A DNA stretch of 64,000 nt from Noviherbaspirillum soli (GTDB taxonomy: Bacteria > Pseudomonadota > Gammaproteobacteria > Burkholderiales > Burkholderiaceae_D), in assembly GCF_015352955.1 (NCBI RefSeq), contig NZ_JACYOX010000003.1, positions 186,001-250,000 on the forward strand, read 5' to 3'. Positions within the stretch are counted from its first letter, which is position 1; the number at the start of each line of letters is the position of its first letter. The notes under the pieces were generated by a model. The model was not told the DNA's origin. It ran no database searches and saw only the letters and a program-made list of their open reading frames with translations. Below are positions 1 through 64,000 of the stretch, one piece after another. The position numbers were made by a program, and so were the translations under genes.

Positions 1-2
1 GC

Positions 3-1127
3 CACCCCGAGGTCTACATCCTGGTCCTGCCCATCTTCGGCATCTTCTCGGAAGTGGTGTCCACCTTCTCCGGCAAGCGCCTGTTCGGCTACACCTCGAT
101 GGTGTATGCGACGGTGGTCATCACCATCCTGTCCTACCTGGTGTGGCTGCACCACTTCTTCACCATGGGTTCGGGCGCCAGCGTGAACTCGTTCTTCGGC
201 ATCACCACGATGATCATCTCGATCCCGACCGGCGCCAAGATCTTCAACTGGCTCTTCACGATGTACCGCGGCCGCATCCGCTTCGAGCTGCCGATGATGT
301 GGACCGTGGCCTTCATGGTGACCTTCGTCATCGGCGGCATGACCGGCGTGCTGCTGGCGGTGCCACCGGCCGACTTCGTGCTGCACAACAGCCTGTTTTT
401 GATCGCGCACTTCCATAACGTGATCATCGGCGGCGTGCTGTTCGGCCTGTTCGCCGGCATCAACTACTGGTTCCCGAAAGCCTTCGGCTACAAGCTCGAC
501 GAGTTCTGGGGCAAGATGTCGTTCTGGTTCTGGGTGGTGGGCTTCTACCTGGCCTTCATGCCGCTGTACGTGCTGGGCCTGATGGGCGTGACCCGCCGCA
601 TGAGCCACTTCGACGATCCGTCGCTGCAGATCTGGTTCCAGATCGCCGCGCTGGGCGCCGTCTGCGTCGCCATCGGCATCGGCTCGATGCTGGTGCAGTT
701 CGCCGTCAGCTACCTGCGCCGCGAATCGCTGCGCGACAACACCGGCGATCCGTGGAATGGCCGCACCCTGGAATGGTCGACCTCGTCGCCGCCGCCGGAC
801 TACAACTTCGCGTTCACCCCGATGGTGTATGACAACGACACCTGGGCCGACATGAAGAAGCGCAACTACAGCCGTCCGCTGAAGGGCTTCCAGCCGATCC
901 ACATGCCCAGCAACACGGCGGCCGGCTTCATCATCGCCATGCTGTCCGGCGTGATGGGCTTCGCCCTGATCTGGCAGATGTGGCTGGTGGCCGGCCTCGG
1001 CTTCGTCGCGATGCTGGCAGCCATCATCATCCATACGTTCAACTACAAGCGCGACTTCTACATTCCTGCCGATCAGGTAGTCCGTACCGAAGAGGCGCGC
1101 ACACGTTTGCTGGAAAGCCATGTCTGA
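3..1127 (+). CDS. cyoB: Cytochrome o ubiquinol oxidase subunit I (3' part; 5' end outside window)
   Basis: Catalytic subunit of the bo3 quinol oxidase, which oxidises ubiquinol and reduces O2 to water while pumping protons in the inner membrane. The window opens exactly on the HPEVY motif, whose His and Tyr form the CuB ligand and its covalent partner in this family. Downstream are the two CuB histidines (LHHFFTMG) and the IAHFHNV motif that binds heme o3 and low-spin heme b, so all active-site ligands of this half are present. Several transmembrane helices follow to the C-terminus. About the first 280 residues are missing upstream, judged from the family. The stop overlaps the cyoC start by 8 bases, typical of the cyoABCD operon. 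Confidence 0.97.
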
Positions 1128-1755
1128 TATCACCATGAACCACAACGCGGCCGCGCGCGCCGACGGCGAAGCGCTGTTCCACGTCACCGAGCATCATCCG
1201 GAGAACGGCACCCTGCTGGGCTTCTGGCTCTACCTGATGAGCGACTGCCTGGTGTTCGCCTGCCTGTTCGCCGCCTATGCGGTGCTGGGCCGCAGCTACG
1301 CCGGTGGCCCGACCGGCGCCGAGCTGTTCGACCTGCCGCTGGTGGCGATGAACACCGCGCTGCTGTTGCTGTCGTCGATCACCTATGGCTTCGCGATGCT
1401 GGAGTCGCAGAAGAAGCGGCTCAAGTCCACCCTGGTCTGGCTCGGCATCACCGGCCTCCTGGGCGCCGGCTTCCTGGGCCTGGAACTGTACGAGTTCTCG
1501 CACCTGATCCATGAGGGCGCGGGCCCGCAGCGCAGCGCCTTCCTGTCGGCCTTCTTCACGCTGGTCGGCACCCACGGCCTGCACGTGACCTTCGGCATCA
1601 TCTGGCTCATCACGCTGATGTTCCAGCTCGGCCGCCACGGCCTGATCCCGGAAAACAGCCGCCGCCTGATGTGCCTGTCGATGTTCTGGCACTTCCTGGA
1701 CGTGATCTGGATCGGCGTCTTCACCTTTGTCTACCTGATGGGAGTACTGCCATGA
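1120..1755 (+). CDS. cyoC: Cytochrome o ubiquinol oxidase subunit III
   Basis: A 211-residue membrane protein of the heme-copper oxidase subunit III family, needed for assembly and stability of bo3 oxidase. It shows five hydrophobic helices, starting with [21 protein letters not shown] and including the conserved THGLHVTFG segment and the [10 protein letters not shown] motif near the C-terminus. Length matches CyoC (about 200 residues). The ATG lies inside the end of cyoB, and its own TGA overlaps the next start as ATGA, so translation of cyoB, cyoC and cyoD is probably coupled. Confidence 0.96.
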
Positions 1756-2180
1756 GCGCGCATCCGCATCACGCGGCGCACGGCGCCGGCCACGATCACC
1801 ACGATCACCATGGCCACCACGGTCATGATGACCATGCCGACCACGGCAGCCTGAAGACCTATGCGATCGGCTTCGTGCTGTCGGTGATCCTGACCGCCAT
1901 TCCGTTCTGGCTGGTGATGAACAAGACCTTCGACAAGTCCAGCACCACCGCGCTGGTGATCCTGGCCTTTGCCGCGGTGCAGATCGTGGTGCACATGGTG
2001 TACTTCCTGCACATGAACACCCGTGCCGAAGGCGGCTGGTCATTGCTGGCGCTGGTCTTCACGCTGGTGCTGGTGGTGATCACGCTGTCGGGCTCGATCT
2101 GGGTCATGTATCACTTGAACACCAACATGATGCCCGGCATGGCGCCGGGCGGCGCGCATCAGATGCATCAGACGCCATGA
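1752..2180 (+). CDS. cyoD: Cytochrome o ubiquinol oxidase subunit IV with His-rich N-terminus
   Basis: Small three-helix subunit of bo3 oxidase (142 residues) that helps CuB insertion and complex stability in the family. The three membrane segments run from about residue 35 to 130 and contain the characteristic [11 protein letters not shown] region. The start is the ATG that overlaps the cyoC stop; upstream in-frame codons belong to cyoC DNA. Unusually, residues 4-31 hold 14 histidines mixed with Asp and Gly, forming a soluble metal-binding-like tail absent from the E. coli protein. The stop overlaps the SURF1 start as ATGA. Confidence 0.94.
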
Positions 2181-3007
2181 CAGGCGACACCGCGCGGCCG
2201 GGCCGCGCGGCTTCCCCGGAGGCCGCGCAGCATCCGCGCAGCAAGGCAAAAAGGCTGGCACTGGCGATCTTCGCGGTGCTGGCCTTTGCTGTTTTTGCGG
2301 CGCTCGGCACATGGCAGGTGGTCCGGCTGCAGTGGAAGCTGGCGCTGATCGAGCGCGTCGAGGAGCGGGTGCATGCGGCCCCGGTGGCCGCGCCCGGCCC
2401 GGAGCGCTGGGCGCAGATCAGCGCCGAGTCCGACGAGTACCGGCAAGTCAGGCTGGCCGGCAGCTACCGTTACGAGAAGACGGTGCGGGTGCAGGCAGTC
2501 ACCGACCTGGGCGCCGGCTACTGGCTGATGACGCCGCTGGTCACCAACCAGGGCAGCATCGTGCTGGTCAATCGCGGCTTCGTTCCGGCCGGGCAGGGCG
2601 ATGCCGGGTTCGGCCCGGCCAGGCCGGGCAGCGGCGCCGCCGAAGTCAGCGGCCTGCTGCGCATGAGCCAGCCTGGCGGCGCCTTCCTGCGCAGGAACGA
2701 TCCCGCCGCCGGGCGCTGGTATTCCCGCGACGTCGGTGCCATCGCCGCGGCCCAGGGCCTGGGCAGCGTCGCGCCCTATTTCATCGACGCCGATGCAGCC
2801 AGCGCCGAGCGCGACGCGCGCCAGGCGCCCGGGCCGGCGCCGGTCGGCGGCCTGACGGTGGTTTCCTTCCATAACAACCACCTGGTTTATGCTCTCACCT
2901 GGTATGCGCTGGCGCTGATGGTGGCGGGCGCGTTTTACTGGGTGGCGCGCCAGGAACGCCGGCGCGCCACCCCCGACCGGGAAGAAGCCGATGGCAGCAA
3001 CAACTGA
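2177..3007 (+). CDS. SURF1 family cytochrome oxidase biogenesis protein
   Basis: SURF1 proteins assist heme insertion into heme-copper oxidases. This 276-residue protein has the typical layout: an N-terminal membrane helix (about residues 25-48, with GTWQVVRLQWKLALIE after it), a periplasmic domain containing the family GYWLMTPLV and VNRGFVP segments, and a second membrane helix near the C-terminus (LVYALTWYALALMVAG). It follows cyoD with a 4-base overlap and runs 17 bases into regB, so it belongs to the oxidase operon. The direct protein partner (CyoB or another oxidase) is inferred from position only. Confidence 0.93.
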   Translation: MTGDTARPGRAASPEAAQHPRSKAKRLALAIFAVLAFAVFAALGTWQVVRLQWKLALIERVEERVHAAPVAAPGPERWAQISAESDEYRQVRLAGSYRYEKTVRVQAVTDLGAGYWLMTPLVTNQGSIVLVNRGFVPAGQGDAGFGPARPGSGAAEVSGLLRMSQPGGAFLRRNDPAAGRWYSRDVGAIAAAQGLGSVAPYFIDADAASAERDARQAPGPAPVGGLTVVSFHNNHLVYALTWYALALMVAGAFYWVARQERRRATPDREEADGSNN

Positions 3008-4337
3008 AGCAGTCACTGACAAGCCGGAACTGAAGCGGGCCAGCGTCGCGGCCGGGGTGGAGCACGTCGCCAGCCGGCTCAACATGGTGCAGCTGATCCA
3101 GCTGCGCTGGTTCGCCGTGATTGGCCAGGTCAGCACGATTGCGATGGTGAGCATCGTGCTGCGCATACCGCTGCCGCTGCCGCAGATGCTGATGGTGCTG
3201 GCCTGCCTGATCGCCTTCAACCTGGGCAGCCAGATGCGCTGGCATGAAGGCCGCCCGGTCAGCAACCGCGAACTGTTCCTGGCCCTGCTGGTGGACGTGG
3301 GCAGCCTGACGGCCCAGCTCTATTTCAGCGGCGGCGCCTCGAATCCCTTTGCCTTCCTGTACCTGCTGCAGGTGATCCTGAGCGCGGTGCTGCTGGAAGC
3401 CTGGACCACCTGGCTGATCGTGATCATCACCAGCGCCTGCCTGGCGGGGCTGTCGCTGTGGTCGGTGCCGCTGTCGCTGCCGCCCGAGCACGACATCGGC
3501 TTCTTCAGCCTCTATGTGCAGGGCATGGTGATCTGCTTCGTCCTCAATGCCTCGCTGCTGGTGGTCTGCATCACCCGCATCAGCGACAACCTGCGGCGCG
3601 GCGCGGCGCAGCTGGCCGACCTGCGGCAGCGGGCTGCCGAGGAAAAGCACATCGTGCGCATGGGCTTGCTGGCATCGGGCGCGGCGCATGAACTGGGCAC
3701 GCCGCTGGCCACGCTCTCCGTGATCCTGGGCGACTGGCGGCACATGCGCGAGTTCAAGGACAACCCAGACCTGCTGGAAGAAATCACCGAGATGGAAACC
3801 CAGCTGCAGCGCTGCAAGGCCATCGTCAGCGGCATCCTGCTGTCCTCGGGCGAGGCCCGCGGGGAATCTTCGGCCCGCAGCACGATCAGAACTTTCCTGG
3901 ACCAGCTGGCCGCGGAATGGCGCGAAAGCCGGCCGGCAGTGGCCTTCGTCTATGAGAACCGGCTGGCGCAAGACCTGCCGGTGGTGTTCGATTCCACCCT
4001 CAAGCAGATGATCTTCAACATCCTCGACAATGCGCTGGAAGCCTCGCCGTCCTGGCTTTCGCTGGTGGCCGAGCGGGAAGACGATGCGCTGGTGCTGACG
4101 GTCTGCGACAGCGGTCCGGGCTTTGCGCCCGGCATGCTGGAACAGGTGGGCACGCCCTACCAGTCGACCAAGGGCAAGCCGGGCCGCGGCCTCGGGCTGT
4201 TCCTGGTGGTGAACGTGGCCCGTACCCTGGGCGGCAGCGTGGCCGCCAGCAACCGGCCCGAAGGCGGTGCCCAGGTGCGGGTGGCGCTGCCGCTGGCCGC
4301 CATCACGCTGGCAGAGGAGAGCGACGATGCCGCCTGA
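2991..4337 (+). CDS. regB: RegB/PrrB-type redox sensor histidine kinase
   Basis: Membrane-bound histidine kinase of the global redox system RegBA (PrrBA, RoxSR). The N-terminal half has six hydrophobic segments with the ubiquinone-site motif GGASNPF at residues 114-120. The H-box AHELGTPL carries the phosphorylated His233; the redox-active cysteine of RegB lies 42 residues on (Cys275 in LQRCKAI). N, G1 and G2 boxes of the ATPase domain follow (NILDNALEAS, DSGPGF, GRGLGLFLV). The gene overlaps SURF1 upstream and regA downstream, so the quinone-sensing kinase is co-transcribed with a quinol oxidase operon, which fits family knowledge that RegBA controls terminal oxidases. Confidence 0.93.
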   Translation: MAATTEAVTDKPELKRASVAAGVEHVASRLNMVQLIQLRWFAVIGQVSTIAMVSIVLRIPLPLPQMLMVLACLIAFNLGSQMRWHEGRPVSNRELFLALLVDVGSLTAQLYFSGGASNPFAFLYLLQVILSAVLLEAWTTWLIVIITSACLAGLSLWSVPLSLPPEHDIGFFSLYVQGMVICFVLNASLLVVCITRISDNLRRGAAQLADLRQRAAEEKHIVRMGLLASGAAHELGTPLATLSVILGDWRHMREFKDNPDLLEEITEMETQLQRCKAIVSGILLSSGEARGESSARSTIRTFLDQLAAEWRESRPAVAFVYENRLAQDLPVVFDSTLKQMIFNILDNALEASPSWLSLVAEREDDALVLTVCDSGPGFAPGMLEQVGTPYQSTKGKPGRGLGLFLVVNVARTLGGSVAASNRPEGGAQVRVALPLAAITLAEESDDAA

Positions 4338-4863
4338 ACGACTGCTCCTGATCATCGAGGACGATGCCGCTTTCGCCCGCACGCTGGGCAAGTCCTTCGA
4401 GCGGCGCGGCTACCGGGTGCTGATGGCCACCAGCCTGGACGAAGCCGCGGCGCTGCTCAAGCAGCACAGCCCCGGCTACGCGGTGGTTGACCTGAAGCTC
4501 AACGGGAACACCTCGGGCCTCGCCTGCGTGCAGATGCTGCACAAGCACGACCCGGCCATGCTGATCGTGGTGCTGACCGGCTATGCCAGCATCAATACCG
4601 CGGTGGAAGCGATCAAGCTGGGCGCGGTGCAATACCTCGCCAAGCCGGCCAACACCGATGACATCGAGGCAGCGTTCGGCCATGTGGCCGGCAGCGAGCC
4701 GGTGGAGCTGACCAACCGCGCCACCTCGATCAAGACGCTGGAGTGGGAGCGCATCCATGAAGTGCTGGTGCAGACCGACTTCAATATCTCAGAGACCGCG
4801 CGAAGGCTGGGCATGCATCGCCGCACGCTGGCCAGGAAGCTGGAAAAGCAGCGCATCAAGTAG
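4327..4863 (+). CDS. regA: RegA/PrrA-type response regulator
   Basis: A 178-residue response regulator that pairs with the preceding kinase. The receiver domain (residues about 5-120) has the acidic pair EDD, phospho-acceptor Asp55 (VVDLKLNG), the TGYAS switch residue and the KPAN lysine. A short linker leads to a C-terminal Fis-type helix-turn-helix (ISETARRLGMHRRTLARKL). This is the compact RegA architecture, without a longer activation domain. The start is the ATG inside the end of regB. After its stop comes a convergent Lrp-type gene, so the cyo-SURF1-regBA operon probably ends here. Confidence 0.94.
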   Translation: MPPERLLLIIEDDAAFARTLGKSFERRGYRVLMATSLDEAAALLKQHSPGYAVVDLKLNGNTSGLACVQMLHKHDPAMLIVVLTGYASINTAVEAIKLGAVQYLAKPANTDDIEAAFGHVAGSEPVELTNRATSIKTLEWERIHEVLVQTDFNISETARRLGMHRRTLARKLEKQRIK

Positions 4864-4904
4864 GCGCAGGCAAGCGCTGTCGTTGGCCGCGCCGGGCGGG
4901 CGCT

Positions 4905-5372
4905 TCAGGGCACCACCGAATGCACCCGCTTCAGGCAGCGCAGCGCAAAGGTGGAGCGGCTGTGGCGTATGCCGGGGATCTTGTAGAGCTTCTGGCGCAG
5001 GAAGCTTTCATACCCTTCGGTACCCGACACCGCGACCTTGATCAGGTAGTCGTACTCGCCGGTCAGCAGGTAGGCTTCCATCACTTCAGGCAGCAATGCC
5101 AGCGCGTCGCCGAAGCGCTGGAAGATCTCGTCGTCATGGCGTTCCAGCGTGACCTCGATGATCACCGTCTCGGGCAGCCCCATCGTGCGCTGGTCCAGCA
5201 CCGCCGCATAGCCGGTGATATAGCCGGCGCCTTCCAGCGCCCGCACCCGGTTCCAGCAGGGCGTGGGCGACAGGTTGACCTGCTCGGCAAGTTTCTGGTT
5301 GCTGATGCGGCCGTCGCTGCACAGGATGCGCAGGATCTTGCGGTCGGTATCGTCGAGGCTGGCATCTTTCAT
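4905..5372 (-). CDS. Lrp/AsnC family transcriptional regulator
   Basis: A 155-residue feast/famine regulator. Residues 5-65 form the AsnC-type winged helix (DDTDRKILRILCSDGRISNQ, then LSPTPCWNRVRALEGAGYI), and residues 70-150 form the RAM/ligand-binding domain with the family TGEYDYLIKV motif. Such proteins sense an amino acid or related metabolite and usually control their own promoter and a neighbour. The upstream region is AT-rich, but no obvious amino-acid gene is divergent from it, so the effector cannot be inferred. Convergent with regA. Confidence 0.93.
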   Translation of the reverse strand: MKDASLDDTDRKILRILCSDGRISNQKLAEQVNLSPTPCWNRVRALEGAGYITGYAAVLDQRTMGLPETVIIEVTLERHDDEIFQRFGDALALLPEVMEAYLLTGEYDYLIKVAVSGTEGYESFLRQKLYKIPGIRHSRSTFALRCLKRVHSVVP

Positions 5373-5597
5373 GGCGAGGACTTTTTCCTGAAATCGGCTT
5401 GGGGAAAAGGATTATCCATTAAAAATGAAAATGACAGGAGAAGTAACTGCATTTAGTGGAATTTCGCTGAAAAAGAAAAAGCACCTTTTTTGCGCCGCCG
5501 GATAAGATTCTTCCATGCCCACAAGGCATCCACAGCGGCAAAAGAAGGTCGTTTCTTACCGGAGAGGACTGCATGCCGTTCGCAAGCATTGCGTTTG

Positions 5598-5640
5598 AAA
5601 CCGCCAGGCCGCTGTATCCCAGCCGCCTGGCGGTTTTGTC
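5598..5640 (+). terminator. Intrinsic terminator without an upstream gene
   Basis: Twelve-base-pair stem: AAACCGCCAGGC at 5598-5609 pairs perfectly with GCCTGGCGGTTT at 5625-5636, followed by a short T run. It points rightward, away from the Lrp gene. A short ATG frame (5572-5643) lies across it. Confidence 0.75.
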
Positions 5641-5792
5641 ATGAGAACACGGAATGGCCGGTCTGATGCAATAGGTTCAGTGAGCCGTCAGCCGGTAGTC
5701 AGGGGATTGTCAGGTTGCCTTCTCATAATGGAAAGCGTCACTTCGGAAAAGCCTTCCGGCGTGATATTTCATGATCCGACGTAACTCCATTA

Positions 5793-5826
5793 CCGTTGCC
5801 CTTCACAGGTGCAACGGTTTTTTTTT
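5793..5826 (+). terminator. Second orphan intrinsic terminator
   Basis: Stem CCGTTGC (5793-5799) with GCAACGG (5811-5817) and an uninterrupted run of at least eight T on the plus strand. The neighbouring gene to the right is on the minus strand, and the minus-strand flank has no T run, so this terminates a plus-strand transcript beginning within the previous 100-200 bases. Confidence 0.7.
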
Positions 5827-5856
5827 CGCCGGCCTGCAAGCGGGCGGCGGACGGCT

Positions 5857-6300
5857 TCAGCGCCGGGCGAGCGCCCGGTCGAGCGCATTGGCGAAGTTTT
5901 GCCGGTCGGCATGGCTGAAGGCGGCCGGACCGCCAGTGTCCACGCCGCCGCTGCGCAGTTCTTCCATGAAGGCGCGCATCGTCAGCTGCTGGGCGATGGT
6001 GTCCCTGGTGTACCAGTCGCCGCGCGGATTGAGCGGCAATCCGCCCTTGTCCAGCACCAGGGCGGCCAGCGGGATGTCGCCGGTCACGACAATGTCGCCG
6101 GGGCTGACGCGCTCGACGATCTCGGCGTCGGCCGCATCCGCGCCGGCCGGCACCTGGAGCGCGCGGATGAAGCGCGAGCCGGGCACGCGGATCAGCTTGT
6201 TGGCCACCAGCGTGACATTGAGCTGCAGGCGTTCGGCCACCCGGAACAGGATGTCCTTGATGACGGATGGACAGGCGTCGGCGTCGACCCAGATATGCAT
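5857..6300 (-). CDS. YaiI/YqxD family protein (UPF0178, DUF188)
   Basis: A 147-residue protein matching the YaiI/YqxD family over its whole length: N-terminal WVDADACP motif, then [12 protein letters not shown] and the [14 protein letters not shown] block. The fold resembles PIN-like nucleases and the acidic residues are conserved, but the biological role is not established. It stands alone on the minus strand, 111 bases downstream of the AI-2E-family gene. Confidence 0.93.
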
Positions 6301-6410
6301 GAGGAAGGCAGGAAGTCAGCAGGATCGTGCATTGTAACGGCAAGCCATGCGATGGCCGCGTCGGGCTGCTTGAGCGCCTGGGTGCAATGCCGCAGCGCCA
6401 TGCCGCACTT

Positions 6411-8258
6411 TCAAACCGCGCTGGAAGCCGGCGCGGCTGCAGCCGGTGATGCGTTCACCGATTGCTCCAGCAGATCGGCCGCCGCAGCCAGCTTGCCAGC
6501 GACCGCATCGGCGCCGGTTTCCTTGGCCAGGTCGATGGCGCCATCCTCTTCCGCTGCCGGATTCCATGCGCCAAGCACGATCTTCAGGCCGGGCGCCCGC
6601 GCCTTGAGCCGCCGGATCACGAAGCGGGCGTAGGTACGCGGCCGCGGGCTCAGGTAGGACAGGCAGACCGCCTTGCAACCCGTCACGTCCAGGCTGCCGA
6701 TGCCGTCCAGCGTGATTGCGGTGGCCGGCAGCAGGCGGGTGGCCACGCCACGGCCTTCCAGCACATGCGTCAGCAGCAGCGCGGCGACCGTGTCGAGCGC
6801 GCCGCGGCCGCCGATGCACAGGATGTCGACCCTTTCCACCGGCGGCAACGGTGCCGACGCCGCGCCGGAACCGCCATCCTTTGCGCCTTCCTGCTGCCGC
6901 TCGAGTATCTCGCGCAAGTCTTCCACCAGCATGCGCATGCCATCCGCCACCTTCTGCCGGTCTTCGATCGACGAGCCGCTCTTGCGGGCGCCTTCGGCCA
7001 GGCGCAGCGCGGCCAGCGCGATATCGTCATGGAAGGCCAGCACCGAACTGGCGGCCACCTCGGCTTCGGCCAGCTCGATGGCTTCCTCGATATCCCCGGC
7101 CAGCAGGCGCTGGTACAGCCGCTCTTCCGGCGACAGCACCGGCTCGCTGCCGAGCAGCACCTCGATGAAGGCCAGCCGCGGCACATAGCGGCCCATCACC
7201 ACCAGGCATACGGTCAGCGGCGTGGCCAGGATCAGGCCCGGCGTGCCCCACAGCAGGGTCCAGAAGATGGCCGACAGGATCACCGCCATCGGCGTCATGC
7301 CCGTGCTGGAACCGTACAGCCACGGCTCGACGACATTGTTGCTGACCAGTTCGATCGTCAGGACCAGCACCAGCGTCCATAGCAGCATCGACCAGCCGGG
7401 GTCGACCACGAAGGCCAGGGTGAGCGGGAAAACCGCGGCAACCACCGGCCCCAGGTAGGGAATGAAGCGCAGCAGCGTGGCCAGGAAGCCCCACAGCATC
7501 GCGCCCGGCACGCCAATGAAATACAGGCCCACGCCCAGCGGTATGCCATAGGTGGCGTTGACCACGAGCTGCATCAGCAGGTAGCGGCTGACCCGGCTGG
7601 CGGCCTCGCTCAGCGCTTCGGTGGTGCGATGCAGGTCGCTGCCGGCCAGGCGGATGAAGCGATCGCGCAGGTCGCTGGGCGCCAGCAGCACGAAGAACAC
7701 GAACACGATCACCAGGCCAGCGGTGCCGAGCGGCTTCAGGATCGGGTCCACCATGTCCTGCAGCGTGCGCAGCGGGTCGGCGACCGGTTCGACCCGCACC
7801 GGCACCGGTTCCCGCGCCCGGCCCTGGCCGCCGGTGTCGGCCGGCCTGGCGGTGCCGGTGGCTTCCGACAGGTCGCGGCCTATTTCCTTGACCACCTCGG
7901 CGCTGCGCTTGAGCGCGCCGCTGCCGGGCACGGCGCCGCTGATGGAGCGGATCTTCTGGTGCATGGTGCGCTGGTACTGCGGTATGTCGCCGATCAGCGT
8001 CAGTGCCTGGCGCCCGACCACGAAGCCGGCGCCGGCCAGCAGCGCGAAGACGGTGGTGACGACCAGCACCACGGCGGCAACGCGCGGCATCCTGGTGCGG
8101 CGCAGCCAGGCCACAGGCGGCGCCAGCAGGAAGCTCAGGAGGATCGCCAGCGCGAACGGCACGAAGATATCGCGGCCGACATACAGCACGGCGACCGTGA
8201 TGAGCATCAGCGCGATGGTTGTCAGATTGCTGCCAGGCCGGGAAGGCGTATCGGACAT
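6411..8258 (-). CDS. AI-2E family (PerM-like) transporter with extra C-terminal domain
   Basis: Integral membrane protein of the AI-2E transporter superfamily. From the chosen ATG (MSDTPSRPG) it is 615 residues. The first about 370 residues carry the family helices, including the paired N-terminal segments, the GTAGLVIVFVFFVLLAP helix, and the LPGVPGAMLWGFLATLLRFIP-like and PWLYG blocks. Usual members are 350-400 residues; here a linker (about 390-470, with a putative helical region) leads to a soluble domain at about 473-615 starting VDILCIGGRGALDT. That tail has the alternating beta/alpha pattern of a B12-binding-type Rossmann domain but lacks the DxHxxG cobalamin motif. The in-frame ATG at 8351 has no ribosome site, so 8258 is preferred. 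Substrate unknown. Confidence 0.85.
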   Translation of the reverse strand: MSDTPSRPGSNLTTIALMLITVAVLYVGRDIFVPFALAILLSFLLAPPVAWLRRTRMPRVAAVVLVVTTVFALLAGAGFVVGRQALTLIGDIPQYQRTMHQKIRSISGAVPGSGALKRSAEVVKEIGRDLSEATGTARPADTGGQGRAREPVPVRVEPVADPLRTLQDMVDPILKPLGTAGLVIVFVFFVLLAPSDLRDRFIRLAGSDLHRTTEALSEAASRVSRYLLMQLVVNATYGIPLGVGLYFIGVPGAMLWGFLATLLRFIPYLGPVVAAVFPLTLAFVVDPGWSMLLWTLVLVLTIELVSNNVVEPWLYGSSTGMTPMAVILSAIFWTLLWGTPGLILATPLTVCLVVMGRYVPRLAFIEVLLGSEPVLSPEERLYQRLLAGDIEEAIELAEAEVAASSVLAFHDDIALAALRLAEGARKSGSSIEDRQKVADGMRMLVEDLREILERQQEGAKDGGSGAASAPLPPVERVDILCIGGRGALDTVAALLLTHVLEGRGVATRLLPATAITLDGIGSLDVTGCKAVCLSYLSPRPRTYARFVIRRLKARAPGLKIVLGAWNPAAEEDGAIDLAKETGADAVAGKLAAAADLLEQSVNASPAAAAPASSAV

Positions 8259-8532
8259 GGAGGGAGGCCTTGAAAGCGTTGGTTCGTGTGTGCCCGCGGA
8301 GGTGCAGAGCCGGGCGGCATCCGCGGAAGCGGACAATGATCCTGCTTTCATTGTTATTTAAAATGCAAGAACGCGCGTTGCGCCTTCGCAATCGGCCTTA
8401 TGGGCCGTTTTGCATTTTCGGGTCCCTGCCCGTATCCGTTTGGCCGCAGGCACTGCATCCAGTGCCGGCATCTGCGCATAAAGGTGATTGCGGATAAGGT
8501 GCGCGCCGCCTGGAACTGGAATGCTAGGCGGC

Positions 8533-9450
8533 ATGCCAATTGCATCTCTTCGAGGCCTGGTCAGCGTGATCGACATTGCCATTCCCGGCTTGCGCGGCAT
8601 CGGCGCGGCGACGGTGCTCAGGCAGACCTTGTCCCGCTTCATGGCGCATGACATGGTGACCCACGCCAGGGCGGTCACTTTCCAGGTGCTGTTCTCGTTT
8701 TTCCCCTTCGTGATCCTGTTCATGGCGCTGCTGGGCTACCTGGAAATAGTCAGCCTCTTCGATTACCTGCGCCGGCAGTCGGAAGTGTTTTTCCTGCGGC
8801 AGACCGCGCCGCAGATGAATGCCGTCATCGACCAGCTGCAGCAGCGGCGCCACGGCATGCTGTCCTTCGGCATCGTGTTCGCGCTGTGGGCATCCTCCTC
8901 GGCGATGCGGGCGATGATGAACGCGATGAACGTGATCTATGGCGTTCGGGAAGAGCGGCCGCTATGGAGGCGCTACCTGCAGTCCGTGCTGGCCACGCTG
9001 GCGGTAGGCGCCGCGCTGGCATTCGCGGTGACCCTGCTGCTGGTGCGGCCGGCGGCGATGGCGGTGCTGGCCGAGGACCTTGGCCTGCCGCACTGGTGGG
9101 CCGGCATGTGGGCCTGGTATCTGCGCTGGCCCGCGGTCCTGCTGCTGCTGACAGCGGTCGTGACGGTGATCTACTGGATCACGCCCGATGTCAAGCAGCG
9201 CTTCCGCTTCGTCACGCCCGGCGCCGTCATCGCGGTGCTGGTCTGGTTTGCCGCCTCGCTGGGCTTCGATTTCTATGTGCGCAATATCGGCAGCTACGAC
9301 AGGCTGTACGGCAGCGTCGGCACGGCCGTGGTGCTGCTGCTGTACTTCTTCCTGACCTCGTTCATCCTGCTGTTCGGCGCCGAGCTCAATGCCGCGATCG
9401 AGCATCTGGACCCGGCCGGCAAGAACCCGGGCGACAAAAGCGCTGACTGA
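8533..9450 (+). CDS. YihY/BrkB family membrane protein
   Basis: Inner membrane protein of the YihY (formerly RNase BN) family with six hydrophobic segments. Family landmarks are present: ARAVTFQVLFSFFPFVILF near the N-terminus, then WASSSAMRAMMNAMNVIYG and VLVWFAASLGFDFYVRNIGS near the end, plus the SYDRLYGSVG segment. Function of the family is not settled. Three starts are possible: ATG 8533 (305 residues), ATG 8521 with a GGA 7 bases ahead, or TTG 8488; I use 8533 without strong evidence. It is divergent from the AI-2E-family gene and followed by about 130 bases of non-coding DNA. Confidence 0.9.
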   Translation: MPIASLRGLVSVIDIAIPGLRGIGAATVLRQTLSRFMAHDMVTHARAVTFQVLFSFFPFVILFMALLGYLEIVSLFDYLRRQSEVFFLRQTAPQMNAVIDQLQQRRHGMLSFGIVFALWASSSAMRAMMNAMNVIYGVREERPLWRRYLQSVLATLAVGAALAFAVTLLLVRPAAMAVLAEDLGLPHWWAGMWAWYLRWPAVLLLLTAVVTVIYWITPDVKQRFRFVTPGAVIAVLVWFAASLGFDFYVRNIGSYDRLYGSVGTAVVLLLYFFLTSFILLFGAELNAAIEHLDPAGKNPGDKSAD

Positions 9451-9583
9451 GCAGCGCCGCCCGGTTGTCGTGCGTGCGTGGCGTTTCCCCGGTCCGGATG
9501 GCCCCGGTGAAAGCGGGATGCGCTGGACGGATCAGACCGGCGCGACGCCGGTCCGGATGTTCCCGCCTGCGTGGCGCAGGGTA

Positions 9584-9736
9584 TCAGCCGGCCTTGGCCG
9601 CGCTGCGCACCGCCGGCGGCGCGGCGCTCGAACTGTCTGTTTGCGCGCTGGGGGTGCCGGCCAGTACGGCGGCGGCAATGCTCAGTGCGATGCAGCCAAG
9701 GACGGCGAGCGCGGAAGACAGAACGATGCTTTTCAT
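9584..9736 (-). CDS. Possible small membrane or secreted peptide (50 aa)
   Basis: An ATG frame of 50 codons. The product begins MKSIVLSSALAVLGCIALSI, a classic signal or transmembrane segment, and ends in a polar tail rich in Ser, Ala and Pro. No good ribosome site is visible just upstream. It lies alone between the brkB-like gene and an AT-rich region. Not recognised; the coding call depends on composition and the hydrophobic N-terminus. Confidence 0.4.
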   Translation of the reverse strand: MKSIVLSSALAVLGCIALSIAAAVLAGTPSAQTDSSSAAPPAVRSAAKAG

Positions 9737-10045
9737 GATGCGTAGGGAATGTGAAATCGGAGGGGAAATGCAGCGTAATGATAACGGCCGGATTTCTAGT
9801 TGGAAAGGATTATGGCGCGATGAGGTAAATAAACGACGTTTTTATTGAACGTTGAAGCGTCATATGCATCGTGCCCGGGACGGATATTAATTCCAAGCCA
9901 TCACGTCTCATGAAACGGCGTCTTTTTTCCGCATGGCTGCGTTGGGATCGTCACCCAACAGCCTGGCCATTGACTTCCCGCCCGCCGCGCAGCGCGCCCA
10001 GTATCTGCAGCCCGTGTTCGACTTCTTCCATCAGCACGGTTTCGG
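9737..10045. other. Gap with possible frameshifted small coding sequence
   Basis: No certain gene. On the minus strand, about 9966-10095 contains a frame reading ASGTPGLAQGPLQTGLTETV then MEEVEHGLQILGALRGGREV before a TGA; its composition looks coding but it is out of frame with the 72-codon ORF that precedes it at 10046-10264. A short plus-strand frame of 26 codons at about 9768-9848 has a GGAGGGG stretch directly ahead but no recognisable product. Confidence 0.3.
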
Positions 10046-10264
10046 TCAGTCCGGTCTGCAGCGGTCCCTGCGCCAGCCCTGGCGTGCCTGACGCCTGATG
10101 GTCAGATGATTCACGGCCAGCAGCACTGCAAGCGCCACGCCCGCAGCGGCTTTGTCCAGGATCACGCGGCGCTTTGTACGAACTTCGTCGGCGATCGGTG
10201 CGGTGCGTCCGAGCAGCATTCGGTCTTTCAGTCGTCCTCCCCGATCGGAATGAAAATCCTGCAT
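10046..10264 (-). CDS. Small membrane-associated protein of unknown function (72 aa)
   Basis: ATG frame with a well-placed AGGA ribosome site 7 bases ahead of the start. The product has a basic N-terminal half, then one hydrophobic segment (AAAGVALAVLLAVNHL, about residues 39-54) and an Arg-rich tail. The tail loses coding character, and a different frame looks better from there on, so the last about 20 residues may result from a frameshift. Not recognised. Confidence 0.4.
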   Translation of the reverse strand: MQDFHSDRGGRLKDRMLLGRTAPIADEVRTKRRVILDKAAAGVALAVLLAVNHLTIRRQARQGWRRDRCRPD

Positions 10265-10697
10265 TTATTTCCTGGCCTTAATTAGTATTTGTCATTTCAC
10301 AATTTATTTCCGTTAAATATCCTGGTTTCCCTTAATTAATTTGAATGAGGAAATTTTCCGTCAACCATTTATTTCTGAAAAAGATTCTTAAGTTAATTAA
10401 ATAAATGCCAATATATTCTTCCCGGTAAAACAAGCGTAAAGGCCAGGGATTGGCTTTTTAAGAACCTGGTAATGACGAATAATGCCAACTTCAAAGCGGG
10501 ACGTTTCATCTTCTAAATTGCAGCATTTCCATGGCCTGGAAGGAAATATTTTCCCCTTTGCATACAGTGACATAAGGAATATTTAATTGCATTCTGCGTA
10601 ACATGTTTTTCATGGAAAACAATAAAATTTTAGCCTGGGAAAATTTAGATGTCGGATTTATTTACACATTCATTTAGGGCGCAATAAAAAAATTCAT

Positions 10698-10710
10698 TAA
10701 GCTGTTGATT
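10698..10710 (-). promoter_or_regulatory. IHF-like binding site
   Basis: TAAGCTGTTGATT matches the reverse complement of the IHF consensus (YAANNNNTTGATW) at every fixed position. It ends 20 bases before the -24 element of the sigma-54 promoter, where DNA bending is often needed for activator contact. Sequence match only. Confidence 0.55.
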
Positions 10711-10730
10711 TTCCATGTTTGCTTATTTCA

Positions 10731-10746
10731 TGGCACGCGCCTTGCA
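10731..10746 (+). promoter_or_regulatory. Sigma-54 (RpoN) promoter of the PEP-CTERM gene
   Basis: TGGCACG-N4-TTGC at 10731-10745 fits the -24/-12 consensus exactly, with GG at 10732-10733 and GC at 10744-10745 in the right spacing. Transcription would start near 10757, giving a leader of about 86 bases before the ATG at 10843. In floc-forming betaproteobacteria, PEP-CTERM genes are known to depend on RpoN and the PrsK/PrsR system, which supports the call. Confidence 0.85.
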
Positions 10747-10842
10747 GCAGATTTTTTCAGGGAATGGGTAAAAGAGATCAGCAGGAGCCTTTCCTTTATT
10801 GCGAACTGGCTTGTACTCAAGATTTTGATCGGAGAAAACACC

Positions 10843-11682
10843 ATGCGCTTTACCATGAAGAAAAAAGTTTTGGCATGCAGCATCGCGGGAGGTCTGGCCA
10901 TGCTTGCCTCAAGCGCGGGAGCACAGACGACATTCCCGGACTTTACCGTGAGTGAAGTCGCTGTTCCTGGCGCGAACGCGGGCATTGTCAATGCTGACAA
11001 GGTGACCGGCAACTACGTCGAGGTGATTACCTTCAGTGGTAACAACTTCAATGTGTCGCTGTTGTGGCAAGCCGGCCAGTTCGTAGCCAACGACGGCACG
11101 ACGCCGGTCGCGTCCCAGCTTGGCGGGGTCACGTCCAACCAGTACGGCATGTACGCGCTGTACCAGGGCAACGGCAGCTTCAGCGCCGGCGCCAATGGCA
11201 CCACGAACTTCCGCTTCTCCCCGGGCGGCAACCTGTCAGTATTCCTGGACCCGGGCAGCAACACCACCTTCACGCAGCCAGGCAACGGCTCCACCGCCTG
11301 GGGAACCGCCAACGCGGGTGAAGACATCCGGATCGCCAACGGCGTGCCGACTTCGGGACAGGGCACGCTGGACCCCAACCTGCCGACCTGTTCCGGCAGC
11401 GGTGGCACCGGCATCAACTGCGGCAGCTTCGGCGCGTCGTCGTCCTGGGGGCTGACGTCCGCTGGCACGAGCTATTTCACCGCGCCCAATCCGTTCTACA
11501 GCGTGTCGTTCCAGTCCGGCCAGCTCAATAATTTCAGCCTGAGCGGTACCCAGGTCATCAATGGCTCGCTGGACGTGATCTTCAACGGCGGCGGCGGCGG
11601 CCAGGTTCCCGAACCGGCCACGCTGGCCCTGCTTGGCCTGGGTGTGCTTGGACTCAGCCTGTCGCGACGCAGAAAGGCCTGA
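10843..11682 (+). CDS. PEP-CTERM sorting domain protein, resembling flocculation protein PepA
   Basis: A 279-residue exported protein. The N-terminus is a signal peptide (MRFTMKKKVLACSIAGGLAM, cleaved after SSAGA). The mature part is Gly/Ser/Asn-rich with motifs such as NQYGMYALYQGNGSFS. The C-terminus is a complete PEP-CTERM signal: VPEPATLALLGLGVLGLSL followed by RRRKA, recognised by exosortase (EpsH-type) for surface attachment with exopolysaccharide. The overall pattern resembles PepA proteins linked to floc formation, a similarity judgement from memory. GGAG sits 8 bases before the ATG; upstream codons lack a site. It is probably monocistronic, driven by the sigma-54 promoter and closed by a strong terminator. 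Confidence 0.9.
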   Translation: MRFTMKKKVLACSIAGGLAMLASSAGAQTTFPDFTVSEVAVPGANAGIVNADKVTGNYVEVITFSGNNFNVSLLWQAGQFVANDGTTPVASQLGGVTSNQYGMYALYQGNGSFSAGANGTTNFRFSPGGNLSVFLDPGSNTTFTQPGNGSTAWGTANAGEDIRIANGVPTSGQGTLDPNLPTCSGSGGTGINCGSFGASSSWGLTSAGTSYFTAPNPFYSVSFQSGQLNNFSLSGTQVINGSLDVIFNGGGGGQVPEPATLALLGLGVLGLSLSRRRKA

Positions 11683-11759
11683 TCGCATTTGTTGTAAACC
11701 GTCCTCAGGGGAGACCGCCGGCTGGCCTGATGCAACACAGGCCGGTCAGGCGGCTGAGC

Positions 11760-11792
11760 AGGCTGCCACGACCGAGCGTGGCAGCCTTTTTT
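11760..11792 (+). terminator. Intrinsic terminator of the PEP-CTERM gene
   Basis: Perfect ten-pair stem GGCTGCCACG (11761-11770) with CGTGGCAGCC (11777-11786), six-base loop, then six T. It is 80 bases after the stop codon. Confidence 0.88.
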
Positions 11793-11862
11793 CTGCGTGC
11801 GGACGGCTCATTGCGTGGATGCGACGCCTTCGCTTTCCGGAGCCCGCGCTTGCCAACCCGCT

Positions 11863-13065
11863 CTAATGGCGCCGGCCAGTTGATTCCCGTGTGCGGCACG
11901 GCAGCGCATAACCGGCAAGACAGCATTCTGCCAGCCGGTCTCCCAGTTCCCGCCGCGCCTGCGGGTCGGTGCCCATGGCCCGGTGCAGTCCTTCCGGCAG
12001 GGCATGCACAGGCAGCACGCCCGGCATTGCCGGCATGTCCCAGGTGGCCGCATAGGCCGCCTGCTTGGTCGGGACGCCTTCCTGGCCGGGCAGGCCCAGG
12101 TTCAGGCGCGGCAGCGCATAGGCCATTGCCACGATGCGGCCATGCAGACTGCTGCCCAGGTAGCAGCGGGCGCCGGCAATCAGCGCGCAGATGTTCCACA
12201 GGTTCAGGCTGTGCAGGATCGCGGCCGGCGTGCGCATGCGACGAATAACGCGCCGGTAGCAGTCGATGTCGTCATGCCAGTATGCGGCGCCGGCACGGAA
12301 GAACACGATGCCGCAGCCGGTCTCCCGCGCCGCCAGGTCGAGGGCGCGGGCAAGTGCGTCGAGCGTGAAGTCGTCGCCGAAGTCGGCGCTCAATTGCACG
12401 GCCAGGTAGCCGCGCGGAAAACGCTGGCGCAGTGCGGACAGGGCGCTGCCATGGGCGTGGCGGCGGATGCGGCGATCCAGCAGCCTTGCCGTCAGCGCCG
12501 CCGGGTCCGGCATCAGCCGGCTGGCGATGCCGGCGCGGGCCAGCAGGCCGTGGGTGATTCCGTCGCGCACCGACACAGCCTCGGCCTGGCGCAGCTTGTC
12601 CAGCACTTCGCGCTGCATCGCTGCATCGCACTGCGCCAGGCCGACGCCGCCGACGGCAACATGCAGCACGCGCAGTCCGGCAGGCGCCGCCAGATACGGC
12701 GCCAGGTCAGGGCGGCGCAGCCGTTCATGGGCCCAGGCGGCGCGACCTTGGAGGTCGTGATCCAGGCAGTTCACTATCGGCATCGCCTGCCGCGGCGGCA
12801 GCAGCATCACCGCAGCCTCCCAGACGCTGCAGGTCAGCAGTTCGCCGCCGGCATGGATCAGCGCGCCGCCATGCCGTCCATGTCGCGCCAGCACATCGGA
12901 CAACGGCAGAACCCGCTTGCCGCCGACCGGGCGCAGGTCGACCTTGGCCAGCCCGGCATAGACCAGGTGGCGTGGCCACAGCAGCGCAGCGGCCACCTGT
13001 GCGAACAGCAAATCGCCGAAGTTGTGCCGGTCGAAGGCGCCGAAGACGATGGTGGCGGGCTGCAT
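11863..13065 (-). CDS. Polysaccharide pyruvyl transferase family protein
   Basis: A 400-residue member of the PS_pyruv_trans family (CsaB/WcaK-like), which adds ketal-linked pyruvate to exopolysaccharide sugars. Visible family features: the N-terminal FGAFDRHNFGDLLF segment, a central VAVGGVG and SVRDGIT block, the VFFRAGA strand, and the C-terminal SSLHGRIVAMAYALP motif that is the hallmark of the family. No signal peptide, so it is probably cytoplasmic. No other polysaccharide gene is adjacent, though a PEP-CTERM protein (exported with polysaccharide) lies next to it in convergent orientation. The pyruvyl-acceptor sugar is unknown. Confidence 0.88.
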   Translation of the reverse strand: MQPATIVFGAFDRHNFGDLLFAQVAAALLWPRHLVYAGLAKVDLRPVGGKRVLPLSDVLARHGRHGGALIHAGGELLTCSVWEAAVMLLPPRQAMPIVNCLDHDLQGRAAWAHERLRRPDLAPYLAAPAGLRVLHVAVGGVGLAQCDAAMQREVLDKLRQAEAVSVRDGITHGLLARAGIASRLMPDPAALTARLLDRRIRRHAHGSALSALRQRFPRGYLAVQLSADFGDDFTLDALARALDLAARETGCGIVFFRAGAAYWHDDIDCYRRVIRRMRTPAAILHSLNLWNICALIAGARCYLGSSLHGRIVAMAYALPRLNLGLPGQEGVPTKQAAYAATWDMPAMPGVLPVHALPEGLHRAMGTDPQARRELGDRLAECCLAGYALPCRTRESTGRRH

Positions 13066-13094
13066 TGCCGTGCTGGCCTGCAGGCCGCGCCGCC

Positions 13095-14237
13095 TTATCC
13101 CCGCGATGGATTGATCAGGTATTTCTCCCCGGTGCTGCGCCGGCCATAGGCCGCCACGGCGTCGGCGCCCAGCGCTTCAGACAGCGACACTTCCTTCGTG
13201 TAATGGCTGGCGAAGGTCGTGGTCAGTTCGGCGGCAACCCGCTGCTTCAGGCGCGCCGCCACCTCGGGGCCGGCCTTTTGCAGGAAGGGGAACAGCAGCC
13301 AGCCGCCCATGCCCCAGGTCATGCCGAAGTCGCGCACGATCTCGGTTGGCCGGGTGTCGAGGCCGCCGTAGATATACACCTGCTTGAAGGTGGTGGAGCC
13401 GTAGCGGCTGTATTCCTTCGCGGTGCGGTTGGCCGCCGCTTCCATGCCGGACAGGATCTGCCCCGCCAGGCGGCCGCCGCCGATGGCGTCGAAGGCAATG
13501 GTGGCGCCGGTGGCGACCAGCGCGTCGGTCAGTTCCTGCATGAAGTTGTCGGCGGTGGAATCGACCACGTAACGCGCGCCTATGCCCTTGAGCAGTTCCG
13601 CCTGCTGCTGCGAGCGCACGATGTTGACCAGGCCGATGCCATCCTTGATGCAGATGCGGTTCAGCATCTGTCCCAGGTTGGACGCCGCGGCGGTATGCAC
13701 CAGCGCCTTGTGGCCTTCATTGCGCATGGTTTCCACCATGCCCAGCGCGGTCAGCGGATTGACGAAGGCGGATGCGCCCTGCGCGGCCGTGGCGCCTGGC
13801 GGCAGCGGCAGGCACTGGTCCGCCGGCACGCAGCGGTATTGCGCATACATGGCCCCGGCCAGCACCGCGACCGTCTTGCCCATCAGCGCCTGCGCCGCCG
13901 GCGAGGCGCCGGCCGCGACCACCGTGCCGGCGCCTTCGTTGCCCACCGGCAGCGATTGGTCGAGCCGGGCCGCCATGCTTTTCATGCCGCGCTCGGGGAT
14001 GGGCGCGGTGACGACCGGCCCGCTGGCATTGCGGCTGAAGACCGCGCTGGACATGTCGGCAGCGCCGAACAGCAGGCCAATGTCCGACGGATTGATCGGC
14101 GAGGCTTCGATACGCACCAGCACTTCATTCTCGGCCGGCGTTGGCACCGGCACCGGCGCCAGCGACAGTTCCAGCTCGCCGCTGGCCTTGACCAGCGAGC
14201 GCAGTTCCAGGGCAGTTTTTTCGGTCGGGGTAGTCAA
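13095..14237 (-). CDS. Zinc-type alcohol dehydrogenase / quinone oxidoreductase (MDR superfamily)
   Basis: A 380-residue medium-chain dehydrogenase/reductase. The N-terminal GroES-like domain (about 1-150) has SPINPSDIGLLFG and LPVGNEGAGTVVAAG; the Rossmann domain has HTAAASNLGQMLNRI and VAFDAIGGG-type segments. No structural zinc cysteine cluster is seen, which fits the quinone oxidoreductase branch that uses NADPH. The best start is a TTG at 14237 with GAGGAG seven bases ahead; no ATG with a site exists near the conserved N-terminus. It is 29 bases downstream of the pyruvyl transferase 5' end and likely independent. Substrate unknown. Confidence 0.87.
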   Translation of the reverse strand: MTTPTEKTALELRSLVKASGELELSLAPVPVPTPAENEVLVRIEASPINPSDIGLLFGAADMSSAVFSRNASGPVVTAPIPERGMKSMAARLDQSLPVGNEGAGTVVAAGASPAAQALMGKTVAVLAGAMYAQYRCVPADQCLPLPPGATAAQGASAFVNPLTALGMVETMRNEGHKALVHTAAASNLGQMLNRICIKDGIGLVNIVRSQQQAELLKGIGARYVVDSTADNFMQELTDALVATGATIAFDAIGGGRLAGQILSGMEAAANRTAKEYSRYGSTTFKQVYIYGGLDTRPTEIVRDFGMTWGMGGWLLFPFLQKAGPEVAARLKQRVAAELTTTFASHYTKEVSLSEALGADAVAAYGRRSTGEKYLINPSRG

Positions 14238-14281
14238 TTGTTGTCTCCTCGTGTGATAGGGCGCAGTGAAAGCGGCAAAGC

Positions 14282-14447
14282 TTAACACCGGCCCGGCTTG
14301 CCCGTTTGTGCCAGGTCCATTGCCGAGTTCGGGGTGTGCTGCTCTTCCGGCAGCCAGGCCACGGTGACGGCGGTGCAGACCGGGATGCCGGTCATGCTCA
14401 CGAGCAGCGTGGCAAAGCCGCCCAGACTGAGCAGCAGGGAAACCAAA
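14282..14447 (-). CDS. Possible small membrane protein (about 54 aa)
   Basis: A minus-strand frame whose product LVSLLLSLGGFATLLVSMTG contains one hydrophobic helix and ends with a polar tail (PEEQHTPNSAMDLAQ) before TAA. The start is unclear: a TTG at 14447 or an alternative codon further upstream, none with a clear ribosome site. Not recognised. Confidence 0.3.
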
Positions 14448-14607
14448 CGGGATGGGCGGACATGGCAAGCCGGGGGCGATACCCGGGCAGCGCGAGAGCA
14501 TGATTCTGCCCGCGAAAGCCGGTCAGCGACGAGTCGTTCGGTTAAGCAGACATGTCGGCGCTGTGCTACATTGCCGTCGCGGTTTCCGGCCATGCCGGAC
14601 CGCATAC

Positions 14608-14800
14608 GTTCTCAGGGCGAGGTGAAATTCCTCACCGGCGGTAATGGGGCGGGCATATGCCAGGTTTTGGATTGGCACAGGACTGCCCCTAGTCCGCGAG
14701 CGCTTGCTGCAGCGCCGGTTCTCCGGCATCGCGGCAAGGTCAGCAGACCCGGTGCGATTCCGGGACCGACGGTCACAGTCCGGATAAAGAGAGAGCGGGA
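14608..14800 (+). promoter_or_regulatory. FMN riboswitch (RFN element)
   Basis: Matches the RFN element in order: TCAGGGCGAGGTGAAATTCC opening, ACCGGCGGTAAT, a variable arm with the AGTCCGCGAGCG block, GGTCAGCAGACCCGGTGCGA, then GGTCACAGTCCGGAT and GAGAGAGCG closing the P1 stem. FMN binding normally shuts off the downstream riboflavin gene. It precedes a lone lumazine synthase gene with about 165 bases between, enough for an expression platform. Confidence 0.95.
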
Positions 14801-14803
14801 TAG

Positions 14804-15469
<666 letters not shown>

Positions 15470-15557
15470 GCAGGCAGCCGGCTTGGCGTTGCGACCTGCA
15501 TGCAACGCTAGGCCGGTTTCGTGATCCAAGCCGCTGGCGCTGTTGCGGGAGGACGCG

Positions 15558-15653
15558 ATGTTTGTATTCTTTTCCAGCCGGCTGGGCTGCCTGGGTTCGA
15601 TTGCCGTATCCCTGGTGCTGACCCTGCTGCTGTTATTGCTGGGTGTGTTCTGA
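15558..15653 (+). CDS. Tiny membrane protein (31 aa)
   Basis: ATG frame with a strong GGGAGG ribosome site 6 bases ahead. The product starts MFVFFSSRLGCLGS and is then one continuous hydrophobic helix rich in Leu and Val to the stop. A strong intrinsic terminator follows 20 bases later. The combination of site, helix and terminator makes a real gene likely; no function is known to me. Confidence 0.65.
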   Translation: MFVFFSSRLGCLGSIAVSLVLTLLLLLLGVF

Positions 15654-15673
15654 GCCCCGGCCCTGGATGTGAC

Positions 15674-15709
15674 AACGCCTGGCCGCCGCGACGGTGGCCA
15701 GGCGTTTTG
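15674..15709 (+). terminator. Intrinsic terminator after the tiny membrane protein
   Basis: Stem AACGCCTGGCC (15674-15684) pairs with GGCCAGGCGTT (15696-15706) and runs into TTTT. It closes the transcript of the 31-codon gene and possibly of ribH2. Confidence 0.82.
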
Positions 15710-15758
15710 CCGGCAACGCGTCGGCAGCGCGTGATCCGCGCCGCCGACGCGTGCCCGG

Positions 15759-17864
15759 TCAGGGGATGAAGTTCAGCGTTTCCGGCAGATCCCTGCTGGG
15801 CACTTCGAAGACCGGGCCGTTGTCATCCGGATCTTTCACCTTCGCGCCATCGCTGATGAAGAACTCGGCAATCTGCCGCTGCGCACCGATCGCAAAGGGA
15901 GCCGCTGCGGGCGTGAAGATGTTGGTCAGGAAGGTATGCGGATTCTTCGGTATCCCCGGGATGTTTGCATAGGCCAGGTCGTTACGGTACTGCACGGCGG
16001 CATTGGCCAGCTTGCCGGCGCGCAGGATCGCGCTGGTGGTCGGATTCGGCACCGTCTGGTCGCCGTGCGCAAACTGGAACAGCACCGGCTTGGCGCTGTT
16101 GCCGGGCAGCGGATTGGACCGGATGAACGGCGCATAGGACACCGGGTTGCCAGCCTGCTGCGCCCACTCGTTGCGGTCCAGCAGCTGCTGGATCGCCATC
16201 GCGCCCTGCACATTGTTGACCACCGGGCCCTGGCCGCGCAGCGGGATGTTTTCATTGAATTCGATGCCTCCCGCCGGCGGCAGGTTGATCAGCGACGGCA
16301 GCCGGGTGGCCAGCGCAGTGCCCGTCAGCGGACGGAAGGCGCCGAGCCTGGCTACCTCGGTGATGGAGCCGCCCGGCACGTTGGGCACGCCGGCCTTGAT
16401 GCGCGGCTCCACGCCCAGCAGGATGGTGCCGTAGATGCCGCCGAAGGACTGGCCGCTGTAATAGATGCGGTCGCCGTCGAGATCGGCCTTGCCGTCGCCG
16501 TCCACGTCCATGCCGGCTTTGACCACGCTCACCAGCTGCATCAGGTCGACCACGGTCTGGCGCAGGCCGTCGCGGTTGCCCAGCACGGTGTAGGGTGCGG
16601 CGGCGTTGACGCCTTCGGTCGAGTCGATCTTGCCGTCGCCGTTCTGGTCGTAGCCACGGCCGCCGGCCGGCAGGGTGACGGTGGTGCCGTTGCTTGTGAT
16701 GGTCAGCATGCCCTGGTCGCCGCCGCCATGGCCGACCACTTGGATTGCCAGGGTGGCGATGCCCTTGTCGGCAAAGGTCGATGCCACCGTCCAGGGCGCG
16801 CCATACATGCTGTCGGTGAAGCCGTGGCCGAAGATGGCGACCGGGTAGCCCCTGGCTGGCTTGTCGCCGGATGGGAGGAACAGCTGGAACACCAGTTTCT
16901 CGCTGCCCTGCGGCGCGGGCTGGCCGGTGCGGGTCGGCGTTGCCGGAATGTATTTGGCGTCGTTCAGGTAGCTGGGCGAGTCGAACGTGCCATAGGCGAT
17001 CTTTTCAACCGCGCCCGGCACGACCTGCAGTGCCGCCATCGGCAACTGGGAAGTGGTGAATCCGGCCACGCTGGTCTGGCGCTTGAAGGCGATGCTGGTG
17101 CCGGCCGCCGGGAATACCGCGCGGGCGGCGCCGCCGTTGCCGATCATGAAATTGGCGCCTGGCTTGGCGTCCCTGACCGACTTCATGATCTTGTACAGGT
17201 CGGCGCTGATGCTCTGGGTGGAAAACAGCGTGGCAGCGGCAACCTTCAGATTGGCCGGAATGCGTGAGCGCAGCGCGTCGCGCAGTTCGCGCCGGTATTC
17301 GCTGGTCTCGCGACGCTGGTCGCTGTCGTCGTTGTCCATGTCGATCGACTTGAGCTTCTTGCCGCTGGCGTCGCGCACGCCGTCGGTGACGATCAGCACA
17401 TAGCGGGAATGCTCGTTGAGCAGTTCATCGGATTCGAAGGCAAGGGTCTTGCTGGCCGGGTCCCATACCACCTGGTTGATGCCGACTCTCTGGCCGGCGC
17501 CCATGCCGTTGGTGATATCGCCGAGATTCATCAGGAAGATCGTGTTGCTGTTGACGGTGCGCGGGTCGATGGCGCCGTTGAAGGGCAGGGTGATGCGGGG
17601 CTGGGTGGAAAAGCCGTCCAGGGTATTAAGCACCTCGATGTCGGCGCAGTCGCTGGGACGGGTGGCGCAGTTCGGCAGCGGCAGTTCCACGCGGCGGCCG
17701 GTGTTCTGGCTGGGGTCGGCGACGGTAAAGCGGTCGCTCGGGAAGGGACTGCCTGCCGGGTCGGACAGGTCATAGCGGATGGCGACACCATCGGCCAGCA
17801 CGGTCAGTGGAAGGGCAAGCAAAATCACGGCGGACGCCATGCGGCGGCCAGTATTTTTCAACAT
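15759..17864 (-). CDS. Secreted alpha/beta hydrolase (lipase/esterase-like) with N-terminal Ig-like region
   Basis: A 701-residue exported protein with a signal peptide (cleavage near TVLADG). Residues about 25-250 form a Big_5/virulence-lipase N-terminal-type region (DPRTVNSNTIFLMNLGD, DELLNEHSRYVLIVTDGV). The catalytic half has an oxyanion segment (IFGHGFTDSMYG), the nucleophile elbow GQSFGG, and a likely Asp/His pair in HGDQTVPN and KNPHTFL. Two calcium-loop-like stretches are visible (DQNGDGKIDSTEG and DVDGDGKADLDGDR). AGGAG precedes the ATG. It stands alone; substrate is unknown but the layout resembles extracellular lipases of the Pla-1/cef/VolA kind. Confidence 0.82.
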   Translation of the reverse strand: MLKNTGRRMASAVILLALPLTVLADGVAIRYDLSDPAGSPFPSDRFTVADPSQNTGRRVELPLPNCATRPSDCADIEVLNTLDGFSTQPRITLPFNGAIDPRTVNSNTIFLMNLGDITNGMGAGQRVGINQVVWDPASKTLAFESDELLNEHSRYVLIVTDGVRDASGKKLKSIDMDNDDSDQRRETSEYRRELRDALRSRIPANLKVAAATLFSTQSISADLYKIMKSVRDAKPGANFMIGNGGAARAVFPAAGTSIAFKRQTSVAGFTTSQLPMAALQVVPGAVEKIAYGTFDSPSYLNDAKYIPATPTRTGQPAPQGSEKLVFQLFLPSGDKPARGYPVAIFGHGFTDSMYGAPWTVASTFADKGIATLAIQVVGHGGGDQGMLTITSNGTTVTLPAGGRGYDQNGDGKIDSTEGVNAAAPYTVLGNRDGLRQTVVDLMQLVSVVKAGMDVDGDGKADLDGDRIYYSGQSFGGIYGTILLGVEPRIKAGVPNVPGGSITEVARLGAFRPLTGTALATRLPSLINLPPAGGIEFNENIPLRGQGPVVNNVQGAMAIQQLLDRNEWAQQAGNPVSYAPFIRSNPLPGNSAKPVLFQFAHGDQTVPNPTTSAILRAGKLANAAVQYRNDLAYANIPGIPKNPHTFLTNIFTPAAAPFAIGAQRQIAEFFISDGAKVKDPDDNGPVFEVPSRDLPETLNFIP

Positions 17865-18425
17865 GCATGTCTCCTGGTTTTTGGTGTTCTAGGCTAGGGC
17901 CCGGTGGCGGGCCGTTCGCCATGCCTGCGAATCCGCTGCAAATATTTTCCGGTTGGAAATATAAGTCATTGTTTTATAACGGAATTCGTTGCTAGATGGT
18001 ATTTCGAAATTTAGTGCACGGCAATTGAAATAATGTGCGATGTAGACGTTTATCAATAGTATTTTGCACGGTCGTTCGTAAATTTCTCCGACTCACGTTA
18101 GAAACAATTGGGTGGCCTCGATCCCGCTGCATAAGCTTGCAAGCCGCGAAAACCGACTTGCAGACAAGCGTCGCCCCTGTTTTTCCCCTGCGCACGAATA
18201 CAGCCGGGCTTCATGATGCCGGGATGAAATCGCAGAACCGGAAGTGCATCCGGCTTTCACGCACCAGGCCATGCCGGGCTCGGCTTTTGGCGTCGGCGCG
18301 CTGCAGGATCCTGCGGCGCAGCGCCAGAGCCGGCGATCCGGCCTGGCTTGATGGATGCAGTCCTGCGAAGGATCTGGCGCGGAATTACCATTTGTTGTCC
18401 ACCAGTAAGCAGGTATCATGCCGCG
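17865..18425. other. Divergent intergenic region
   Basis: About 560 bases between the divergent lipase-like and GGDEF genes. It must hold both promoters; an AT-rich core lies at about 17940-18090. Short frames in it lack ribosome sites and coding composition. Nothing else was recognised. Confidence 0.5.
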
Positions 18426-19727
18426 ATGGATATCAACAGAGACCTGCTGCCGCCGTTCGTGGATCTGCTGCTGGATGCTGTCTTTCTGGTAGGCCTGGAC
18501 GGTCGCGTCGTCTATGTCAGCGCAGCATGCGAAAGGATGTTCGGCTACACGCCGCAAGAGCTCACGGGACAGCGGCTGATCGACCACGTCGCGCCGCAAG
18601 ACCGTGCGCGCACCCTGGAGGAGGCCGGCAAGGTCGTGGCCGGATGCGCCCGGATTGGCTTCGAGAACCACTATGTGCACAAGGACGGCCATCTGGTGGC
18701 TATCATGTGGTCGGCTAGTTGGTCTGATACCGCACAACTGCGCATCGGCGTTGCCCGGGACATCAGCGAACGCAAGCATGCGGAGCAGATGCAGGCGGCA
18801 ACCTATGCCATCTCGGAAGCAACGCACGATGCCACCGACCTGGACCAGCTCTTTCAGGAAATCCATCGCATCATCACCACGCTGGTGCCGCTGATCGGCT
18901 TTGCTGTCGTTACCTGTGACATCAGGACCGGCCAGCTGGCTTTTGCCTGCCGCGCGGGCCCGCACGCCTATTCGGGGGCGGCCTGGGAGGCGGATGCGCT
19001 GCGGCATTGCGCCGCCGTGATCCGCACCGGTGAGGCCATGGCGGTGCCCGACGACGAACCGGGGGCGCCGCCATGGCTTGCGATGCCGCTGGTGGCACAG
19101 AAGGAGACCATCGGCGTGCTGCTGGTCAAGCAGCCGGCGGGGACAGCGCGCACCGGGAAGGACAGCGAGCTGCTGCATTTCGTTGCCGCGCAGGCAGCCA
19201 TGGCGATCAGGCGCAGGAATCTCAACGATGAACTGCTGCGGCTGGCGCGCTACGACCAGTTGACCGGGCTGGCGAATCGCCGTCTTTTCGAGGACCGGCT
19301 GGAGGCGGTGCTGGCGCGCTGCCGGCGCAAGCAATGCCGCGCCGCGGTGCTGTTCATCGATCTCGATGGCTTCAAGCAGGTCAATGACACCCTGGGCCAT
19401 GCCGTTGGCGACCTGCTGCTGCAGCACGTGGCGCAGCAACTGAAGCGTTCGGTGCGGGAAGTCGACACGGTGGCCAGGCTGGGCGGCGACGAATTCGTGA
19501 TCCTTCTGGAAGAGGTGGACCAGGAACAGCAGGCGATGGTGGTGGCCGACACGGTGCGCAGGGCCTTGTTGCGGCCGGCCCATGTCAACGGCCAGCTGCT
19601 GCAGGCGCGCGCCAGTATCGGGCTCGCGTTCTATCCCGACCATGGCCTGGAAGCCGGCCATATCCTCAGGCATGCGGACCAGGCAATGTACCTGGAGAAG
19701 AAGACCGGCCGTTCGGTTTCTGATTGA
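18426..19727 (+). CDS. Diguanylate cyclase with PAS and GAF sensor domains
   Basis: Makes cyclic di-GMP from two GTP. The 433-residue protein has an N-terminal PAS domain (about 8-125, ending in the PAC-like GVARDISERKHAEQM), a GAF-type domain (about 140-270) and a GGDEF domain (about 280-433). The active-site GGDEF motif is intact at 353-357, and the RxxD inhibitory site (REVD) lies five residues before it, so product inhibition is expected. No transmembrane helix, hence cytoplasmic. The ATG at 18426 is the start nearest the PAS domain. Signal unknown. Confidence 0.92.
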   Translation: MDINRDLLPPFVDLLLDAVFLVGLDGRVVYVSAACERMFGYTPQELTGQRLIDHVAPQDRARTLEEAGKVVAGCARIGFENHYVHKDGHLVAIMWSASWSDTAQLRIGVARDISERKHAEQMQAATYAISEATHDATDLDQLFQEIHRIITTLVPLIGFAVVTCDIRTGQLAFACRAGPHAYSGAAWEADALRHCAAVIRTGEAMAVPDDEPGAPPWLAMPLVAQKETIGVLLVKQPAGTARTGKDSELLHFVAAQAAMAIRRRNLNDELLRLARYDQLTGLANRRLFEDRLEAVLARCRRKQCRAAVLFIDLDGFKQVNDTLGHAVGDLLLQHVAQQLKRSVREVDTVARLGGDEFVILLEEVDQEQQAMVVADTVRRALLRPAHVNGQLLQARASIGLAFYPDHGLEAGHILRHADQAMYLEKKTGRSVSD

Positions 19728-19757
19728 GGCGGCGCCCGGCCCCGCAAACGCCGAATC

Positions 19758-21080
19758 TCAAGCCTGCCGCTGCAGCGCCGCCAGCTGACTCAGGATGCCG
19801 CTGAACACCGGATCCGACACCGAGGCCGGAAAGTCCGCCGGCAAGCGGGCGGCCACCTCGGCCAGCGCGGCTGGCGCGCGGCGAATGAAAAGCTCGATCA
19901 CCGCCTCGAAATCCGCGCCCAGCGCATTGCGCCTGGCCGCTTCGTTCCAGTGCCTGCGCTGGATGTCGGCCATCCGGTAATGGCTATTGCCGGCGCGTAG
20001 CGCCATCGCCATGGCCACCTTTTTCCAGGGCAGCCTGTTCGGGCCGTCGCCGATCACGGGCCAGGCGGAAAGCACGTCGTACAGCGGCGTCAGTCGGTAA
20101 GCGCCGCCGCGTTCCAGGAAGATGCTGAAATTCTTGGCATGCCCGTCCGGGGCGGCGAGCAGCCAGAACAGCAGCTGCGCGGCGAGAAAGGTCTCGCGGT
20201 CCCGGGTTGCGGTGCTGCTGCCGCGCAGCCTGTCGAGGATGGCGGCCATCCCCGGCCCGCCCCGGTTCTCGTACTTCAGCTCGACCGGGCAGCCCAGCGC
20301 CTGGCAAAAGTCTTCCTGCGGCAGCCTGGCGATCCAGCCATGCATCTGGCGGCGGTCGAAGCGTTCCACCACCAGCACCTTGTGCCGGCCGAACCGCTCG
20401 ATGTGGCTATTGGCGGCTTCCAGGCCGAAAGCCCTGGCCAGCAGCGAACAGAGCCATTCGTTTTCCACCGATGTCGAGAAGTCGGCGCGGGCGCCGCCGA
20501 CTTCGCCCAGCGGCAGCTTCAGGATGTGGCTGGTGGGCGTGGCCGCCAGCGGCCGGCACCATGCTCCCTGCCATAGCAGCGCGGTTTTTTCCTGCGCGCC
20601 GGCAATCGAGATGCGCAGTTCCTCGCCATCGTCCGCCGCCAGCCCGGCGCCGCCGATGGCGGCATCGAGCAGGCGTTCCACCTGGCTTTCCGACAGGGGT
20701 TCCGCATCGATCCTGCGCACCTCCGGCGCGGCGGCGTCGGCCGGCAACAGCATCACCGCGCCGACGCAGTCGCGTCCGATCTTTTCGATCAGGTCGAAGG
20801 CGCGGGTGGTTGCGGCGCCGAAGCGGCCCGCCAGCCGCTTCCGGATTGCCAGGCTGTCCGGCAACAGGTTGTCGAAGTAATGCTCGACCGCCTCGCCGCC
20901 GAAGGCATCGCTGCCCTGCGCCAGCGGCAGGGATAGCGACAGCGGCCTCGCATTGGGACTGGACAGCCAGTCGGCGTGATAGGCAAAGCGGTGGCTGGCG
21001 CCGGCCAGCGTCCAGCGGCCCACCCGCTCGCCGTTCATCCAGACGTCGAGCGCGCGCGTGCGGGAAGGCCGGCCGGCCAT
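19758..21080 (-). CDS. hipA: HipA family serine/threonine kinase (toxin)
   Basis: A 440-residue HipA-type kinase. The N-terminal HipA_N domain (about 5-115) has the VWMNGERVG and HYFDNLLPDS motifs. The kinase part has GAQEKTALL (the P-loop/activation region of HipA), HILKLP, ENEWLCSLLARA, then LLFWLLAAPDGHAKNFSIFL with the catalytic Asp and Asn, and LTPLYDVLS with the metal-binding Asp. HipA of E. coli phosphorylates glutamyl-tRNA synthetase; whether this one does is unknown. It starts one base after the hipB stop, as in classical hipBA operons. All catalytic residues appear intact. Confidence 0.92.
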   Translation of the reverse strand: MAGRPSRTRALDVWMNGERVGRWTLAGASHRFAYHADWLSSPNARPLSLSLPLAQGSDAFGGEAVEHYFDNLLPDSLAIRKRLAGRFGAATTRAFDLIEKIGRDCVGAVMLLPADAAAPEVRRIDAEPLSESQVERLLDAAIGGAGLAADDGEELRISIAGAQEKTALLWQGAWCRPLAATPTSHILKLPLGEVGGARADFSTSVENEWLCSLLARAFGLEAANSHIERFGRHKVLVVERFDRRQMHGWIARLPQEDFCQALGCPVELKYENRGGPGMAAILDRLRGSSTATRDRETFLAAQLLFWLLAAPDGHAKNFSIFLERGGAYRLTPLYDVLSAWPVIGDGPNRLPWKKVAMAMALRAGNSHYRMADIQRRHWNEAARRNALGADFEAVIELFIRRAPAALAEVAARLPADFPASVSDPVFSGILSQLAALQRQA

Positions 21081-21335
21081 CTACCACTGCTCCCCGGATT
21101 CGGGCGTCGACGCCGCCTGCGCGCGTGCGCCGATGCTCAGTTCGGCGTCCAGCGCCATGGCCAGCGTCAGCAGGGTGTCGAGATTGACCTTCTCCGGCCG
21201 GCTCTCGATGGCGGAGATCCGTTCCTGCGACAGGCCAACCCGGCGTCCAAGTTCGGCTTGCGACCAGCCCCGGGCCTTGCGCAGGCTGCGCAGCACCGGG
21301 CCAAGCTGACCGGTAGTACGGATGGGCGTTGTCAT
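21081..21335 (-). CDS. hipB: HipB family XRE antitoxin
   Basis: An 84-residue helix-turn-helix protein (LGPVLRSLRKARGWSQAELG, then LSQERISAIESRPEKVNLDT), the size of HipB. It should bind the HipA kinase and repress the operon. The ATG at 21335 is preceded by GGGAG; the in-frame ATG at 21383 adds 16 residues without a site. The stop TAG is followed directly by the hipA ATG. Inverted repeats suitable as operators lie upstream. Confidence 0.9.
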   Translation of the reverse strand: MTTPIRTTGQLGPVLRSLRKARGWSQAELGRRVGLSQERISAIESRPEKVNLDTLLTLAMALDAELSIGARAQAASTPESGEQW

Positions 21336-21418
21336 TCGGGCTCCCTGGGCAGGCAATGAAATACGTGGAACAGGCGAAGACATGATTCGTTGATTGCTCG
21401 TATTTTATATGTTTAAAA

Positions 21419-21464
21419 GAATAAATTTACATTATTCGCCAAAAAGAATATCTTGTATTTATTC
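21419..21464. promoter_or_regulatory. Candidate HipB operator repeats
   Basis: Two AT-rich inverted repeats in the divergent region: GAATAA/TTATTC at 21419-21437 and GAATA/TATTC at 21446-21464, centres 27 bases apart. They lie 84-129 bases before hipB and 172-217 bases before the enoyl-CoA hydratase gene. The arms are similar to each other, suggesting one regulator. Inference from symmetry and position only. Confidence 0.4.
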
Positions 21465-21635
21465 GTTTAATGACCTGGCGCCAGCGGCGGCGTCCTTGTA
21501 AATGTGCGATTTTCAATTGACCCGACCGCTTAATGGACGAATAAAGCGATTGCGTGCAACATGGACGGCAACCAAAGCGCTTGATGCGGGCAGCGCCGTT
21601 CGATTGAAGTTCACAAGAAGAAGAGGAGAAACGTC

Positions 21636-22421
21636 ATGAGTGTATCCACTGCACCTGTCGTGCTGCGCCGCGAAGGCGGCGTCGCCTGGCTGATCCTGAA
21701 CCGTCCGGAAGGGCTCAATGCGCTCGACATTCCGACTGCCAACGCCTTCTACGATGCCTGCGCCGAGCTGGCGGCAGACGCCGGCGTGCGCGCCGTCGTG
21801 CTGCGCGGCGAAGGCCGCACCTTTGGCGTCGGCGGCGACCTCGCGGCGCTGCGGCAGGACCCGGTCGGCACCGCAATGGCGCTGATCGAGCCGATGCACA
21901 AGGCGGTCAGGCTGCTGGCGGCGATGAATGCGCCGGTGATCGCCAGCCTGCATGGCAGCGTGGCGGGCGGCAGCCTGAGCCTGGCCATGGCCTGCGACCT
22001 GGCCATCGCCGCCGATACCGCCCGCTTCAACCTGGCCTATGTGAACGTCGCCGCCAATTGCGACGTATCGGGCTCCTGGAACCTGCCGCGCCTGGTCGGA
22101 CTGCGCAACGCAATGGCCATTGCCTTGCTCGGCGACACCTTCGACGCCGCCGAGGCATTGCGGCTGGGCCTGATCAACCGGGTGGTGCCGGCCTCCACGC
22201 TGCAGGAGGAAACCGATGCGCTGGCGCGCCGTCTGGCCGACGGCCCCACGCTGGCCATCGGCCGCATGAAGCGCCTGCTGCGGCAGTCGCTCGACAATGA
22301 CCTGGACACCCAGCTCGACCTGGAGCGCGACAACTTCCGCGCCAGCGCCGCCACCGAGGATTTCGCCGAAGCGATGGATGCCTTCTTTTCGCGGCGCGCG
22401 CCGCATTTCAGGGGCAGGTGA
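21636..22421 (+). CDS. Enoyl-CoA hydratase/isomerase family protein
   Basis: A 261-residue crotonase-fold protein. The oxyanion-hole residues sit in the [12 protein letters not shown] and [15 protein letters not shown] segments. The second catalytic glutamate of classical hydratases (in the region [20 protein letters not shown]) appears replaced, which resembles the isomerase/PaaG-like branch. It may take part in fatty acid or aromatic degradation, but no other degradation gene is nearby. AAGAGGAG precedes the ATG. Confidence 0.9.
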
Positions 22422-22578
22422 CCAGGGCGCCGCGCCAGGCTTGTTCAAACCGCACGGCCATGACGGCAGTCTGTCCGGCCCCCGATCGGTTGAACTATGG
22501 CGACCGGCCTTTCTCTACAGAACAGCCCCGGCGGCATCGTCCGCCGGAAACATCGTTCACTTATCAGCGGAGGCAAGC

Positions 22579-23178
22579 ATGTCCAGGGTTCTCGTCCTTT
22601 ACTATTCCAGCTACGGCCATATAGAGACCATGGCGAACGCAGTCGCCGAAGGCGCTCGCGCCACCGGCGCGACGGTTGACGTCAAGCGGGTGCCCGAGAC
22701 CGCACCGGCGGAAGTGGCGAAGAACGCGCATTTCAAGCTGGACCAGCAGGCGCCGGAAGCCAGGGTGGATGAACTGGAAAGTTATGACGCCATCATCATC
22801 GGCGCGCCGACCCGCTATGGCCGCATGCCATCCCAGATGGCCAGCTTCCTCGACCAGACCGGCGGCCTGTGGGCGCGCGGCGCCCTCAACGGCAAGGTCG
22901 GCGGCGCCTTCACTTCCACCGCCACCCAGCACGGCGGACAGGAAACCACGCTGTTTTCCATCATCACCAACCTGCTGCACTTCGGCATGACCGTGGTTGG
23001 CCTGCCATACAGCTTCCAGGGCCAGATGACCCTGGACGAGATCGTCGGCTGCAGCCCCTACGGCGCCAGCACCATCGCCGGCGGCAAGGGCGAGCGCCAG
23101 CCCAGCCAGACCGAACTGGCCGGCGCGCGCCATCAGGGTGAACTGATCGCCAGGACGGCCAACAAGCTGTTTGGCTGA
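22579..23178 (+). CDS. wrbA: NAD(P)H:quinone oxidoreductase WrbA
   Basis: Flavodoxin-like FMN enzyme that reduces quinones by two electrons, protecting from redox stress. All WrbA landmarks are present in 199 residues: N-terminal [16 protein letters not shown] phosphate loop, [34 protein letters not shown] and LPYSFQGQM, and the [12 protein letters not shown]-terminal block. AGCGGAGG precedes the ATG at 22579. It is about 160 bases downstream of the hydratase gene and may share its transcript. Confidence 0.96.
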
Positions 23179-23271
23179 ACGCGGGCAGGAAAGCAATACG
23201 GCGGCGGTCTTCCAGCCCGCAGCGGCAGGCGGCGGGCGTTGCTCGTCGCTTGCCGCCGCTTGTTCATTGCC

Positions 23272-23442
23272 TCAGATATCTTCGTCCGCCGTGCTCTTGC
23301 CGCCCTTTTCCTTGGCATCCGCATCGCCGCCCTGCACGATCGGGTCTTCCCCGGGCACGGTTTCGTGCACGATGGTGGGCTGGGCAGCGCGGTCGTCTTC
23401 GCCTGGCAGCGGCGGCTTGCCGGTATCGGGTTCGCGGTTCAT
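23272..23442 (-). CDS. Small acidic hydrophilic protein (56 aa)
   Basis: ATG frame with a perfect AGGAG site seven bases ahead. The product MNREPDTGKPPLPGEDDRAA is rich in Asp, Glu, Pro and Gly with no hydrophobic core, so it is probably disordered. No function known to me; the ribosome site and composition support a real gene. Confidence 0.6.
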   Translation of the reverse strand: MNREPDTGKPPLPGEDDRAAQPTIVHETVPGEDPIVQGGDADAKEKGGKSTADEDI

Positions 23443-23719
23443 GGCGGTCTCCTGTGGATGAAATGGGCCTGGATGTCCGGACTCTAGGCCAGCGCGCCGG
23501 TGCTGCCTATCGGACAAGCCGCTTTTTGGCCGTCGGAATCGGCTGACAGACAGCCGTTCATGTGTTGCGCCAAACGACGGCGGCGGCGAAATGGCTGAAC
23601 CGGAGCCACTGCCGGGGGCTCGACAGGGAGCGGCAATACCGCCGCAGGCGCTCCCGGATTGCCTGTCCCTGTTCCGGAGCAGCCGTTTCGTGGCGATGTC
23701 CGCCACAGGAAATCCGTCC

Positions 23720-24508
23720 ATGAATACAAGCACTTCCGGCGCGCTCGCCGTGCGCGGCACCCTTTACCTGGCCATGCTGGCTGCCGCGGCATCGATCGGC
23801 CGCAGCACCATGCAAAACCTCCGGCATGCCGCCCGCCTGACGCGGCAGAGCAGGCCGTTCCATGCAAGCCCGGAAGCGGCCGAGGCCAGCCTGCTGATCG
23901 TTGGCGACAGCACCGCGCTGGGCACCGGCGCCAGCACGCCGCAGGCCAGCCTGGCGGGCCGCATCGCCGCGCATTACCCTCGGCTGCGCGTGCGCAACCT
24001 GGCCCGTGCCGGCGCGCGTTTCGCCGATATTGCCGGGCAGCTGCACGATGCCGGGCGGCATGACCTGATCCTGGTTGCCGGCGGCGCCAATGATGTGATG
24101 CGTTTCACGTCGCGCCAGCGCCTGGCGCGGGACATCGACCTGGCGCTGCATCGCGCAGCCTCCCAGGCAGAGCGGGTGATCCTGGTGCCTGCGCCGAACG
24201 TGGGCAATGCGCCTTTCTTTCCGCGGCCGCTGTCGTGGCTGCTGTCGCACCGGGCACGCCTGCTGCACCGGCTGGCGCGGGCCAGCGCCGGCACGGTGGG
24301 CGCGGCCTATGTCGACCTGTACCGGGAGCATGCCGCCGACCCGTTCGCGCAGGACCCGCGGCGGCTGATCGCGGCCGACAGGCTGCATCCGAGCGATGCC
24401 GGCTATGGCGTCTGGTTCGATGAACTGGAACGGCAGGCGCCCCTGTCGCGACTGCTCGGCATGCCCGTGCCGGCCGGGCGTCAGGCGGCCTGGCCGGGCG
24501 ACTTGTAG
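23720..24508 (+). CDS. SGNH/GDSL family hydrolase
   Basis: A 262-residue esterase-type protein. Block I is LLIVGDSTALGTGAS (nucleophile Ser in GDST), block III is GGANDVMRF, and block V is DRLHPSDAGYGVWF with the catalytic Asp and His. An N-terminal hydrophobic segment (GTLYLAMLAAAASIG) suggests membrane anchoring or export. The ATG at 23720 has AGGA ahead; earlier in-frame starts lack one. Substrate unknown. Its 3' end overlaps by 28 bases the 3' end of a convergent small gene. Confidence 0.87.
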   Translation: MNTSTSGALAVRGTLYLAMLAAAASIGRSTMQNLRHAARLTRQSRPFHASPEAAEASLLIVGDSTALGTGASTPQASLAGRIAAHYPRLRVRNLARAGARFADIAGQLHDAGRHDLILVAGGANDVMRFTSRQRLARDIDLALHRAASQAERVILVPAPNVGNAPFFPRPLSWLLSHRARLLHRLARASAGTVGAAYVDLYREHAADPFAQDPRRLIAADRLHPSDAGYGVWFDELERQAPLSRLLGMPVPAGRQAAWPGDL

Positions 24509-24714
24509 AGCGTCAGTTCCCAGCAGTCCTGCCGGCTGTCATGGCGCAGGATGTAGCTGGCCTGGTCGCTGGCGGACACCTTGAAGTAGATATAGTCGGA
24601 CGCCGGCCAGCGGTCTACGACGTCGAGCACGGTGATCCTGTCCGCGCCGAGCCAGAAGGCGGCCGGCTCCAGCAGGCCAAGCGGGCCGGTGACGGTGTCA
24701 ACCCTGAGCAGCAT
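24481..24714 (-). CDS. Conserved small protein of unknown function (77 aa)
   Basis: ATG frame coding for a compact protein with a plausible beta-rich core (RITVLDVVDRWPASDYIYFK, then SYILRHDSRQDCWELTLYK). I believe similar short proteins are common in Burkholderiales but cannot name a family. It follows the fisR-type gene on the same strand after about 110 bases. The 3' end overlaps the SGNH hydrolase gene. Confidence 0.65.
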   Translation of the reverse strand: MLLRVDTVTGPLGLLEPAAFWLGADRITVLDVVDRWPASDYIYFKVSASDQASYILRHDSRQDCWELTLYKSPGQAA

Positions 24715-24823
24715 CGGTGGGCAGGTGGCTGGGCTTCATGGCGGCATCATGCCTGCTGCGCGGCCTCCGGTGCTTGATCTGGCGCGTGCAGGATGCACTT
24801 GGATTGCCGGAACGCCGTTGTGG

Positions 24824-26179
24824 TCACGGCGCCGCATCCTGATCGGGCATGGCGATGCCCAGGGCCTTGAGGCGCCGATAGAGGGTGCGCTCGCTTAACC
24901 CGAGCTGGCGCGCAAGCTCCTTCCGCGTTCCCGGGAAGCCGCGTGCCAGCCTGGCCAGTTCGGCATCGGACATGCGCCTGCCCGCAGGCGCCGGCAGGCC
25001 CGCCGGCTGCGGCGCCGACGGCGCAACCGCGGCCAGCGCCGGCAACTGCGGCAGATCGATGATGCCGTCGTCGGCAAACAGGCTGGCCCGCTCCAGCACA
25101 TTGCGCAGTTCGCGGATGTTGCCCGGCCAGTCATGGCCCGCCAGCCTTGCCACGGCCTGCGGCGTGATGCGCAGCGGCCGCGACGACTGCGCCATGCGCT
25201 GCAGGAAGGAGTCGACCAGGATGGGAATGTCGCCGATGCGTTCGCGCAGGGCGGGCAGCTCGATCGGAAAGGCGCTGATGCGGTAGTACAGGTCCTGCCG
25301 GAAGCGGCCGTCGGCCACCATCTCGCGCAACGGCTTGTGGGTGGCGGCCACCAGCCGGAAGTCGGCCTGCAGAGTTTCCACGCCGCCGACCCGGCGGAAG
25401 GTCCCGGTTTCGATCAGGCGCAGCAGCTTGACCTGCATGCCCAGCGGCACGTCGCCGATCTCGTCCAGGAACAGCGTGCCGCCGCGGGCAGTCTCGACCA
25501 GCCCGTGCTTGCGGCTTGCCGCGCCGGTGAATGCGCCCTTCTCGTAGCCGAACAGTTCGCTTTCGAACAGCGTCTCGCTCAGCCCGGAGCAATCGACCAC
25601 CACGAACGGCCCGCGCGAGCGCTCGCTGGCCTCGTGCACCGCGCGCGCAAACAGCTCCTTGCCGCTGCCGGACTCCCCCAGCAGCAGCACCGGCAGGCGC
25701 GATGGCGCCACCCGCTGCAGCGCTTCCAGCGCCTGCATGAAGCACGGCGAACGCCCCACCAGGCCGTCGCTGCTGGCGCGGGCCGAGGCCTGCCGCACCG
25801 TGACCAGGTGCTCGACATAGCCGACCACGTTGCCCGCCGCATCCAGGATGGGGCGCAGTTCCACGTTCACATGCTCCGGGCCGCGCGGCGTGTGATGGAT
25901 GTGCAGCACCCGGTCGGGGCCGCGCTTTTCCAGCGCCTTCTTCATCGGGCAATGCTCGCCGGCCAGGTCGCACGGCTTGTCATAGTGATGGGACACCCGG
26001 AAACACTTCTGCCCGACCACGGACTGCCCGGCCAAGCCGAACTGGCGCCGGTAGGCCGTGTTCGAGGCCAGGATGTTGTAGTCGGTGTCGAGCACGATGG
26101 CTGGCTGGGCTTCCTGGTCGAGGTAGGAAACGAGCGCCTGCACCTGGGCATCGGGAACGCTGGAAGTCATGGTCGGCAT
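24824..26179 (-). CDS. fisR: FisR-type sulfane-sulfur-sensing sigma-54 activator
   Basis: Enhancer-binding protein for RpoN holoenzyme. From ATG 26179 it has 451 residues: a PAS-like sensor domain (about 10-150), a AAA+ domain with Walker A GESGSGKE, the intact sigma-54 contact motif GAFTGA (in [10 protein letters not shown]), and a C-terminal Fis-type helix-turn-helix ([20 protein letters not shown]). The sensor carries three cysteines spaced 11 and 7 residues apart (C59, C70, C77 here), the same spacing as C53, C64 and C71 of Cupriavidus FisR, which react with sulfane sulfur. It is divergent from a sigma-54 promoter driving persulfide dioxygenase and SQR. GGA precedes the chosen ATG; ATG 26170 is an alternative. 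Confidence 0.9.
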
Positions 26180-26238
26180 CCATTCCGGAAAGTAGGGGGG
26201 CAGGCTGGCAGGGGGCGGGAAGCGCTGCCAGGCATGTC

Positions 26239-26268
26239 TGCCATTTGCTGCCATTCTCTGCCATTTCA
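26239..26268. promoter_or_regulatory. Candidate FisR upstream activating sequence (three 10-bp repeats)
   Basis: The heptamer TGCCATT occurs at 26239, 26249 and 26259, exactly one helical turn apart, in the divergent region. Its centre is about 145 bases before the predicted sigma-54 start site, a usual distance for activator binding. No other repeat of this kind was seen nearby. Confidence 0.5.
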
Positions 26269-26369
26269 GTGCGGTTGTCAGTATGCCGACGTCGCAGCTG
26301 AGCGATGCCTTGGAAAATTAGTCCTTTAAATTCAATGACCTGGATGTATAAGGCTTTTTCTCCGCCGGC

Positions 26370-26385
26370 TGGCACGCTGCTTGCG
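26370..26385 (+). promoter_or_regulatory. Sigma-54 promoter of the sulfide oxidation operon
   Basis: TGGCACG-N4-TTGC at 26370-26384 matches the -24/-12 consensus exactly. The predicted start (about 26396) gives a 34-base leader with GGAGGAAA before the pdo ATG at 26430. The sigma-54 activator gene is divergent just upstream. Confidence 0.88.
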
Positions 26386-26429
26386 CTACAGGGTGACATC
26401 AATGTCAGCACGACGCTGGAGGAAACATC

Positions 26430-27314
26430 ATGAATGGCAACAGCATCCTGCAGGTGGAAGGCTTCTTCGACCCGCGCACCTGGACCGTCAGCTACCTCGT
26501 GCTGGACCGCGAGACCAGGCAGTGCGCGCTGGTCGACAGCGTTCTGGACTACGACCCGAAATCCGGGCGCACCGGCCACGCCAGCGCCGACCGGCTGATC
26601 GCGCGGGTCAGGGAACTGGGCGCCAAGGTGCAGTGGATACTGGAAACCCATGTGCATGCCGACCATCTCTCGGCCGCGCCCTACCTGAAGGAGAGGCTGG
26701 GCGGCCGCGTCGGCATCGGCAGCCGGATCACCACCGTCCAGGACGTGTTCGGCAAGCTGTTCAACGCCGGCCCCGGCTTCGCCCACGACGGCAGCCAGTT
26801 CGATCACCTGTTCGAGGATGGCGAGGAATTCCGCATAGGCGGCTTGCGGGCGAGGGCGATGCACACGCCCGGCCATACGCCGGCCTGCATGACCTATGTC
26901 GTCGGCGACGGCATCGAGGACGCCGCCTTCGTCGGCGACACCCTGTTCATGCCCGACTACGGCACTGCCCGCTGCGACTTCCCCGGCGGCGACGCGCGCA
27001 CCCTGTACCGCTCGATCAACAAGGTGCTCTCCCTGCCGCCGGCCACCCGGCTCTACATGTGCCACGACTACCAGCCCAACGGCCGCGAGGTGCAGTTCGT
27101 CAGCACCGTCGCCGAGGAGCGCAGGCAGAACATCCATGTGCGCGACGGCATCAGCGAGGAAGAATTCGTGGCGATGCGCACGAAGCGCGACGCGACACTG
27201 GAGATGCCGGTGCTGATCCTGCCGTCGGTGCAGGTCAACATGCGCGCCGGCCATCTGCCCGAGCCGGAAGACAACGGCCGGCGCTACCTGAAGATACCGA
27301 TCGACTCGCTTTGA
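26430..27314 (+). CDS. pdo: Persulfide dioxygenase (ETHE1-like metallo-beta-lactamase fold)
   Basis: Oxidises glutathione persulfide to sulfite with a single iron, the step after SQR in sulfide detoxification. The 294-residue protein has HVHADH at 74-79, His149 in HTPGHTPA, Asp170 in GDTLF and His212 in MCHDY, the metal-site set of the beta-lactamase fold. Length and the C-terminal extension (SVQVNMRAGHLPEPEDNG) resemble the longer bacterial PDO/Blh-type enzymes rather than human ETHE1. It is first in the sigma-54 operon, 49 bases before the SQR fusion gene. Confidence 0.93.
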   Translation: MNGNSILQVEGFFDPRTWTVSYLVLDRETRQCALVDSVLDYDPKSGRTGHASADRLIARVRELGAKVQWILETHVHADHLSAAPYLKERLGGRVGIGSRITTVQDVFGKLFNAGPGFAHDGSQFDHLFEDGEEFRIGGLRARAMHTPGHTPACMTYVVGDGIEDAAFVGDTLFMPDYGTARCDFPGGDARTLYRSINKVLSLPPATRLYMCHDYQPNGREVQFVSTVAEERRQNIHVRDGISEEEFVAMRTKRDATLEMPVLILPSVQVNMRAGHLPEPEDNGRRYLKIPIDSL

Positions 27315-27362
27315 AAAGAGAGCGCTCATTTCCAACCATTCCCTTCCAGGCAGGAGACGACC

Positions 27363-29057
27363 ATGGACATCCGCAGACTGACTCCCGAACTTTCCGTGTC
27401 GCCGCAGATCGTGCCGGCCGACGTGCCGGCGCTGCAGGCGGCGGGCTACCGCGCGCTGATCTGCAATCGTCCGGACGGCGAAGGCAACGACCAGCCGCTG
27501 TTTTCCGAGATCGAGGAGGCGGCCCGCGCCTGCGGCATCGAGGCGCATTACCTGCCGGCCGAATCGGGCAAGGTCAGCGACGGGCAGGGCGCGGTGTTCG
27601 GCGCGCTGATGGCGATGCTGCCCAAGCCGGCGCTTGCCTACTGCCGCACCGGCATGCGCTCGACCACGATGTGGGCGCTGTCGCAGTCGGGCAGGCGGCC
27701 GCTGCCGGAGATCATCGATGCCGCCAGCCATGCAGGCTTCGACCTGAAGGGCGTGGTGCGGCGCATCGCCCATGGCGGGCGCACGCCGGTGGAGGTCAGC
27801 GAGGCCGAGCATGAGGTGGTGATCGTCGGCGGCGGCGCGGCCGGCATTGCGGCGGCCGCCAGCCTGCTGGCGCGCAGCCCGGGGCTGGACGTGGCCATCA
27901 TCGACCCGGCCGACGTGCATTACTACCAGCCCGGCTGGACCCTGGTCGGCGGCGGCGTCTTCGATGCGCGCGACACGGTGCGCACCATGGGTTCGCTGAT
28001 CCCGCAGGGCGCGCACTGGATCAAGGCCGCGGTCGCCGCCTTCGAGCCGGAGCGCAATGCGGTGATCCTCGACGGCTGCCGCGTCGTCCGCTACCGCCAG
28101 CTGGTGGTGTGCCCCGGGCTGAAGCTGGACTGGCATGCGGTCGACGGCCTGGCCGAGACGCTGGGCCACAACGGCGTGACGTCGAATTACCTGTACCACC
28201 TCGCGCCCTATACCTGGGAACTGGTGCGCAATCTGCGCGGTGGCCGGGCGCTGTTCACCCAGCCGCCGATGCCGATCAAGTGCGCCGGCGCGCCGCAGAA
28301 GGCGATGTACCTGGCTGCCGACCACTGGCGCCGCAGCGGCGTCCTGGACAAGGTCGACATCGGCTTCTTCAACGCCGGCGCGGCCCTGTTCGGCGTGCCG
28401 GACTATGTGCCGGCGCTGATGGAGTATGTGCAGGCCTACGGCATCGACCTGAATTTCAACCATGCGCTGACGGCGATCGACGGGCCGGGCCGGGTGGCCA
28501 CCTTCACCCGGACCGCGGCGGACGGCACGAAGGAACTGGTGCAGAAGGCGTTCGACATGATCCACGTGGTGCCGCCGCAGAAGGCGCCCGACTTCATACG
28601 CGTGAGTCCGCTGGCGGATGCGGCCGGCTGGGTGGACATCGACCCGGCGACGATGCGGCACAAGCGCTATCCCAATGTGTTCGCAATGGGCGACGCCGGC
28701 AACACGCCCAACGCCAAGACCGCCGCGGCGGCCCGGGCCCAGGCGCCGGTGGTGGCGCACAACCTGCTGGCGGCGCTGGGCCGCGCGAAGGGCGAGGCGC
28801 ACTACAACGGCTACGGTTCCTGCCCGCTGACGGTCGAGCGCGGCAGGATCGTGCTTGCCGAATTCCTGTACGGCGGCAAGCTCGCGCCCAGCTTCCCGTC
28901 GTGGCTGATCGACGGCACCCGGCCGTCGCGCCTGGCCTGGCTGCTCAAGGAGCGCATCCTGCCGCCGCTGTACTGGGAAGGCATGCTGAAGGGCCGGGAA
29001 TGGATGGTGCAGCCCGAGCTGGTGGATGCCGCCGCGACCAATGAAGCCGTCTCCTGA
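27363..29057 (+). CDS. sqr: DUF442-sulfide:quinone oxidoreductase fusion
   Basis: A 564-residue two-domain protein. Residues about 1-115 are a DUF442 (TIGR01244) phosphatase/rhodanese-like domain with the active loop CRTGMR starting at Cys94. Residues about 145-550 are a flavoprotein sulfide:quinone oxidoreductase: FAD motif GGGAAG at 156-161, redox cysteines Cys250 (VVCPG) and Cys307 (KCAGAPQK), the FAMGDAGNTPN segment, and YGSCP with Cys487. SQR oxidises H2S to sulfane sulfur and gives electrons to quinone at the membrane surface; the fused domain may pass the sulfur to glutathione for PDO. AGGAGA precedes the ATG. Confidence 0.93.
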   Translation: MDIRRLTPELSVSPQIVPADVPALQAAGYRALICNRPDGEGNDQPLFSEIEEAARACGIEAHYLPAESGKVSDGQGAVFGALMAMLPKPALAYCRTGMRSTTMWALSQSGRRPLPEIIDAASHAGFDLKGVVRRIAHGGRTPVEVSEAEHEVVIVGGGAAGIAAAASLLARSPGLDVAIIDPADVHYYQPGWTLVGGGVFDARDTVRTMGSLIPQGAHWIKAAVAAFEPERNAVILDGCRVVRYRQLVVCPGLKLDWHAVDGLAETLGHNGVTSNYLYHLAPYTWELVRNLRGGRALFTQPPMPIKCAGAPQKAMYLAADHWRRSGVLDKVDIGFFNAGAALFGVPDYVPALMEYVQAYGIDLNFNHALTAIDGPGRVATFTRTAADGTKELVQKAFDMIHVVPPQKAPDFIRVSPLADAAGWVDIDPATMRHKRYPNVFAMGDAGNTPNAKTAAAARAQAPVVAHNLLAALGRAKGEAHYNGYGSCPLTVERGRIVLAEFLYGGKLAPSFPSWLIDGTRPSRLAWLLKERILPPLYWEGMLKGREWMVQPELVDAAATNEAVS

Positions 29058-29090
29058 ATCCCGCTTTGTCCAACCTGAAAGGAAGCTGCC

Positions 29091-29297
29091 ATGAAAGCCA
29101 ATGTCGGTAGCACGGACCGCAGCCTGCGCATCGTCGCCGGCCTGATCATCCTGTCGCTGTATTTCTTCCTCGGCGAAGGAACGCGCTGGCTGGCGCTGAT
29201 TGGCCTGGTGCCCCTGGTTACAGGGCTAGTGAGCTGGTGTCCGCTTTACACCCTGCTGGGCATCCGCACCTGCCGCGCGCCGTCGCGGCAGGGCTAG
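29091..29297 (+). CDS. DUF2892 (YgaP-like) small membrane protein
   Basis: A 68-residue protein with the DUF2892 pattern: MKANVGSTDRSLRIVAGLII then a second helix and the conserved SWCPLYTLLGIRTC end. Two membrane helices. In other bacteria this domain is fused to or beside rhodaneses and sulfur enzymes. It follows the SQR gene by 33 bases with AAGGAAG as ribosome site, within the sulfide operon. It may be a membrane partner of sulfur trafficking; no reaction is known. Confidence 0.9.
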   Translation: MKANVGSTDRSLRIVAGLIILSLYFFLGEGTRWLALIGLVPLVTGLVSWCPLYTLLGIRTCRAPSRQG

Positions 29298-29398
29298 CGC
29301 GACATGGTGCCCGTGGCCAGGGCAGAGCCGTCCATCGCGGCCAGGGCCAAAGCCATGACCGCGGACGGACGGCGCATTGCGCATTGCCGGAGTCAACC

Positions 29399-30199
29399 AT
29401 GACGCTGTACCTGTTCCTGGGCCTGGTGACAGGCGCCATCCTCGCGCTGACCGGCGCCGGCGGCGGCATCCTGGCCGTGCCGCTGCTGGTGTTCGGCGCG
29501 CACATGGGCATGGCGCAGGCCGGGCCGATCGGCCTGCTGGCCGTGGGCATGGCGGCCAGCCTCGGCGCGGCCCTGGGCTTGCGCCAGGGGATCGTGCGCT
29601 ACCGCGCCGCGCTGCTGATCTCCGGCGCCGGCATGCTGCTGTCCCCGGTGGGGCTGTGGCTGGCGGCGCGGGTGGACAACCGCTCGCTGACCGTCCTGTT
29701 CGCCGTCGTGCTGGCCATCGTCGCCTGGCGCGGCTTCCGCCAGGCCGGGGCCGCCGCCAAGCCCGGCCAGCGCAGTCCACCCTGCCTGCGCGATGCCGCC
29801 AGCGGCCGCTTCATCTGGACCACGCCGTGCGCGCGCTCGCTGGCAATCGCCGGCGGCATCGCCGGCCTGCTGTCTGGCCTGCTGGGCGTCGGCGGCGGCT
29901 TCGTGATGGTGCCGGCGCTGCGCCGCACCACCGACCTGGAAATGGAATCGGTCGTGGCCACTTCTCTGGCCGTGATCGCGCTGGTCTCGGCCAGCGGCGT
30001 GGCCTCCAGCATCGTGGCCGGCCGCCTGGAATGGGCGGCGGCCTTGCCCTTCTGCGCCGGCGCGCTGGCCGGCATGATGGGCGGCCGCATGGTCGCGGCC
30101 CGCATCGGCGGCGCCCACGTCCAGCGCGCCTTTGCCGCGGTGGCCGCGCTGGTCGCGCTCGGCATGGTGGCCAGGGCGGCGCTGTCGCTGCCGGCCTGA
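29399..30199 (+). CDS. TauE/SafE family sulfite/sulfur-compound permease
   Basis: A 266-residue membrane protein of the TauE/SafE family, probably an exporter of sulfite or a related anion. It has two similar halves, each with the family glycine-rich motif: GAILALTGAGGGILAVPLL near the start and GIAGLLSGLLGVGGGFVMVP in the middle, with seven or eight hydrophobic segments in all. The ATG at 29399 follows CGGAG. As the last gene of the sulfide oxidation operon it fits removal of the sulfite made by PDO. Confidence 0.91.
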   Translation: MTLYLFLGLVTGAILALTGAGGGILAVPLLVFGAHMGMAQAGPIGLLAVGMAASLGAALGLRQGIVRYRAALLISGAGMLLSPVGLWLAARVDNRSLTVLFAVVLAIVAWRGFRQAGAAAKPGQRSPPCLRDAASGRFIWTTPCARSLAIAGGIAGLLSGLLGVGGGFVMVPALRRTTDLEMESVVATSLAVIALVSASGVASSIVAGRLEWAAALPFCAGALAGMMGGRMVAARIGGAHVQRAFAAVAALVALGMVARAALSLPA

Positions 30200-30227
30200 C
30201 CTGGCTGCTTCAGGCCGGCAGCCCGGC

Positions 30228-31028
30228 TCAGCGCGGCGCGGTGGCGGGCTTGCTGTCGACCACGCCGGGAATCTCTTTGGTCGGCCGGTCGAACTTGCCT
30301 TTCAGGTCGTCCACGCCGGACTGGGGCTTGGCCAGCGTCTGCAGGCCGGCGCGTTCCCGGCGCTTCTTCCCGGTGTCGGTGCCGAGCGCCTTGTCGCGCT
30401 TCCCGACCAGGCCGGGCAGGATCTCGCCGTCGCGGCTGAAAGACCATGCCAGCATCGGGTCGCCCAGCGGCAGCTTGTCGCCGGGCTGTCCGGCCATGCC
30501 GGTGTTCCAGAAATGCCAGGTTTTTCCATAGCTGTTCATCTTGGTCTTCATCAGCGACTTTTCCGCCGCCTGCGGTATGCCCGGCGCCACCAGCTGGCCG
30601 GACAGGATCTCGCCGTTGTGCGGATGCCAGTACCTGCGTTCTTCGTCGGGCAGGGTGGCAAACAGCTTTTCCGAGATGATGTACTCGACGCCATGCATGT
30701 TGGCCTTGGCCGTATTGCCGTCGAACAGCACGCACTGGGCAAAATCCTGGTTGACCTGGTGGCAGTAGTGATGGGCTTCCATCTGGGCCTGCGGCTGGTC
30801 CTTCATCGGGTGGAAGCCAACCAGGTAGATATCGAAGCCGCGCAGCGGCGCCTTGCCCTGCAACAGCTTGGCGCCGGCTTCCAGGGTGCGGGTTCTGGCT
30901 GTCTTGGGCTCGCCGCTGACGGCGGTCTTGGGTTCGTTGCTCTCCTGCGCATGGAGGGCAGGCGCCGCGATCAGCGCGGCGGCCAGGAACAGGCGGGCGC
31001 TGCCGGCAAGGGGGCGGGGCGTGGTCAT
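30228..31028 (-). CDS. DUF1264 (oil-body-associated-like) secreted protein
   Basis: A 266-residue protein with an N-terminal signal peptide (about 28 residues, ending ALHAQ). The rest is a DUF1264 domain: DIYLVGFHPMKDQPQAQMEA, HHYCHQVNQDFAQCVLFDG, GVEYIISEKLF and the YWHPHNGEILSGQL block. Relatives are found in plants (oil body associated proteins) and many bacteria; the role is unknown. It is convergent with the TauE gene and divergent from the bigR-type gene, so it may only be a neighbour of the sulfur island. Confidence 0.87.
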   Translation of the reverse strand: MTTPRPLAGSARLFLAAALIAAPALHAQESNEPKTAVSGEPKTARTRTLEAGAKLLQGKAPLRGFDIYLVGFHPMKDQPQAQMEAHHYCHQVNQDFAQCVLFDGNTAKANMHGVEYIISEKLFATLPDEERRYWHPHNGEILSGQLVAPGIPQAAEKSLMKTKMNSYGKTWHFWNTGMAGQPGDKLPLGDPMLAWSFSRDGEILPGLVGKRDKALGTDTGKKRRERAGLQTLAKPQSGVDDLKGKFDRPTKEIPGVVDSKPATAPR

Positions 31029-31113
31029 GTCATTGCATCCTGTGGTGGGCTGTCGGAGTTAAGTGATGCTGGGCGCTGGGGACGCTGGGTTGGGCCAAGC
31101 CATGCGCCTGGCA

Positions 31114-31140
31114 TTTCAATATACAAAAATATATAATATG
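31114..31140. promoter_or_regulatory. Candidate BigR-type operator and -10 element
   Basis: An AT-rich near-palindrome, TTCAATATACAAAAATATAT, lies 60-85 bases before the ArsR-type gene, with a perfect TATAAT at 31132-31137 inside its right end. BigR/SqrR repressors bind AT-rich palindromes of the ATATA-N-TATAT kind that cover the promoter. The match is by eye. Confidence 0.5.
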
Positions 31141-31198
31141 GACGAGTAAAAAATCAGCGTGCATGTGCCGCTGCCATGACGACGGTCAAAGGGAAAGG

Positions 31199-31537
31199 AT
31201 GACAACCACCGCCAATATCGATATCGAGCAGCTGCGCCAGGCCGCCGGCCAGGCCTGCGGGCTGGTGAAGGTGCTGGCCAATCCGGACCGTCCGCTGCTT
31301 CTGTGCCAGATGACGCAGGGCGAGTACTGCGTCGGCGAACTCGAGGAGGCGGCCGGGATCAGGCAGCCCACCCAGTCGCAGCAGCTGACCGTGCTGCGCG
31401 GCGAGGACATGGTCGCCACCCGGCGCGAGGGCAAGCAGATCTGCTGCCGCATCGCCAGCCGGGAAGCGCTGGCGGTGATGACGCTGCTTCATGCGCTCTA
31501 CTGCGCACCGGAAAAGGAAAAGGAGAAGGCATCATGA
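31199..31537 (+). CDS. bigR: ArsR family persulfide-responsive repressor (BigR/SqrR-like)
   Basis: A 112-residue winged-helix repressor. DNA-binding residues are in [20 protein letters not shown] followed by [20 protein letters not shown]. Two cysteines, Cys36 (LLLCQ) and Cys102 (ALYCAP), are 66 residues apart, the same distance as the sensing pair of BigR (42/108) and SqrR (41/107), which form a tetrasulfide link with persulfides and leave DNA. The metal-site motif ELCVCD of ArsR is absent. The gene overlaps the next by ATGA, so it should control the two YeeE/YedE genes. The start ATG has GGAAAGG ahead. Confidence 0.9.
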
Positions 31538-31965
31538 ACATCGACTGGACCCATTTCACGCCATGGGCCTCGCTGGCGGGCGGCATCCTGATCGGCGTCG
31601 CGGCGGCGGTCTTCATCCTCTTCAACGGCCGCATCGCCGGCATCAGCGGCATCCTCGGCGGATTGCTGCATCCGGCCAGGAACGACATCCTGTGGCGCAT
31701 TGCCTTCCTGGCGGGCCTGGTGGTCGCGCCGCTGCTCTATGCCATGGTCAGTCCGCTGCCCGGAACCGTGGTGGATGCCGACGCCGGGATCCTGATTGTG
31801 GCCGGCCTGCTGGTGGGCGTGGGCACCCGCTATGGCGCCGGCTGCACCAGCGGCCATGGCGTCTGCGGCATCGCCCGGCTGTCGCCGCGCTCGCTGGTGG
31901 CCACCGCCTGCTTCATGGCGGCCGGCTTCGCCACCGTGTTCATCGTCCGCCACCTGCTCGCCTGA
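31534..31965 (+). CDS. YeeE/YedE family (PmpA-like) sulfur transport protein
   Basis: A 143-residue membrane protein with four helices. The YeeE/YedE hallmark [20 protein letters not shown] is present, with the two conserved cysteines, along with [12 protein letters not shown] near the start. Family members move thiosulfate or other sulfur species across the membrane; the PmpA/PmpB pair next to BigR-type repressors is a known arrangement. It overlaps the repressor gene by four bases and is 11 bases before its partner. Confidence 0.92.
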
Positions 31966-31975
31966 GGAGATCGCC

Positions 31976-32413
31976 ATGCAGATCGTCACCGCACTGTTCG
32001 CCGGCCTGGTTTTCGGCATCGGGCTGATCCTGTCCGGCATGACCAACCCGGCCAAGGTGATTGGCTTCCTCGACCTGGCCGGCGACTGGGACCCGTCGCT
32101 GGCGCTGGTGATGGCGGGCGCCATCGCGGCGGCCTTCCTGCCGTTCCGGCTGGCCGGGCGCCGGTCGGGCGCGCTGCTCGGCGGGCCGATGCGGCTCCCG
32201 GCGGCCACCCGGATCGACCGCCGCCTGGCGCTGGGCAGCCTGGCATTCGGCGTGGGCTGGGGACTGGCCGGCTATTGCCCCGGCCCGGCGCTGGCCTCGC
32301 TGCTGTCGGGCGGCATCAAGCCGCTGGTCTTCGTGCTGGCGATGCTGGCCGGCATGGCCCTGTTCGAGTTGCTGGAATGGCGGCCGCGGGAAGGCCGGCA
32401 CGAAACCGCCTGA
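31976..32413 (+). CDS. YeeE/YedE family (PmpB-like) sulfur transport protein
   Basis: A 145-residue partner of the preceding protein, with the [20 protein letters not shown] start typical of PmpB-type subunits and a cysteine in [18 protein letters not shown]. Three to four membrane helices. Each half resembles half of the full-length YeeE transporter, so the two probably form a heterodimeric channel. AGGAG at the end of the previous gene serves as ribosome site. Confidence 0.92.
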
Positions 32414-32471
32414 ACGCTGCCTGCATGCCTGCTGCGCCCGGCATGGTCCAACCCATCCACGGAGTTTTTTC

Positions 32472-32807
32472 ATGCCGGAAATGATCAAGGTCGCTGGCCT
32501 GTTCGCACTGACCGCCCTGGCCGAAATCGTCGGCTGCTACCTGCCGTGGCTGGTGCTGCGCGACGCCAGAACGCCCTGGCTGCTGCTGCCGGCCGCGGCG
32601 TCGCTGGCGGCCTTCGCCTGGCTGCTCACGCTGCATCCCGCGGCGGCCGGCCGCACCTATGCAGCGTATGGCGGCATGTACATCGTGGTTGCCCTGCTGT
32701 GGCTGCGGGTGGTCGATGGCGTCGTCCTGAGTCGCTGGGACGTCGCCGGCGCGCTGCTGGCGCTGGCGGGCATGGCGGTGATCGCCTTGCAGCCGCAGTT
32801 GACATGA
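32472..32807 (+). CDS. YnfA family (UPF0060) membrane protein
   Basis: A 111-residue inner membrane protein with four helices matching UPF0060/YnfA throughout: [20 protein letters not shown] at the start, [23 protein letters not shown], and the final [16 protein letters not shown] helix. YnfA resembles SMR-type small multidrug transporters. GGAG lies 11 bases ahead of the ATG. It follows the YeeE/YedE pair by 58 bases and may be co-transcribed, but a link to sulfur is not known. Confidence 0.93.
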
Positions 32808-32967
32808 CGGAATGACTGCCGGTGGCCTGGCTCGGCCAGGCATGCTCCCGGCGCCGGTGCGAGGCGCCGGAGGCGGCTGCGGGGTCGGCTGATATACTGG
32901 CGCGCTTTGCGGCAGCGCCGGCATGCAGGCGCACGCCGCCATCATCGACAACCCGGGGGTTAACACG

Positions 32968-33330
32968 ATGCGGCACGGGAGGAGGCCGTCCTGGCAGCAG
33001 GACGGAACGGAGCCTGACTACCGGTTCTCGCTGGCCAACGAGAGAACCTATCTGGCCTGGATCAGGACCGCGCTGTCCATCCTGGCCGGCGCGGTGCTGG
33101 TGCACCAGTTCGCCAGCAGGCTCCATCCCAGGGGGTTGGTGCTTGCGGGGACGATATTCCTGTGCGGGCTGGCAGCGGGGCTGTGCGGCCTGGCCTATTT
33201 CCGCTGGCGGGCCAATGAAATCGCGATGCGCCATGCGCAGCCCTTGCCCTTTCCCCATGTGATTCCGCTGCTGTCCGTTTGCCTGCTCGCGCTTGGCGTC
33301 TTCGTCGGCGCGATGGTCGCCTTCACCTGA
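32968..33330 (+). CDS. DUF202 family membrane protein (first of two)
   Basis: A 120-residue protein with the DUF202 signature RFSLANERTYLAWIRTALSI followed by three membrane helices (ALSILAGAVLVHQFA, LVLAGTIFLCGLAAGLCGLA, VIPLLSVCLLALGVFVGAM). The ATG at 32968 follows a GGGGG stretch; an in-frame ATG at 32923 would add 15 residues. Function unknown. A second DUF202 gene follows at once. Confidence 0.85.
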   Translation: MRHGRRPSWQQDGTEPDYRFSLANERTYLAWIRTALSILAGAVLVHQFASRLHPRGLVLAGTIFLCGLAAGLCGLAYFRWRANEIAMRHAQPLPFPHVIPLLSVCLLALGVFVGAMVAFT

Positions 33331-33343
33331 GCGCCGCCGTATC

Positions 33344-33682
33344 GTGCCCGACCATCATGTCCTGCCTCCCTATGACCCCGGCCTTCAGGCCGAACGGACC
33401 GTGCTGGCCTGGAGCCGCACCGCCTTTGCCTTCCTGGTCAATGCGATGCTGTGGCTGCGTGCCGGCCTCGCCGATGGCGACAGCGCGCTGCTGCTGTTCG
33501 GGGCCGCGCTGCTGGCGCTGGCCGCCGGCTTCCATGTCTGCGGCAAGCGGCGGGGCAGGGCATTGACCGCTGGCGACAGGCCCGTTGCGGCCCATCCCGC
33601 GCCGATGCGCGCACTGGCGCTCGGCGCGGCGCTGGCCTGCCTGCTGGCGGCGGTGGCCAGCGCTTATTTCGGCAAGGGCTGA
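33344..33682 (+). CDS. DUF202 family membrane protein (second of two)
   Basis: A 112-residue protein with a variant DUF202 signature, GLQAERTVLAWSRTAFAFLV, and three hydrophobic helices ending before FGKG. No ATG precedes the conserved region; the GTG at 33344, 14 bases after the stop of the first DUF202 gene, is the most reasonable start, suggesting translational coupling. The pair may form a heteromeric membrane protein. Function unknown. Confidence 0.75.
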   Translation: MPDHHVLPPYDPGLQAERTVLAWSRTAFAFLVNAMLWLRAGLADGDSALLLFGAALLALAAGFHVCGKRRGRALTAGDRPVAAHPAPMRALALGAALACLLAAVASAYFGKG

Positions 33683-33712
33683 CAGGGCCTTGCCGGCGAT
33701 TGCCATTTCCGG

Positions 33713-34336
33713 CTATTTCCGCGCCACCATGCCGACCAGCGCCGACATGCCGCTGTGCCGGCTGCCCTCGTCGAGCTGCGCATCATAGGACCGCATGTCG
33801 ACGATACGCAGGCCGGCGAAGGCCGCCTTGAGCATGTCCTCGGTGTACAGATGCGACAGCACGCCGGGGCCGCCGGTCTTGTATTCGAGCTGCCTGGGCG
33901 TGTATCCCTGCAGCACCAGGAAGCCGCCTGGCTTCAGGGCTTTCACCATGCCGGCAAACAGCCTGTCGCGCATCGCCGGGTCGGCAAACTGCACGAAGAT
34001 CGCCACCACGTAGTCATAGGCCTGCTCCTGCCAGGCCCAGTCATCAACGCTGCTGACATGGTAGGCAACGTCGACGCCGGCATCCCCGGCAAGGCGGCGC
34101 GCCTTGTCCACGCCCACCGGCGAAATATCGAACGCATCGACGATCAGCCCCTGCCGGGCCAGCCAGACGCTGTTGCGTCCTTCGCCATCGGCTACTGCGA
34201 GCGCCTTTTTGCCCGGCTGCAGCAGGCCGGCCTGGTCGGCGAGGTAGGCATTGGGCTCGGTGCCGAACACGAAGTCTGGGTCGCTGTAGCGCTGGTCCCA
34301 GGTTGCGGCGGATTGGAAGAAGGGGGCATCTGTCAT
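33713..34336 (-). CDS. SAM-dependent methyltransferase (TehB-like)
   Basis: A 207-residue class I methyltransferase. Motif I is ALAVADGEGRNSVWLARQG, followed by VDAFDISPVGVDKAR (acidic residue for SAM ribose) and VVAIFVQFADPAMRD; the C-terminal KPGGFLVLQGYTPRQLEYKTGGP is typical of the small thiol/tellurite methyltransferase group. No membrane segments. The ATG at 34336 is chosen because MTDAPFFQSAATWDQRY is the usual start of this group. Substrate not known. Confidence 0.85.
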   Translation of the reverse strand: MTDAPFFQSAATWDQRYSDPDFVFGTEPNAYLADQAGLLQPGKKALAVADGEGRNSVWLARQGLIVDAFDISPVGVDKARRLAGDAGVDVAYHVSSVDDWAWQEQAYDYVVAIFVQFADPAMRDRLFAGMVKALKPGGFLVLQGYTPRQLEYKTGGPGVLSHLYTEDMLKAAFAGLRIVDMRSYDAQLDEGSRHSGMSALVGMVARK

Positions 34337-34802
34337 GGCGTCTCCAGGTGAGGTAAGCATGGCCGGCTGGCGCCGCCAGTCAGCATAGTTGGCTTCGCGC
34401 CACCGGGCATGGCGGCTGCCGGATATGGCGATCGCCCAGGCCTGGGCGGCGGGAAGCGACAGGAATGACCGGTTTCCAGCGGTGCCGGCAAAGGTTTGCA
34501 ACTAACGAAACGAGTTTTTAACAATTTTACTTGTCGCTGGGTTCGAGCTTAATCCATCTCAAATGCATGTGCATGAAGCGGGAGAATAGTGCCCACTTCA
34601 TTGACGGGTTTTCGAAAGAGGCACTGATCGTTCGCTGGGACGGCCGGTCGTGCTTGCTTCCGTACGCGCCGCTGTAACGTGCGGACAGCAATGCTCCAGC
34701 CATCCCGGGCCAGCCCCGCCCTGCACATCTTGCAGGCCGCAAGAGCCGTTCACCTTCAGTCCCCCCGCCTGCGCCGTGCGCTCAACCACCGAGGAGACTG
34801 CT
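34337..34802. other. Intergenic region upstream of the sugar dehydrogenase gene
   Basis: About 465 bases, divergent. No supported gene. A minus-strand frame ending at 34527 reads SASFENPSMKWALFSRFMHM near its end; this has a protein-like look but no good start, and I cannot place it. No tRNA or terminator seen. Confidence 0.4.
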
Positions 34803-37436
34803 GTGCCCACGATCTCGTTTTTCCGTCGTGCCTGTTCCACCATGGCCAGCGTTGCACGGCTACGGCGCCGGCTTTGGGCCGCGCTGTGCCTGCTGCCGGT
34901 CGCTCCGGCACTGTTGGCTGCCAGCGTGCCGACCGGATTTTCCGACCGCCAGCTGTTCCTCGGCCTGACCAGCCCGACCGCGCTGGCGGCGCTGCCCGAC
35001 AGCCGCCTGCTGGTGGTGCAGCAGAACGGCCTGATTCGCATGGTCAAGAACGATGCCGTACTTGCCACCAGCTTCTACCAGGTCGCCGATGTCGACTCGG
35101 CTTCCGAGCACGGCTGCCTGGGCGCCGTCGCCGACCCCGGCTTTGCCAATAACCATTTCGTCTATCTGTACTGCACGGTGCGCAACGCCACCGGCGTCAA
35201 CAACCGCGTGCTGCGGGTGACGGAGGCAAACGACCGTGCGGTCGCCGGCAGCGAGCGGGTCATCCTCGATCTGCCGAACGCGCCCGCCGGCAACCGATTC
35301 CACATGGGCGGCGGACTGCGCTTTGGCGCCGATGGCAAGCTCTACATCTCGGTCGGCAACCACGAAGACGCCGTGCAGCCCTTCGCCAGCGCCAATTCGC
35401 AGCGGCTGGACACGCCCTTCGGCAAGATCCTGCGCATCAATGCCGACGGCACGGTGCCCGGCGACAATCCCTTCGTCGGCACCGCCGGCGCCTACCCGGC
35501 GGTCTGGGCGCTCGGCCTGCGCAACCCGTTCGCCATCGACGTGCAGCCCGGCACCGGGCTGTTCTACATCAACGACGTCGGCGAGGCCACCTGGGAAGAG
35601 ATCAACCGTGGCCAGCGCGGCGCCAATTACGGCTGGCCGGCGGCGGAAGGCAATTCCTCGGACAGCCGTTTCACCAATCCGGTCTATGCCTACCAGCATG
35701 CCGGCGGCGCCTGCTCCGTGACCGGCGGCGCATTCTACAATCCGGCCGCGCCGCAGTTTCCGGCGCGTTTCATCGGCCGCTATTTCTTCGCCGATTTCTG
35801 CACCGGCCAGATCCGCAGCCTCGATCCCGCCGCCCCCGGCACGCCCGAAGCCTTTGCCGGCGCCATTGGCAATCCGATCGCGCTGGCTGTCACGCCCAAC
35901 GGCGGACTGTACTACCTGGCGGGCAACCAGGGCACCGGCTCGCCGCAGCCGGGCGCCGGCTCGCTGGGCAAGATCAGCTTCAGCGCCAGCACCGCCCAGC
36001 TGCCGGGCATTGCGGCCGAACCGCAGGACCAGCTGGTGTCGATCGGCAGCACCGCCACCTTCAGCGTCAGCGCCAACAACGCCACTTCCTACCAGTGGCT
36101 GCGCAACGGCGCGCCGATCGCCGGCGCCACCGCGCCCAGCTACACCACGCCTCCCGCCAGCGCGGCCGACAGCAACTCGACCTTCCGGGTGCAGGTCGCC
36201 AATGCCTTCGGCAGCATCGAGTCGCGCTCGGCCACGCTGACCGTCACCAGCAACCGCGCACCGCTGGCCCGGATCGACACGCCAGCCGTCGGCGCCAGCT
36301 TCGCACCCGGCGAACTGGTGCGCTTCTCGGGCGCCGGCCTCGACCCCGACGACGGCAACCTGCCGCCCGCATCGCTGGTCTGGGACATCGACTTCCAGCA
36401 CGATGCGCATGCCCATGACTTCCTCGGCCCGCTGACAGGCGCCGACGGCTCCTTTGTCGCCACCCCGTTCGAGGTCAATGAAGCCAACAGCTGGATACGC
36501 CTGCGCCTGACCGTCACCGATTCCACCGGCGCCACCGCCACCGCCACCCGCGACATCTACATGAAGCAGCAGATCACCGACTTCGCGCCGGCCGCGACGC
36601 CGGCCAGCGGCTGGGGTCCGGTCGAGAACAACCGCAGCAACGGCGAAGCCGCCGCCGGCGACGGCAACGCCATCACGCTGGGCGGCATACCGTATCCGCG
36701 CGGACTGGGCGTGCATGCGCCGTCGGAGGTGGTCTACAACCTTGCCGGCGCCTGCTCGGGCAGCTTCATCGCCGATGTCGGCGTGGACGACGAGGTGGGC
36801 GATCTCGGCAGCGTGGTATTCCAGGTGTGGCTCGATGGCGTGAAGGCCTACGACAGCGGCATCGTGCGCGGCGCCGACCTGCGGCGCAATGTCAACGTTG
36901 GCGTGGCGGGCAGGCAGCAGATGCGGCTGGTGGTGCTCGATGCCGGCGACGGCAACCAGTACGACCATGCCGACTGGGCCGGCGCCCGCGTCACCGGCTG
37001 CGGCGTGCCGGCGCTGCAGGCGTCGAACCTGCAGGTGGCCGACAATGCCAATGCGCCCGACTGGTCGCTGCGCACCGACCTGCAGGCCGGCGATGCGGTC
37101 TATGGCGACCGCGCCTATACCTTCCTGTCGATACCGGGCAACCTGCTGGGCGCCCAGTGGATACGCACCGCCAACGACTCCAAGAGCTACGCCGGCAATC
37201 CGCTGGCGTCCTTCACGCTCAACGCCGAGGCCGATGTCTATATCGCGCTGCAGAACGATCGCGGCGTGCCGTCCTGGGTCGACGACAGCTGGACCGATAC
37301 CGGCGCCGAGGTCGCCACCCGCGAGGGCAGCGCCACACGCACCTACAGCGTGTTCCGCAAGCACTTCAACGCCGGCGGCGTGACGCTGGGACCGTGGAAT
37401 TCGGTCACGAGCATGTACATGGTGATCATCCGCTAG
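34803..37436 (+). CDS. Secreted PQQ-dependent sugar dehydrogenase-like protein with Ig-like and NPCBM domains
   Basis: An 877-residue exported protein from a GTG with GAGGAG ahead. After a signal peptide (Arg-rich, then LWAALCLLPVAPALLAA), residues about 50-390 form a soluble glucose/sorbosone dehydrogenase beta-propeller (FRMGGGLRFGADGKLYIS-like block, NAPAGNRFHMGGG, YGWPAAEGNS). Then come an Ig-like domain (about 395-480), a PKD-like domain (about 485-590), an NPCBM carbohydrate-binding domain (about 590-736: GGIPYPRGLGVHAPSEVVYN) and a C-terminal beta domain (about 740-877) resembling the tail of secreted glycan-acting proteins. It probably binds polysaccharide outside the cell and oxidises a sugar end. 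It is monocistronic. Confidence 0.87.
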   Translation: MPTISFFRRACSTMASVARLRRRLWAALCLLPVAPALLAASVPTGFSDRQLFLGLTSPTALAALPDSRLLVVQQNGLIRMVKNDAVLATSFYQVADVDSASEHGCLGAVADPGFANNHFVYLYCTVRNATGVNNRVLRVTEANDRAVAGSERVILDLPNAPAGNRFHMGGGLRFGADGKLYISVGNHEDAVQPFASANSQRLDTPFGKILRINADGTVPGDNPFVGTAGAYPAVWALGLRNPFAIDVQPGTGLFYINDVGEATWEEINRGQRGANYGWPAAEGNSSDSRFTNPVYAYQHAGGACSVTGGAFYNPAAPQFPARFIGRYFFADFCTGQIRSLDPAAPGTPEAFAGAIGNPIALAVTPNGGLYYLAGNQGTGSPQPGAGSLGKISFSASTAQLPGIAAEPQDQLVSIGSTATFSVSANNATSYQWLRNGAPIAGATAPSYTTPPASAADSNSTFRVQVANAFGSIESRSATLTVTSNRAPLARIDTPAVGASFAPGELVRFSGAGLDPDDGNLPPASLVWDIDFQHDAHAHDFLGPLTGADGSFVATPFEVNEANSWIRLRLTVTDSTGATATATRDIYMKQQITDFAPAATPASGWGPVENNRSNGEAAAGDGNAITLGGIPYPRGLGVHAPSEVVYNLAGACSGSFIADVGVDDEVGDLGSVVFQVWLDGVKAYDSGIVRGADLRRNVNVGVAGRQQMRLVVLDAGDGNQYDHADWAGARVTGCGVPALQASNLQVADNANAPDWSLRTDLQAGDAVYGDRAYTFLSIPGNLLGAQWIRTANDSKSYAGNPLASFTLNAEADVYIALQNDRGVPSWVDDSWTDTGAEVATREGSATRTYSVFRKHFNAGGVTLGPWNSVTSMYMVIIR

Positions 37437-37553
37437 GACCTGGCGGGCCGGCTTCTGATGTGACGCAAACCCGCGCGGCCCGGCTGCACAAGAATGGGCA
37501 TGGTGGATGGACCGGCCAGTGCCGGCCCTTGTGGAGAATCCGGGAATCTCGCC

Positions 37554-38936
37554 ATGCCATTGCCTCGAAGCCGCCGCCATGCCGGCGGCGCGCTGCTCTG
37601 TCTTCTGGGCCTGCTGCTGGCAGCCTGTGCGCTGGCCGGGCCGCCGCCGGTGACGCTGCTGGACATCGACGGCCCGATCGGCCCGGCCAGCGCCGATTAC
37701 GTGGTGCGCGGCATGGCCCGCGCCGCCCGCGACGGCAGCCAGCTGGTGATCCTGCAGATGGACACGCCCGGCGGGCTGGACATTTCGATGCGCGCCATCG
37801 TCAAGGCCATCCTGTCCTCGCCGGTGCCGGTGGCGGGCCTGGTGGCGCCCGGCGGCGCGCGCGCCGCCAGCGCCGGCACCTATATCCTCTACGCCAGCCA
37901 TATCGCGGCAATGGCGCCCGGCACCAACCTCGGCGCGGCCACCCCGGTGCAGATCGGCGCGCCGGGCATGGCGCCCGACGGCGACACGCCGCCTGACGCC
38001 GCCGGCAAGCCTCTATCGGCGCTGGCACGCAAGCATGTCAACGATGCCGCCGCCTATATCCGCGGCCTGGCGCAGCTGCGCGGGCGCAATGCCGACTGGG
38101 CCGAGCGCGCGGTGCGCGAGGCGGTCAGCCTGCCGGCCGAGGAGGCGCTGAAGCTGCGGGTGATCGACTACCTTGCCGCCGATAGCGAGGCGCTGGTGCG
38201 GCAGCTCGACGGCAGCAAGGTCACCGTGCTCGGCCAGGAAAGGCAGCTGCATACCGGCGGCGCCGCGCTGGCCCGGATCGAACCCGACTGGCGCGTCCGT
38301 CTGCTCTCCACCATCACCAGCCCGACCATCGCGCTGCTGCTGCTGACCGTCGGCGTGTATGGGCTGGTGTTCGAGTTCATCAGCCCCGGCGCGGTGGCGC
38401 CGGGCGTGGTCGGTGCGATCTCCCTTCTGCTCGCGCTGTACGGCCTGCAGCTGCTGCCGGTGAACTACGCCGGTCTGGCGCTGATCCTGCTGGCGCTGCT
38501 GCTGATGGTGGCCGAGGCTTTCCTGCCCAGCTACGGCGTGCTGGGCATCGGCGGCGTCGCGGCCTTCGTCGCGGGTGCGCTGATGCTGATCGATACCGAC
38601 CTGCCGGGCTACGGCCTGCCGCCCGCACTGATCGCCGCCGTGGCGGTGGCAAGCGCGCTGCTGCTCGGCGCCATCGCCACCGTGGCGCTGAAAACCCGGC
38701 GCAGGCCGCGCATGGCCGGGCTGGACGACATGGTCGGCGGCATCGCCGAGGTGGAGGCGGCGCCCGGCGCGCCGCACGAAAGCTGGGTGCGGCTGCGCGG
38801 CGAGACCTGGCGCGTGGCCAGCCCCGTGCCGCTGCGCCACGGCCAGAGAGTGCGGGTGGTGGCGCGCCACGGCCTGCTGCTCGACGTGGTTCCGATCGAC
38901 GACACGCAAGGAGAATCGCCATGCCCGCCACCCTGA
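37554..38936 (+). CDS. Membrane-bound NfeD-type ClpP-class serine protease
   Basis: A 460-residue long-form NfeD protein. A signal/anchor segment is followed by a ClpP-like protease domain (about 35-240) with [15 protein letters not shown], nucleophile Ser106 in ASAGTY, and likely general base Lys160 in [15 protein letters not shown]. Then four membrane helices (about 255-390) and a C-terminal OB-fold NfeD domain ([14 protein letters not shown] onward). In archaeal homologues the protease cleaves a stomatin C-terminus; here a slipin gene overlaps by 16 bases, so the partnership is conserved. Start chosen at the first ATG before the signal segment. Confidence 0.9.
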
Positions 38937-39718
38937 GCCTCGGCGCCGGCGCCATCGTCATCCTGCTGCTGTTGCTGCTGGCCGTATCGATCCGGGTGCT
39001 GCGCGAATACGAGCGCGGCGTGGTGTTCCAGCTGGGCCGCTTCTGGGCGGTGAAGGGGCCGGGCCTGTTGATCCTGATCCCGGTGCTGCAGCAGATGGTG
39101 CGGGTCGACCTGCGCACCATCGTGCTGGACGTGCCGACCCAGGACGTGATCTCGCGCGACAACGTCTCGGTCAAGGTCAACGCGGTGCTGTACTTCCGCG
39201 TGGTCGATCCGGAAAAGGCCATCATCCAGGTCGCCAACTTCTTCGAGGCCACCAGCCAGCTGGCGCAGACCACGCTGCGCGCGGTGCTGGGCAAGCATGA
39301 ACTGGACGAGATGCTGGCCGAGCGCGAGCGCCTCAACATCGACATCCAGCAGGTGCTCGACGCCCAGACCGATGCCTGGGGCATCAAGGTGGCCAATGTC
39401 GAGATCAAGCATGTGGATCTGGATGAATCGATGGTGCGGGCGATTGCCCGCCAGGCCGAGGCCGAGCGCGAGCGGCGCGCCAAGGTGATCCATGCCGAGG
39501 GCGAGCTGCAGGCATCGGAAAAGCTGATGCAGGCCGCCGAGGTGCTGGCGCGGCAGCCGGGCGCGATGCAGCTGCGCTACATGCAGACGCTGGCCAATAT
39601 CGCCGGCGACAAGTCGTCGACCATCGTGTTCCCGCTGCCGGTCGAGCTGCTGACCGGGATGGCGGAACAGGCCCGCAAGGCCCCACCCGGGCGGACTGGT
39701 CCGGAGCCGGGCGCCTGA
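38921..39718 (+). CDS. Slipin (stomatin/prohibitin family)
   Basis: A 265-residue SPFH protein that assembles rings at the membrane. One N-terminal helix ([20 protein letters not shown]) is followed by the SPFH domain ([40 protein letters not shown]) and a coiled-coil rich in Ala, Glu and Arg (about 180-225). The C-terminus is Pro/Gly-rich. It overlaps the NfeD protease gene, as in many bacteria and archaea, and the two likely act in membrane quality control. Confidence 0.94.
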
Positions 39719-39851
39719 GCGGCGCCGGCCGCGCCGGCCGCGCCGGCCGCTGGCGGCGCGCTTGTCCGCACGCTAACAAGCCGGTCGGCGCCTCCGGTAG
39801 GATACGGGTTCCCTTTTTCTCTGGCGGCCGCCACTGCCGCCGCGATTGCCG

Positions 39852-41831
39852 ATGACAGAGCCAGACATTTCCCTTTCCGCCGCCAGCGGGCAGGAAGACG
39901 CGCAGGATGCAGCCGCATCCGCTGAACAGTATGTGAACGCTGCCGGCGCGCGCCTGGTCAAGCTGGAGGGCCGCGTCTTCGTGCGCTTCACCGGCGAGGT
40001 CGAGGCCGACCTGCTGCGCATTCCCTACGACCTGGTGCCGGCCTATGGCGTGCTGGCCAAGCCGACCAAATGGCGCAAGATGGACGACGACGCCCGGCTC
40101 GCGCTGGTGCGGGAGCGGGTCACGCCGGAAGCCATGGAAGCGCTGCGCCGGCAGGTGGCGAGTTTCGTGCGCGAGATCGGGGAACGCGCCGGGGAAGCCG
40201 GTCTGGATGCCATGCCCTACCTGCAGTCGCTGGCCGGACAGGAGAGCGCCGACCCGGCGGAATTCGTGTTCGACCGCATCCGCCAGCGCCTGGACCATGC
40301 GATCGAGCGGGCGCAGGAAGAGCGCCATGCCGCGCTGACCCGCGAGAGCATCAACCTGGCCGAGTATCCGGATTCCTTCGAGGTGGCGCGCCGCCTGCCG
40401 CGCAAGTTCATCGCCGTGCTGGGCCCGACCAACTCGGGCAAGACCCACAAGGCGATGGAGGCTCTGATCCATGCCAGGAGCGGCGTCTACCTGGCGCCGC
40501 TGCGGCTGCTGGCGCTGGAAAACTACGAGCGCATGCAGGCGGCCCGGCCGCACGGCAAGGAACTGAAGGTCAGCCTGATCACCGGCGAGGAGCGCCGCGT
40601 CGAGGAAGGCGCGACCCATGTCGCCAGCACCGTCGAGATGCTCGACAGCCGCACCCGGGTCGAGGTCGCGGTGATCGACGAGATCCAGATGCTGGCCGAC
40701 CGCGACCGCGGCGCGGCCTGGACCGCCGCCGTCTGCGGCGCGCCCGCCGCCACGGTGTACCTGGTCGGCGCGCCGGAAGCGCGCAAGGCGATCGAAGCCC
40801 TGGCCGACCGCCTGGAATGCCCGCTCGAAATCCACCTGCTCAAGCGCAAGGCGCCGCTGACGATGGAAGGCCAGGCCGTCAGGAAGCTGCGCAACTTCCG
40901 CCGCGGCGACGCCGTGATCGCGTTCTCGCGGCGCGAGGTGCTGATGTGGCGCGACATGATCGCCGAGACCGGCATGTCGGTCTCCACCGTCTACGGCAAC
41001 CTGTCGCCGGAGGTGCGGCGCGCGCAGGCCCAGCGCTTCCGCGACGGCGAGGCCGATGTCGTGGTGGCGACCGACGCGCTGGCGATGGGCCTGAACATGC
41101 CGATCTCGCGGGTGGTGATGACCACCGCCGTGAAGTTCAACGGCGTCGAGGAGGAAGAGATCTCGGCGGCGCTGGCGCGCCAGATCGCTGGCCGCGCCGG
41201 GCGTTACGGCGTGCACGAGGAAGGCTTCGTCGCCGGCTACGACGAAGACACTCACCAGGTGATCGGCGCATTGCTGAAGGAAAAGCTGGCCCCGGTGCCC
41301 GCCACCAATTTTCCGGTTGCGCCGACGCTGGAGCATCTGCACCGGATTTCGTCCGTGACCGGCGAGCAGTCGCTGGTGCGGCTGTTGAAGCGCTTCGTGC
41401 ACAACATCGATGTGCCGGACGGCTTTTTCTTTCCGCGCATTACCGAGGAGCAGTCGGAGCGGGCGCTGTGGCTGGACACGCTGCCGCTGGCGATCGCCGA
41501 AAAGTTCACCCTGTCCCTGGTGCCCATCGCCAGCCGCGTGCCCACGCTGCAGCTGGCATGGGAAGGCTGGGCCAGGGCATTGGCGAAGAAGCGGGCAATG
41601 AAACTCGAGGTCGACCCGCGCGAACTCGGCCGGCTGGGCCTGCAGGAAGTGGAAGACCAGTGCCGGCTCTATTCGGCCTATGCCTGGCTGGGCTATCGCT
41701 TGCCGGAGTACTTCCCCAGCGTGGAGGAAGCGCAGTCCCTGGCGCGTGCTGCTTCCGAGCGGGTGGATGCGATGCTGCAGGCGCAGAATGCGGCGGTGCG
41801 GCGGCAGGGAAAGAGGGGAAAGGGGAGATAA
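39852..41831 (+). CDS. SUV3-like superfamily 2 RNA helicase
   Basis: A 659-residue ATP-dependent helicase resembling mitochondrial SUV3, which works with RNA degradation enzymes. Walker A GPTNSGKT is at 191-198, motif II is DEIQM, and the second RecA domain has VVVATDALAMGLNMP and motif VI QIAGRAGRYG. A SUV3-type C-terminal region follows. The N-terminal about 180 residues are helical and not recognised. Bacterial members are known in proteobacteria but are less studied; a role in RNA decay is inferred from family only. The start is ATG 39852 (a TTG two codons earlier is possible). Monocistronic by position. Confidence 0.9.
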   Translation: MTEPDISLSAASGQEDAQDAAASAEQYVNAAGARLVKLEGRVFVRFTGEVEADLLRIPYDLVPAYGVLAKPTKWRKMDDDARLALVRERVTPEAMEALRRQVASFVREIGERAGEAGLDAMPYLQSLAGQESADPAEFVFDRIRQRLDHAIERAQEERHAALTRESINLAEYPDSFEVARRLPRKFIAVLGPTNSGKTHKAMEALIHARSGVYLAPLRLLALENYERMQAARPHGKELKVSLITGEERRVEEGATHVASTVEMLDSRTRVEVAVIDEIQMLADRDRGAAWTAAVCGAPAATVYLVGAPEARKAIEALADRLECPLEIHLLKRKAPLTMEGQAVRKLRNFRRGDAVIAFSRREVLMWRDMIAETGMSVSTVYGNLSPEVRRAQAQRFRDGEADVVVATDALAMGLNMPISRVVMTTAVKFNGVEEEEISAALARQIAGRAGRYGVHEEGFVAGYDEDTHQVIGALLKEKLAPVPATNFPVAPTLEHLHRISSVTGEQSLVRLLKRFVHNIDVPDGFFFPRITEEQSERALWLDTLPLAIAEKFTLSLVPIASRVPTLQLAWEGWARALAKKRAMKLEVDPRELGRLGLQEVEDQCRLYSAYAWLGYRLPEYFPSVEEAQSLARAASERVDAMLQAQNAAVRRQGKRGKGR

Positions 41832-42097
41832 GGCGGAGCCTGTGCAACTGCAGTTGCCTTTGCCTTTATCTTTGCAATTGCAACATCAGAAGTGACTTAA
41901 GCCCCTTTTGTAGGGTGCAATACCCGAAGGGCATTGCACCACGGGCGCAAACCGGGATGGCATTGTCGGCCGGCTTCCTCGATCGACCAATGGTGCAATG
42001 CCCCTTCGGGGTATTGCACCCTACGAACTACGAACGGCAACTGCAACTGCGTCCGCTACCGTCCCTCTTCCACCTTGGAAGCGATCTTGAACACTCC
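41832..42097. other. Intergenic region carrying a long inverted repeat
   Basis: About 265 bases between two co-directional genes. It contains the inverted repeat at 41910-42024 (separate entry) and, before it, a pyrimidine-rich stretch with small repeats of CAACTGCAGTTGC and TTTGCCTTTATC type. No gene. A promoter for the following kinase gene should lie after the repeat. Confidence 0.6.
41910..42024. repeat. Paired inverted repeat (GTAGGGTGCAATA family)
   Basis: Left unit 41910-41940 (GTAGGGTGCAATACCCGAAG, then GGCATTGCACC) and right unit 41991-42024 (TGGTGCAATGCCCCTTCGGG, then GTATTGCACCCTAC) are near-perfect reverse complements, 51 bases apart. Each unit is itself a hairpin. The core resembles an interspersed palindromic (REP-like) family known from many proteobacterial genomes. 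It could be a mobile REP pair or a transcription/RNA stability element. Confidence 0.8.
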
Positions 42098-43837
42098 ATG
42101 ACAACACAATTACAAGTCACCGTCGGCCAGCACTCCGACCGCGGACGCAAGGACATTAACCAGGACTTCCACGGCGCCCAACTGCCGAGGGAGCCGCTGC
42201 TTGCCACCAAGGGCATTGCGATTGCGCTGGCGGACGGCATCAGCAGCAGCGATGTCAGCCAGATCGCCAGCCAGGCCGCGGTTACCAGCGTGCTGGAGGA
42301 CTATTACTGCACCTCGGAAGCCTGGTCGGTGAAGACCTCGGCCGAGAAGGTGCTGGCGGCGACGAACTCCTGGCTGCATGCCCAGAGCAGGCAGGGCCAG
42401 CACCGCTATGATCCCGACCGTGGCTATGTCTGCACCCTGTCGGCCATGGTGCTCAAGTCCGCCACCGCCTACCTGTTCCATGTGGGGGACTCGCGCATCT
42501 ATCAGCTGCGCGAGCGCCGGCTGGAGCAGCTGACCAGCGACCACCGGCTGTGGGTATCGCGCGAGACCAGCTATCTGAGCCGGGCGCTGGGCATGAACCA
42601 GCAGGTCGACATCGACTTCCGCACACTGCAGCTGGAGACAGGCGACCTGTTCATGCTGGCCACCGATGGCGTGTATGACCATGTCGATGCCGGGTTCGTG
42701 TTCGATGCGATCGACCGCCATGCCGATGACCTCGACCAGGCGGCACGGCTGATCGTCGGGGAAGCGCTGCGCCGTGGCAGCGCCGATAACCTGACCGTGC
42801 AGCTGGTGCGCATCGATGCGCTGCCTGCGCCGGATGCCGCCGAGACGCTGCGCAAGCTGTCCGGCCTGCCGCCGGCGCCGATGCTGGCAGCGCGCATGGA
42901 CTTCGATGGCTACACCATCGTGCGCGAAGTGCGATCCAGCAGCCGCAGCCATATCTTTCTGGCGCAGGACAAGGAGACCGGCGAACTGCAGATCCTGAAG
43001 ACGCCATCGGTCGACCTGCAAGGCGACCCGGCCTACCTGGAAAGCCTGCTGATGGAGGAATGGATCGCGCGCCGCATCAGCAATGCCCATGTGCTCAAGG
43101 CCAGCCCGCAGACCAGGAAGCGCAATTATCTGTATGTGGCCACCGAGTTCATCGAAGGCCAGACGCTGTCGCAATGGATGCGGGACAATCCACGGCCCGA
43201 CCTGGCCACGATGCGCGGCCTTATCGAACAGATCGCGCGTGGCCTGCTGGCGTTTCATCGCCTGGAGATGCTGCATCAGGATGTGCGTCCCGAGAACATC
43301 ATGATCGATGCATCAGGCACGGTGAAGATCATCGACTTCGGCTCGACCCGGGTGGCTGGCCTGACCGAGACCGCGATGCGCCTGGAACGGGCCGAGATGC
43401 CGGGCACGGCGCAGTATGCCGCGCCCGAATACTTCCTGGGCGAGCGCGGCACGCCGCGCTCGGACCTGTATTCGCTCGGGGTGATTGCCTATCAGATCCT
43501 GACCGGGCGGCTGCCTTATGGCGCGCAGGTCGCCAAGTCCACCACCCGCGCGGCGCAGCGCAAGCTGCAATACCGCTCGGTGCTGGACGACCAGCGCGAG
43601 ATTCCGGCCTGGGTGGACGAGACGCTGCGCCGCGCAGTGCACCCGGACCCGCAGAAGCGCTATCAGGAATTGTCCGAATTCCTGTACGACCTGCATCATC
43701 CGAACAAGGCCTACCTGCACCGCGGCCATACGCCGCTGGTGGAGCGCAATCCGGTGTTGTTCTGGAAGGGGGTCTCGCTGGCGCTGGGGTTGGCGCTGCT
43801 GTTCATGGCCGGGTTTGTCGTGATGGGAGGGAGGTAG
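42098..43837 (+). CDS. Bifunctional PP2C phosphatase-serine/threonine kinase, membrane anchored
   Basis: A 579-residue fusion. The N-terminal PP2C domain (about 1-245) has the metal-site motifs SDRGRKDINQDF, ALADGISSS, VGDSRIYQL and ATDGVYDHV, DNLTVQLV. The kinase domain (about 265-540) has Lys301 (LQILKTP), catalytic loop HQDVRPEN (Asp395, Asn400) and DFG at 413. The nucleotide loop lacks the usual glycines (REVRSSSRSHIF), so activity should be tested. A single membrane helix closes the protein. Such fusions are often near MFS nitrate/nitrite or related transporters; here the neighbour is an OxlT-like antiporter on the other strand. ATG has no strong ribosome site. Confidence 0.9.
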   Translation: MTTQLQVTVGQHSDRGRKDINQDFHGAQLPREPLLATKGIAIALADGISSSDVSQIASQAAVTSVLEDYYCTSEAWSVKTSAEKVLAATNSWLHAQSRQGQHRYDPDRGYVCTLSAMVLKSATAYLFHVGDSRIYQLRERRLEQLTSDHRLWVSRETSYLSRALGMNQQVDIDFRTLQLETGDLFMLATDGVYDHVDAGFVFDAIDRHADDLDQAARLIVGEALRRGSADNLTVQLVRIDALPAPDAAETLRKLSGLPPAPMLAARMDFDGYTIVREVRSSSRSHIFLAQDKETGELQILKTPSVDLQGDPAYLESLLMEEWIARRISNAHVLKASPQTRKRNYLYVATEFIEGQTLSQWMRDNPRPDLATMRGLIEQIARGLLAFHRLEMLHQDVRPENIMIDASGTVKIIDFGSTRVAGLTETAMRLERAEMPGTAQYAAPEYFLGERGTPRSDLYSLGVIAYQILTGRLPYGAQVAKSTTRAAQRKLQYRSVLDDQREIPAWVDETLRRAVHPDPQKRYQELSEFLYDLHHPNKAYLHRGHTPLVERNPVLFWKGVSLALGLALLFMAGFVVMGGR

Positions 43838-44103
43838 CTTGCCCGGCATGTCCCCTGGCAAGCAAGGATAGTCCGGCCACAGATGTCGGCTGTCTGGGCT
43901 GCCAGTTCACGAACAGGCCGCCGGGCTGCCGTGCGCAACGTGTTGAACAACGTACCCCGGAGCCGGGGCAAGTGGGTATTCCTGAAAGAATATGACACTG
44001 CGGTTCTGGTTGAAACGGCGACCAGCGCGTTCAAAAGGACTTATCGCAGCGTTGACGTAAAAACGTCGTAAGTCCATTCGGGCGCTGGCTCAAAAAGGCT
44101 CAT
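43838..44103. other. Intergenic region with nested hairpin
   Basis: About 270 bases between convergent genes; no coding sequence supported. At 44037-44075 there is a nested hairpin: GGACTTA pairs with TAAGTCC outside and GACGT with ACGTC inside around an AAAA loop. It has no T tract, so it is not a typical terminator; it may be an RNA-structure or protein-binding element. Confidence 0.4.
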
Positions 44104-44136
44104 GAAAAAAGCGGGCTTCCGAAGAAGCCCGCTTCT
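44104..44136 (-). terminator. Intrinsic terminator of the antiporter gene
   Basis: On the minus strand, AAGCGGGCTTC pairs with GAAGCCCGCTT around a TTCG loop, followed by TTTT. It lies 36 bases after the stop of the MFS gene. Confidence 0.88.
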
Positions 44137-44171
44137 CTCTCAACCCGACCGTGGTCAGGCTGTGTCCAGCA

Positions 44172-45485
44172 TCAGGTCGCTGCCGCTGCGCCGCTTTCCC
44201 GCAGCATCAGGCTCTTGGAGAAGCTGACATGCTTGGCCAGCACCGGTCGCAGCATCATGATGGCCAGGAAGGCGGCGGTCAGGTCCATCATCGCCACGGT
44301 GTAGAGCACGGTGGACCAGGTGCCGGTGGCTTCCATCATCAGGTTGCCCAGCGGGACGAACAGCGCGCCGATACCCTTGGCGGTGTAGAGCACGCCGTAG
44401 ATCTTGCCGATGTGCTTGGTGCCGAAGGCGTCGCCGGCCAGGGCCGAGAACAGCGAGTAGACTTCGCCCCAGGCCAGGAACACCACGCCGGACAGGATCA
44501 GGAAGGCCCACGGGTTGCTGCCGAAGTAGCCCAGCGCGATGATGCCCATGCCTTCCAGGGAGAACGCGATCACCATGGTCTTTTCGCGGCCGATGTTGTC
44601 CGAGATCCAGCCAAACAGCGGACGGGAAACGCCATTCATGATGCGGTCCAGCATCAGGGCCAGCGGCAGCGCCGCCATCACGAAGAAGTGCAGGTCGACC
44701 TGGAATTCCTTGACGCCGAGGTCCTTGGCGATCACGCCCAGCTGGGCCACTGCCATCATGCCGCCGGTGACGACCAGGATGAACATCACGAACATCAGCC
44801 AGAACAGCTTGGTCGACAGGGCTTCCTTCAGGGTGTAGTCGCGGGTCGCCTGGGTCAGCTTGGACGACGCCTTGACTTCGCTCTTGCTCGGCGAGCGCAG
44901 GAACCAGGCGGCGACGAAGGCCAGCGAGCCCTGCAGGATGCCGAAGAACAGGAAGGTGTGCTGGAAGCCCGAGGACTCGATCATGGCCGCGATCGGCAGG
45001 ATGGTGGCGGCGGAGCCGGCGCCATAACCGCCGGCGGTCAGGCCCACGGCCAGGCCGCGGCGGTCCGGGAACCACTTCAGCGCATTGTTGATGCAGGTGG
45101 AGTAGATCGAGCCGACGCCGATGCCGCCCATGGCAGCGCCGACATAGAAGCCCAGGAGGCTGGTGGCCTGCGAATTGATCACCCAGGCGACGCCGATCAT
45201 CACGGCGCCGAAGGCGACCATCACGCGGGGACCGAACTTGTCGATGAAGTGGCCTTCAATCGGCGCCAGCCAGGTCTGCACCAGCACGAACAGGGTGAAG
45301 GCAATCTGGATCTCGGCGCGCGCCCAGCCGAATTTGTCCTGGATCTCCGGCACGAACAGGGTCCATGCGTACTGGATATTGGCAGTGGCAATCATGCAGA
45401 CCACGCCGACGATCAGCTGTATCCAGCGGGTCCGGTCGGAGGTGGCGGGAAGCGGGCGCTGCGCGTTCAGGGTAGCCTGGCTCAT
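44172..45485 (-). CDS. oxlT: OxlT-like MFS oxalate/formate antiporter
   Basis: A 437-residue major facilitator protein with twelve hydrophobic segments. The OFA-family sequence blocks are clear: NIQYAWTLFVPEIQDKFGWA in the first helix, GWISDNIGREKTMVIAF at the loop, and the central Arg/Lys-rich region. It probably exchanges oxalate for formate, though other carboxylates are possible. No oxalyl-CoA decarboxylase gene is in this window. The gene overlaps a preceding 33-codon ORF as ATGA, so its translation may be coupled to it; it also has its own GGGGAG site. Confidence 0.88.
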   Translation of the reverse strand: MSQATLNAQRPLPATSDRTRWIQLIVGVVCMIATANIQYAWTLFVPEIQDKFGWARAEIQIAFTLFVLVQTWLAPIEGHFIDKFGPRVMVAFGAVMIGVAWVINSQATSLLGFYVGAAMGGIGVGSIYSTCINNALKWFPDRRGLAVGLTAGGYGAGSAATILPIAAMIESSGFQHTFLFFGILQGSLAFVAAWFLRSPSKSEVKASSKLTQATRDYTLKEALSTKLFWLMFVMFILVVTGGMMAVAQLGVIAKDLGVKEFQVDLHFFVMAALPLALMLDRIMNGVSRPLFGWISDNIGREKTMVIAFSLEGMGIIALGYFGSNPWAFLILSGVVFLAWGEVYSLFSALAGDAFGTKHIGKIYGVLYTAKGIGALFVPLGNLMMEATGTWSTVLYTVAMMDLTAAFLAIMMLRPVLAKHVSFSKSLMLRESGAAAAT

Positions 45486-45583
45486 TTTGCGCTCCCCGTC
45501 ACGCCGGATGCGGCGGCTGCGAACTGAAAGGTGTCAAACCAGCGCAGCGAGCCCGCGCTTCGAAAGGATGTTGCCTCAAGCAT
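45482..45583 (-). CDS. Leader ORF coupled to the antiporter gene (33 aa)
   Basis: An ATG frame with a GGAG ribosome site. Its product, MLEATSFRSAGSLRWFDTFQ plus 13 residues, is not hydrophobic. Its TGA overlaps the antiporter ATG. The position suggests a regulatory leader peptide or translational coupler. I have no homology information. Confidence 0.55.
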   Translation of the reverse strand: MLEATSFRSAGSLRWFDTFQFAAAASGVTGSAK

Positions 45584-45983
45584 TTTTGTCTCCGTTAATC
45601 GTGTTGATGTTTGCTTGCTTGTCCCGGCCTTTTGCCTGCGCCGTGAACGACCATCTTTCTTATTGATTTTGATTACCTTTCTTCGAGCTCCCCAGCCCGG
45701 TGGCCACCGGGTGTTGAAGCGCTGTCGGAGCGGTAGGTGAGACGATTGTGGAAGAACGGATTTTGACTATCCTTGACCGCGGTTAAGTTTTGAAAATTTG
45801 TGGTGACGGCTTGATATCACCTCAAAAGAGGCCAAAGCAGCCGTGCTGGCAAGGCGGAGGAGCGTGGTAACCGGCAGTTGGCGTGCCATGTGGATGCAGC
45901 AGTTGCCGTCGCAACCAGGCCTGCCGCGGCCTCGTTGCGACGACGCGCCGAAGGCCGGCGCCGTGTGGCACGACGCAGCGGCG
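45584..45983. other. Promoter region of the antiporter operon
   Basis: About 400 bases between the leader ORF and the end of the DODA-type gene; no further gene. The part at 45750-45830 is AT-rich and contains TTGACTATCC and TTGAAAATTT segments that could be promoter elements on either strand. No operator was identified. Confidence 0.4.
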
Positions 45984-46769
45984 TCAGGAAAAGGCGTAGA
46001 CATCCATCGCCAGCACGCCGTATTCATAACTGGCATGCAGCCGCTGCGCGCTTGCGCCGTCGCCGCCGGCGCCCATGGCCACATACAGCGGCAGAAGGTG
46101 TTCCTCGCTTGGGTGGTTGCGCGCTGCATGCGGCGCCTGGCGGCGGTAGTCCAGCAGTGCGGCGCGCTGGTTCTGCGCCAGCATCGACTGCATCCAGTCG
46201 CCGAATCCGCTGACCCAGCCCGGCACGGGCGCGGCAATGCCCTGGCCGCGAAATTCATGCAGGTTATGCGTCAGCGAGCCGGAGCCGATCACCAGCACGC
46301 CCTCGTCGCGCAATGCGCTTATTGCCGCGCCCAGCGCCAGGTGCGCGGCAGGCGTGCCGCCACGCAGCACCGACAGCTGCGTGACCGGTATGTCGGCCTG
46401 CGGATACATCAGTCGCAGCGGCACCCAGGCGCCATGGTCAAGGCCACGGTCAGGGCTGCGGCTGACGGCCTGGCCGCCCTGTTCCAGCAGCATCGCCACC
46501 CGCTCGGCGACCTCGGGCGCGCCCGGCGCCGGGTACTCGATGGCGAACAGCGCTGGCGGAAAGCCGCCGAAGTCATGGATGGTTTCGGGCTGCGGCGCCA
46601 GGCTGACCGCCGGCCCGCCGCTGGTTTCCCAATGCGCCGATGCCACCACGATGGCTTTCGGACGCGGCAGTGCATTGCCTAGTTCAAGCAGGAAGCGGCG
46701 TGCCGGGCTGTCCTCGATGGCCAGCATGGGCGAGCCATGCGAAATGAACAGTGCGGGCAGGTGGGGCAT
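45984..46769 (-). CDS. DODA-type extradiol dioxygenase (LigB-like, YgiD family)
   Basis: A 261-residue class III extradiol dioxygenase. Metal-binding histidines are expected in the ALFISHGSPM block at the start and in VASAHWETSG; the central GLDHGAWVPLRLMYPQADIP and GSGSLTHNLHEF motifs are the family signature. Bacterial YgiD cleaves L-DOPA-like catechols. Here the physiological substrate is unknown. GGAGA precedes the ATG. Same strand as the antiporter but about 400 bases away. Confidence 0.93.
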   Translation of the reverse strand: MPHLPALFISHGSPMLAIEDSPARRFLLELGNALPRPKAIVVASAHWETSGGPAVSLAPQPETIHDFGGFPPALFAIEYPAPGAPEVAERVAMLLEQGGQAVSRSPDRGLDHGAWVPLRLMYPQADIPVTQLSVLRGGTPAAHLALGAAISALRDEGVLVIGSGSLTHNLHEFRGQGIAAPVPGWVSGFGDWMQSMLAQNQRAALLDYRRQAPHAARNHPSEEHLLPLYVAMGAGGDGASAQRLHASYEYGVLAMDVYAFS

Positions 46770-47107
46770 GATGTTCTCCAGTGGGTGATTGCCGGGATGG
46801 CGCAGCGGCAGCGGCCGGGCTGGTGCCCTCGCGCCGCGCGCCCGATCGCATCAGCATAATGCTTCGCGCATGGCGAAGAAAGCGCGCCGGCCGGGCCGGT
46901 GCGCTGGAGCTTGCTCTGGATTTCAGAACTATGCCTGGAGACCGCCATGACCTGCCATACGGGACGTTGCTGCGCCTCACCGTTACCGGTTAGTGCTTCG
47001 CCGCCGCATGTGCAGCGCGCCTTGGCCGGCAAGTCAATGCCTTTGGATTGCGTGCATCCGGCCGGCGCCGGCAACGCCCAGGCCCAAGCCGAAGCGCGTG
47101 ACGGCCT
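46770..47107. other. Intergenic region upstream of the dioxygenase gene
   Basis: About 340 bases with no certain gene. A plus-strand ATG frame at 46947-47111 (54 codons, starting MTCHTGRCCASPLPVS) has several cysteines but no clear ribosome site or family. It overlaps the end of a better-looking small minus-strand ORF. Confidence 0.35.
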
Positions 47108-47236
47108 CTAGCCGGCAGTGAAATACAGCAGGGCGGGAACCAGCAGGGCGCCGATCAGGCCCGCGCGCATCAGCGCATGGGAACGCCTGATCCGGGTGTA
47201 GCGGGAATACCTGTCTTTCTGTGAAGCGTTGTACAC
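47108..47236 (-). CDS. Possible small membrane protein (42 aa)
   Basis: A GTG frame whose product has a basic N-terminus (YNASQKDRYSRYTRIRRSHA) and one hydrophobic C-terminal helix (LIGALLVPALLYFTAG), a pattern common in small regulatory membrane proteins. No clear ribosome site is visible. Not recognised. Confidence 0.4.
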   Translation of the reverse strand: MYNASQKDRYSRYTRIRRSHALMRAGLIGALLVPALLYFTAG

Positions 47237-47495
47237 GATGAATTCGCTATAAAAAATTGATCAAGGTCACAGTGTGCCGGGCTGGCATGGAGGCGGCATT
47301 GATGGGGGTCATAATTCCCGAATACAATGCCGCACTGTTGCCGCAAAGGGCGGCGACAGTGCGGCGCATCCGGTCAAGTGCGCAGGCCGCGCTGGCGCCG
47401 GCTGCGTCCGGCGACTGCCGCACGCCGACAGGCCTGGCCTTTCCGGCGCGATCCAACCGACCCGACCATCAACGCCTTTTCCGCCGCTTTCACCC

Positions 47496-48611
47496 ATGAC
47501 CCCACGCCAAACGCTGGCCCTCTTCTGTCTTTGCCTCGCCGCCGCAGGCGCACCGGCACAGGACGCGCCGCTGATCAAGCTCAGTCCGGCGCAGTCCGGC
47601 GCCGCCGGCATTGCCTATGGCCGCATCGAGGAAGCCGGCGCGAACGGCGAGGCGATGCGGCTGGCCGGCAGCGTGGTGTTCCCGGTGCAGGCGATGGAGG
47701 TGGTCAGCGCGCCTGCCGCCGGCGTGGTGCAGGAGGTGGCGGCGGCGCCGATGCAGGCGGTGGCGGCCGGCGCCGTGCTGGCCCGGCTGTTCAGCCCGCA
47801 GTTCCTGGAATGGCAGCGTGACTATGTGCAGCTGGCGACCCAGGAGCGTCTGGCCGCCGACAAGCTGGCGCGCGACGAGGCGCTGCACCGCGAAGGCATC
47901 ATTGCGCTGAGCCGGCTGCAGGATGCCCGCAATGCCCAGGTGCAGGCGCGGGTGGCGGCGCAGGAAAGGGCGCAGCTGCTGCGCCTGGCCGGCATGAACG
48001 AGGCCGGACTGCGCGCGCTGGCATCGAAGCAGGCGCTGTCGGCAACCATGCCGGTGGCGGCCCGGCAGGCCGGCATCGTGCTGGAATTGCTGGCGATGCC
48101 GGGCCAGCAGGTCGAGGCCGGCGCGCCGCTGGCCAGGCTGGCCCGGGCCGGCGAGCTGGCGCTGGAACTGCAGGCCACCCGCGCCCAGGCCGACCGCATC
48201 CAGCCGGGCGACAAGGTGGAGGTCGATGGCTGCCCGCGCGCCGGCAAGGTCAGCGCAATAAGCCCGCAGGTCAATGCCGCCAGCCAGGCGGTGCTGGTGC
48301 GCGCGCAACTGCCGCAGGCAGGGCAATGCCTGCGGCCCAACCAGTACATCGATGCCGTGGTCAGCACCCGTGGCGAGCGCGGCGGCCTGTCCGTGCCGAG
48401 CGCGGCGCTGCTGCGCATGGATGCCGGCGACTACCTGATGCTGCGCGAAGCCGACGGCGTGCGGCCGGTGCGGGTCACGGTGCTTTCGCGCGGCGCCGAG
48501 CGCAGCGTGGTGCGGGCCGGCCTCAAGCCCGGCAGCGAGGTGGCGGTGCAGGGCATGGTCGCCCTGAAGGGCATGTGGATGGGGCTGGGCGCCCAGGGCG
48601 AGGGCAAGTGA
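47496..48611 (+). CDS. Efflux RND membrane fusion protein (CzcB/CusB-like)
   Basis: A 371-residue periplasmic adaptor linking the RND pump to the outer membrane channel. It has a signal peptide (TLALFCLCLAAAGAPAQ), a lipoyl-type hairpin with VSAPAAGVVQEVAAAPMQAV, a helical hairpin (about 120-165), and barrel-sandwich repeats (AARQAGIVLELLAMPGQQVE). No His-rich metal-binding N-terminus is present. The stop overlaps the RND start as TGATG. No GGAG-like site lies close to the ATG. Confidence 0.9.
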   Translation: MTPRQTLALFCLCLAAAGAPAQDAPLIKLSPAQSGAAGIAYGRIEEAGANGEAMRLAGSVVFPVQAMEVVSAPAAGVVQEVAAAPMQAVAAGAVLARLFSPQFLEWQRDYVQLATQERLAADKLARDEALHREGIIALSRLQDARNAQVQARVAAQERAQLLRLAGMNEAGLRALASKQALSATMPVAARQAGIVLELLAMPGQQVEAGAPLARLARAGELALELQATRAQADRIQPGDKVEVDGCPRAGKVSAISPQVNAASQAVLVRAQLPQAGQCLRPNQYIDAVVSTRGERGGLSVPSAALLRMDAGDYLMLREADGVRPVRVTVLSRGAERSVVRAGLKPGSEVAVQGMVALKGMWMGLGAQGEGK

Positions 48612-51600
48612 TGCTGGACCGCCTGCTTGCCCTGGCATTGTCGCAGCGCCTGCTGGTGATGGTGCTGACCGTGATGCTGGTCGGCGCCGGCGCGATGGCG
48701 CTGCGGGTGCTGCCGATCGATGCCTACCCGGATGTCTCCTCGACCCAGGTCAAGGTGATCATGAAGGCGCCCGGCATGACGCCGGAGGAAGTCGAAACCC
48801 GCATCACCGCGCCGATCGAGCAGGAACTGCTGGGCATACCGGGCCAGCGGCTGCTGCGCTCGCAGTCGAAGTACGCCATCGCCGACATCACGCTCGACTT
48901 CGAGGACAGCGCCGACATCTACTGGGCGCGCCAGCAGGTGGCCGAACGGCTGGGCAATGCGATGCGCGACCTTCCGCCCGGGGCCGCCGGCGGCCTGGCG
49001 CCGATCACCACGCCGCTGGGCGAGATGTTCATGTTCACCATCGAAGGCGACCTGTCGCTGGAGCAGAAGCGCACCCTGCTCGACTGGGTGGTGCGGCCGC
49101 AGCTGCGCGCCATTCCCGGCGTGGCCGACATGAATGCGCTGGGCGGCATGGTCAAGAGCTTCGAGGTAGTGCCCGATATCGCCGCGCTGGCCGCGCGCGG
49201 CCTGTCGCTGGCGCAGCTGCAGGCCACGCTGGAATCGAACAACCGCAACGACGGCGCCGGCCGCCTGTCGGAACACGAGGAAGCGCTGGTGGTGCGGGCC
49301 GACGGCAGCATCCGCACGCCCGACGACGTGAAGGCGCTGGCCATCGCCGAGCGCGGCGGCGTGCCGGTGCGGGTGGCCGACGTGGCCACCGTCCGCGTGG
49401 GCAGCCTGACCCGCTACGGCGTCGTCACCATCGACGGCAAGCGGGAAGCGGTGGAAGGGCTGGTGCTGGGCCTGCGCGGCGCCAATGCGCGCGAGGTGGT
49501 GGCCCAGGTGCGCGCCAAGGTTGCCGAGATCGAGAAGAACCTGCCGGCCGGCGCCACCATCCGCCCCTTCTATGACCGCGGCGCGCTGGTCGACCGGGCA
49601 GTCAACACGGTGGCCAAGGCGCTGGCCGAGGCGGTGGTGCTGGTGATGGTGCTGCTGTTCCTGTTCCTGGGCAATCTGCGCGCGGCCCTGGTGGTGGCGG
49701 CCATCCTGCCGCTGTCGGCGCTGGCGACCTTCGTGCTGATGCATTACTTCAAGCTGTCGGCCAACCTGATGTCACTGGGCGGTCTTGCGATTGCGATCGG
49801 CATGCTGGTCGATGCCGCGGTGGTGGTGGTGGAAAACATCGAGGCCCACATGGCCGAGCCGACAAAAGGCGCGCCGCGCGAGCGGCTGCACCTGGTCTAC
49901 CGCGCTGCCCGCGAGGTGGCGGCGCCGGTGGCGGCCGGCATGCTGGTGATCATGATGGTGTTCCTGCCGCTGATGACGCTGCAGGGCCTGGAAGGCAAGC
50001 TGTTTTCGCCGGTGGCGCTGACCATCGTGTTCGCGCTGTCGGCCTCGCTGCTGCTGTCCCTGACCGTGATCCCGGTGCTGAGCTCGTTCTTCCTGCGCAA
50101 CGGCAGCCATGTCCAGCCGCGGCTGGTGCGCTGGCTGGAACAGGGCTATGCGCCGATGCTGGCATGGGCGCTGCGCAGCGAGCGCCTGGTCTATGGCCTG
50201 GCGCTGGCCGGCCTGGCGGGCGCGGCGCTCCTGTTCGGCCTGCTCGGCAAGTCCTTCATGCCGACGCTGGACGAGGGCGACATCATCATGCAGGTGGAGA
50301 AGGCGCCGTCGATCAACCTGGCGGCGACGGCCGACATCGACCTGGCGGTGCAGCGCCAGGTGCTGGCCAAGGTGCCCGAGGTCAGCAGCATCGTCGCCCG
50401 CGCCGGCGCCGACGAACTGGGCCTGGACCCGATGGGCCTGAACGAGACCGACACCTTCCTGGTGCTCAAGCCGCGCGACCAGTGGCGCAGTCCCGACAAG
50501 GAAGTGCTGCAGCAGCGGCTGCGGGAAGCCGTTTCCGGTTTTGCCGGCATCAATTTCAGCTTCACCCAGCCGATCGAAATGCGCACCTCGGAAATGCTGT
50601 CGGGCGTGCGCGGCGACCTGGCGGTGAAGATCTATGGCGCCGACCTGGCGCAGCTGGGCCGGCTGGCGGCGCAGGTGGTGACGCTGCTCGAAGCCATACC
50701 CGGCAGCCAGGACGTGCTCACGGTCAGCAACACCGGCCTGCAGTACCTGCAGGTGGAGATCGACCGCATGGCGGCCGGCCGCTTCGGCCTGACGGTGGAC
50801 CAGGTGCAGAACGACCTGCGGGCGCTGGTGGAAGGGCGCCAGGCCGGCATCGTGGTCGAGGAAGGGCGGCGGCTGCCGCTGATGGTGCGCGGCGAGCAGG
50901 CGCTGCGCATGTCGCCCGAGCTGTTCCAGAACCTGCGGCTGCCGCTGGCCGACGGCCAGGCGGTGCCGCTGTCCTACCTGGCGCGCCTGAAGACGGTGGA
51001 TGGCCCGGTGCGGGTCGAGCGCGAGAACGGCGCGCGCATGGTGGTGGTGCGGGCCAATGTGCACGGCCGCGACCTGGTCGGCTTCGTGGCCGAGGCGCAG
51101 GCGGCGGTGGCGCGCCAGGTCAAGCTTCCGACCGGATACCGGGTTGCGTGGGGCGGCCAGTTCGAGAACCAGCAGCGCGCGGCCAGCCGGCTGATGGTGG
51201 TGGTGCCGGTGGCGCTGGCGCTGATCTTCCTGCTGCTGTTTACCACCTTCGGCTCGCTGCGCCAGGCCGCGCTGGTGTTCGTCAACATCCCGTTTGCGCT
51301 GATCGGCGGCGTGCTGGCGCTGGCCGTCACCGGCGAATACCTGTCGGTGCCGGCCTCGGTCGGCTTCATTGCGCTGATGGGCATCGCGGTGCTCAACGGC
51401 CTGGTGATGATCAGCTATTTCAACCAGCTCGCCGCGCGCGGCATGGACACGCTGGCGGTGATCACCGAGGGCGCCCGGCGCCGGCTGAGGCCGGTGATGA
51501 TGACGGCCAGCATCACCGGCTTCGGCCTGATCCCGCTGCTGCTGGCCACCGGCCCCGGCTCGGAGATCCAGCGGCCGCTGGCCATCGTGGTGATCGGCGG

Positions 51601-51679
51601 GCTGCTCAGCTCCACCCTGCTGACGCTGGTGCTGCTGCCGCTGCTGTTCAAGCGCTTCGGACGCGGGAGGACGGCATGA
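48611..51679 (+). CDS. Heavy-metal efflux RND pump (HME family, CzcA/CusA-like)
   Basis: A 1022-residue inner membrane proton/substrate antiporter with the twelve-helix RND layout and two large periplasmic loops. Start motif AYPDVSSTQVKVIMKAPGMT and the GLAIAIGMLVDAAVVVVENI segment (helix 4) are HME-type. In helix 4 the first Asp of the CzcA DFG-DGA-VEN pattern is Ala, while the second Asp and the Glu are kept; this is closer to CusA-like members, so the metal is uncertain. The gene overlaps its neighbours on both sides and belongs to a four-gene operon. Confidence 0.93.
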   Translation: MLDRLLALALSQRLLVMVLTVMLVGAGAMALRVLPIDAYPDVSSTQVKVIMKAPGMTPEEVETRITAPIEQELLGIPGQRLLRSQSKYAIADITLDFEDSADIYWARQQVAERLGNAMRDLPPGAAGGLAPITTPLGEMFMFTIEGDLSLEQKRTLLDWVVRPQLRAIPGVADMNALGGMVKSFEVVPDIAALAARGLSLAQLQATLESNNRNDGAGRLSEHEEALVVRADGSIRTPDDVKALAIAERGGVPVRVADVATVRVGSLTRYGVVTIDGKREAVEGLVLGLRGANAREVVAQVRAKVAEIEKNLPAGATIRPFYDRGALVDRAVNTVAKALAEAVVLVMVLLFLFLGNLRAALVVAAILPLSALATFVLMHYFKLSANLMSLGGLAIAIGMLVDAAVVVVENIEAHMAEPTKGAPRERLHLVYRAAREVAAPVAAGMLVIMMVFLPLMTLQGLEGKLFSPVALTIVFALSASLLLSLTVIPVLSSFFLRNGSHVQPRLVRWLEQGYAPMLAWALRSERLVYGLALAGLAGAALLFGLLGKSFMPTLDEGDIIMQVEKAPSINLAATADIDLAVQRQVLAKVPEVSSIVARAGADELGLDPMGLNETDTFLVLKPRDQWRSPDKEVLQQRLREAVSGFAGINFSFTQPIEMRTSEMLSGVRGDLAVKIYGADLAQLGRLAAQVVTLLEAIPGSQDVLTVSNTGLQYLQVEIDRMAAGRFGLTVDQVQNDLRALVEGRQAGIVVEEGRRLPLMVRGEQALRMSPELFQNLRLPLADGQAVPLSYLARLKTVDGPVRVERENGARMVVVRANVHGRDLVGFVAEAQAAVARQVKLPTGYRVAWGGQFENQQRAASRLMVVVPVALALIFLLLFTTFGSLRQAALVFVNIPFALIGGVLALAVTGEYLSVPASVGFIALMGIAVLNGLVMISYFNQLAARGMDTLAVITEGARRRLRPVMMTASITGFGLIPLLLATGPGSEIQRPLAIVVIGGLLSSTLLTLVLLPLLFKRFGRGRTA

Positions 51680-51990
51680 CGGCGCCGCGCGATTGCCTGC
51701 TCACGCTGGTGGTCCCGGCCAGCATCGAGGATGCGCTGCTGGAGCACCTGGGCGCGCATCCGGAATGGGCCGACAGCCTGATGGTGGCCCACCAGGACGG
51801 CATGGGCCAGGGCGCGAACCTGGCCACCGCCATGGAAAAGGTGCGCGGCCGGGCCCGCCTGGCGCTGGTCACGATGCCGATGCAGGCGCAGCAGGTCGAT
51901 GCCCTGCTTGCCAGCGTGCGGCGTCAGTTTCCGACGCCCGCGCTGTCCTGGTGGACCGTGCCGCTCACTGCTTATGGAAGGTCAGGATGA
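51676..51990 (+). CDS. DUF3240 family protein of metal efflux operon
   Basis: A 104-residue protein of the DUF3240 family: TLVVPASIEDALLEHLGAHP start and the QQVDALLASVRRQFPTPALS middle. The PII-like ferredoxin-type fold and regular association with Czc/Cnr-type RND operons suggest a cytoplasmic regulatory or metal-sensing role, not demonstrated. ATGA overlaps with both adjacent genes. Confidence 0.87.
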   Translation: MTAPRDCLLTLVVPASIEDALLEHLGAHPEWADSLMVAHQDGMGQGANLATAMEKVRGRARLALVTMPMQAQQVDALLASVRRQFPTPALSWWTVPLTAYGRSG

Positions 51991-53234
51991 AATCGGTTTT
52001 GCTCTGCATGGCGCTCTCTGCCGCCGTGCCGGCGCTGGCCGCCGGGGTTGCCGGCGCCGCCTATCCGCCGCTGTTGCCGCCGCCGCAGCTGGTCACCCGG
52101 CTGCTGGAACGCCAGCCGCAGGTGACGGCCGCGCAGGCCGGCATCGAAGTGGAACAGGCCAACAGCCGCCGGCTTGCGGCAGGGCCGTATGAATGGTCGG
52201 TCAAGGCCAGCGCCCAGCGGCGCAATGAAGCCAGCGGGCCGCGGTATCACGAGAACGAGGTCGCGCTGGAGCGGCCGCTGCGCTGGATGGGCAAGGCCGA
52301 CAAGGATGCCGAGCTGGGCCGGCAGGGCGTGTCGATCTCCGAGGCGCGGCTGGCCGACGCCTGGCATGAGGCCGCGCGCACCCTGCTGCGGCGCTGGTTC
52401 GAATGGGTGCGCGAGGCGCAGGCGGCGCGGCGCCTGCAGCAGCATGCGGCGCTGCTGGGCCAGCAGGCCGACATCGTGCGCAGGCGGGTGGCGGCCGGTG
52501 ACGCGCCGCGCATGGAAATGATGCTGGCCGATACCGAGCGCAACCGCGCCGAGGCCGCCTTCCTGCAGGCGGCGCAGCGGCGCGACCTGCTGGCCGCCAG
52601 CCTCGCGGTGAGCTATCCGGGGCTGGCGCCGGCGCTGCCGGACGGCCTGCCTGAGCCGGCGCTGCCGGCCGGCGACGCCGCGCTGTGGCGGCGCACGATC
52701 CTGGAAGACAACCATGAAATCGAGCTGGCCGATGCCGAGGCCGCGCTTGGCAGGGCGAGCGCCGAGCGGGCTGCGCTGGAGCGCACGCCCGACCCGACGC
52801 TGGGGCTGCGCTATGCGCAGGAGCGCGACCGCCAGGAGCGGCTGTTCTCGGTTACGGTGTCGATCCCGATACCGGGCCAGGCACGCCGCGAACAGGTGGT
52901 GGCCAGCCAGGGCCGCGCCAACGTCGCGCTGGAGAATGCGCGCGCGGTGCGGCTGAAGGTGGAAGCCGACGCGCTGGCCGCCGCACTGCGGGCCGACGGC
53001 ACGCAGACGCTGTGGCGCCAGCTTGCCGACATCGGCCGCCAGTCCGGCAGCAATGCCGCGCTGGTGGCGCGCGCCTATGAACTGGGCGAGTCGCCGCTGT
53101 CGGACACGCTGCTGGCAAGGCGGCAGGCGCTGGACGCGCTGTCGGCCGCCGAGCAGGCGCAGATCGATGCCCTGGAAGCGCAGGCCAGGCTGCTGCTGGA
53201 CATGCATGCGATCTGGAGCCTGCACGCCGACTGA
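51987..53234 (+). CDS. Outer membrane efflux protein (CzcC/TolC family)
   Basis: A 415-residue outer membrane channel component with signal peptide and two OEP repeats rich in Ala, Glu and Arg (coiled helices at about 60-190 and 230-400). It completes the tripartite pump with the upstream adaptor and RND genes. In typical czcCBA operons the channel gene comes first; here it is last. ATGA overlap with DUF3240. Confidence 0.9.
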   Translation: MKSVLLCMALSAAVPALAAGVAGAAYPPLLPPPQLVTRLLERQPQVTAAQAGIEVEQANSRRLAAGPYEWSVKASAQRRNEASGPRYHENEVALERPLRWMGKADKDAELGRQGVSISEARLADAWHEAARTLLRRWFEWVREAQAARRLQQHAALLGQQADIVRRRVAAGDAPRMEMMLADTERNRAEAAFLQAAQRRDLLAASLAVSYPGLAPALPDGLPEPALPAGDAALWRRTILEDNHEIELADAEAALGRASAERAALERTPDPTLGLRYAQERDRQERLFSVTVSIPIPGQARREQVVASQGRANVALENARAVRLKVEADALAAALRADGTQTLWRQLADIGRQSGSNAALVARAYELGESPLSDTLLARRQALDALSAAEQAQIDALEAQARLLLDMHAIWSLHAD

Positions 53235-53270
53235 AGCGGGCCGGCGCGCAGGCGGGACCGCCGCCTGCTG

Positions 53271-54512
53271 CTATTGGCCGCGGCCGACTTCCTGCATCAT
53301 GCGCGCCATCAGGTACAGCCGCGGCACGATGGTGTCGGCGTCGATGTATTCATCGCGCGCATGGTAGCCGGCGCCGGCCAGGCCGAAGCTTTCCAGCACC
53401 ACCGCCTTGCCGGACTGGGAAGCGAAGCCGGCATCGGTGGCGCCGCCGGTCATGTCGACCAGGGTCAGCTTGCGGTCCATCTCGGCATAGACCTCCTGCG
53501 CCTTCTTCGCGACCTCGCGCGCGGTGGCGCTGGCGACGAAGGGCGGGCGGCCGCGCTCGATGCTGACCGTGGTCCGGGTGTCCGGCACCAGCCGGTTCTG
53601 CACCTTGTCCTTCAATGCCGCTTCCAGCTTCTCGAAGCCGTCCGGCACCGTCAGGCGCATGTCGCCGGTGGCCACCGCCGATTCGGGGATCTGGTTGCGC
53701 ACCTTGCCCGACTGCGACACGGTCCAGTTGAGCTGGGTGCCGGCCACGGACTTGGCCACGTCGCGGGTCTGCACCAGCTGGTGCGACAGCTCGATCAGGG
53801 CATTGCGCCCCGCTTCGGGCGCCGCGCCCGCATGCGAGGAGCGGCCCTGCACCTGCAGCGTGACGGTGCCGGTGCCTGAAGCGCCGAGCAGGATGCCTTC
53901 CTTGCCCGCCTGGGTCGGCTCGGCCGACAGCACGTAGTCATGCTCCGCGCCCAGCGCGGCAATCATGTCGCCCGAGCCGACCGATCCGATCTCCTCGTCT
54001 GCATTGAACAGCACGGTCACCTTGCCGTAATCGCGCCAGCCGGCGTCCTTCAGCAGTTGCAGCGCATGCAGGATGACGGCGACGCCGCCCTTGTCGTCGG
54101 CAATGCCGGGGCCATAGATGCGGCGGCCTTCCACCTTGTACGGCTGGGTTGCCAGCGTGCCGGCCGGGTATACCGTGTCCATGTGCGCCATCAGCATCAG
54201 GCGCTTGCTGCCGGTGCCGCTGAAAGTGCCGATGACGATGCTGCCCGGCCCGGTGCTGCCGCGCCGCCGCTCGGTGGCCGCGCCCAGCGCCTTGAGCCTG
54301 GCCTCGGCATAGTCGGCCATCTTCTCCAGCCCGGCCGCGTCGCTGCTGCCGGATTCGATCATGACCATGTCCTTCAGGCTCTCGATCACTGCCGGCTCGG
54401 CCTGGCGGGCGGCCTGCAGCAGCGGCTGGCTTGCTTCGGCGGCATGGACGCTGGCGTGGACGGCGGCCGAGAGGGCCAGGGCCAGCAGGGCGGGAAGGGT
54501 TTTGATGCGCAC
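53271..54512 (-). CDS. M20 family metallopeptidase (glutamate carboxypeptidase-like)
   Basis: A 413-residue exported dizinc exopeptidase like carboxypeptidase G2. Signal peptide (LPALLALALSAAVHA); zinc ligands in MLMAHMDTVY and GPGIADDKGG, catalytic Glu in FNADEEIGS, then a dimerisation domain with GRSSHAGAAPEAGRNAL and a final His in GLAGAGYHARDEYI. It likely releases C-terminal glutamate or folate-type amides in the periplasm. The start is GTG with AGGAG eight bases ahead. Monocistronic. Confidence 0.93.
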   Translation of the reverse strand: MRIKTLPALLALALSAAVHASVHAAEASQPLLQAARQAEPAVIESLKDMVMIESGSSDAAGLEKMADYAEARLKALGAATERRRGSTGPGSIVIGTFSGTGSKRLMLMAHMDTVYPAGTLATQPYKVEGRRIYGPGIADDKGGVAVILHALQLLKDAGWRDYGKVTVLFNADEEIGSVGSGDMIAALGAEHDYVLSAEPTQAGKEGILLGASGTGTVTLQVQGRSSHAGAAPEAGRNALIELSHQLVQTRDVAKSVAGTQLNWTVSQSGKVRNQIPESAVATGDMRLTVPDGFEKLEAALKDKVQNRLVPDTRTTVSIERGRPPFVASATAREVAKKAQEVYAEMDRKLTLVDMTGGATDAGFASQSGKAVVLESFGLAGAGYHARDEYIDADTIVPRLYLMARMMQEVGRGQ

Positions 54513-54603
54513 GGCGTCTCCTGATTATTTGGGGAGCCGTCATTCTAGCCAATGGCGTCCGATTCGCTGACCGTCGACGCTGCCGCACCTGGAATCGCCA
54601 GGC

Positions 54604-54668
54604 AAAAAAAACCCGCTCACAGGGAGCGGGTAAATCCATCCTTTGGGAGGGTGGAGGAGACAGGGAGA
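54604..54668 (-). ncRNA. Candidate small RNA with anti-Shine-Dalgarno motifs
   Basis: A minus-strand transcription unit with no coding sequence. A TATAGT -10-like box lies at 54669-54674; the RNA would begin near 54662 and contains CUCCUCC and CCCUCCC stretches, which can pair with ribosome binding sites, followed by a GC stem (ACCCGCTC/GAGCGGGT) and eight U. Small RNAs with repeated CCUCC are known in alpha- and betaproteobacteria. The adjacent genes point away or do not reach this terminator, so it must end its own transcript. Confidence 0.55.
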
Positions 54669-54793
54669 ACTATACCGGCGGCCCGGCAAGGGCGGAAATT
54701 TCCATTGCCAATACTCAATATCACTGTGGTGAATAACAGTTGCCTGGCTGCGATGCCAACGGACGGCAACCTGGGACGACGATCCACGCTAAG

Positions 54794-55555
54794 ATGCCGC
54801 TTTTTGTCCGCCACTCGATGAAGCCCGGGCCCATTCCTCCCCGCATTGCCAGCCTGCGTCTTGCTGCCTGCCTGTCGTCCTGCATTGCGGCGCCGGCCTG
54901 GTGCGGCGATAACGACCTGGCCATCAAGTTCACGCCGTCCTGGTATCAGTCCGCCGATGGCAATCACGCCTGGGACCTGAACCTGCGCGCCAACCGGGGG
55001 CCGCATTCCCTGTGGGCGGGCCAGTACCTGGCCCGGGAAGGCCAGCGCCAGCTGCGTTCCGGCTATGAATACACCCAGTACTTCCAGGCCGGGCATGTGG
55101 TGTGGTCGGCACAGGCGGCAAGCGGCGGCTTCGTCGGCGGCTCGGCCACGCTGCAGGTAGGCGACCCGTTCTACCTGATCGCCGGACTGGGCCGCACCAA
55201 CCTGCGCAATTACTACAACCTCAATTTCGACCCGAACGATGCAGTCACGCTGGGCGCGGGCACGGGCGTGATTCCCCATGTCGACCTGGCGCTTTACCAG
55301 GTCCGTGACGACCGGCTGGGCACCGGGCAGCGCATCACCCATCTGTATGCCCATCTGAACCTGACCGACAGCGACCGGCTCTCGCTGGACGGCACCTACA
55401 AGCGCGGCCTGGCGGATGATGGCATGCTGGTGCGTGGACATGGGCTGACCATTACCTATACCCACCGGCATACCTTCGTCCGGATTGCCCATGATCCCTA
55501 TGCAAACTTCGGCAGCGTCAGCCAGAATCGCTTTTCCATCGGGCTGACCTATTAG
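54794..55555 (+). CDS. Outer membrane beta-barrel-like protein of unknown function
   Basis: A 253-residue exported protein. After an N-terminal segment with a plausible signal peptide (RIASLRLAACLSSCIAAPAW), the rest is built of alternating short strands with aromatic ends (TPSWYQSADGNHAWDLNLRA, then NLNFDPNDAVTLGAG, GLTITYTHRHTFVRIAH) and ends in a Tyr, as beta-barrels do. Start not certain: ATG 54794 or ATG 54818, neither with a strong site. Family not recognised. Confidence 0.6.
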   Translation: MPLFVRHSMKPGPIPPRIASLRLAACLSSCIAAPAWCGDNDLAIKFTPSWYQSADGNHAWDLNLRANRGPHSLWAGQYLAREGQRQLRSGYEYTQYFQAGHVVWSAQAASGGFVGGSATLQVGDPFYLIAGLGRTNLRNYYNLNFDPNDAVTLGAGTGVIPHVDLALYQVRDDRLGTGQRITHLYAHLNLTDSDRLSLDGTYKRGLADDGMLVRGHGLTITYTHRHTFVRIAHDPYANFGSVSQNRFSIGLTY

Positions 55556-55611
55556 GCGCCTGCGCGCCGTATCGCTTCACGACGCAATTTCAGCGGAAGG
55601 AAACCAGCAAA

Positions 55612-56034
55612 ATGGACCGATGGCTCATCTATGCATTCATCTCGATGGCCTTTGCAGGCTTCACGTCCGTGATCGCCAAGCTCGGCCTGTCGGGCATCTC
55701 GGGCGATCTGGGCCTGGCCGTGCGCACCTGCTTCGTCTTTGTGTTCGTGCTGCTGTTTGCCGGCGCTGTCGTGCCCGCCGCCGAACTGCAGTCGCTCAAT
55801 GCGAAAAACCTGTTCTGGCTGGCGGTGTCGGCGGTGACCACCGCCGGTTCCTGGGTTTTCTATTACAAGGCGATCAAGCTGGGCGACGTCTCGACCGTTG
55901 CCCTGATCGACAAGGGCAGCGTCGTGATCGCCCTTCTGCTGTCTTTCTGGGTGCTGCATGAAACCGTTACCCTGGCCAAGCTGATGGGAGCGGGGCTGAT
56001 CGTGGCGGGCTTGGTGGTGATTGCGCGCGGGTGA
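55612..56034 (+). CDS. EamA family half-size transporter
   Basis: A 140-residue membrane protein with five hydrophobic segments, the length of one EamA (DMT superfamily) repeat. FISMAFAGFTSVIAKLGLSG and YYKAIKLGDVSTVALIDKGS are typical. Half-size members work as dimers. Substrate unknown. The ATG has AAGGAAACC 9 bases ahead. It follows the beta-barrel gene by 57 bases. Confidence 0.88.
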   Translation: MDRWLIYAFISMAFAGFTSVIAKLGLSGISGDLGLAVRTCFVFVFVLLFAGAVVPAAELQSLNAKNLFWLAVSAVTTAGSWVFYYKAIKLGDVSTVALIDKGSVVIALLLSFWVLHETVTLAKLMGAGLIVAGLVVIARG

Positions 56035-56153
56035 GAAAGACGGTTGGGTGCATAAGGCTGCGCAGAACCGTTGGTGGCAGGTGGCGCAGCCTGGGCAGGC
56101 TGCTGTTTTTATCTTTATCTACCATATATGGGTGTCAAACAGCGTTAAGCGTC

Positions 56154-56252
56154 TATATTTGGCTATAAGGACCAATATTTTTCGGCCGCAGGGCAGGATC
56201 GCTATACTCGCTCATATTTGTATCCTTATAAATGTCATACAACCATATTTGG
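56154..56252. promoter_or_regulatory. Candidate operator repeats upstream of the second hip locus
   Basis: The motif ATATTTGG or ATATTTGT recurs at about 56155, 56214 and 56245, and TATAAGGA (56165) is mirrored by TCCTTATA (56223-56230). The GC content drops here. They may be binding sites for the HipB-type protein. By eye only. Confidence 0.35.
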
Positions 56253-56262
56253 TGTGTTATTC

Positions 56263-56591
56263 ATGGTCGCTCCCCTTCCCTTGCCTGTTGAACGTGCGTT
56301 GCGCCGAATAGGCCGGGGCATTTCCCTTGCGCGCCGGCGTCGACACATGTCGCAAGACATGCTGGCTGAGCGCATCGGCGCCTCCGTGAACACGGTGCGG
56401 CGGATGGAGGAAGGCAGTCCCGGAACTGCGCTGCAGCACTTTGCCCGGGCTTTGCAAGTGTTTGGGAGCTCGACAAGCTGGAACTCCTCCTGGACAGTTC
56501 GCACGACACAGTGGGCCTTACCTTGATGGAGGAAAATCTTCCACAGCGCGTGCGCAGGCCGCGACGTACTCCGGAAGGAGGGGCGTTCTAG
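56263..56591 (+). pseudogene. hipB-like XRE antitoxin gene with apparent frameshift
   Basis: From ATG 56263 the product is a helix-turn-helix protein (RRIGRGISLARRRRHMSQDM, LAERIGASVNTVRRMEEGSP) as far as ALQVFG. At about 56464 the reading frame shifts: the natural continuation, ELDKLELLLDSSHDTVGLTL then MEENLPQRVRRPRR, is one base out of frame and ends at TAG 56589-56591. In the written frame the protein instead ends early at 56526. Loss of one G in a GGG(G)AGCTC run would explain this. The next gene is the kinase partner. It may be a real mutation or a sequencing error. Confidence 0.7.
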
Positions 56592-56608
56592 CCGCTCGTC
56601 GACAGGTA

Positions 56609-57922
56609 ATGAATTCGACCAAAACAAACAAACCCAAGTCAGACTTGGGTATCAAGGTTGAGCTCGACGTCTGCGTCGGGAAAGCCAGGCTGGGCGTGGG
56701 GAGAGTGATTTTCCGGAAGGATGGGGCTCGACAGTTTTCCCAGTTCGCTTACCGTGAAGCGTGGTTGCGAGATGCGCAGTTTTTCGACATTTCCCCCGAT
56801 TTGGCGCCGGATCTGGCCTATCAGATCCGCAAGCCGCCAAGCAGGGACGACTCGCTCTTTTTCCTTTCCCTGGCGGACACCGAACCGGACGCCTGGGGCC
56901 GGCGTGTCATCGCCCGCGCGCATGCGAAAGAGCGCAAGAAGAATCCGGCACTTACCGCACTGACGGAGTTGGATTATCTGTGTGCAGTAGACGACTTCAG
57001 CCGTATCGGTGCGCTTCGAATTCGGAACGCCAGTGGTGGATGCCTGTGCAGTGCCGACGAAGGCCGGCGAACCACACCGCCAATGCTGGAACTGGAAAAG
57101 ATGCTGGCCGCTTCGCGCGCCGTCGAACTCGGCCAGGAAACGGCGGAGGACTTGACGTACTTGCAAGGAAAAGGAACATCACTGGGCGGCATGCGGCCAA
57201 AGTGCACCATCCTTGACGAGGACGGCACGCTCGCCTTGGGAAAATTCCCGAGCGTGAAGGACGAGCGCAACGTCACGCGCGGGGAAGTGCTGGCTTTGCG
57301 CCTGGCGCGCCTGGCCGGCATCGACGCCGCCGACGCGCGCATCGTCATGGTCCAGGGCACTGCGGTGGCAATTGTCCGTCGTTTCGACCGTACGACCACG
57401 GACGGCCGCATCCCGTACATGTCTGGGGCAACGCTTCTGCAAGCAAGCCGGAACGCGGACCACGCTTACACCGAGTTGGTCGATGAGATGCGCTCCAAAT
57501 GCCTGAATTTCGCAGCGGACGCCAGGCAACTTTGGCGCCGGCTGGTGTTTAACCACCTCATCACCAATGTCGATGACCATCTTCAAAACATTGGTTTTTT
57601 GTATGCCGACAAAAACCTGTGGTGTCTGTCTCCCGCCTTCGACTTGAACCCATCTCCGGACAAGGACCGCGAATCCACAACGTGGCTCAGCGAGGATACG
57701 GGGCCGATAAGCTCTATCGAACAGCTTATGGGGCAGGCCGCGCGGTTCGAACTGAAGCCAAACGAAGCAAAACAGGTTTTGGCGGAGGTAGTGAAAGCGG
57801 TAAGCCAGTGGAAATCCGTGGCGGTGACGCCGGAAGTGGGCTTGCGGTCGGCCGAGCTGGACGACTTCGAGCCTGCGTTCGAGCATTTCGGCCTGGAAGA
57901 GGCCAAGGCTCTGGCTAAATGA
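56609..57922 (+). CDS. HipA family serine/threonine kinase, second copy
   Basis: A 437-residue HipA-like kinase. The N-terminal HipA_N region has GVGRVIFRKDGARQFSQFAY and TEPDAWGRRVI; the activation region is KGTSLGGMRPKCTIL with ALGKFPS; the catalytic loop is NHLITNVDDHLQNIGFLY and the metal Asp is in LSPAFDLNPSP. It belongs to a shorter, divergent HipA branch than the copy at 19758-21080. Codon use and GC are lower than the neighbours, suggesting transfer. It starts 18 bases after the frameshifted hipB-like gene, so toxin and antitoxin may be unbalanced. Confidence 0.9.
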   Translation: MNSTKTNKPKSDLGIKVELDVCVGKARLGVGRVIFRKDGARQFSQFAYREAWLRDAQFFDISPDLAPDLAYQIRKPPSRDDSLFFLSLADTEPDAWGRRVIARAHAKERKKNPALTALTELDYLCAVDDFSRIGALRIRNASGGCLCSADEGRRTTPPMLELEKMLAASRAVELGQETAEDLTYLQGKGTSLGGMRPKCTILDEDGTLALGKFPSVKDERNVTRGEVLALRLARLAGIDAADARIVMVQGTAVAIVRRFDRTTTDGRIPYMSGATLLQASRNADHAYTELVDEMRSKCLNFAADARQLWRRLVFNHLITNVDDHLQNIGFLYADKNLWCLSPAFDLNPSPDKDRESTTWLSEDTGPISSIEQLMGQAARFELKPNEAKQVLAEVVKAVSQWKSVAVTPEVGLRSAELDDFEPAFEHFGLEEAKALAK

Positions 57923-57998
57923 ACTGGAGAGTGCGACGCAGCGAATACGGATGTCCTTGATGAGTCCGGGCCATCTGCTTATGAACACCTCTTATAAA

Positions 57999-58026
57999 AC
58001 AAAAGCCGGCATGCGCCGGCTTTTGC
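57999..58026. terminator. Terminator between hipA-like and DUF4148 genes
   Basis: AAAAGCCGGC (58001-58010) pairs with GCCGGCTTTT (58015-58024), flanked by A and T on both strands, so it can work in both directions for the convergent genes. Confidence 0.8.
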
Positions 58027-58090
58027 TGTTCTAAACCAGCTGCCCCGCAAGGCGCGGCCGGTTGCTGCTTCAGAGCGGATTGACTGCTGC

Positions 58091-58393
58091 TCAGCCGCCG
58101 AAGTAGGTGTCGTTCACATCGCCATAGTGGCGGTTGAACGCGGCCTTGATGGCTTCGGCGCGCACTTCCTGGCGGCTGCGGCTGCTGGCGGCGTAGACCG
58201 TGTCCTGGCCGTCATGCTGGCGCTGGACGATCGCGCCTTCCGAGGCGGCCTGGGCCAGGTCCTGGCGCACTTCGGCACGGGTCAGGCGGGACTGGAAGCC
58301 GGCGTCCGGGGCGACGAATTCGGTCTGCTGGGCAAAGGCCGAACCGGCGGCGGCGAAGACGGCAACTGCGGCGATGAGGTTCTTGACGTTCAT
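58091..58393 (-). CDS. DUF4148 family exported protein
   Basis: A 100-residue protein with a signal peptide (NLIAAVAVFAAAGSAFAQ) and the DUF4148 pattern (LTRAEVRQDLAQAASEGA; then SRSRQEVRAEAIKAA). This family is abundant in Burkholderiales; function is unknown. GGAGAACACC precedes the ATG. Downstream is a shared terminator. Confidence 0.9.
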   Translation of the reverse strand: MNVKNLIAAVAVFAAAGSAFAQQTEFVAPDAGFQSRLTRAEVRQDLAQAASEGAIVQRQHDGQDTVYAASSRSRQEVRAEAIKAAFNRHYGDVNDTYFGG

Positions 58394-58641
58394 GGTGTTC
58401 TCCAAATAAAGGTTAGGGAAGCGGGCACGGCGGTCAAGGCATTCAAGAGTCAAGTCTGCCCGTCGGGTCCTGCTTCGGTGAACCGCACCTGCTGGTGCGT
58501 TCATCGATGGACACAGTGTACTCACCCTTGCGCCCGCAATAAACAGCGCTACAAACAATTCAGAATTCCATATTCACGAACAATCAAGGATATCAACACC
58601 AGTACATTGCATTTTTATGCGTATTTATGCAAATATGAGGT
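58394..58641. other. Divergent promoter region of the aconitase operon
   Basis: About 250 bases between the DUF4148 gene and the aconitase-like gene. The right part (58540-58640) is AT-rich and should hold the promoter of the aconitase operon. No inverted repeat strong enough to call a GntR operator was found. Confidence 0.4.
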
Positions 58642-61281
58642 ATGGAAAACCTGTCCTCTTTCGTACCCGCCTCCCTAGGCCATGGCGGCTCGACCTATCT
58701 GCTGGCGGATCTGCCGGCCCTGTTCGGCGTGCGCCATGCCGATTTGCCGGTGGTGCTGCGCATCCTGCTGGAAAACCTGGTCCGCAATACCGACGGCGCC
58801 GAGCGGGAAGAGGCGGTGCAGGCAATGTTCGCCTGGCTGGACACCGGCAGCAGCGAGGCGGAGATTGCCTTCCAGCCGGCGCGCCTGCTGATGCATGACA
58901 CCACCAGCACGCCGGCCCTGGTCGATATCGCCGCGATGCGCGACGCGCTGGCCGAAGCCGGCGGCGACCCGGCCCAACTCCATCCCGGCCTGCCGGTGGA
59001 TATCTCGGTCGACCATTCGCTGGCGGTGGAATTCTTTGCGCAGCGCGATGCGGCCGGGCGCAACCTGCAGCTGGAAATGCGCCGCAACGGCGAGCGCTAC
59101 CGCTTCCTGAAGTGGGCATCGACGGTGATGCAGGACGTGCGCATCCATCCGCCCGGCACCGGCATCATGCATACGATCAACCTGGAGCAGCTCGCCACTG
59201 TGGTCACGGTGCAGCAGCGCGACGGCCAGCCATGGCTGGTGCCCGACACCCTGATCGGCACCGACAGCCATACGCCGATGATCAATGGCATCGGCGTGCT
59301 GGGCTGGGGCGTCGGCGGCCTGGAGGCGCAGACGGTGATGTTCGGCATGCCGACCATGCTGCGCATTCCCGACGTGATCGGCGTGCGCCTGGGCGGCCGG
59401 CTGCGGGCCGGCGTGCTTGCCACCGATCTCGCATTGACGCTGACGGAGCGGCTGCGCGCCATCGGCGTGTCCGGCGAATTCGTCGAATTCTTCGGCCCCG
59501 GCGTGGCCACGCTGGATGCCGGCGCGCGCAGCGTGGTGGCCAACATGACGCCCGAATACGGCGCCAGCACGGCCTACTTCCCGATCGACGGCCATACCCT
59601 GGACTACCTGCGCGCCACCGGCCGCGACGCCGGCGGCGTGGCGCTGGTCGAGGCCTATGCGCGCCGCAACGGCCTCTGGTTCGATCCGGCTGCCGCGCCG
59701 CGCTACACCCGCGTGCTGGACGTCGACCTCGATGCGGTCGGCATGCATGTGGCGGGCCCGCGCCGGCCGCAGGACCTGCTGGACTACGCCGACACCGGCC
59801 GTGCGCTGGCCGCCAGCGGCCCGGCGCCGGTAGGCGGCAACGGCCTGCCGGCCTATCCGGTGGCGATCGCGGCCATCACCAGCTGCACCAACACTTCCGA
59901 CCCTGGCCTCCTGATTGCCGCCGGCCTCTTGGCACGGCGTGCCCGCGCGTTCGGCCTGCGCACGCCGGCCTGGGTCAAGACCTCGCTCGGCCCCGGCTCG
60001 CCGGCCGCCGCCGCCTACCTGGAACGGGCCGGCGTGCTGGACGACCTAGCTGCAGCGGGCTTTGACATCGTCGGTTATGGCTGCACCACGTGCATCGGCA
60101 ATTCCGGTGCGCTGACCGGGCCGGTGCAGCAGGCGCTGTCGCAGCGCCAGGCCAGGCCGGTGGCGGTGTTGTCGGGAAACCGCAATTTTCCGGGCCGCAT
60201 CCATCCCGATCTCGAACTCGGCTTCCTGATGTCGCCGCCGCTGGTGATCGCGTTCGCGCTGGCCGGCCGGGCCGACATCGACCTGAGCCGCGAACCGCTG
60301 CAGGTCGCGCCGGACGGCAGGGCGGTTTACCTGCGCGACCTGTGGCCGAAGCAGGAGGAGATCGACGTCCATGTCCGGCGCGGCGTGGCGCCGCAGGACT
60401 TCCGGCGCGCCTTCGCGCTGGCCAGCCAAAACCCGGCCTGGCACCAGCTGGAAGCGCCGCGGGCGCCGCAGTTCGCCTGGGATGCCGCCTCCACCGCGCT
60501 GCGCCGCCCGCCCTTCGCGGCCGCCAGCGAGGACAGCCAGCTTGGCCATTACCTGGCTTATCCGCTGCTGGTGCTGGGCGACGACGTGACGACCGACCAT
60601 ATTTCGCCGGCCAGCGCGATCCCGAAGGACAGTTTCGTCGCCGACTTCCTGGTTGCGCGCGGCGACGACCGCAATGACCTCAACGTGTTCGCCTCTCGCC
60701 GCGGCAACTGGGAAGTGATGCTGCGCGCCGCGTTCTACAGCAGGAGCCTGCGCAACCTGCTGTGCCCGGAAGCACCTGTCGGCCATACCCTGCATGTGCC
60801 CAGCGGCACGGTCGCGCCCATCTTCGAGGTCGCGCAGCGTTACCGCGATGCCGGCGACGCGGTGGTGCTGGTGGCCGGCGAGCGCTACGGCACCGGTTCG
60901 TCGCGAGACTGGGCAGCCAAGGGCCAGAGGCTGCTCGGCGTGCGCGCGGTGCTGGCGCTGAGCTTCGAGCGCATCCACCGCGCCAACCTGATCGGCATGG
61001 GCATCCTGCCGCTGCGGCTGCCGGCCGGCATGCATCCGGATGCGCTGCGGCTGCGGCCGGGCGACCGGCTGGAAATCGATGCGCAGGCCGCGACGCTGCA
61101 GCCGCGCTGCAGGGTGCCGGTACGCCTGCACCGCGCCGATGGCGAGGTGCAGGCGTTCGAGGCGCAGGCGGCGATCGAGACCCGGCTGGAATGCACGCTG
61201 CTGGAGAACGGCGGCGTGATTCCCATCATCCTGCGCCAGGCAATGGCCGCCGCGCCGATCCGAAAGCCTGCCGTCCCATGA
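58642..61281 (+). CDS. Aconitase family hydratase (AcnA-like)
   Basis: An 879-residue iron-sulfur hydratase. The 4Fe-4S ligands are Cys415 (ITSCTNTS), Cys481 and Cys484 (YGCTTCIGNSG). Substrate-loop blocks DSHTPMINGIGVLGWGVGG and the C-terminal swivel domain with GERYGTGSSRDWAAKG are conserved. It is slightly shorter than AcnA of E. coli. It may act on citrate/isocitrate or a related tricarboxylate; the linkage to a GntR regulator and tricarboxylate-binding proteins suggests a specialised copy, not the housekeeping enzyme. The GntR gene overlaps by ATGA. Confidence 0.92.
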   Translation: MENLSSFVPASLGHGGSTYLLADLPALFGVRHADLPVVLRILLENLVRNTDGAEREEAVQAMFAWLDTGSSEAEIAFQPARLLMHDTTSTPALVDIAAMRDALAEAGGDPAQLHPGLPVDISVDHSLAVEFFAQRDAAGRNLQLEMRRNGERYRFLKWASTVMQDVRIHPPGTGIMHTINLEQLATVVTVQQRDGQPWLVPDTLIGTDSHTPMINGIGVLGWGVGGLEAQTVMFGMPTMLRIPDVIGVRLGGRLRAGVLATDLALTLTERLRAIGVSGEFVEFFGPGVATLDAGARSVVANMTPEYGASTAYFPIDGHTLDYLRATGRDAGGVALVEAYARRNGLWFDPAAAPRYTRVLDVDLDAVGMHVAGPRRPQDLLDYADTGRALAASGPAPVGGNGLPAYPVAIAAITSCTNTSDPGLLIAAGLLARRARAFGLRTPAWVKTSLGPGSPAAAAYLERAGVLDDLAAAGFDIVGYGCTTCIGNSGALTGPVQQALSQRQARPVAVLSGNRNFPGRIHPDLELGFLMSPPLVIAFALAGRADIDLSREPLQVAPDGRAVYLRDLWPKQEEIDVHVRRGVAPQDFRRAFALASQNPAWHQLEAPRAPQFAWDAASTALRRPPFAAASEDSQLGHYLAYPLLVLGDDVTTDHISPASAIPKDSFVADFLVARGDDRNDLNVFASRRGNWEVMLRAAFYSRSLRNLLCPEAPVGHTLHVPSGTVAPIFEVAQRYRDAGDAVVLVAGERYGTGSSRDWAAKGQRLLGVRAVLALSFERIHRANLIGMGILPLRLPAGMHPDALRLRPGDRLEIDAQAATLQPRCRVPVRLHRADGEVQAFEAQAAIETRLECTLLENGGVIPIILRQAMAAAPIRKPAVP

Positions 61282-62177
61282 GCGCCGAAGCCGCCATCTC
61301 CCGCCAGATCGTCGAACTGGCCCGGCAGCAGGACTGGGCGGCGGGCACGCACCTGCCGGCACAGATGCTGGCCGACCGGCTGCGGGTGTCGCGCCAGCCG
61401 GTCAATGCCGCGCTGGCGGCGCTGGCGCAGCAGGGCGTACTGACGCGCCAGCCCAACCGCGGCTACTTCCTGGCCCGGCCGCTGACCGAGGAGGCGCTGG
61501 CCGAGATCGTCGGCAAGCTCGGCCTGGATGAGGCCGACATCGTCACCAGCAGCTATTTCCGGATTGCCGACGACCTGCTCAGGGGCGCATTGCCGCAGGC
61601 ATTCTCCGAGCAGATGATGCGCAAGCGCTACGGCCTGACCGCCGCCCAGCTCAATGCGGTGCTGGGCCGCATCGCCAGCGAAGGCTGGGCCGAGCGCAAG
61701 CCCGGCTACGGCTGGACGTTCTCATCGATGCTGACCACGCCCGACAGCCTGCTGCAGTCCTACCGGCTGCGGCTGGCGCTGGAACCGGCCGCGCTGCTGG
61801 AGCCGGGCTATCGCCTCGACGCCGCCGTGCTCGCCCAATGCCGCGCCACCGAGCGCCAGCTGCTCGACGGCGGCATCATGACCGCCAGCGCCGACGCGCT
61901 GCACGACCGCGGCGTGCGCTTCCATGAAAGCCTGGTGGAAGCCTCCGGCAATGCCTTCTTCATCGACGCCATCCGGCGCGTCAACCGCGTGCGCCGGCTG
62001 CTGTCCTACCGTTCCATGCGCCAGCGCGAACGCTATCCCGAGCATTGCCGGCAGCACCTGCACCTGCTGGACCTGCTGGAACAGCGGCGCAATGCCGAGG
62101 CAGCGGCCTTCCTGCGCGAACACCTGGACCATACGATGCAGTCGCTGTCGCGCATCGAGAACATCCTGCAACCCTGA
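61278..62177 (+). CDS. GntR family regulator with two winged helices and FCD-like domain
   Basis: A 299-residue transcription regulator. The first winged helix is at about 5-70 (MLADRLRVSRQPVNAALAAL). A second DNA-binding-like segment follows at about 85-150 (MMRKRYGLTAAQLNAVLGRI), and then an all-helical FCD-like effector domain (about 160-299: LRLALEPAALLEP, LHDRGVRFHESLVEASGNAF, REHLDHTMQSLSRI). The doubled wHTH is unusual for FadR-type regulators. Overlap with the aconitase gene indicates coupled expression; the ligand is probably a carboxylate. Confidence 0.85.
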   Translation: MSAEAAISRQIVELARQQDWAAGTHLPAQMLADRLRVSRQPVNAALAALAQQGVLTRQPNRGYFLARPLTEEALAEIVGKLGLDEADIVTSSYFRIADDLLRGALPQAFSEQMMRKRYGLTAAQLNAVLGRIASEGWAERKPGYGWTFSSMLTTPDSLLQSYRLRLALEPAALLEPGYRLDAAVLAQCRATERQLLDGGIMTASADALHDRGVRFHESLVEASGNAFFIDAIRRVNRVRRLLSYRSMRQRERYPEHCRQHLHLLDLLEQRRNAEAAAFLREHLDHTMQSLSRIENILQP

Positions 62178-62201
62178 ACCCACCAACAAGAGGCTACGTC
62201 C

Positions 62202-62939
62202 ATGAACCTGACTCCCGCCATCCGCGCCGCCTTCACGCCCACCGGCAAGCTGCGCGCCTCGATCAACCTGGGCAATCCCATCCTCGCCAATACCGATGCC
62301 GGCGGCCAGCCCGGCGGCGTCTCGGTCGACCTGGCCAGGGAACTGGCCACGGCGCTGGGCGTGGAACTGGAACTGGTGGTGTTCGACGCGGCCGGCAAGT
62401 CGGTGCAGGCGGTGGCCGCCGAGCAGGCCGACATCGGCTTCTTCGCCATCGACCCGCTGCGCGGCGCCGAGATCGCGTTCACCGGGCCCTATGTGCTGAT
62501 CGAAGGCTATTACCTGGTGAAGGCTGATTCCCCGCTCTTCACCAACGACGAAGTCGACCGCGCCGGCCAGCGGGTGGTGGTCGGCAAGGGCAGCGCCTAT
62601 GACCTGTACCTGAGCCGCACCCTGGCCCATGCGCAGATCCTGCGTGCGCCCACCTCGCCGGCCGTGGTCGAGACCTTTCTGCAGCAGGGCGCCGAGGTCG
62701 CCGCCGGCGTCAGGCAGCAGCTGGAGGCCGATGCCGCGAAAGTTGGCGGCCTGCGGCTGCTGGACCAGCGCTTCATGGTGATCCGCCAGGCGATGGGCCT
62801 GCCGAAAAGCCGCGGTGCGGAGGCGGCGGACTTCCTGCGCGCCTTCGTCGAAGAAAAGAAGGCTAGCGGCTTCGTGTCGGAGGCGCTGCAGCGGCATGGC
62901 ATACAGGGCGCCTCGGTGGCGCCGGCCGGCTCGGAATAA
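62202..62939 (+). CDS. Solute-binding-like protein (family 3) without signal peptide
   Basis: A 245-residue protein with the bilobed fold of amino acid/dicarboxylate binding proteins: LRASINLGNPILANTDAGGQ, VSVDLARELATALGVELELV, DIGFFAIDPLRGAEIAFTGP. Usual family members carry a signal peptide; this one begins MNLTPAIRAAFTPTGKLRAS with no hydrophobic segment, so it is probably cytoplasmic and could bind or sense a metabolite. It follows the GntR gene by 24 bases. Confidence 0.85.
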   Translation: MNLTPAIRAAFTPTGKLRASINLGNPILANTDAGGQPGGVSVDLARELATALGVELELVVFDAAGKSVQAVAAEQADIGFFAIDPLRGAEIAFTGPYVLIEGYYLVKADSPLFTNDEVDRAGQRVVVGKGSAYDLYLSRTLAHAQILRAPTSPAVVETFLQQGAEVAAGVRQQLEADAAKVGGLRLLDQRFMVIRQAMGLPKSRGAEAADFLRAFVEEKKASGFVSEALQRHGIQGASVAPAGSE

Positions 62940-63240
62940 TGTTGTAAAAAGAAAACAAGTCGACACTAGTGTTTTAGTGCGCGACGTTCGTTTAACGGCT
63001 GGCAAGCCAGCCATAAGCTATGCTGGGTGCCATCGTCCGGCCATGACGTCATGCTGAAAGGCTGACGAAACCGCCGGCCAGAAAGGGCCGGATATCCGCG
63101 GGCGCAGGCTTGCATGGATCGCCGGCCGCGATAGGGCAGTTCAACCGGGCAGTGCTGTCAGTCCGTGCCTGGCTGCCCGGTCCATCCTTCATTAAAAATC
63201 CGCACCGCAAAAACCAGGTGCTTTCAAGAGGAGATGTTGC
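62940..63240. other. Intergenic region before the Bug protein gene
   Basis: About 300 bases without a gene. It contains a short inverted repeat, GGCTGGCAAGCCAGCC, at about 62997-63012 and ends with AAGAGGAG as the ribosome site of the next gene. A promoter for it is likely here. Confidence 0.45.
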
Positions 63241-64000
63241 ATGTACAAGATCAATCACCTGTTTGCCCATGCCGGCCGCGCCGTGGCAATCGCCGCCGCG
63301 TTCGCCGCCGCCGCGCCCGTGATGGCGCAGGCGCCGATGGAACTGAAGATCATCGCGCCGGCCGCGCCGGGTGGCGGCTGGGACGGCGCGTCGCGCTCGC
63401 TGCAGCAGGCCATGGTCGCGGCCGGCGCCGCCAAGAGCGTGCAGGTGGTCAATGTGCCCGGCGCCGGCGGCACCGTCGGCCTGGCCCAGTTCGCCAATGG
63501 CGCCAAGGGCGACGGCAACCAGATGATGGTGATGGGCATCACCATGCTGGGCGCGGTGCTGACCAACAAGTCGCCCGTGGGCCTGGACAGCGTCACGCCG
63601 ATCGCCCGCCTGACCGCCGACCCGCTGGTGGTGGTGGTGCCGGCGAGTTCGCCGCACAAGAGCATCAAGGACCTGGCCGCGGCCATCAAGGCCGATACGT
63701 CCAAGGTGGTCTGGGCCGGCGGTTCGGCCGGCGGCGCCGACCATATCCTGGCCGGCCTGGTGGCCAAGGCCGCCGGCGGCGACGCCGGCAAGCTCAACTA
63801 CGTGCCGTTCTCGGGTGGCGGCGAAGCCCTGGCCGAAATGCTGGGCGGACGCGTGGCGGCCGGCGTGTCCGGCTACGGCGAATTCGAAAGCATGATCAAG
63901 TCGGGCAAGCTGCGCGCGCTGGCCATTGCCTCCGGCAAGCGCATTCCCGGCGTGGAAGTGCCGACGCTGAAGGAACAGGGCCTGGATGTCGAGCTGGTCA
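63241..64000 (+). CDS. Bug/TctC family tripartite tricarboxylate transporter binding protein (3' end outside window)
   Basis: The first 253 codons of a periplasmic Bug-type receptor. It has a signal peptide (about 30 residues ending PVMAQ) and family segments [40 protein letters not shown] and [16 protein letters not shown]. Bug proteins bind carboxylates for the TctABC transporter. AGGAG lies 7 bases before the ATG. It may be part of the aconitase cluster, supplying the substrate. Confidence 0.93.

Follow-up and report, generated by a model that had tools for sequence, protein, structure and literature searches.

FisR controls sulfide genes in Cupriavidus pinatubonensis JMP134, and its modification by polysulfide via three cysteines has been published for FisR of Cupriavidus (PMC9774590, PMC12170894). 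In Acinetobacter baumannii, FisR and BigR are both present, and sulfide induces cydAB, for which the accessible part of the report names no regulator (PMC7315123). Elsewhere, the norR-norVW intergenic region has three enhancer sites, which the NorR oligomer needs as a scaffold (PMC2941729), mutations in Nla28 half-sites reduce both binding and promoter activity (PMC9765219), and IHF-assisted looping is frequent at sigma-54 promoters (PMC7057263). FisR control of pdo-sqr, tandem direct half-sites (Nla28), and multi-site scaffolding (NorR) are thus already known. Neither a published FisR operator or half-site nor a link between FisR and cydA was found in the accessible parts of the literature searched (PMC7315123, PMC9774590, PMC12170894, PMC8148161), a scope outside which Li 2017 falls.

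Here, we describe a repeat array between divergent fisR and pdo genes in a 64,000-nucleotide stretch of the Noviherbaspirillum soli genome (the window; all coordinates refer to it). Judged by sequence comparison, the repeats very probably form a FisR-bound upstream enhancer of the pdo-sqr sigma-54 promoter, with FisR encoded divergently, and the array is most likely one copy of a widely conserved candidate FisR docking array.

The fisR-pdo intergenic region

The activator gene fisR (24824..26170, minus strand) translates into a protein matching Pfam PAS_4, Sigma54_activat, and HTH_8, that is, a PAS N-terminal sensor, a sigma-54 AAA+ domain with GAFTGA at 212, and a Fis-type HTH. Taking the ATG at 26170 as start, three cysteines are found at C56, C67, and C74, with the FisR-type spacing of 11 and 7 that the first-pass annotation had reported; the reference for this spacing is the residue numbering of JMP134 FisR. 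Cys-Cys-Cys is kept in every homolog of >48% identity whose alignment covers those positions, and the gene adjoins the pdo/sqr operon, as befits a member of the FisR group. On the plus strand, pdo (26430..27314) encodes a persulfide dioxygenase-type metallo-hydrolase (NCBIfam Blh, E = 1.5e-121, below its cut-off) and is followed by a gene in which a sulfurtransferase-like domain (TIGR01244) is fused to an SQR-like oxidoreductase (27363..29057; SQR model below its cut-off). Domain searches assign the next two plus-strand genes to a YgaP-like small membrane protein (29091..29297) and a TauE/SafE-type sulfite exporter (29399..30199). From their spacing and common strand, we infer that these four genes form one operon. 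The 31163-32413 region holds a gene for a BigR-like ArsR regulator (NCBIfam BigR, E = 2.4e-26, below its cut-off), after which come genes matching Sulf_transp and DUF6691; the BigR-like system is likely a second persulfide-sensing system within ~8 kb of fisR.

Three plus-strand copies of TGCCATT start at 26239, 26249, and 26259, in the exact 10-base steps initially described. They had been placed about 145 bases upstream of the start, and the middle copy indeed lies ~144 bases before the predicted transcription start at ~26396 (i.e., 12 bases past the -12 GC); the repeats precede the pdo ATG (26430) by 164-191 bases. As a single word, TGCCATT is not enriched in the 64-kb window (10 found, 10.6 expected). 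No 7-mer in the 64 kb other than TGCCATT and its one-base shift, CTGCCAT, has three copies at exact 10-base steps, and no phased 7-mer triple at such steps arose in 60 dinucleotide shuffles of the window. The count of three copies was correct but incomplete, since two more are present, one direct at 26225 and one inverted at 26206, and TGCCATT, although present as a repeat, is not the conserved unit; that unit is CTGCCA, with the TT unconserved. Read in this form, the direct array spans 26225-26263 and comprises four plus-strand candidate FisR half-sites (26225..26230, 26238..26243, 26248..26253, and 26258..26263), the final copy beginning 112 bases before the sigma-54 promoter. The inverted half-site, TGGCAG (26206..26211, minus strand), precedes the first direct copy by 19 bases. 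The array lacks the dyad symmetry of a classical palindromic UAS, the best inverted partner at 7-10 bases matching at only 4 of 6 positions.

As had been annotated, a consensus sigma-54 promoter lies between the divergent genes: TGGCACGCTGCTTGC (26370-26384, plus strand) matches TGGCAC-N5-TTGC at 10/10 positions, has a core conserved in the congeners, and is one of two exact sigma-54 consensus matches in the 64-kb window. The second exact match, TGGCACGCGCCTTGC, is found at 10731 on the plus strand. An IHF-like site, ATTCAATGACCTG (26330..26342, plus strand), with 2 mismatches to WATCAANNNNTTR, precedes the promoter by 40 bases; a site with 2 mismatches is common in shuffles, yet this one sits in the same register as in relatives. 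A second, equal 2-mismatch IHF-like site at -54 was ranked as the window's best in the register comparison. Among the 40 fisR-linked pdo loci introduced below, 31 carry a match with ≤1 mismatch to WATCAANNNNTTR within 100 bp before the promoter, compared with 9.6% of shuffles, and their IHF-like sites are most often near -40.

The CTGCCA half-site and its tie to FisR

FisR relatives were collected, with the window's own genome counted, from the genus (3/4 genomes, E 1e-100), the family (50/294, 1e-130), the order (6/399, 1e-150), and the class (12/369, 1e-140). The fourth congener has no FisR at E 1e-100 and no pdo at E 1e-40. Both other FisR-bearing congeners have direct arrays of this half-site at a similar distance from the pdo promoter. 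The repeats are thus conserved in close relatives, where the first-pass annotation had named a lack of conservation as grounds for refuting its proposal. Counted from the pdo promoter, half-sites start at -145, -132, -122, and -112 in the window; at -152, -142, -131, and -121 in one congener (G003), where a CTGACA comes next; and at -145, -123, and -113 in the other (G001), whose first two half-sites flank a degenerate GTGCCA. Conserved in the alignment of the three species are two CTGCCA units, the IHF-like core, and the promoter core: the second and third direct copies of the window are invariant across the three congeners, the fourth is only partly conserved in the other two, and the first has a CTGCCA counterpart in G003 alone. 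No genome of the three contains an inverted pair that is both exact and close, although a more distant inverted copy is present in the window and in G003. In G001, fisR and pdo are ~2.2 kb apart, the array remains at the pdo promoter, and no half-sites are found within 300 bp upstream of fisR, an arrangement that favours pdo rather than fisR as the main target. Between the two G001 genes lie ~2 kb of additional DNA (L129, about 430-2400), part of which resembles a methyltransferase gene.

The family FisR matches (50 rows) contributed 30 loci, plus 19 of the remaining 20, which were also fetched (G090 was left out); further FisR loci came from the best 80 of a named-genome scan and from 2 Cupriavidus metallidurans plasmid records. 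Before counting, duplicates of the window, G001, or G003 loci (L001, L002, L120, L121, and L122) were dropped, as was L036, in which the pdo part is far from the array, though the fisR-proximal region has one; FisR loci without a pdo of ≥60% identity in the fetched stretch are not part of the set. The resulting 40 fisR-linked pdo loci share ancestry and fall into 11 groups under permissive clustering.

Upstream of 41 FisR-family genes, CTG(C/T)CA occurs 187 times, compared with 18.2 expected from shuffles, and in 34/41 loci the count was reached by 0/200 shuffles. Of the 198 half-sites found upstream of the 40 pdo genes, 71% have an A directly before them, and no strong preference is seen on the 3' side; the conserved unit in these alignments is therefore (A)CTGCCA. 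TGCCATT was rejected as the conserved unit, its TT not being kept among the 198 sites. In 11 representatives, 20 of 28 pairs of same-orientation neighbours are 9-13 bp apart (null mean 10.1, maximum 17 in 2000 trials). Runs of at least three direct half-sites at 9-13 bp are seen in 23/40 loci; 24/40 contain an exact inverted pair spaced 7-10 bp. In Burkholderia arboris and B. latens, one inverted copy follows four direct ones, B. seminalis has a further direct copy, and in C. metallidurans CH34 three direct copies precede inverted ones. The 9-13 bp preference and the mixed orientations make the exact 10-base spacing, which holds in the window but fails as a general rule, a local version of a looser one.

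In all 40 fisR-linked pdo regions, the stretch from -230 to -40 relative to the promoter (taken as the best-scoring match near each ATG) contains three or more half-sites, with 3 to 8 half-sites within 285 bp of the gene. None of 40 control pdo upstream regions without linked FisR has three or more (25 sites in 18,080 bp); these controls were hand-chosen from a longer list, 33 of them from genomes without a FisR match at E 1e-130 and the remaining 7 as second copies in FisR-bearing genomes. Less similar activators, among the matches listed, carry three half-sites in 1/69 cases (22 sites in 23,944 bp), the 69 control activators, from the named-genome scan, including a few distant FisR-like proteins. 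The pdo-proximal array thus has the makeup of a UAS, namely multiple conserved sites upstream of the promoter that are tied to the cognate activator, and the proposal that the repeats are a candidate FisR site gains support, at the level of sequence, from their conservation and their link to FisR, though not in the form of a TGCCATT unit or an exact 10-base rule.

Three pdo genes (L169, L177, and L179), which belong to FisR-free genomes or are an unlinked copy, have a sigma-54-type promoter match, no linked FisR, and no CTGCCA sites, suggesting control by another sigma-54 activator; the array is therefore not inherent to sigma-54-type pdo promoters. Some FisR loci without an adjacent pdo are weak (no half-site in L010, one in L033), and among the order- and class-level loci (L150-L164) only 4/15 have at least three sites in 450 bp. 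Since arrays are often missing at distant FisR-like loci, the CTGCCA code is not universal.

Arrays upstream of cydA in relatives

Some FisR homologs adjoin cydA (Pfam PF01654). In L016, L019, L020, L026, and L038, cydA is found downstream of fisR on the same strand, with pdo on the other side; in other FisR-cydA loci the arrangement is divergent. CydA proteins ≥80% identical to the FisR-associated type occur in 15 family genomes (16 rows), all of which fall among the 50/294 that bear FisR. Taking one locus per genome (L210-L224), at least three half-sites are present within 400 bp upstream of cydA in 15/15, three that fall together within 60 bp in 13/15 (not L212 and L223), and a sigma-54-like match (≥7/10) 200-250 bases before the gene in 14/15. 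Of the next 15 CydA loci (65-75% identical to this type), 7 of which come from FisR-bearing genomes, none has three half-sites. Among the sequences read in L210-L224, L016, L019, L020, L026, and L038, a predicted small membrane protein, which we take to be CydP-like, is encoded between the promoter and cydA; the one in L214 has no Pfam match.

The association does not extend to all FisR-like proteins. Those with 49-57% identity and the same three cysteines that are encoded beside cydA often come without a CTGCCA array: L048, L050, L051, L150, and L155 have a sigma-54-like promoter and no array, and L151 and L157 have only scattered half-sites. Distant FisR-cydA lineages probably read another sequence. 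We favour, with a modest degree of confidence, the view that what FisR reads is an orientation-flexible CTGCCA array rather than fixed palindromes, and that one code marks two parts of the defence against sulfide, pdo-sqr for its oxidation and, in relatives, cydA for the sulfide-resistant cytochrome bd oxidase. If so, FisR would directly couple sulfide disposal to a sulfide-tolerant respiratory chain (cytochrome bd), and the head-to-tail array in the window's genus would need FisR HTHs that load in the same direction.

A single Pfam match to cydA is present in the window's own genome; it belongs to a distant type, 35% to that associated with FisR, and has no array. The FisR-associated CydA type has no match in this genome at E 1e-120. 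A search of this genome for paired or triple direct sites, covering ten regions, found no three-half-site cluster at the usual distance from a good sigma-54 promoter, and no exact palindrome CTGCCA-N2-TGGCAG was found in it. In one of these regions (L124), a 9/10 promoter match is preceded by a single site at 127 bases and a pair at ~290-300 bases, and this could conceivably be a further FisR target; L126 and L167 have weaker matches.

Alternative readings, mechanism, and described systems

That the array mainly serves fisR itself, by autoregulation, and not the pdo promoter is an unlikely reading. It overlaps a weak sigma-70-like match, CTGACA-17-GAGAAT (26253..26281, minus strand; a consensus match only), that could drive fisR, and some fisR genes without a divergent pdo have upstream sites (L012, L023); however, G001 keeps its array at pdo with none in the 300 bp upstream of fisR, and in L023 and L031, where pdo is not divergent from fisR, half-sites lie upstream even so. 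Autoregulation of fisR may be an added role of the array. It is quite unlikely that the array binds a different pdo regulator, such as a repressor or global regulator. The window does encode a BigR-like ArsR regulator, at 31163. Yet a factor unrelated to FisR is not expected to follow fisR, and three or more half-sites are absent from every one of the 40 chosen pdo regions without linked FisR, while the contrast between the two sets of 15 cydA loci (at least three half-sites in each FisR-associated case, three in none of the non-linked ones, even with 7 of these in FisR-bearing genomes) points the same way.

Because TGGCAG, the half-site on the reverse strand, resembles the -24 box TGGCAC, the words might be sigma-54 -24 elements or decoys, a very improbable reading that is rejected by phase: 10-base steps put the next GC one base short of -12. 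Half-site spacing and orientation also vary, and the sigma-54-type pdo promoters of L169, L177, and L179 have no such sites. We give almost no credence to a chance tandem repeat or functionless slippage product; short direct repeats can arise by slippage, but the phased triple was absent from all 60 shuffles and the half-sites are kept in otherwise diverged sequence.

For the preferred reading, a FisR-bound enhancer of the pdo-sqr promoter, we infer the following course of events. Each CTGCCA would be a half-site for one Fis-type HTH, so that the array at 26225-26263 gathers FisR subunits; sulfide would be oxidised to polysulfide, FisR would be modified through its three cysteines, and the modified protein would form an active AAA+ oligomer on the array and reach sigma-54 RNA polymerase by looping, with IHF presumably bending the DNA ~40 bases before the promoter. 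In this way, the array would help the bacteria to switch on genes that dispose of toxic sulfide. Some relatives have similar arrays ahead of genes for a sulfide-resistant respiratory enzyme as well. Counting against the preferred reading is the lack of a close inverted partner in the window array, which is unusual for a dimeric Fis-type HTH. As a testable operator, the CTGCCA array would make FisR targets predictable in Burkholderiales and Pseudomonas, and direct FisR control of cytochrome bd is predicted in some relatives, a FisR-cydA link that we regard as the most interesting extension of the array finding. The direct, mixed, and inverted half-site arrays offer a natural series on how sigma-54 activators assemble on DNA.

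Among the described systems, AnfA of Rhodobacter capsulatus is likewise a sigma-54 activator and has two copies of its enhancer site, but each site is a dyad, TAC-N6-GTA (PMC7294313), whereas no close dyad is seen in the FisR array of the window. NorR of Escherichia coli resembles FisR as a stress-sensing sigma-54 activator with a multi-site enhancer and differs in sensing NO through a GAF domain; direct half-sites are not described for it in the accessible text (PMC2941729). Nla28 of Myxococcus xanthus is similar in acting as a sigma-54 activator on tandem direct half-sites in clusters of 3-5; its unit is the 8-bp CT(C/G)CG(C/G)AG with looser spacing (PMC9765219), whereas that of FisR, a persulfide sensor, is CTGCCA at mostly 9-13 bp. 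The three conserved sensing cysteines of Cupriavidus FisR (PMC9774590, PMC12170894) are present in the window's FisR as well. A. baumannii A1S_1708-1711 is like the window in its divergent sigma-54 activator, predicted sigma-54 promoter, persulfide dioxygenase, SQR, and TauE (PMC7315123); the accessible part of that report gives no FisR operator, whereas the present comparison defines, in other species, a half-site array in that role.
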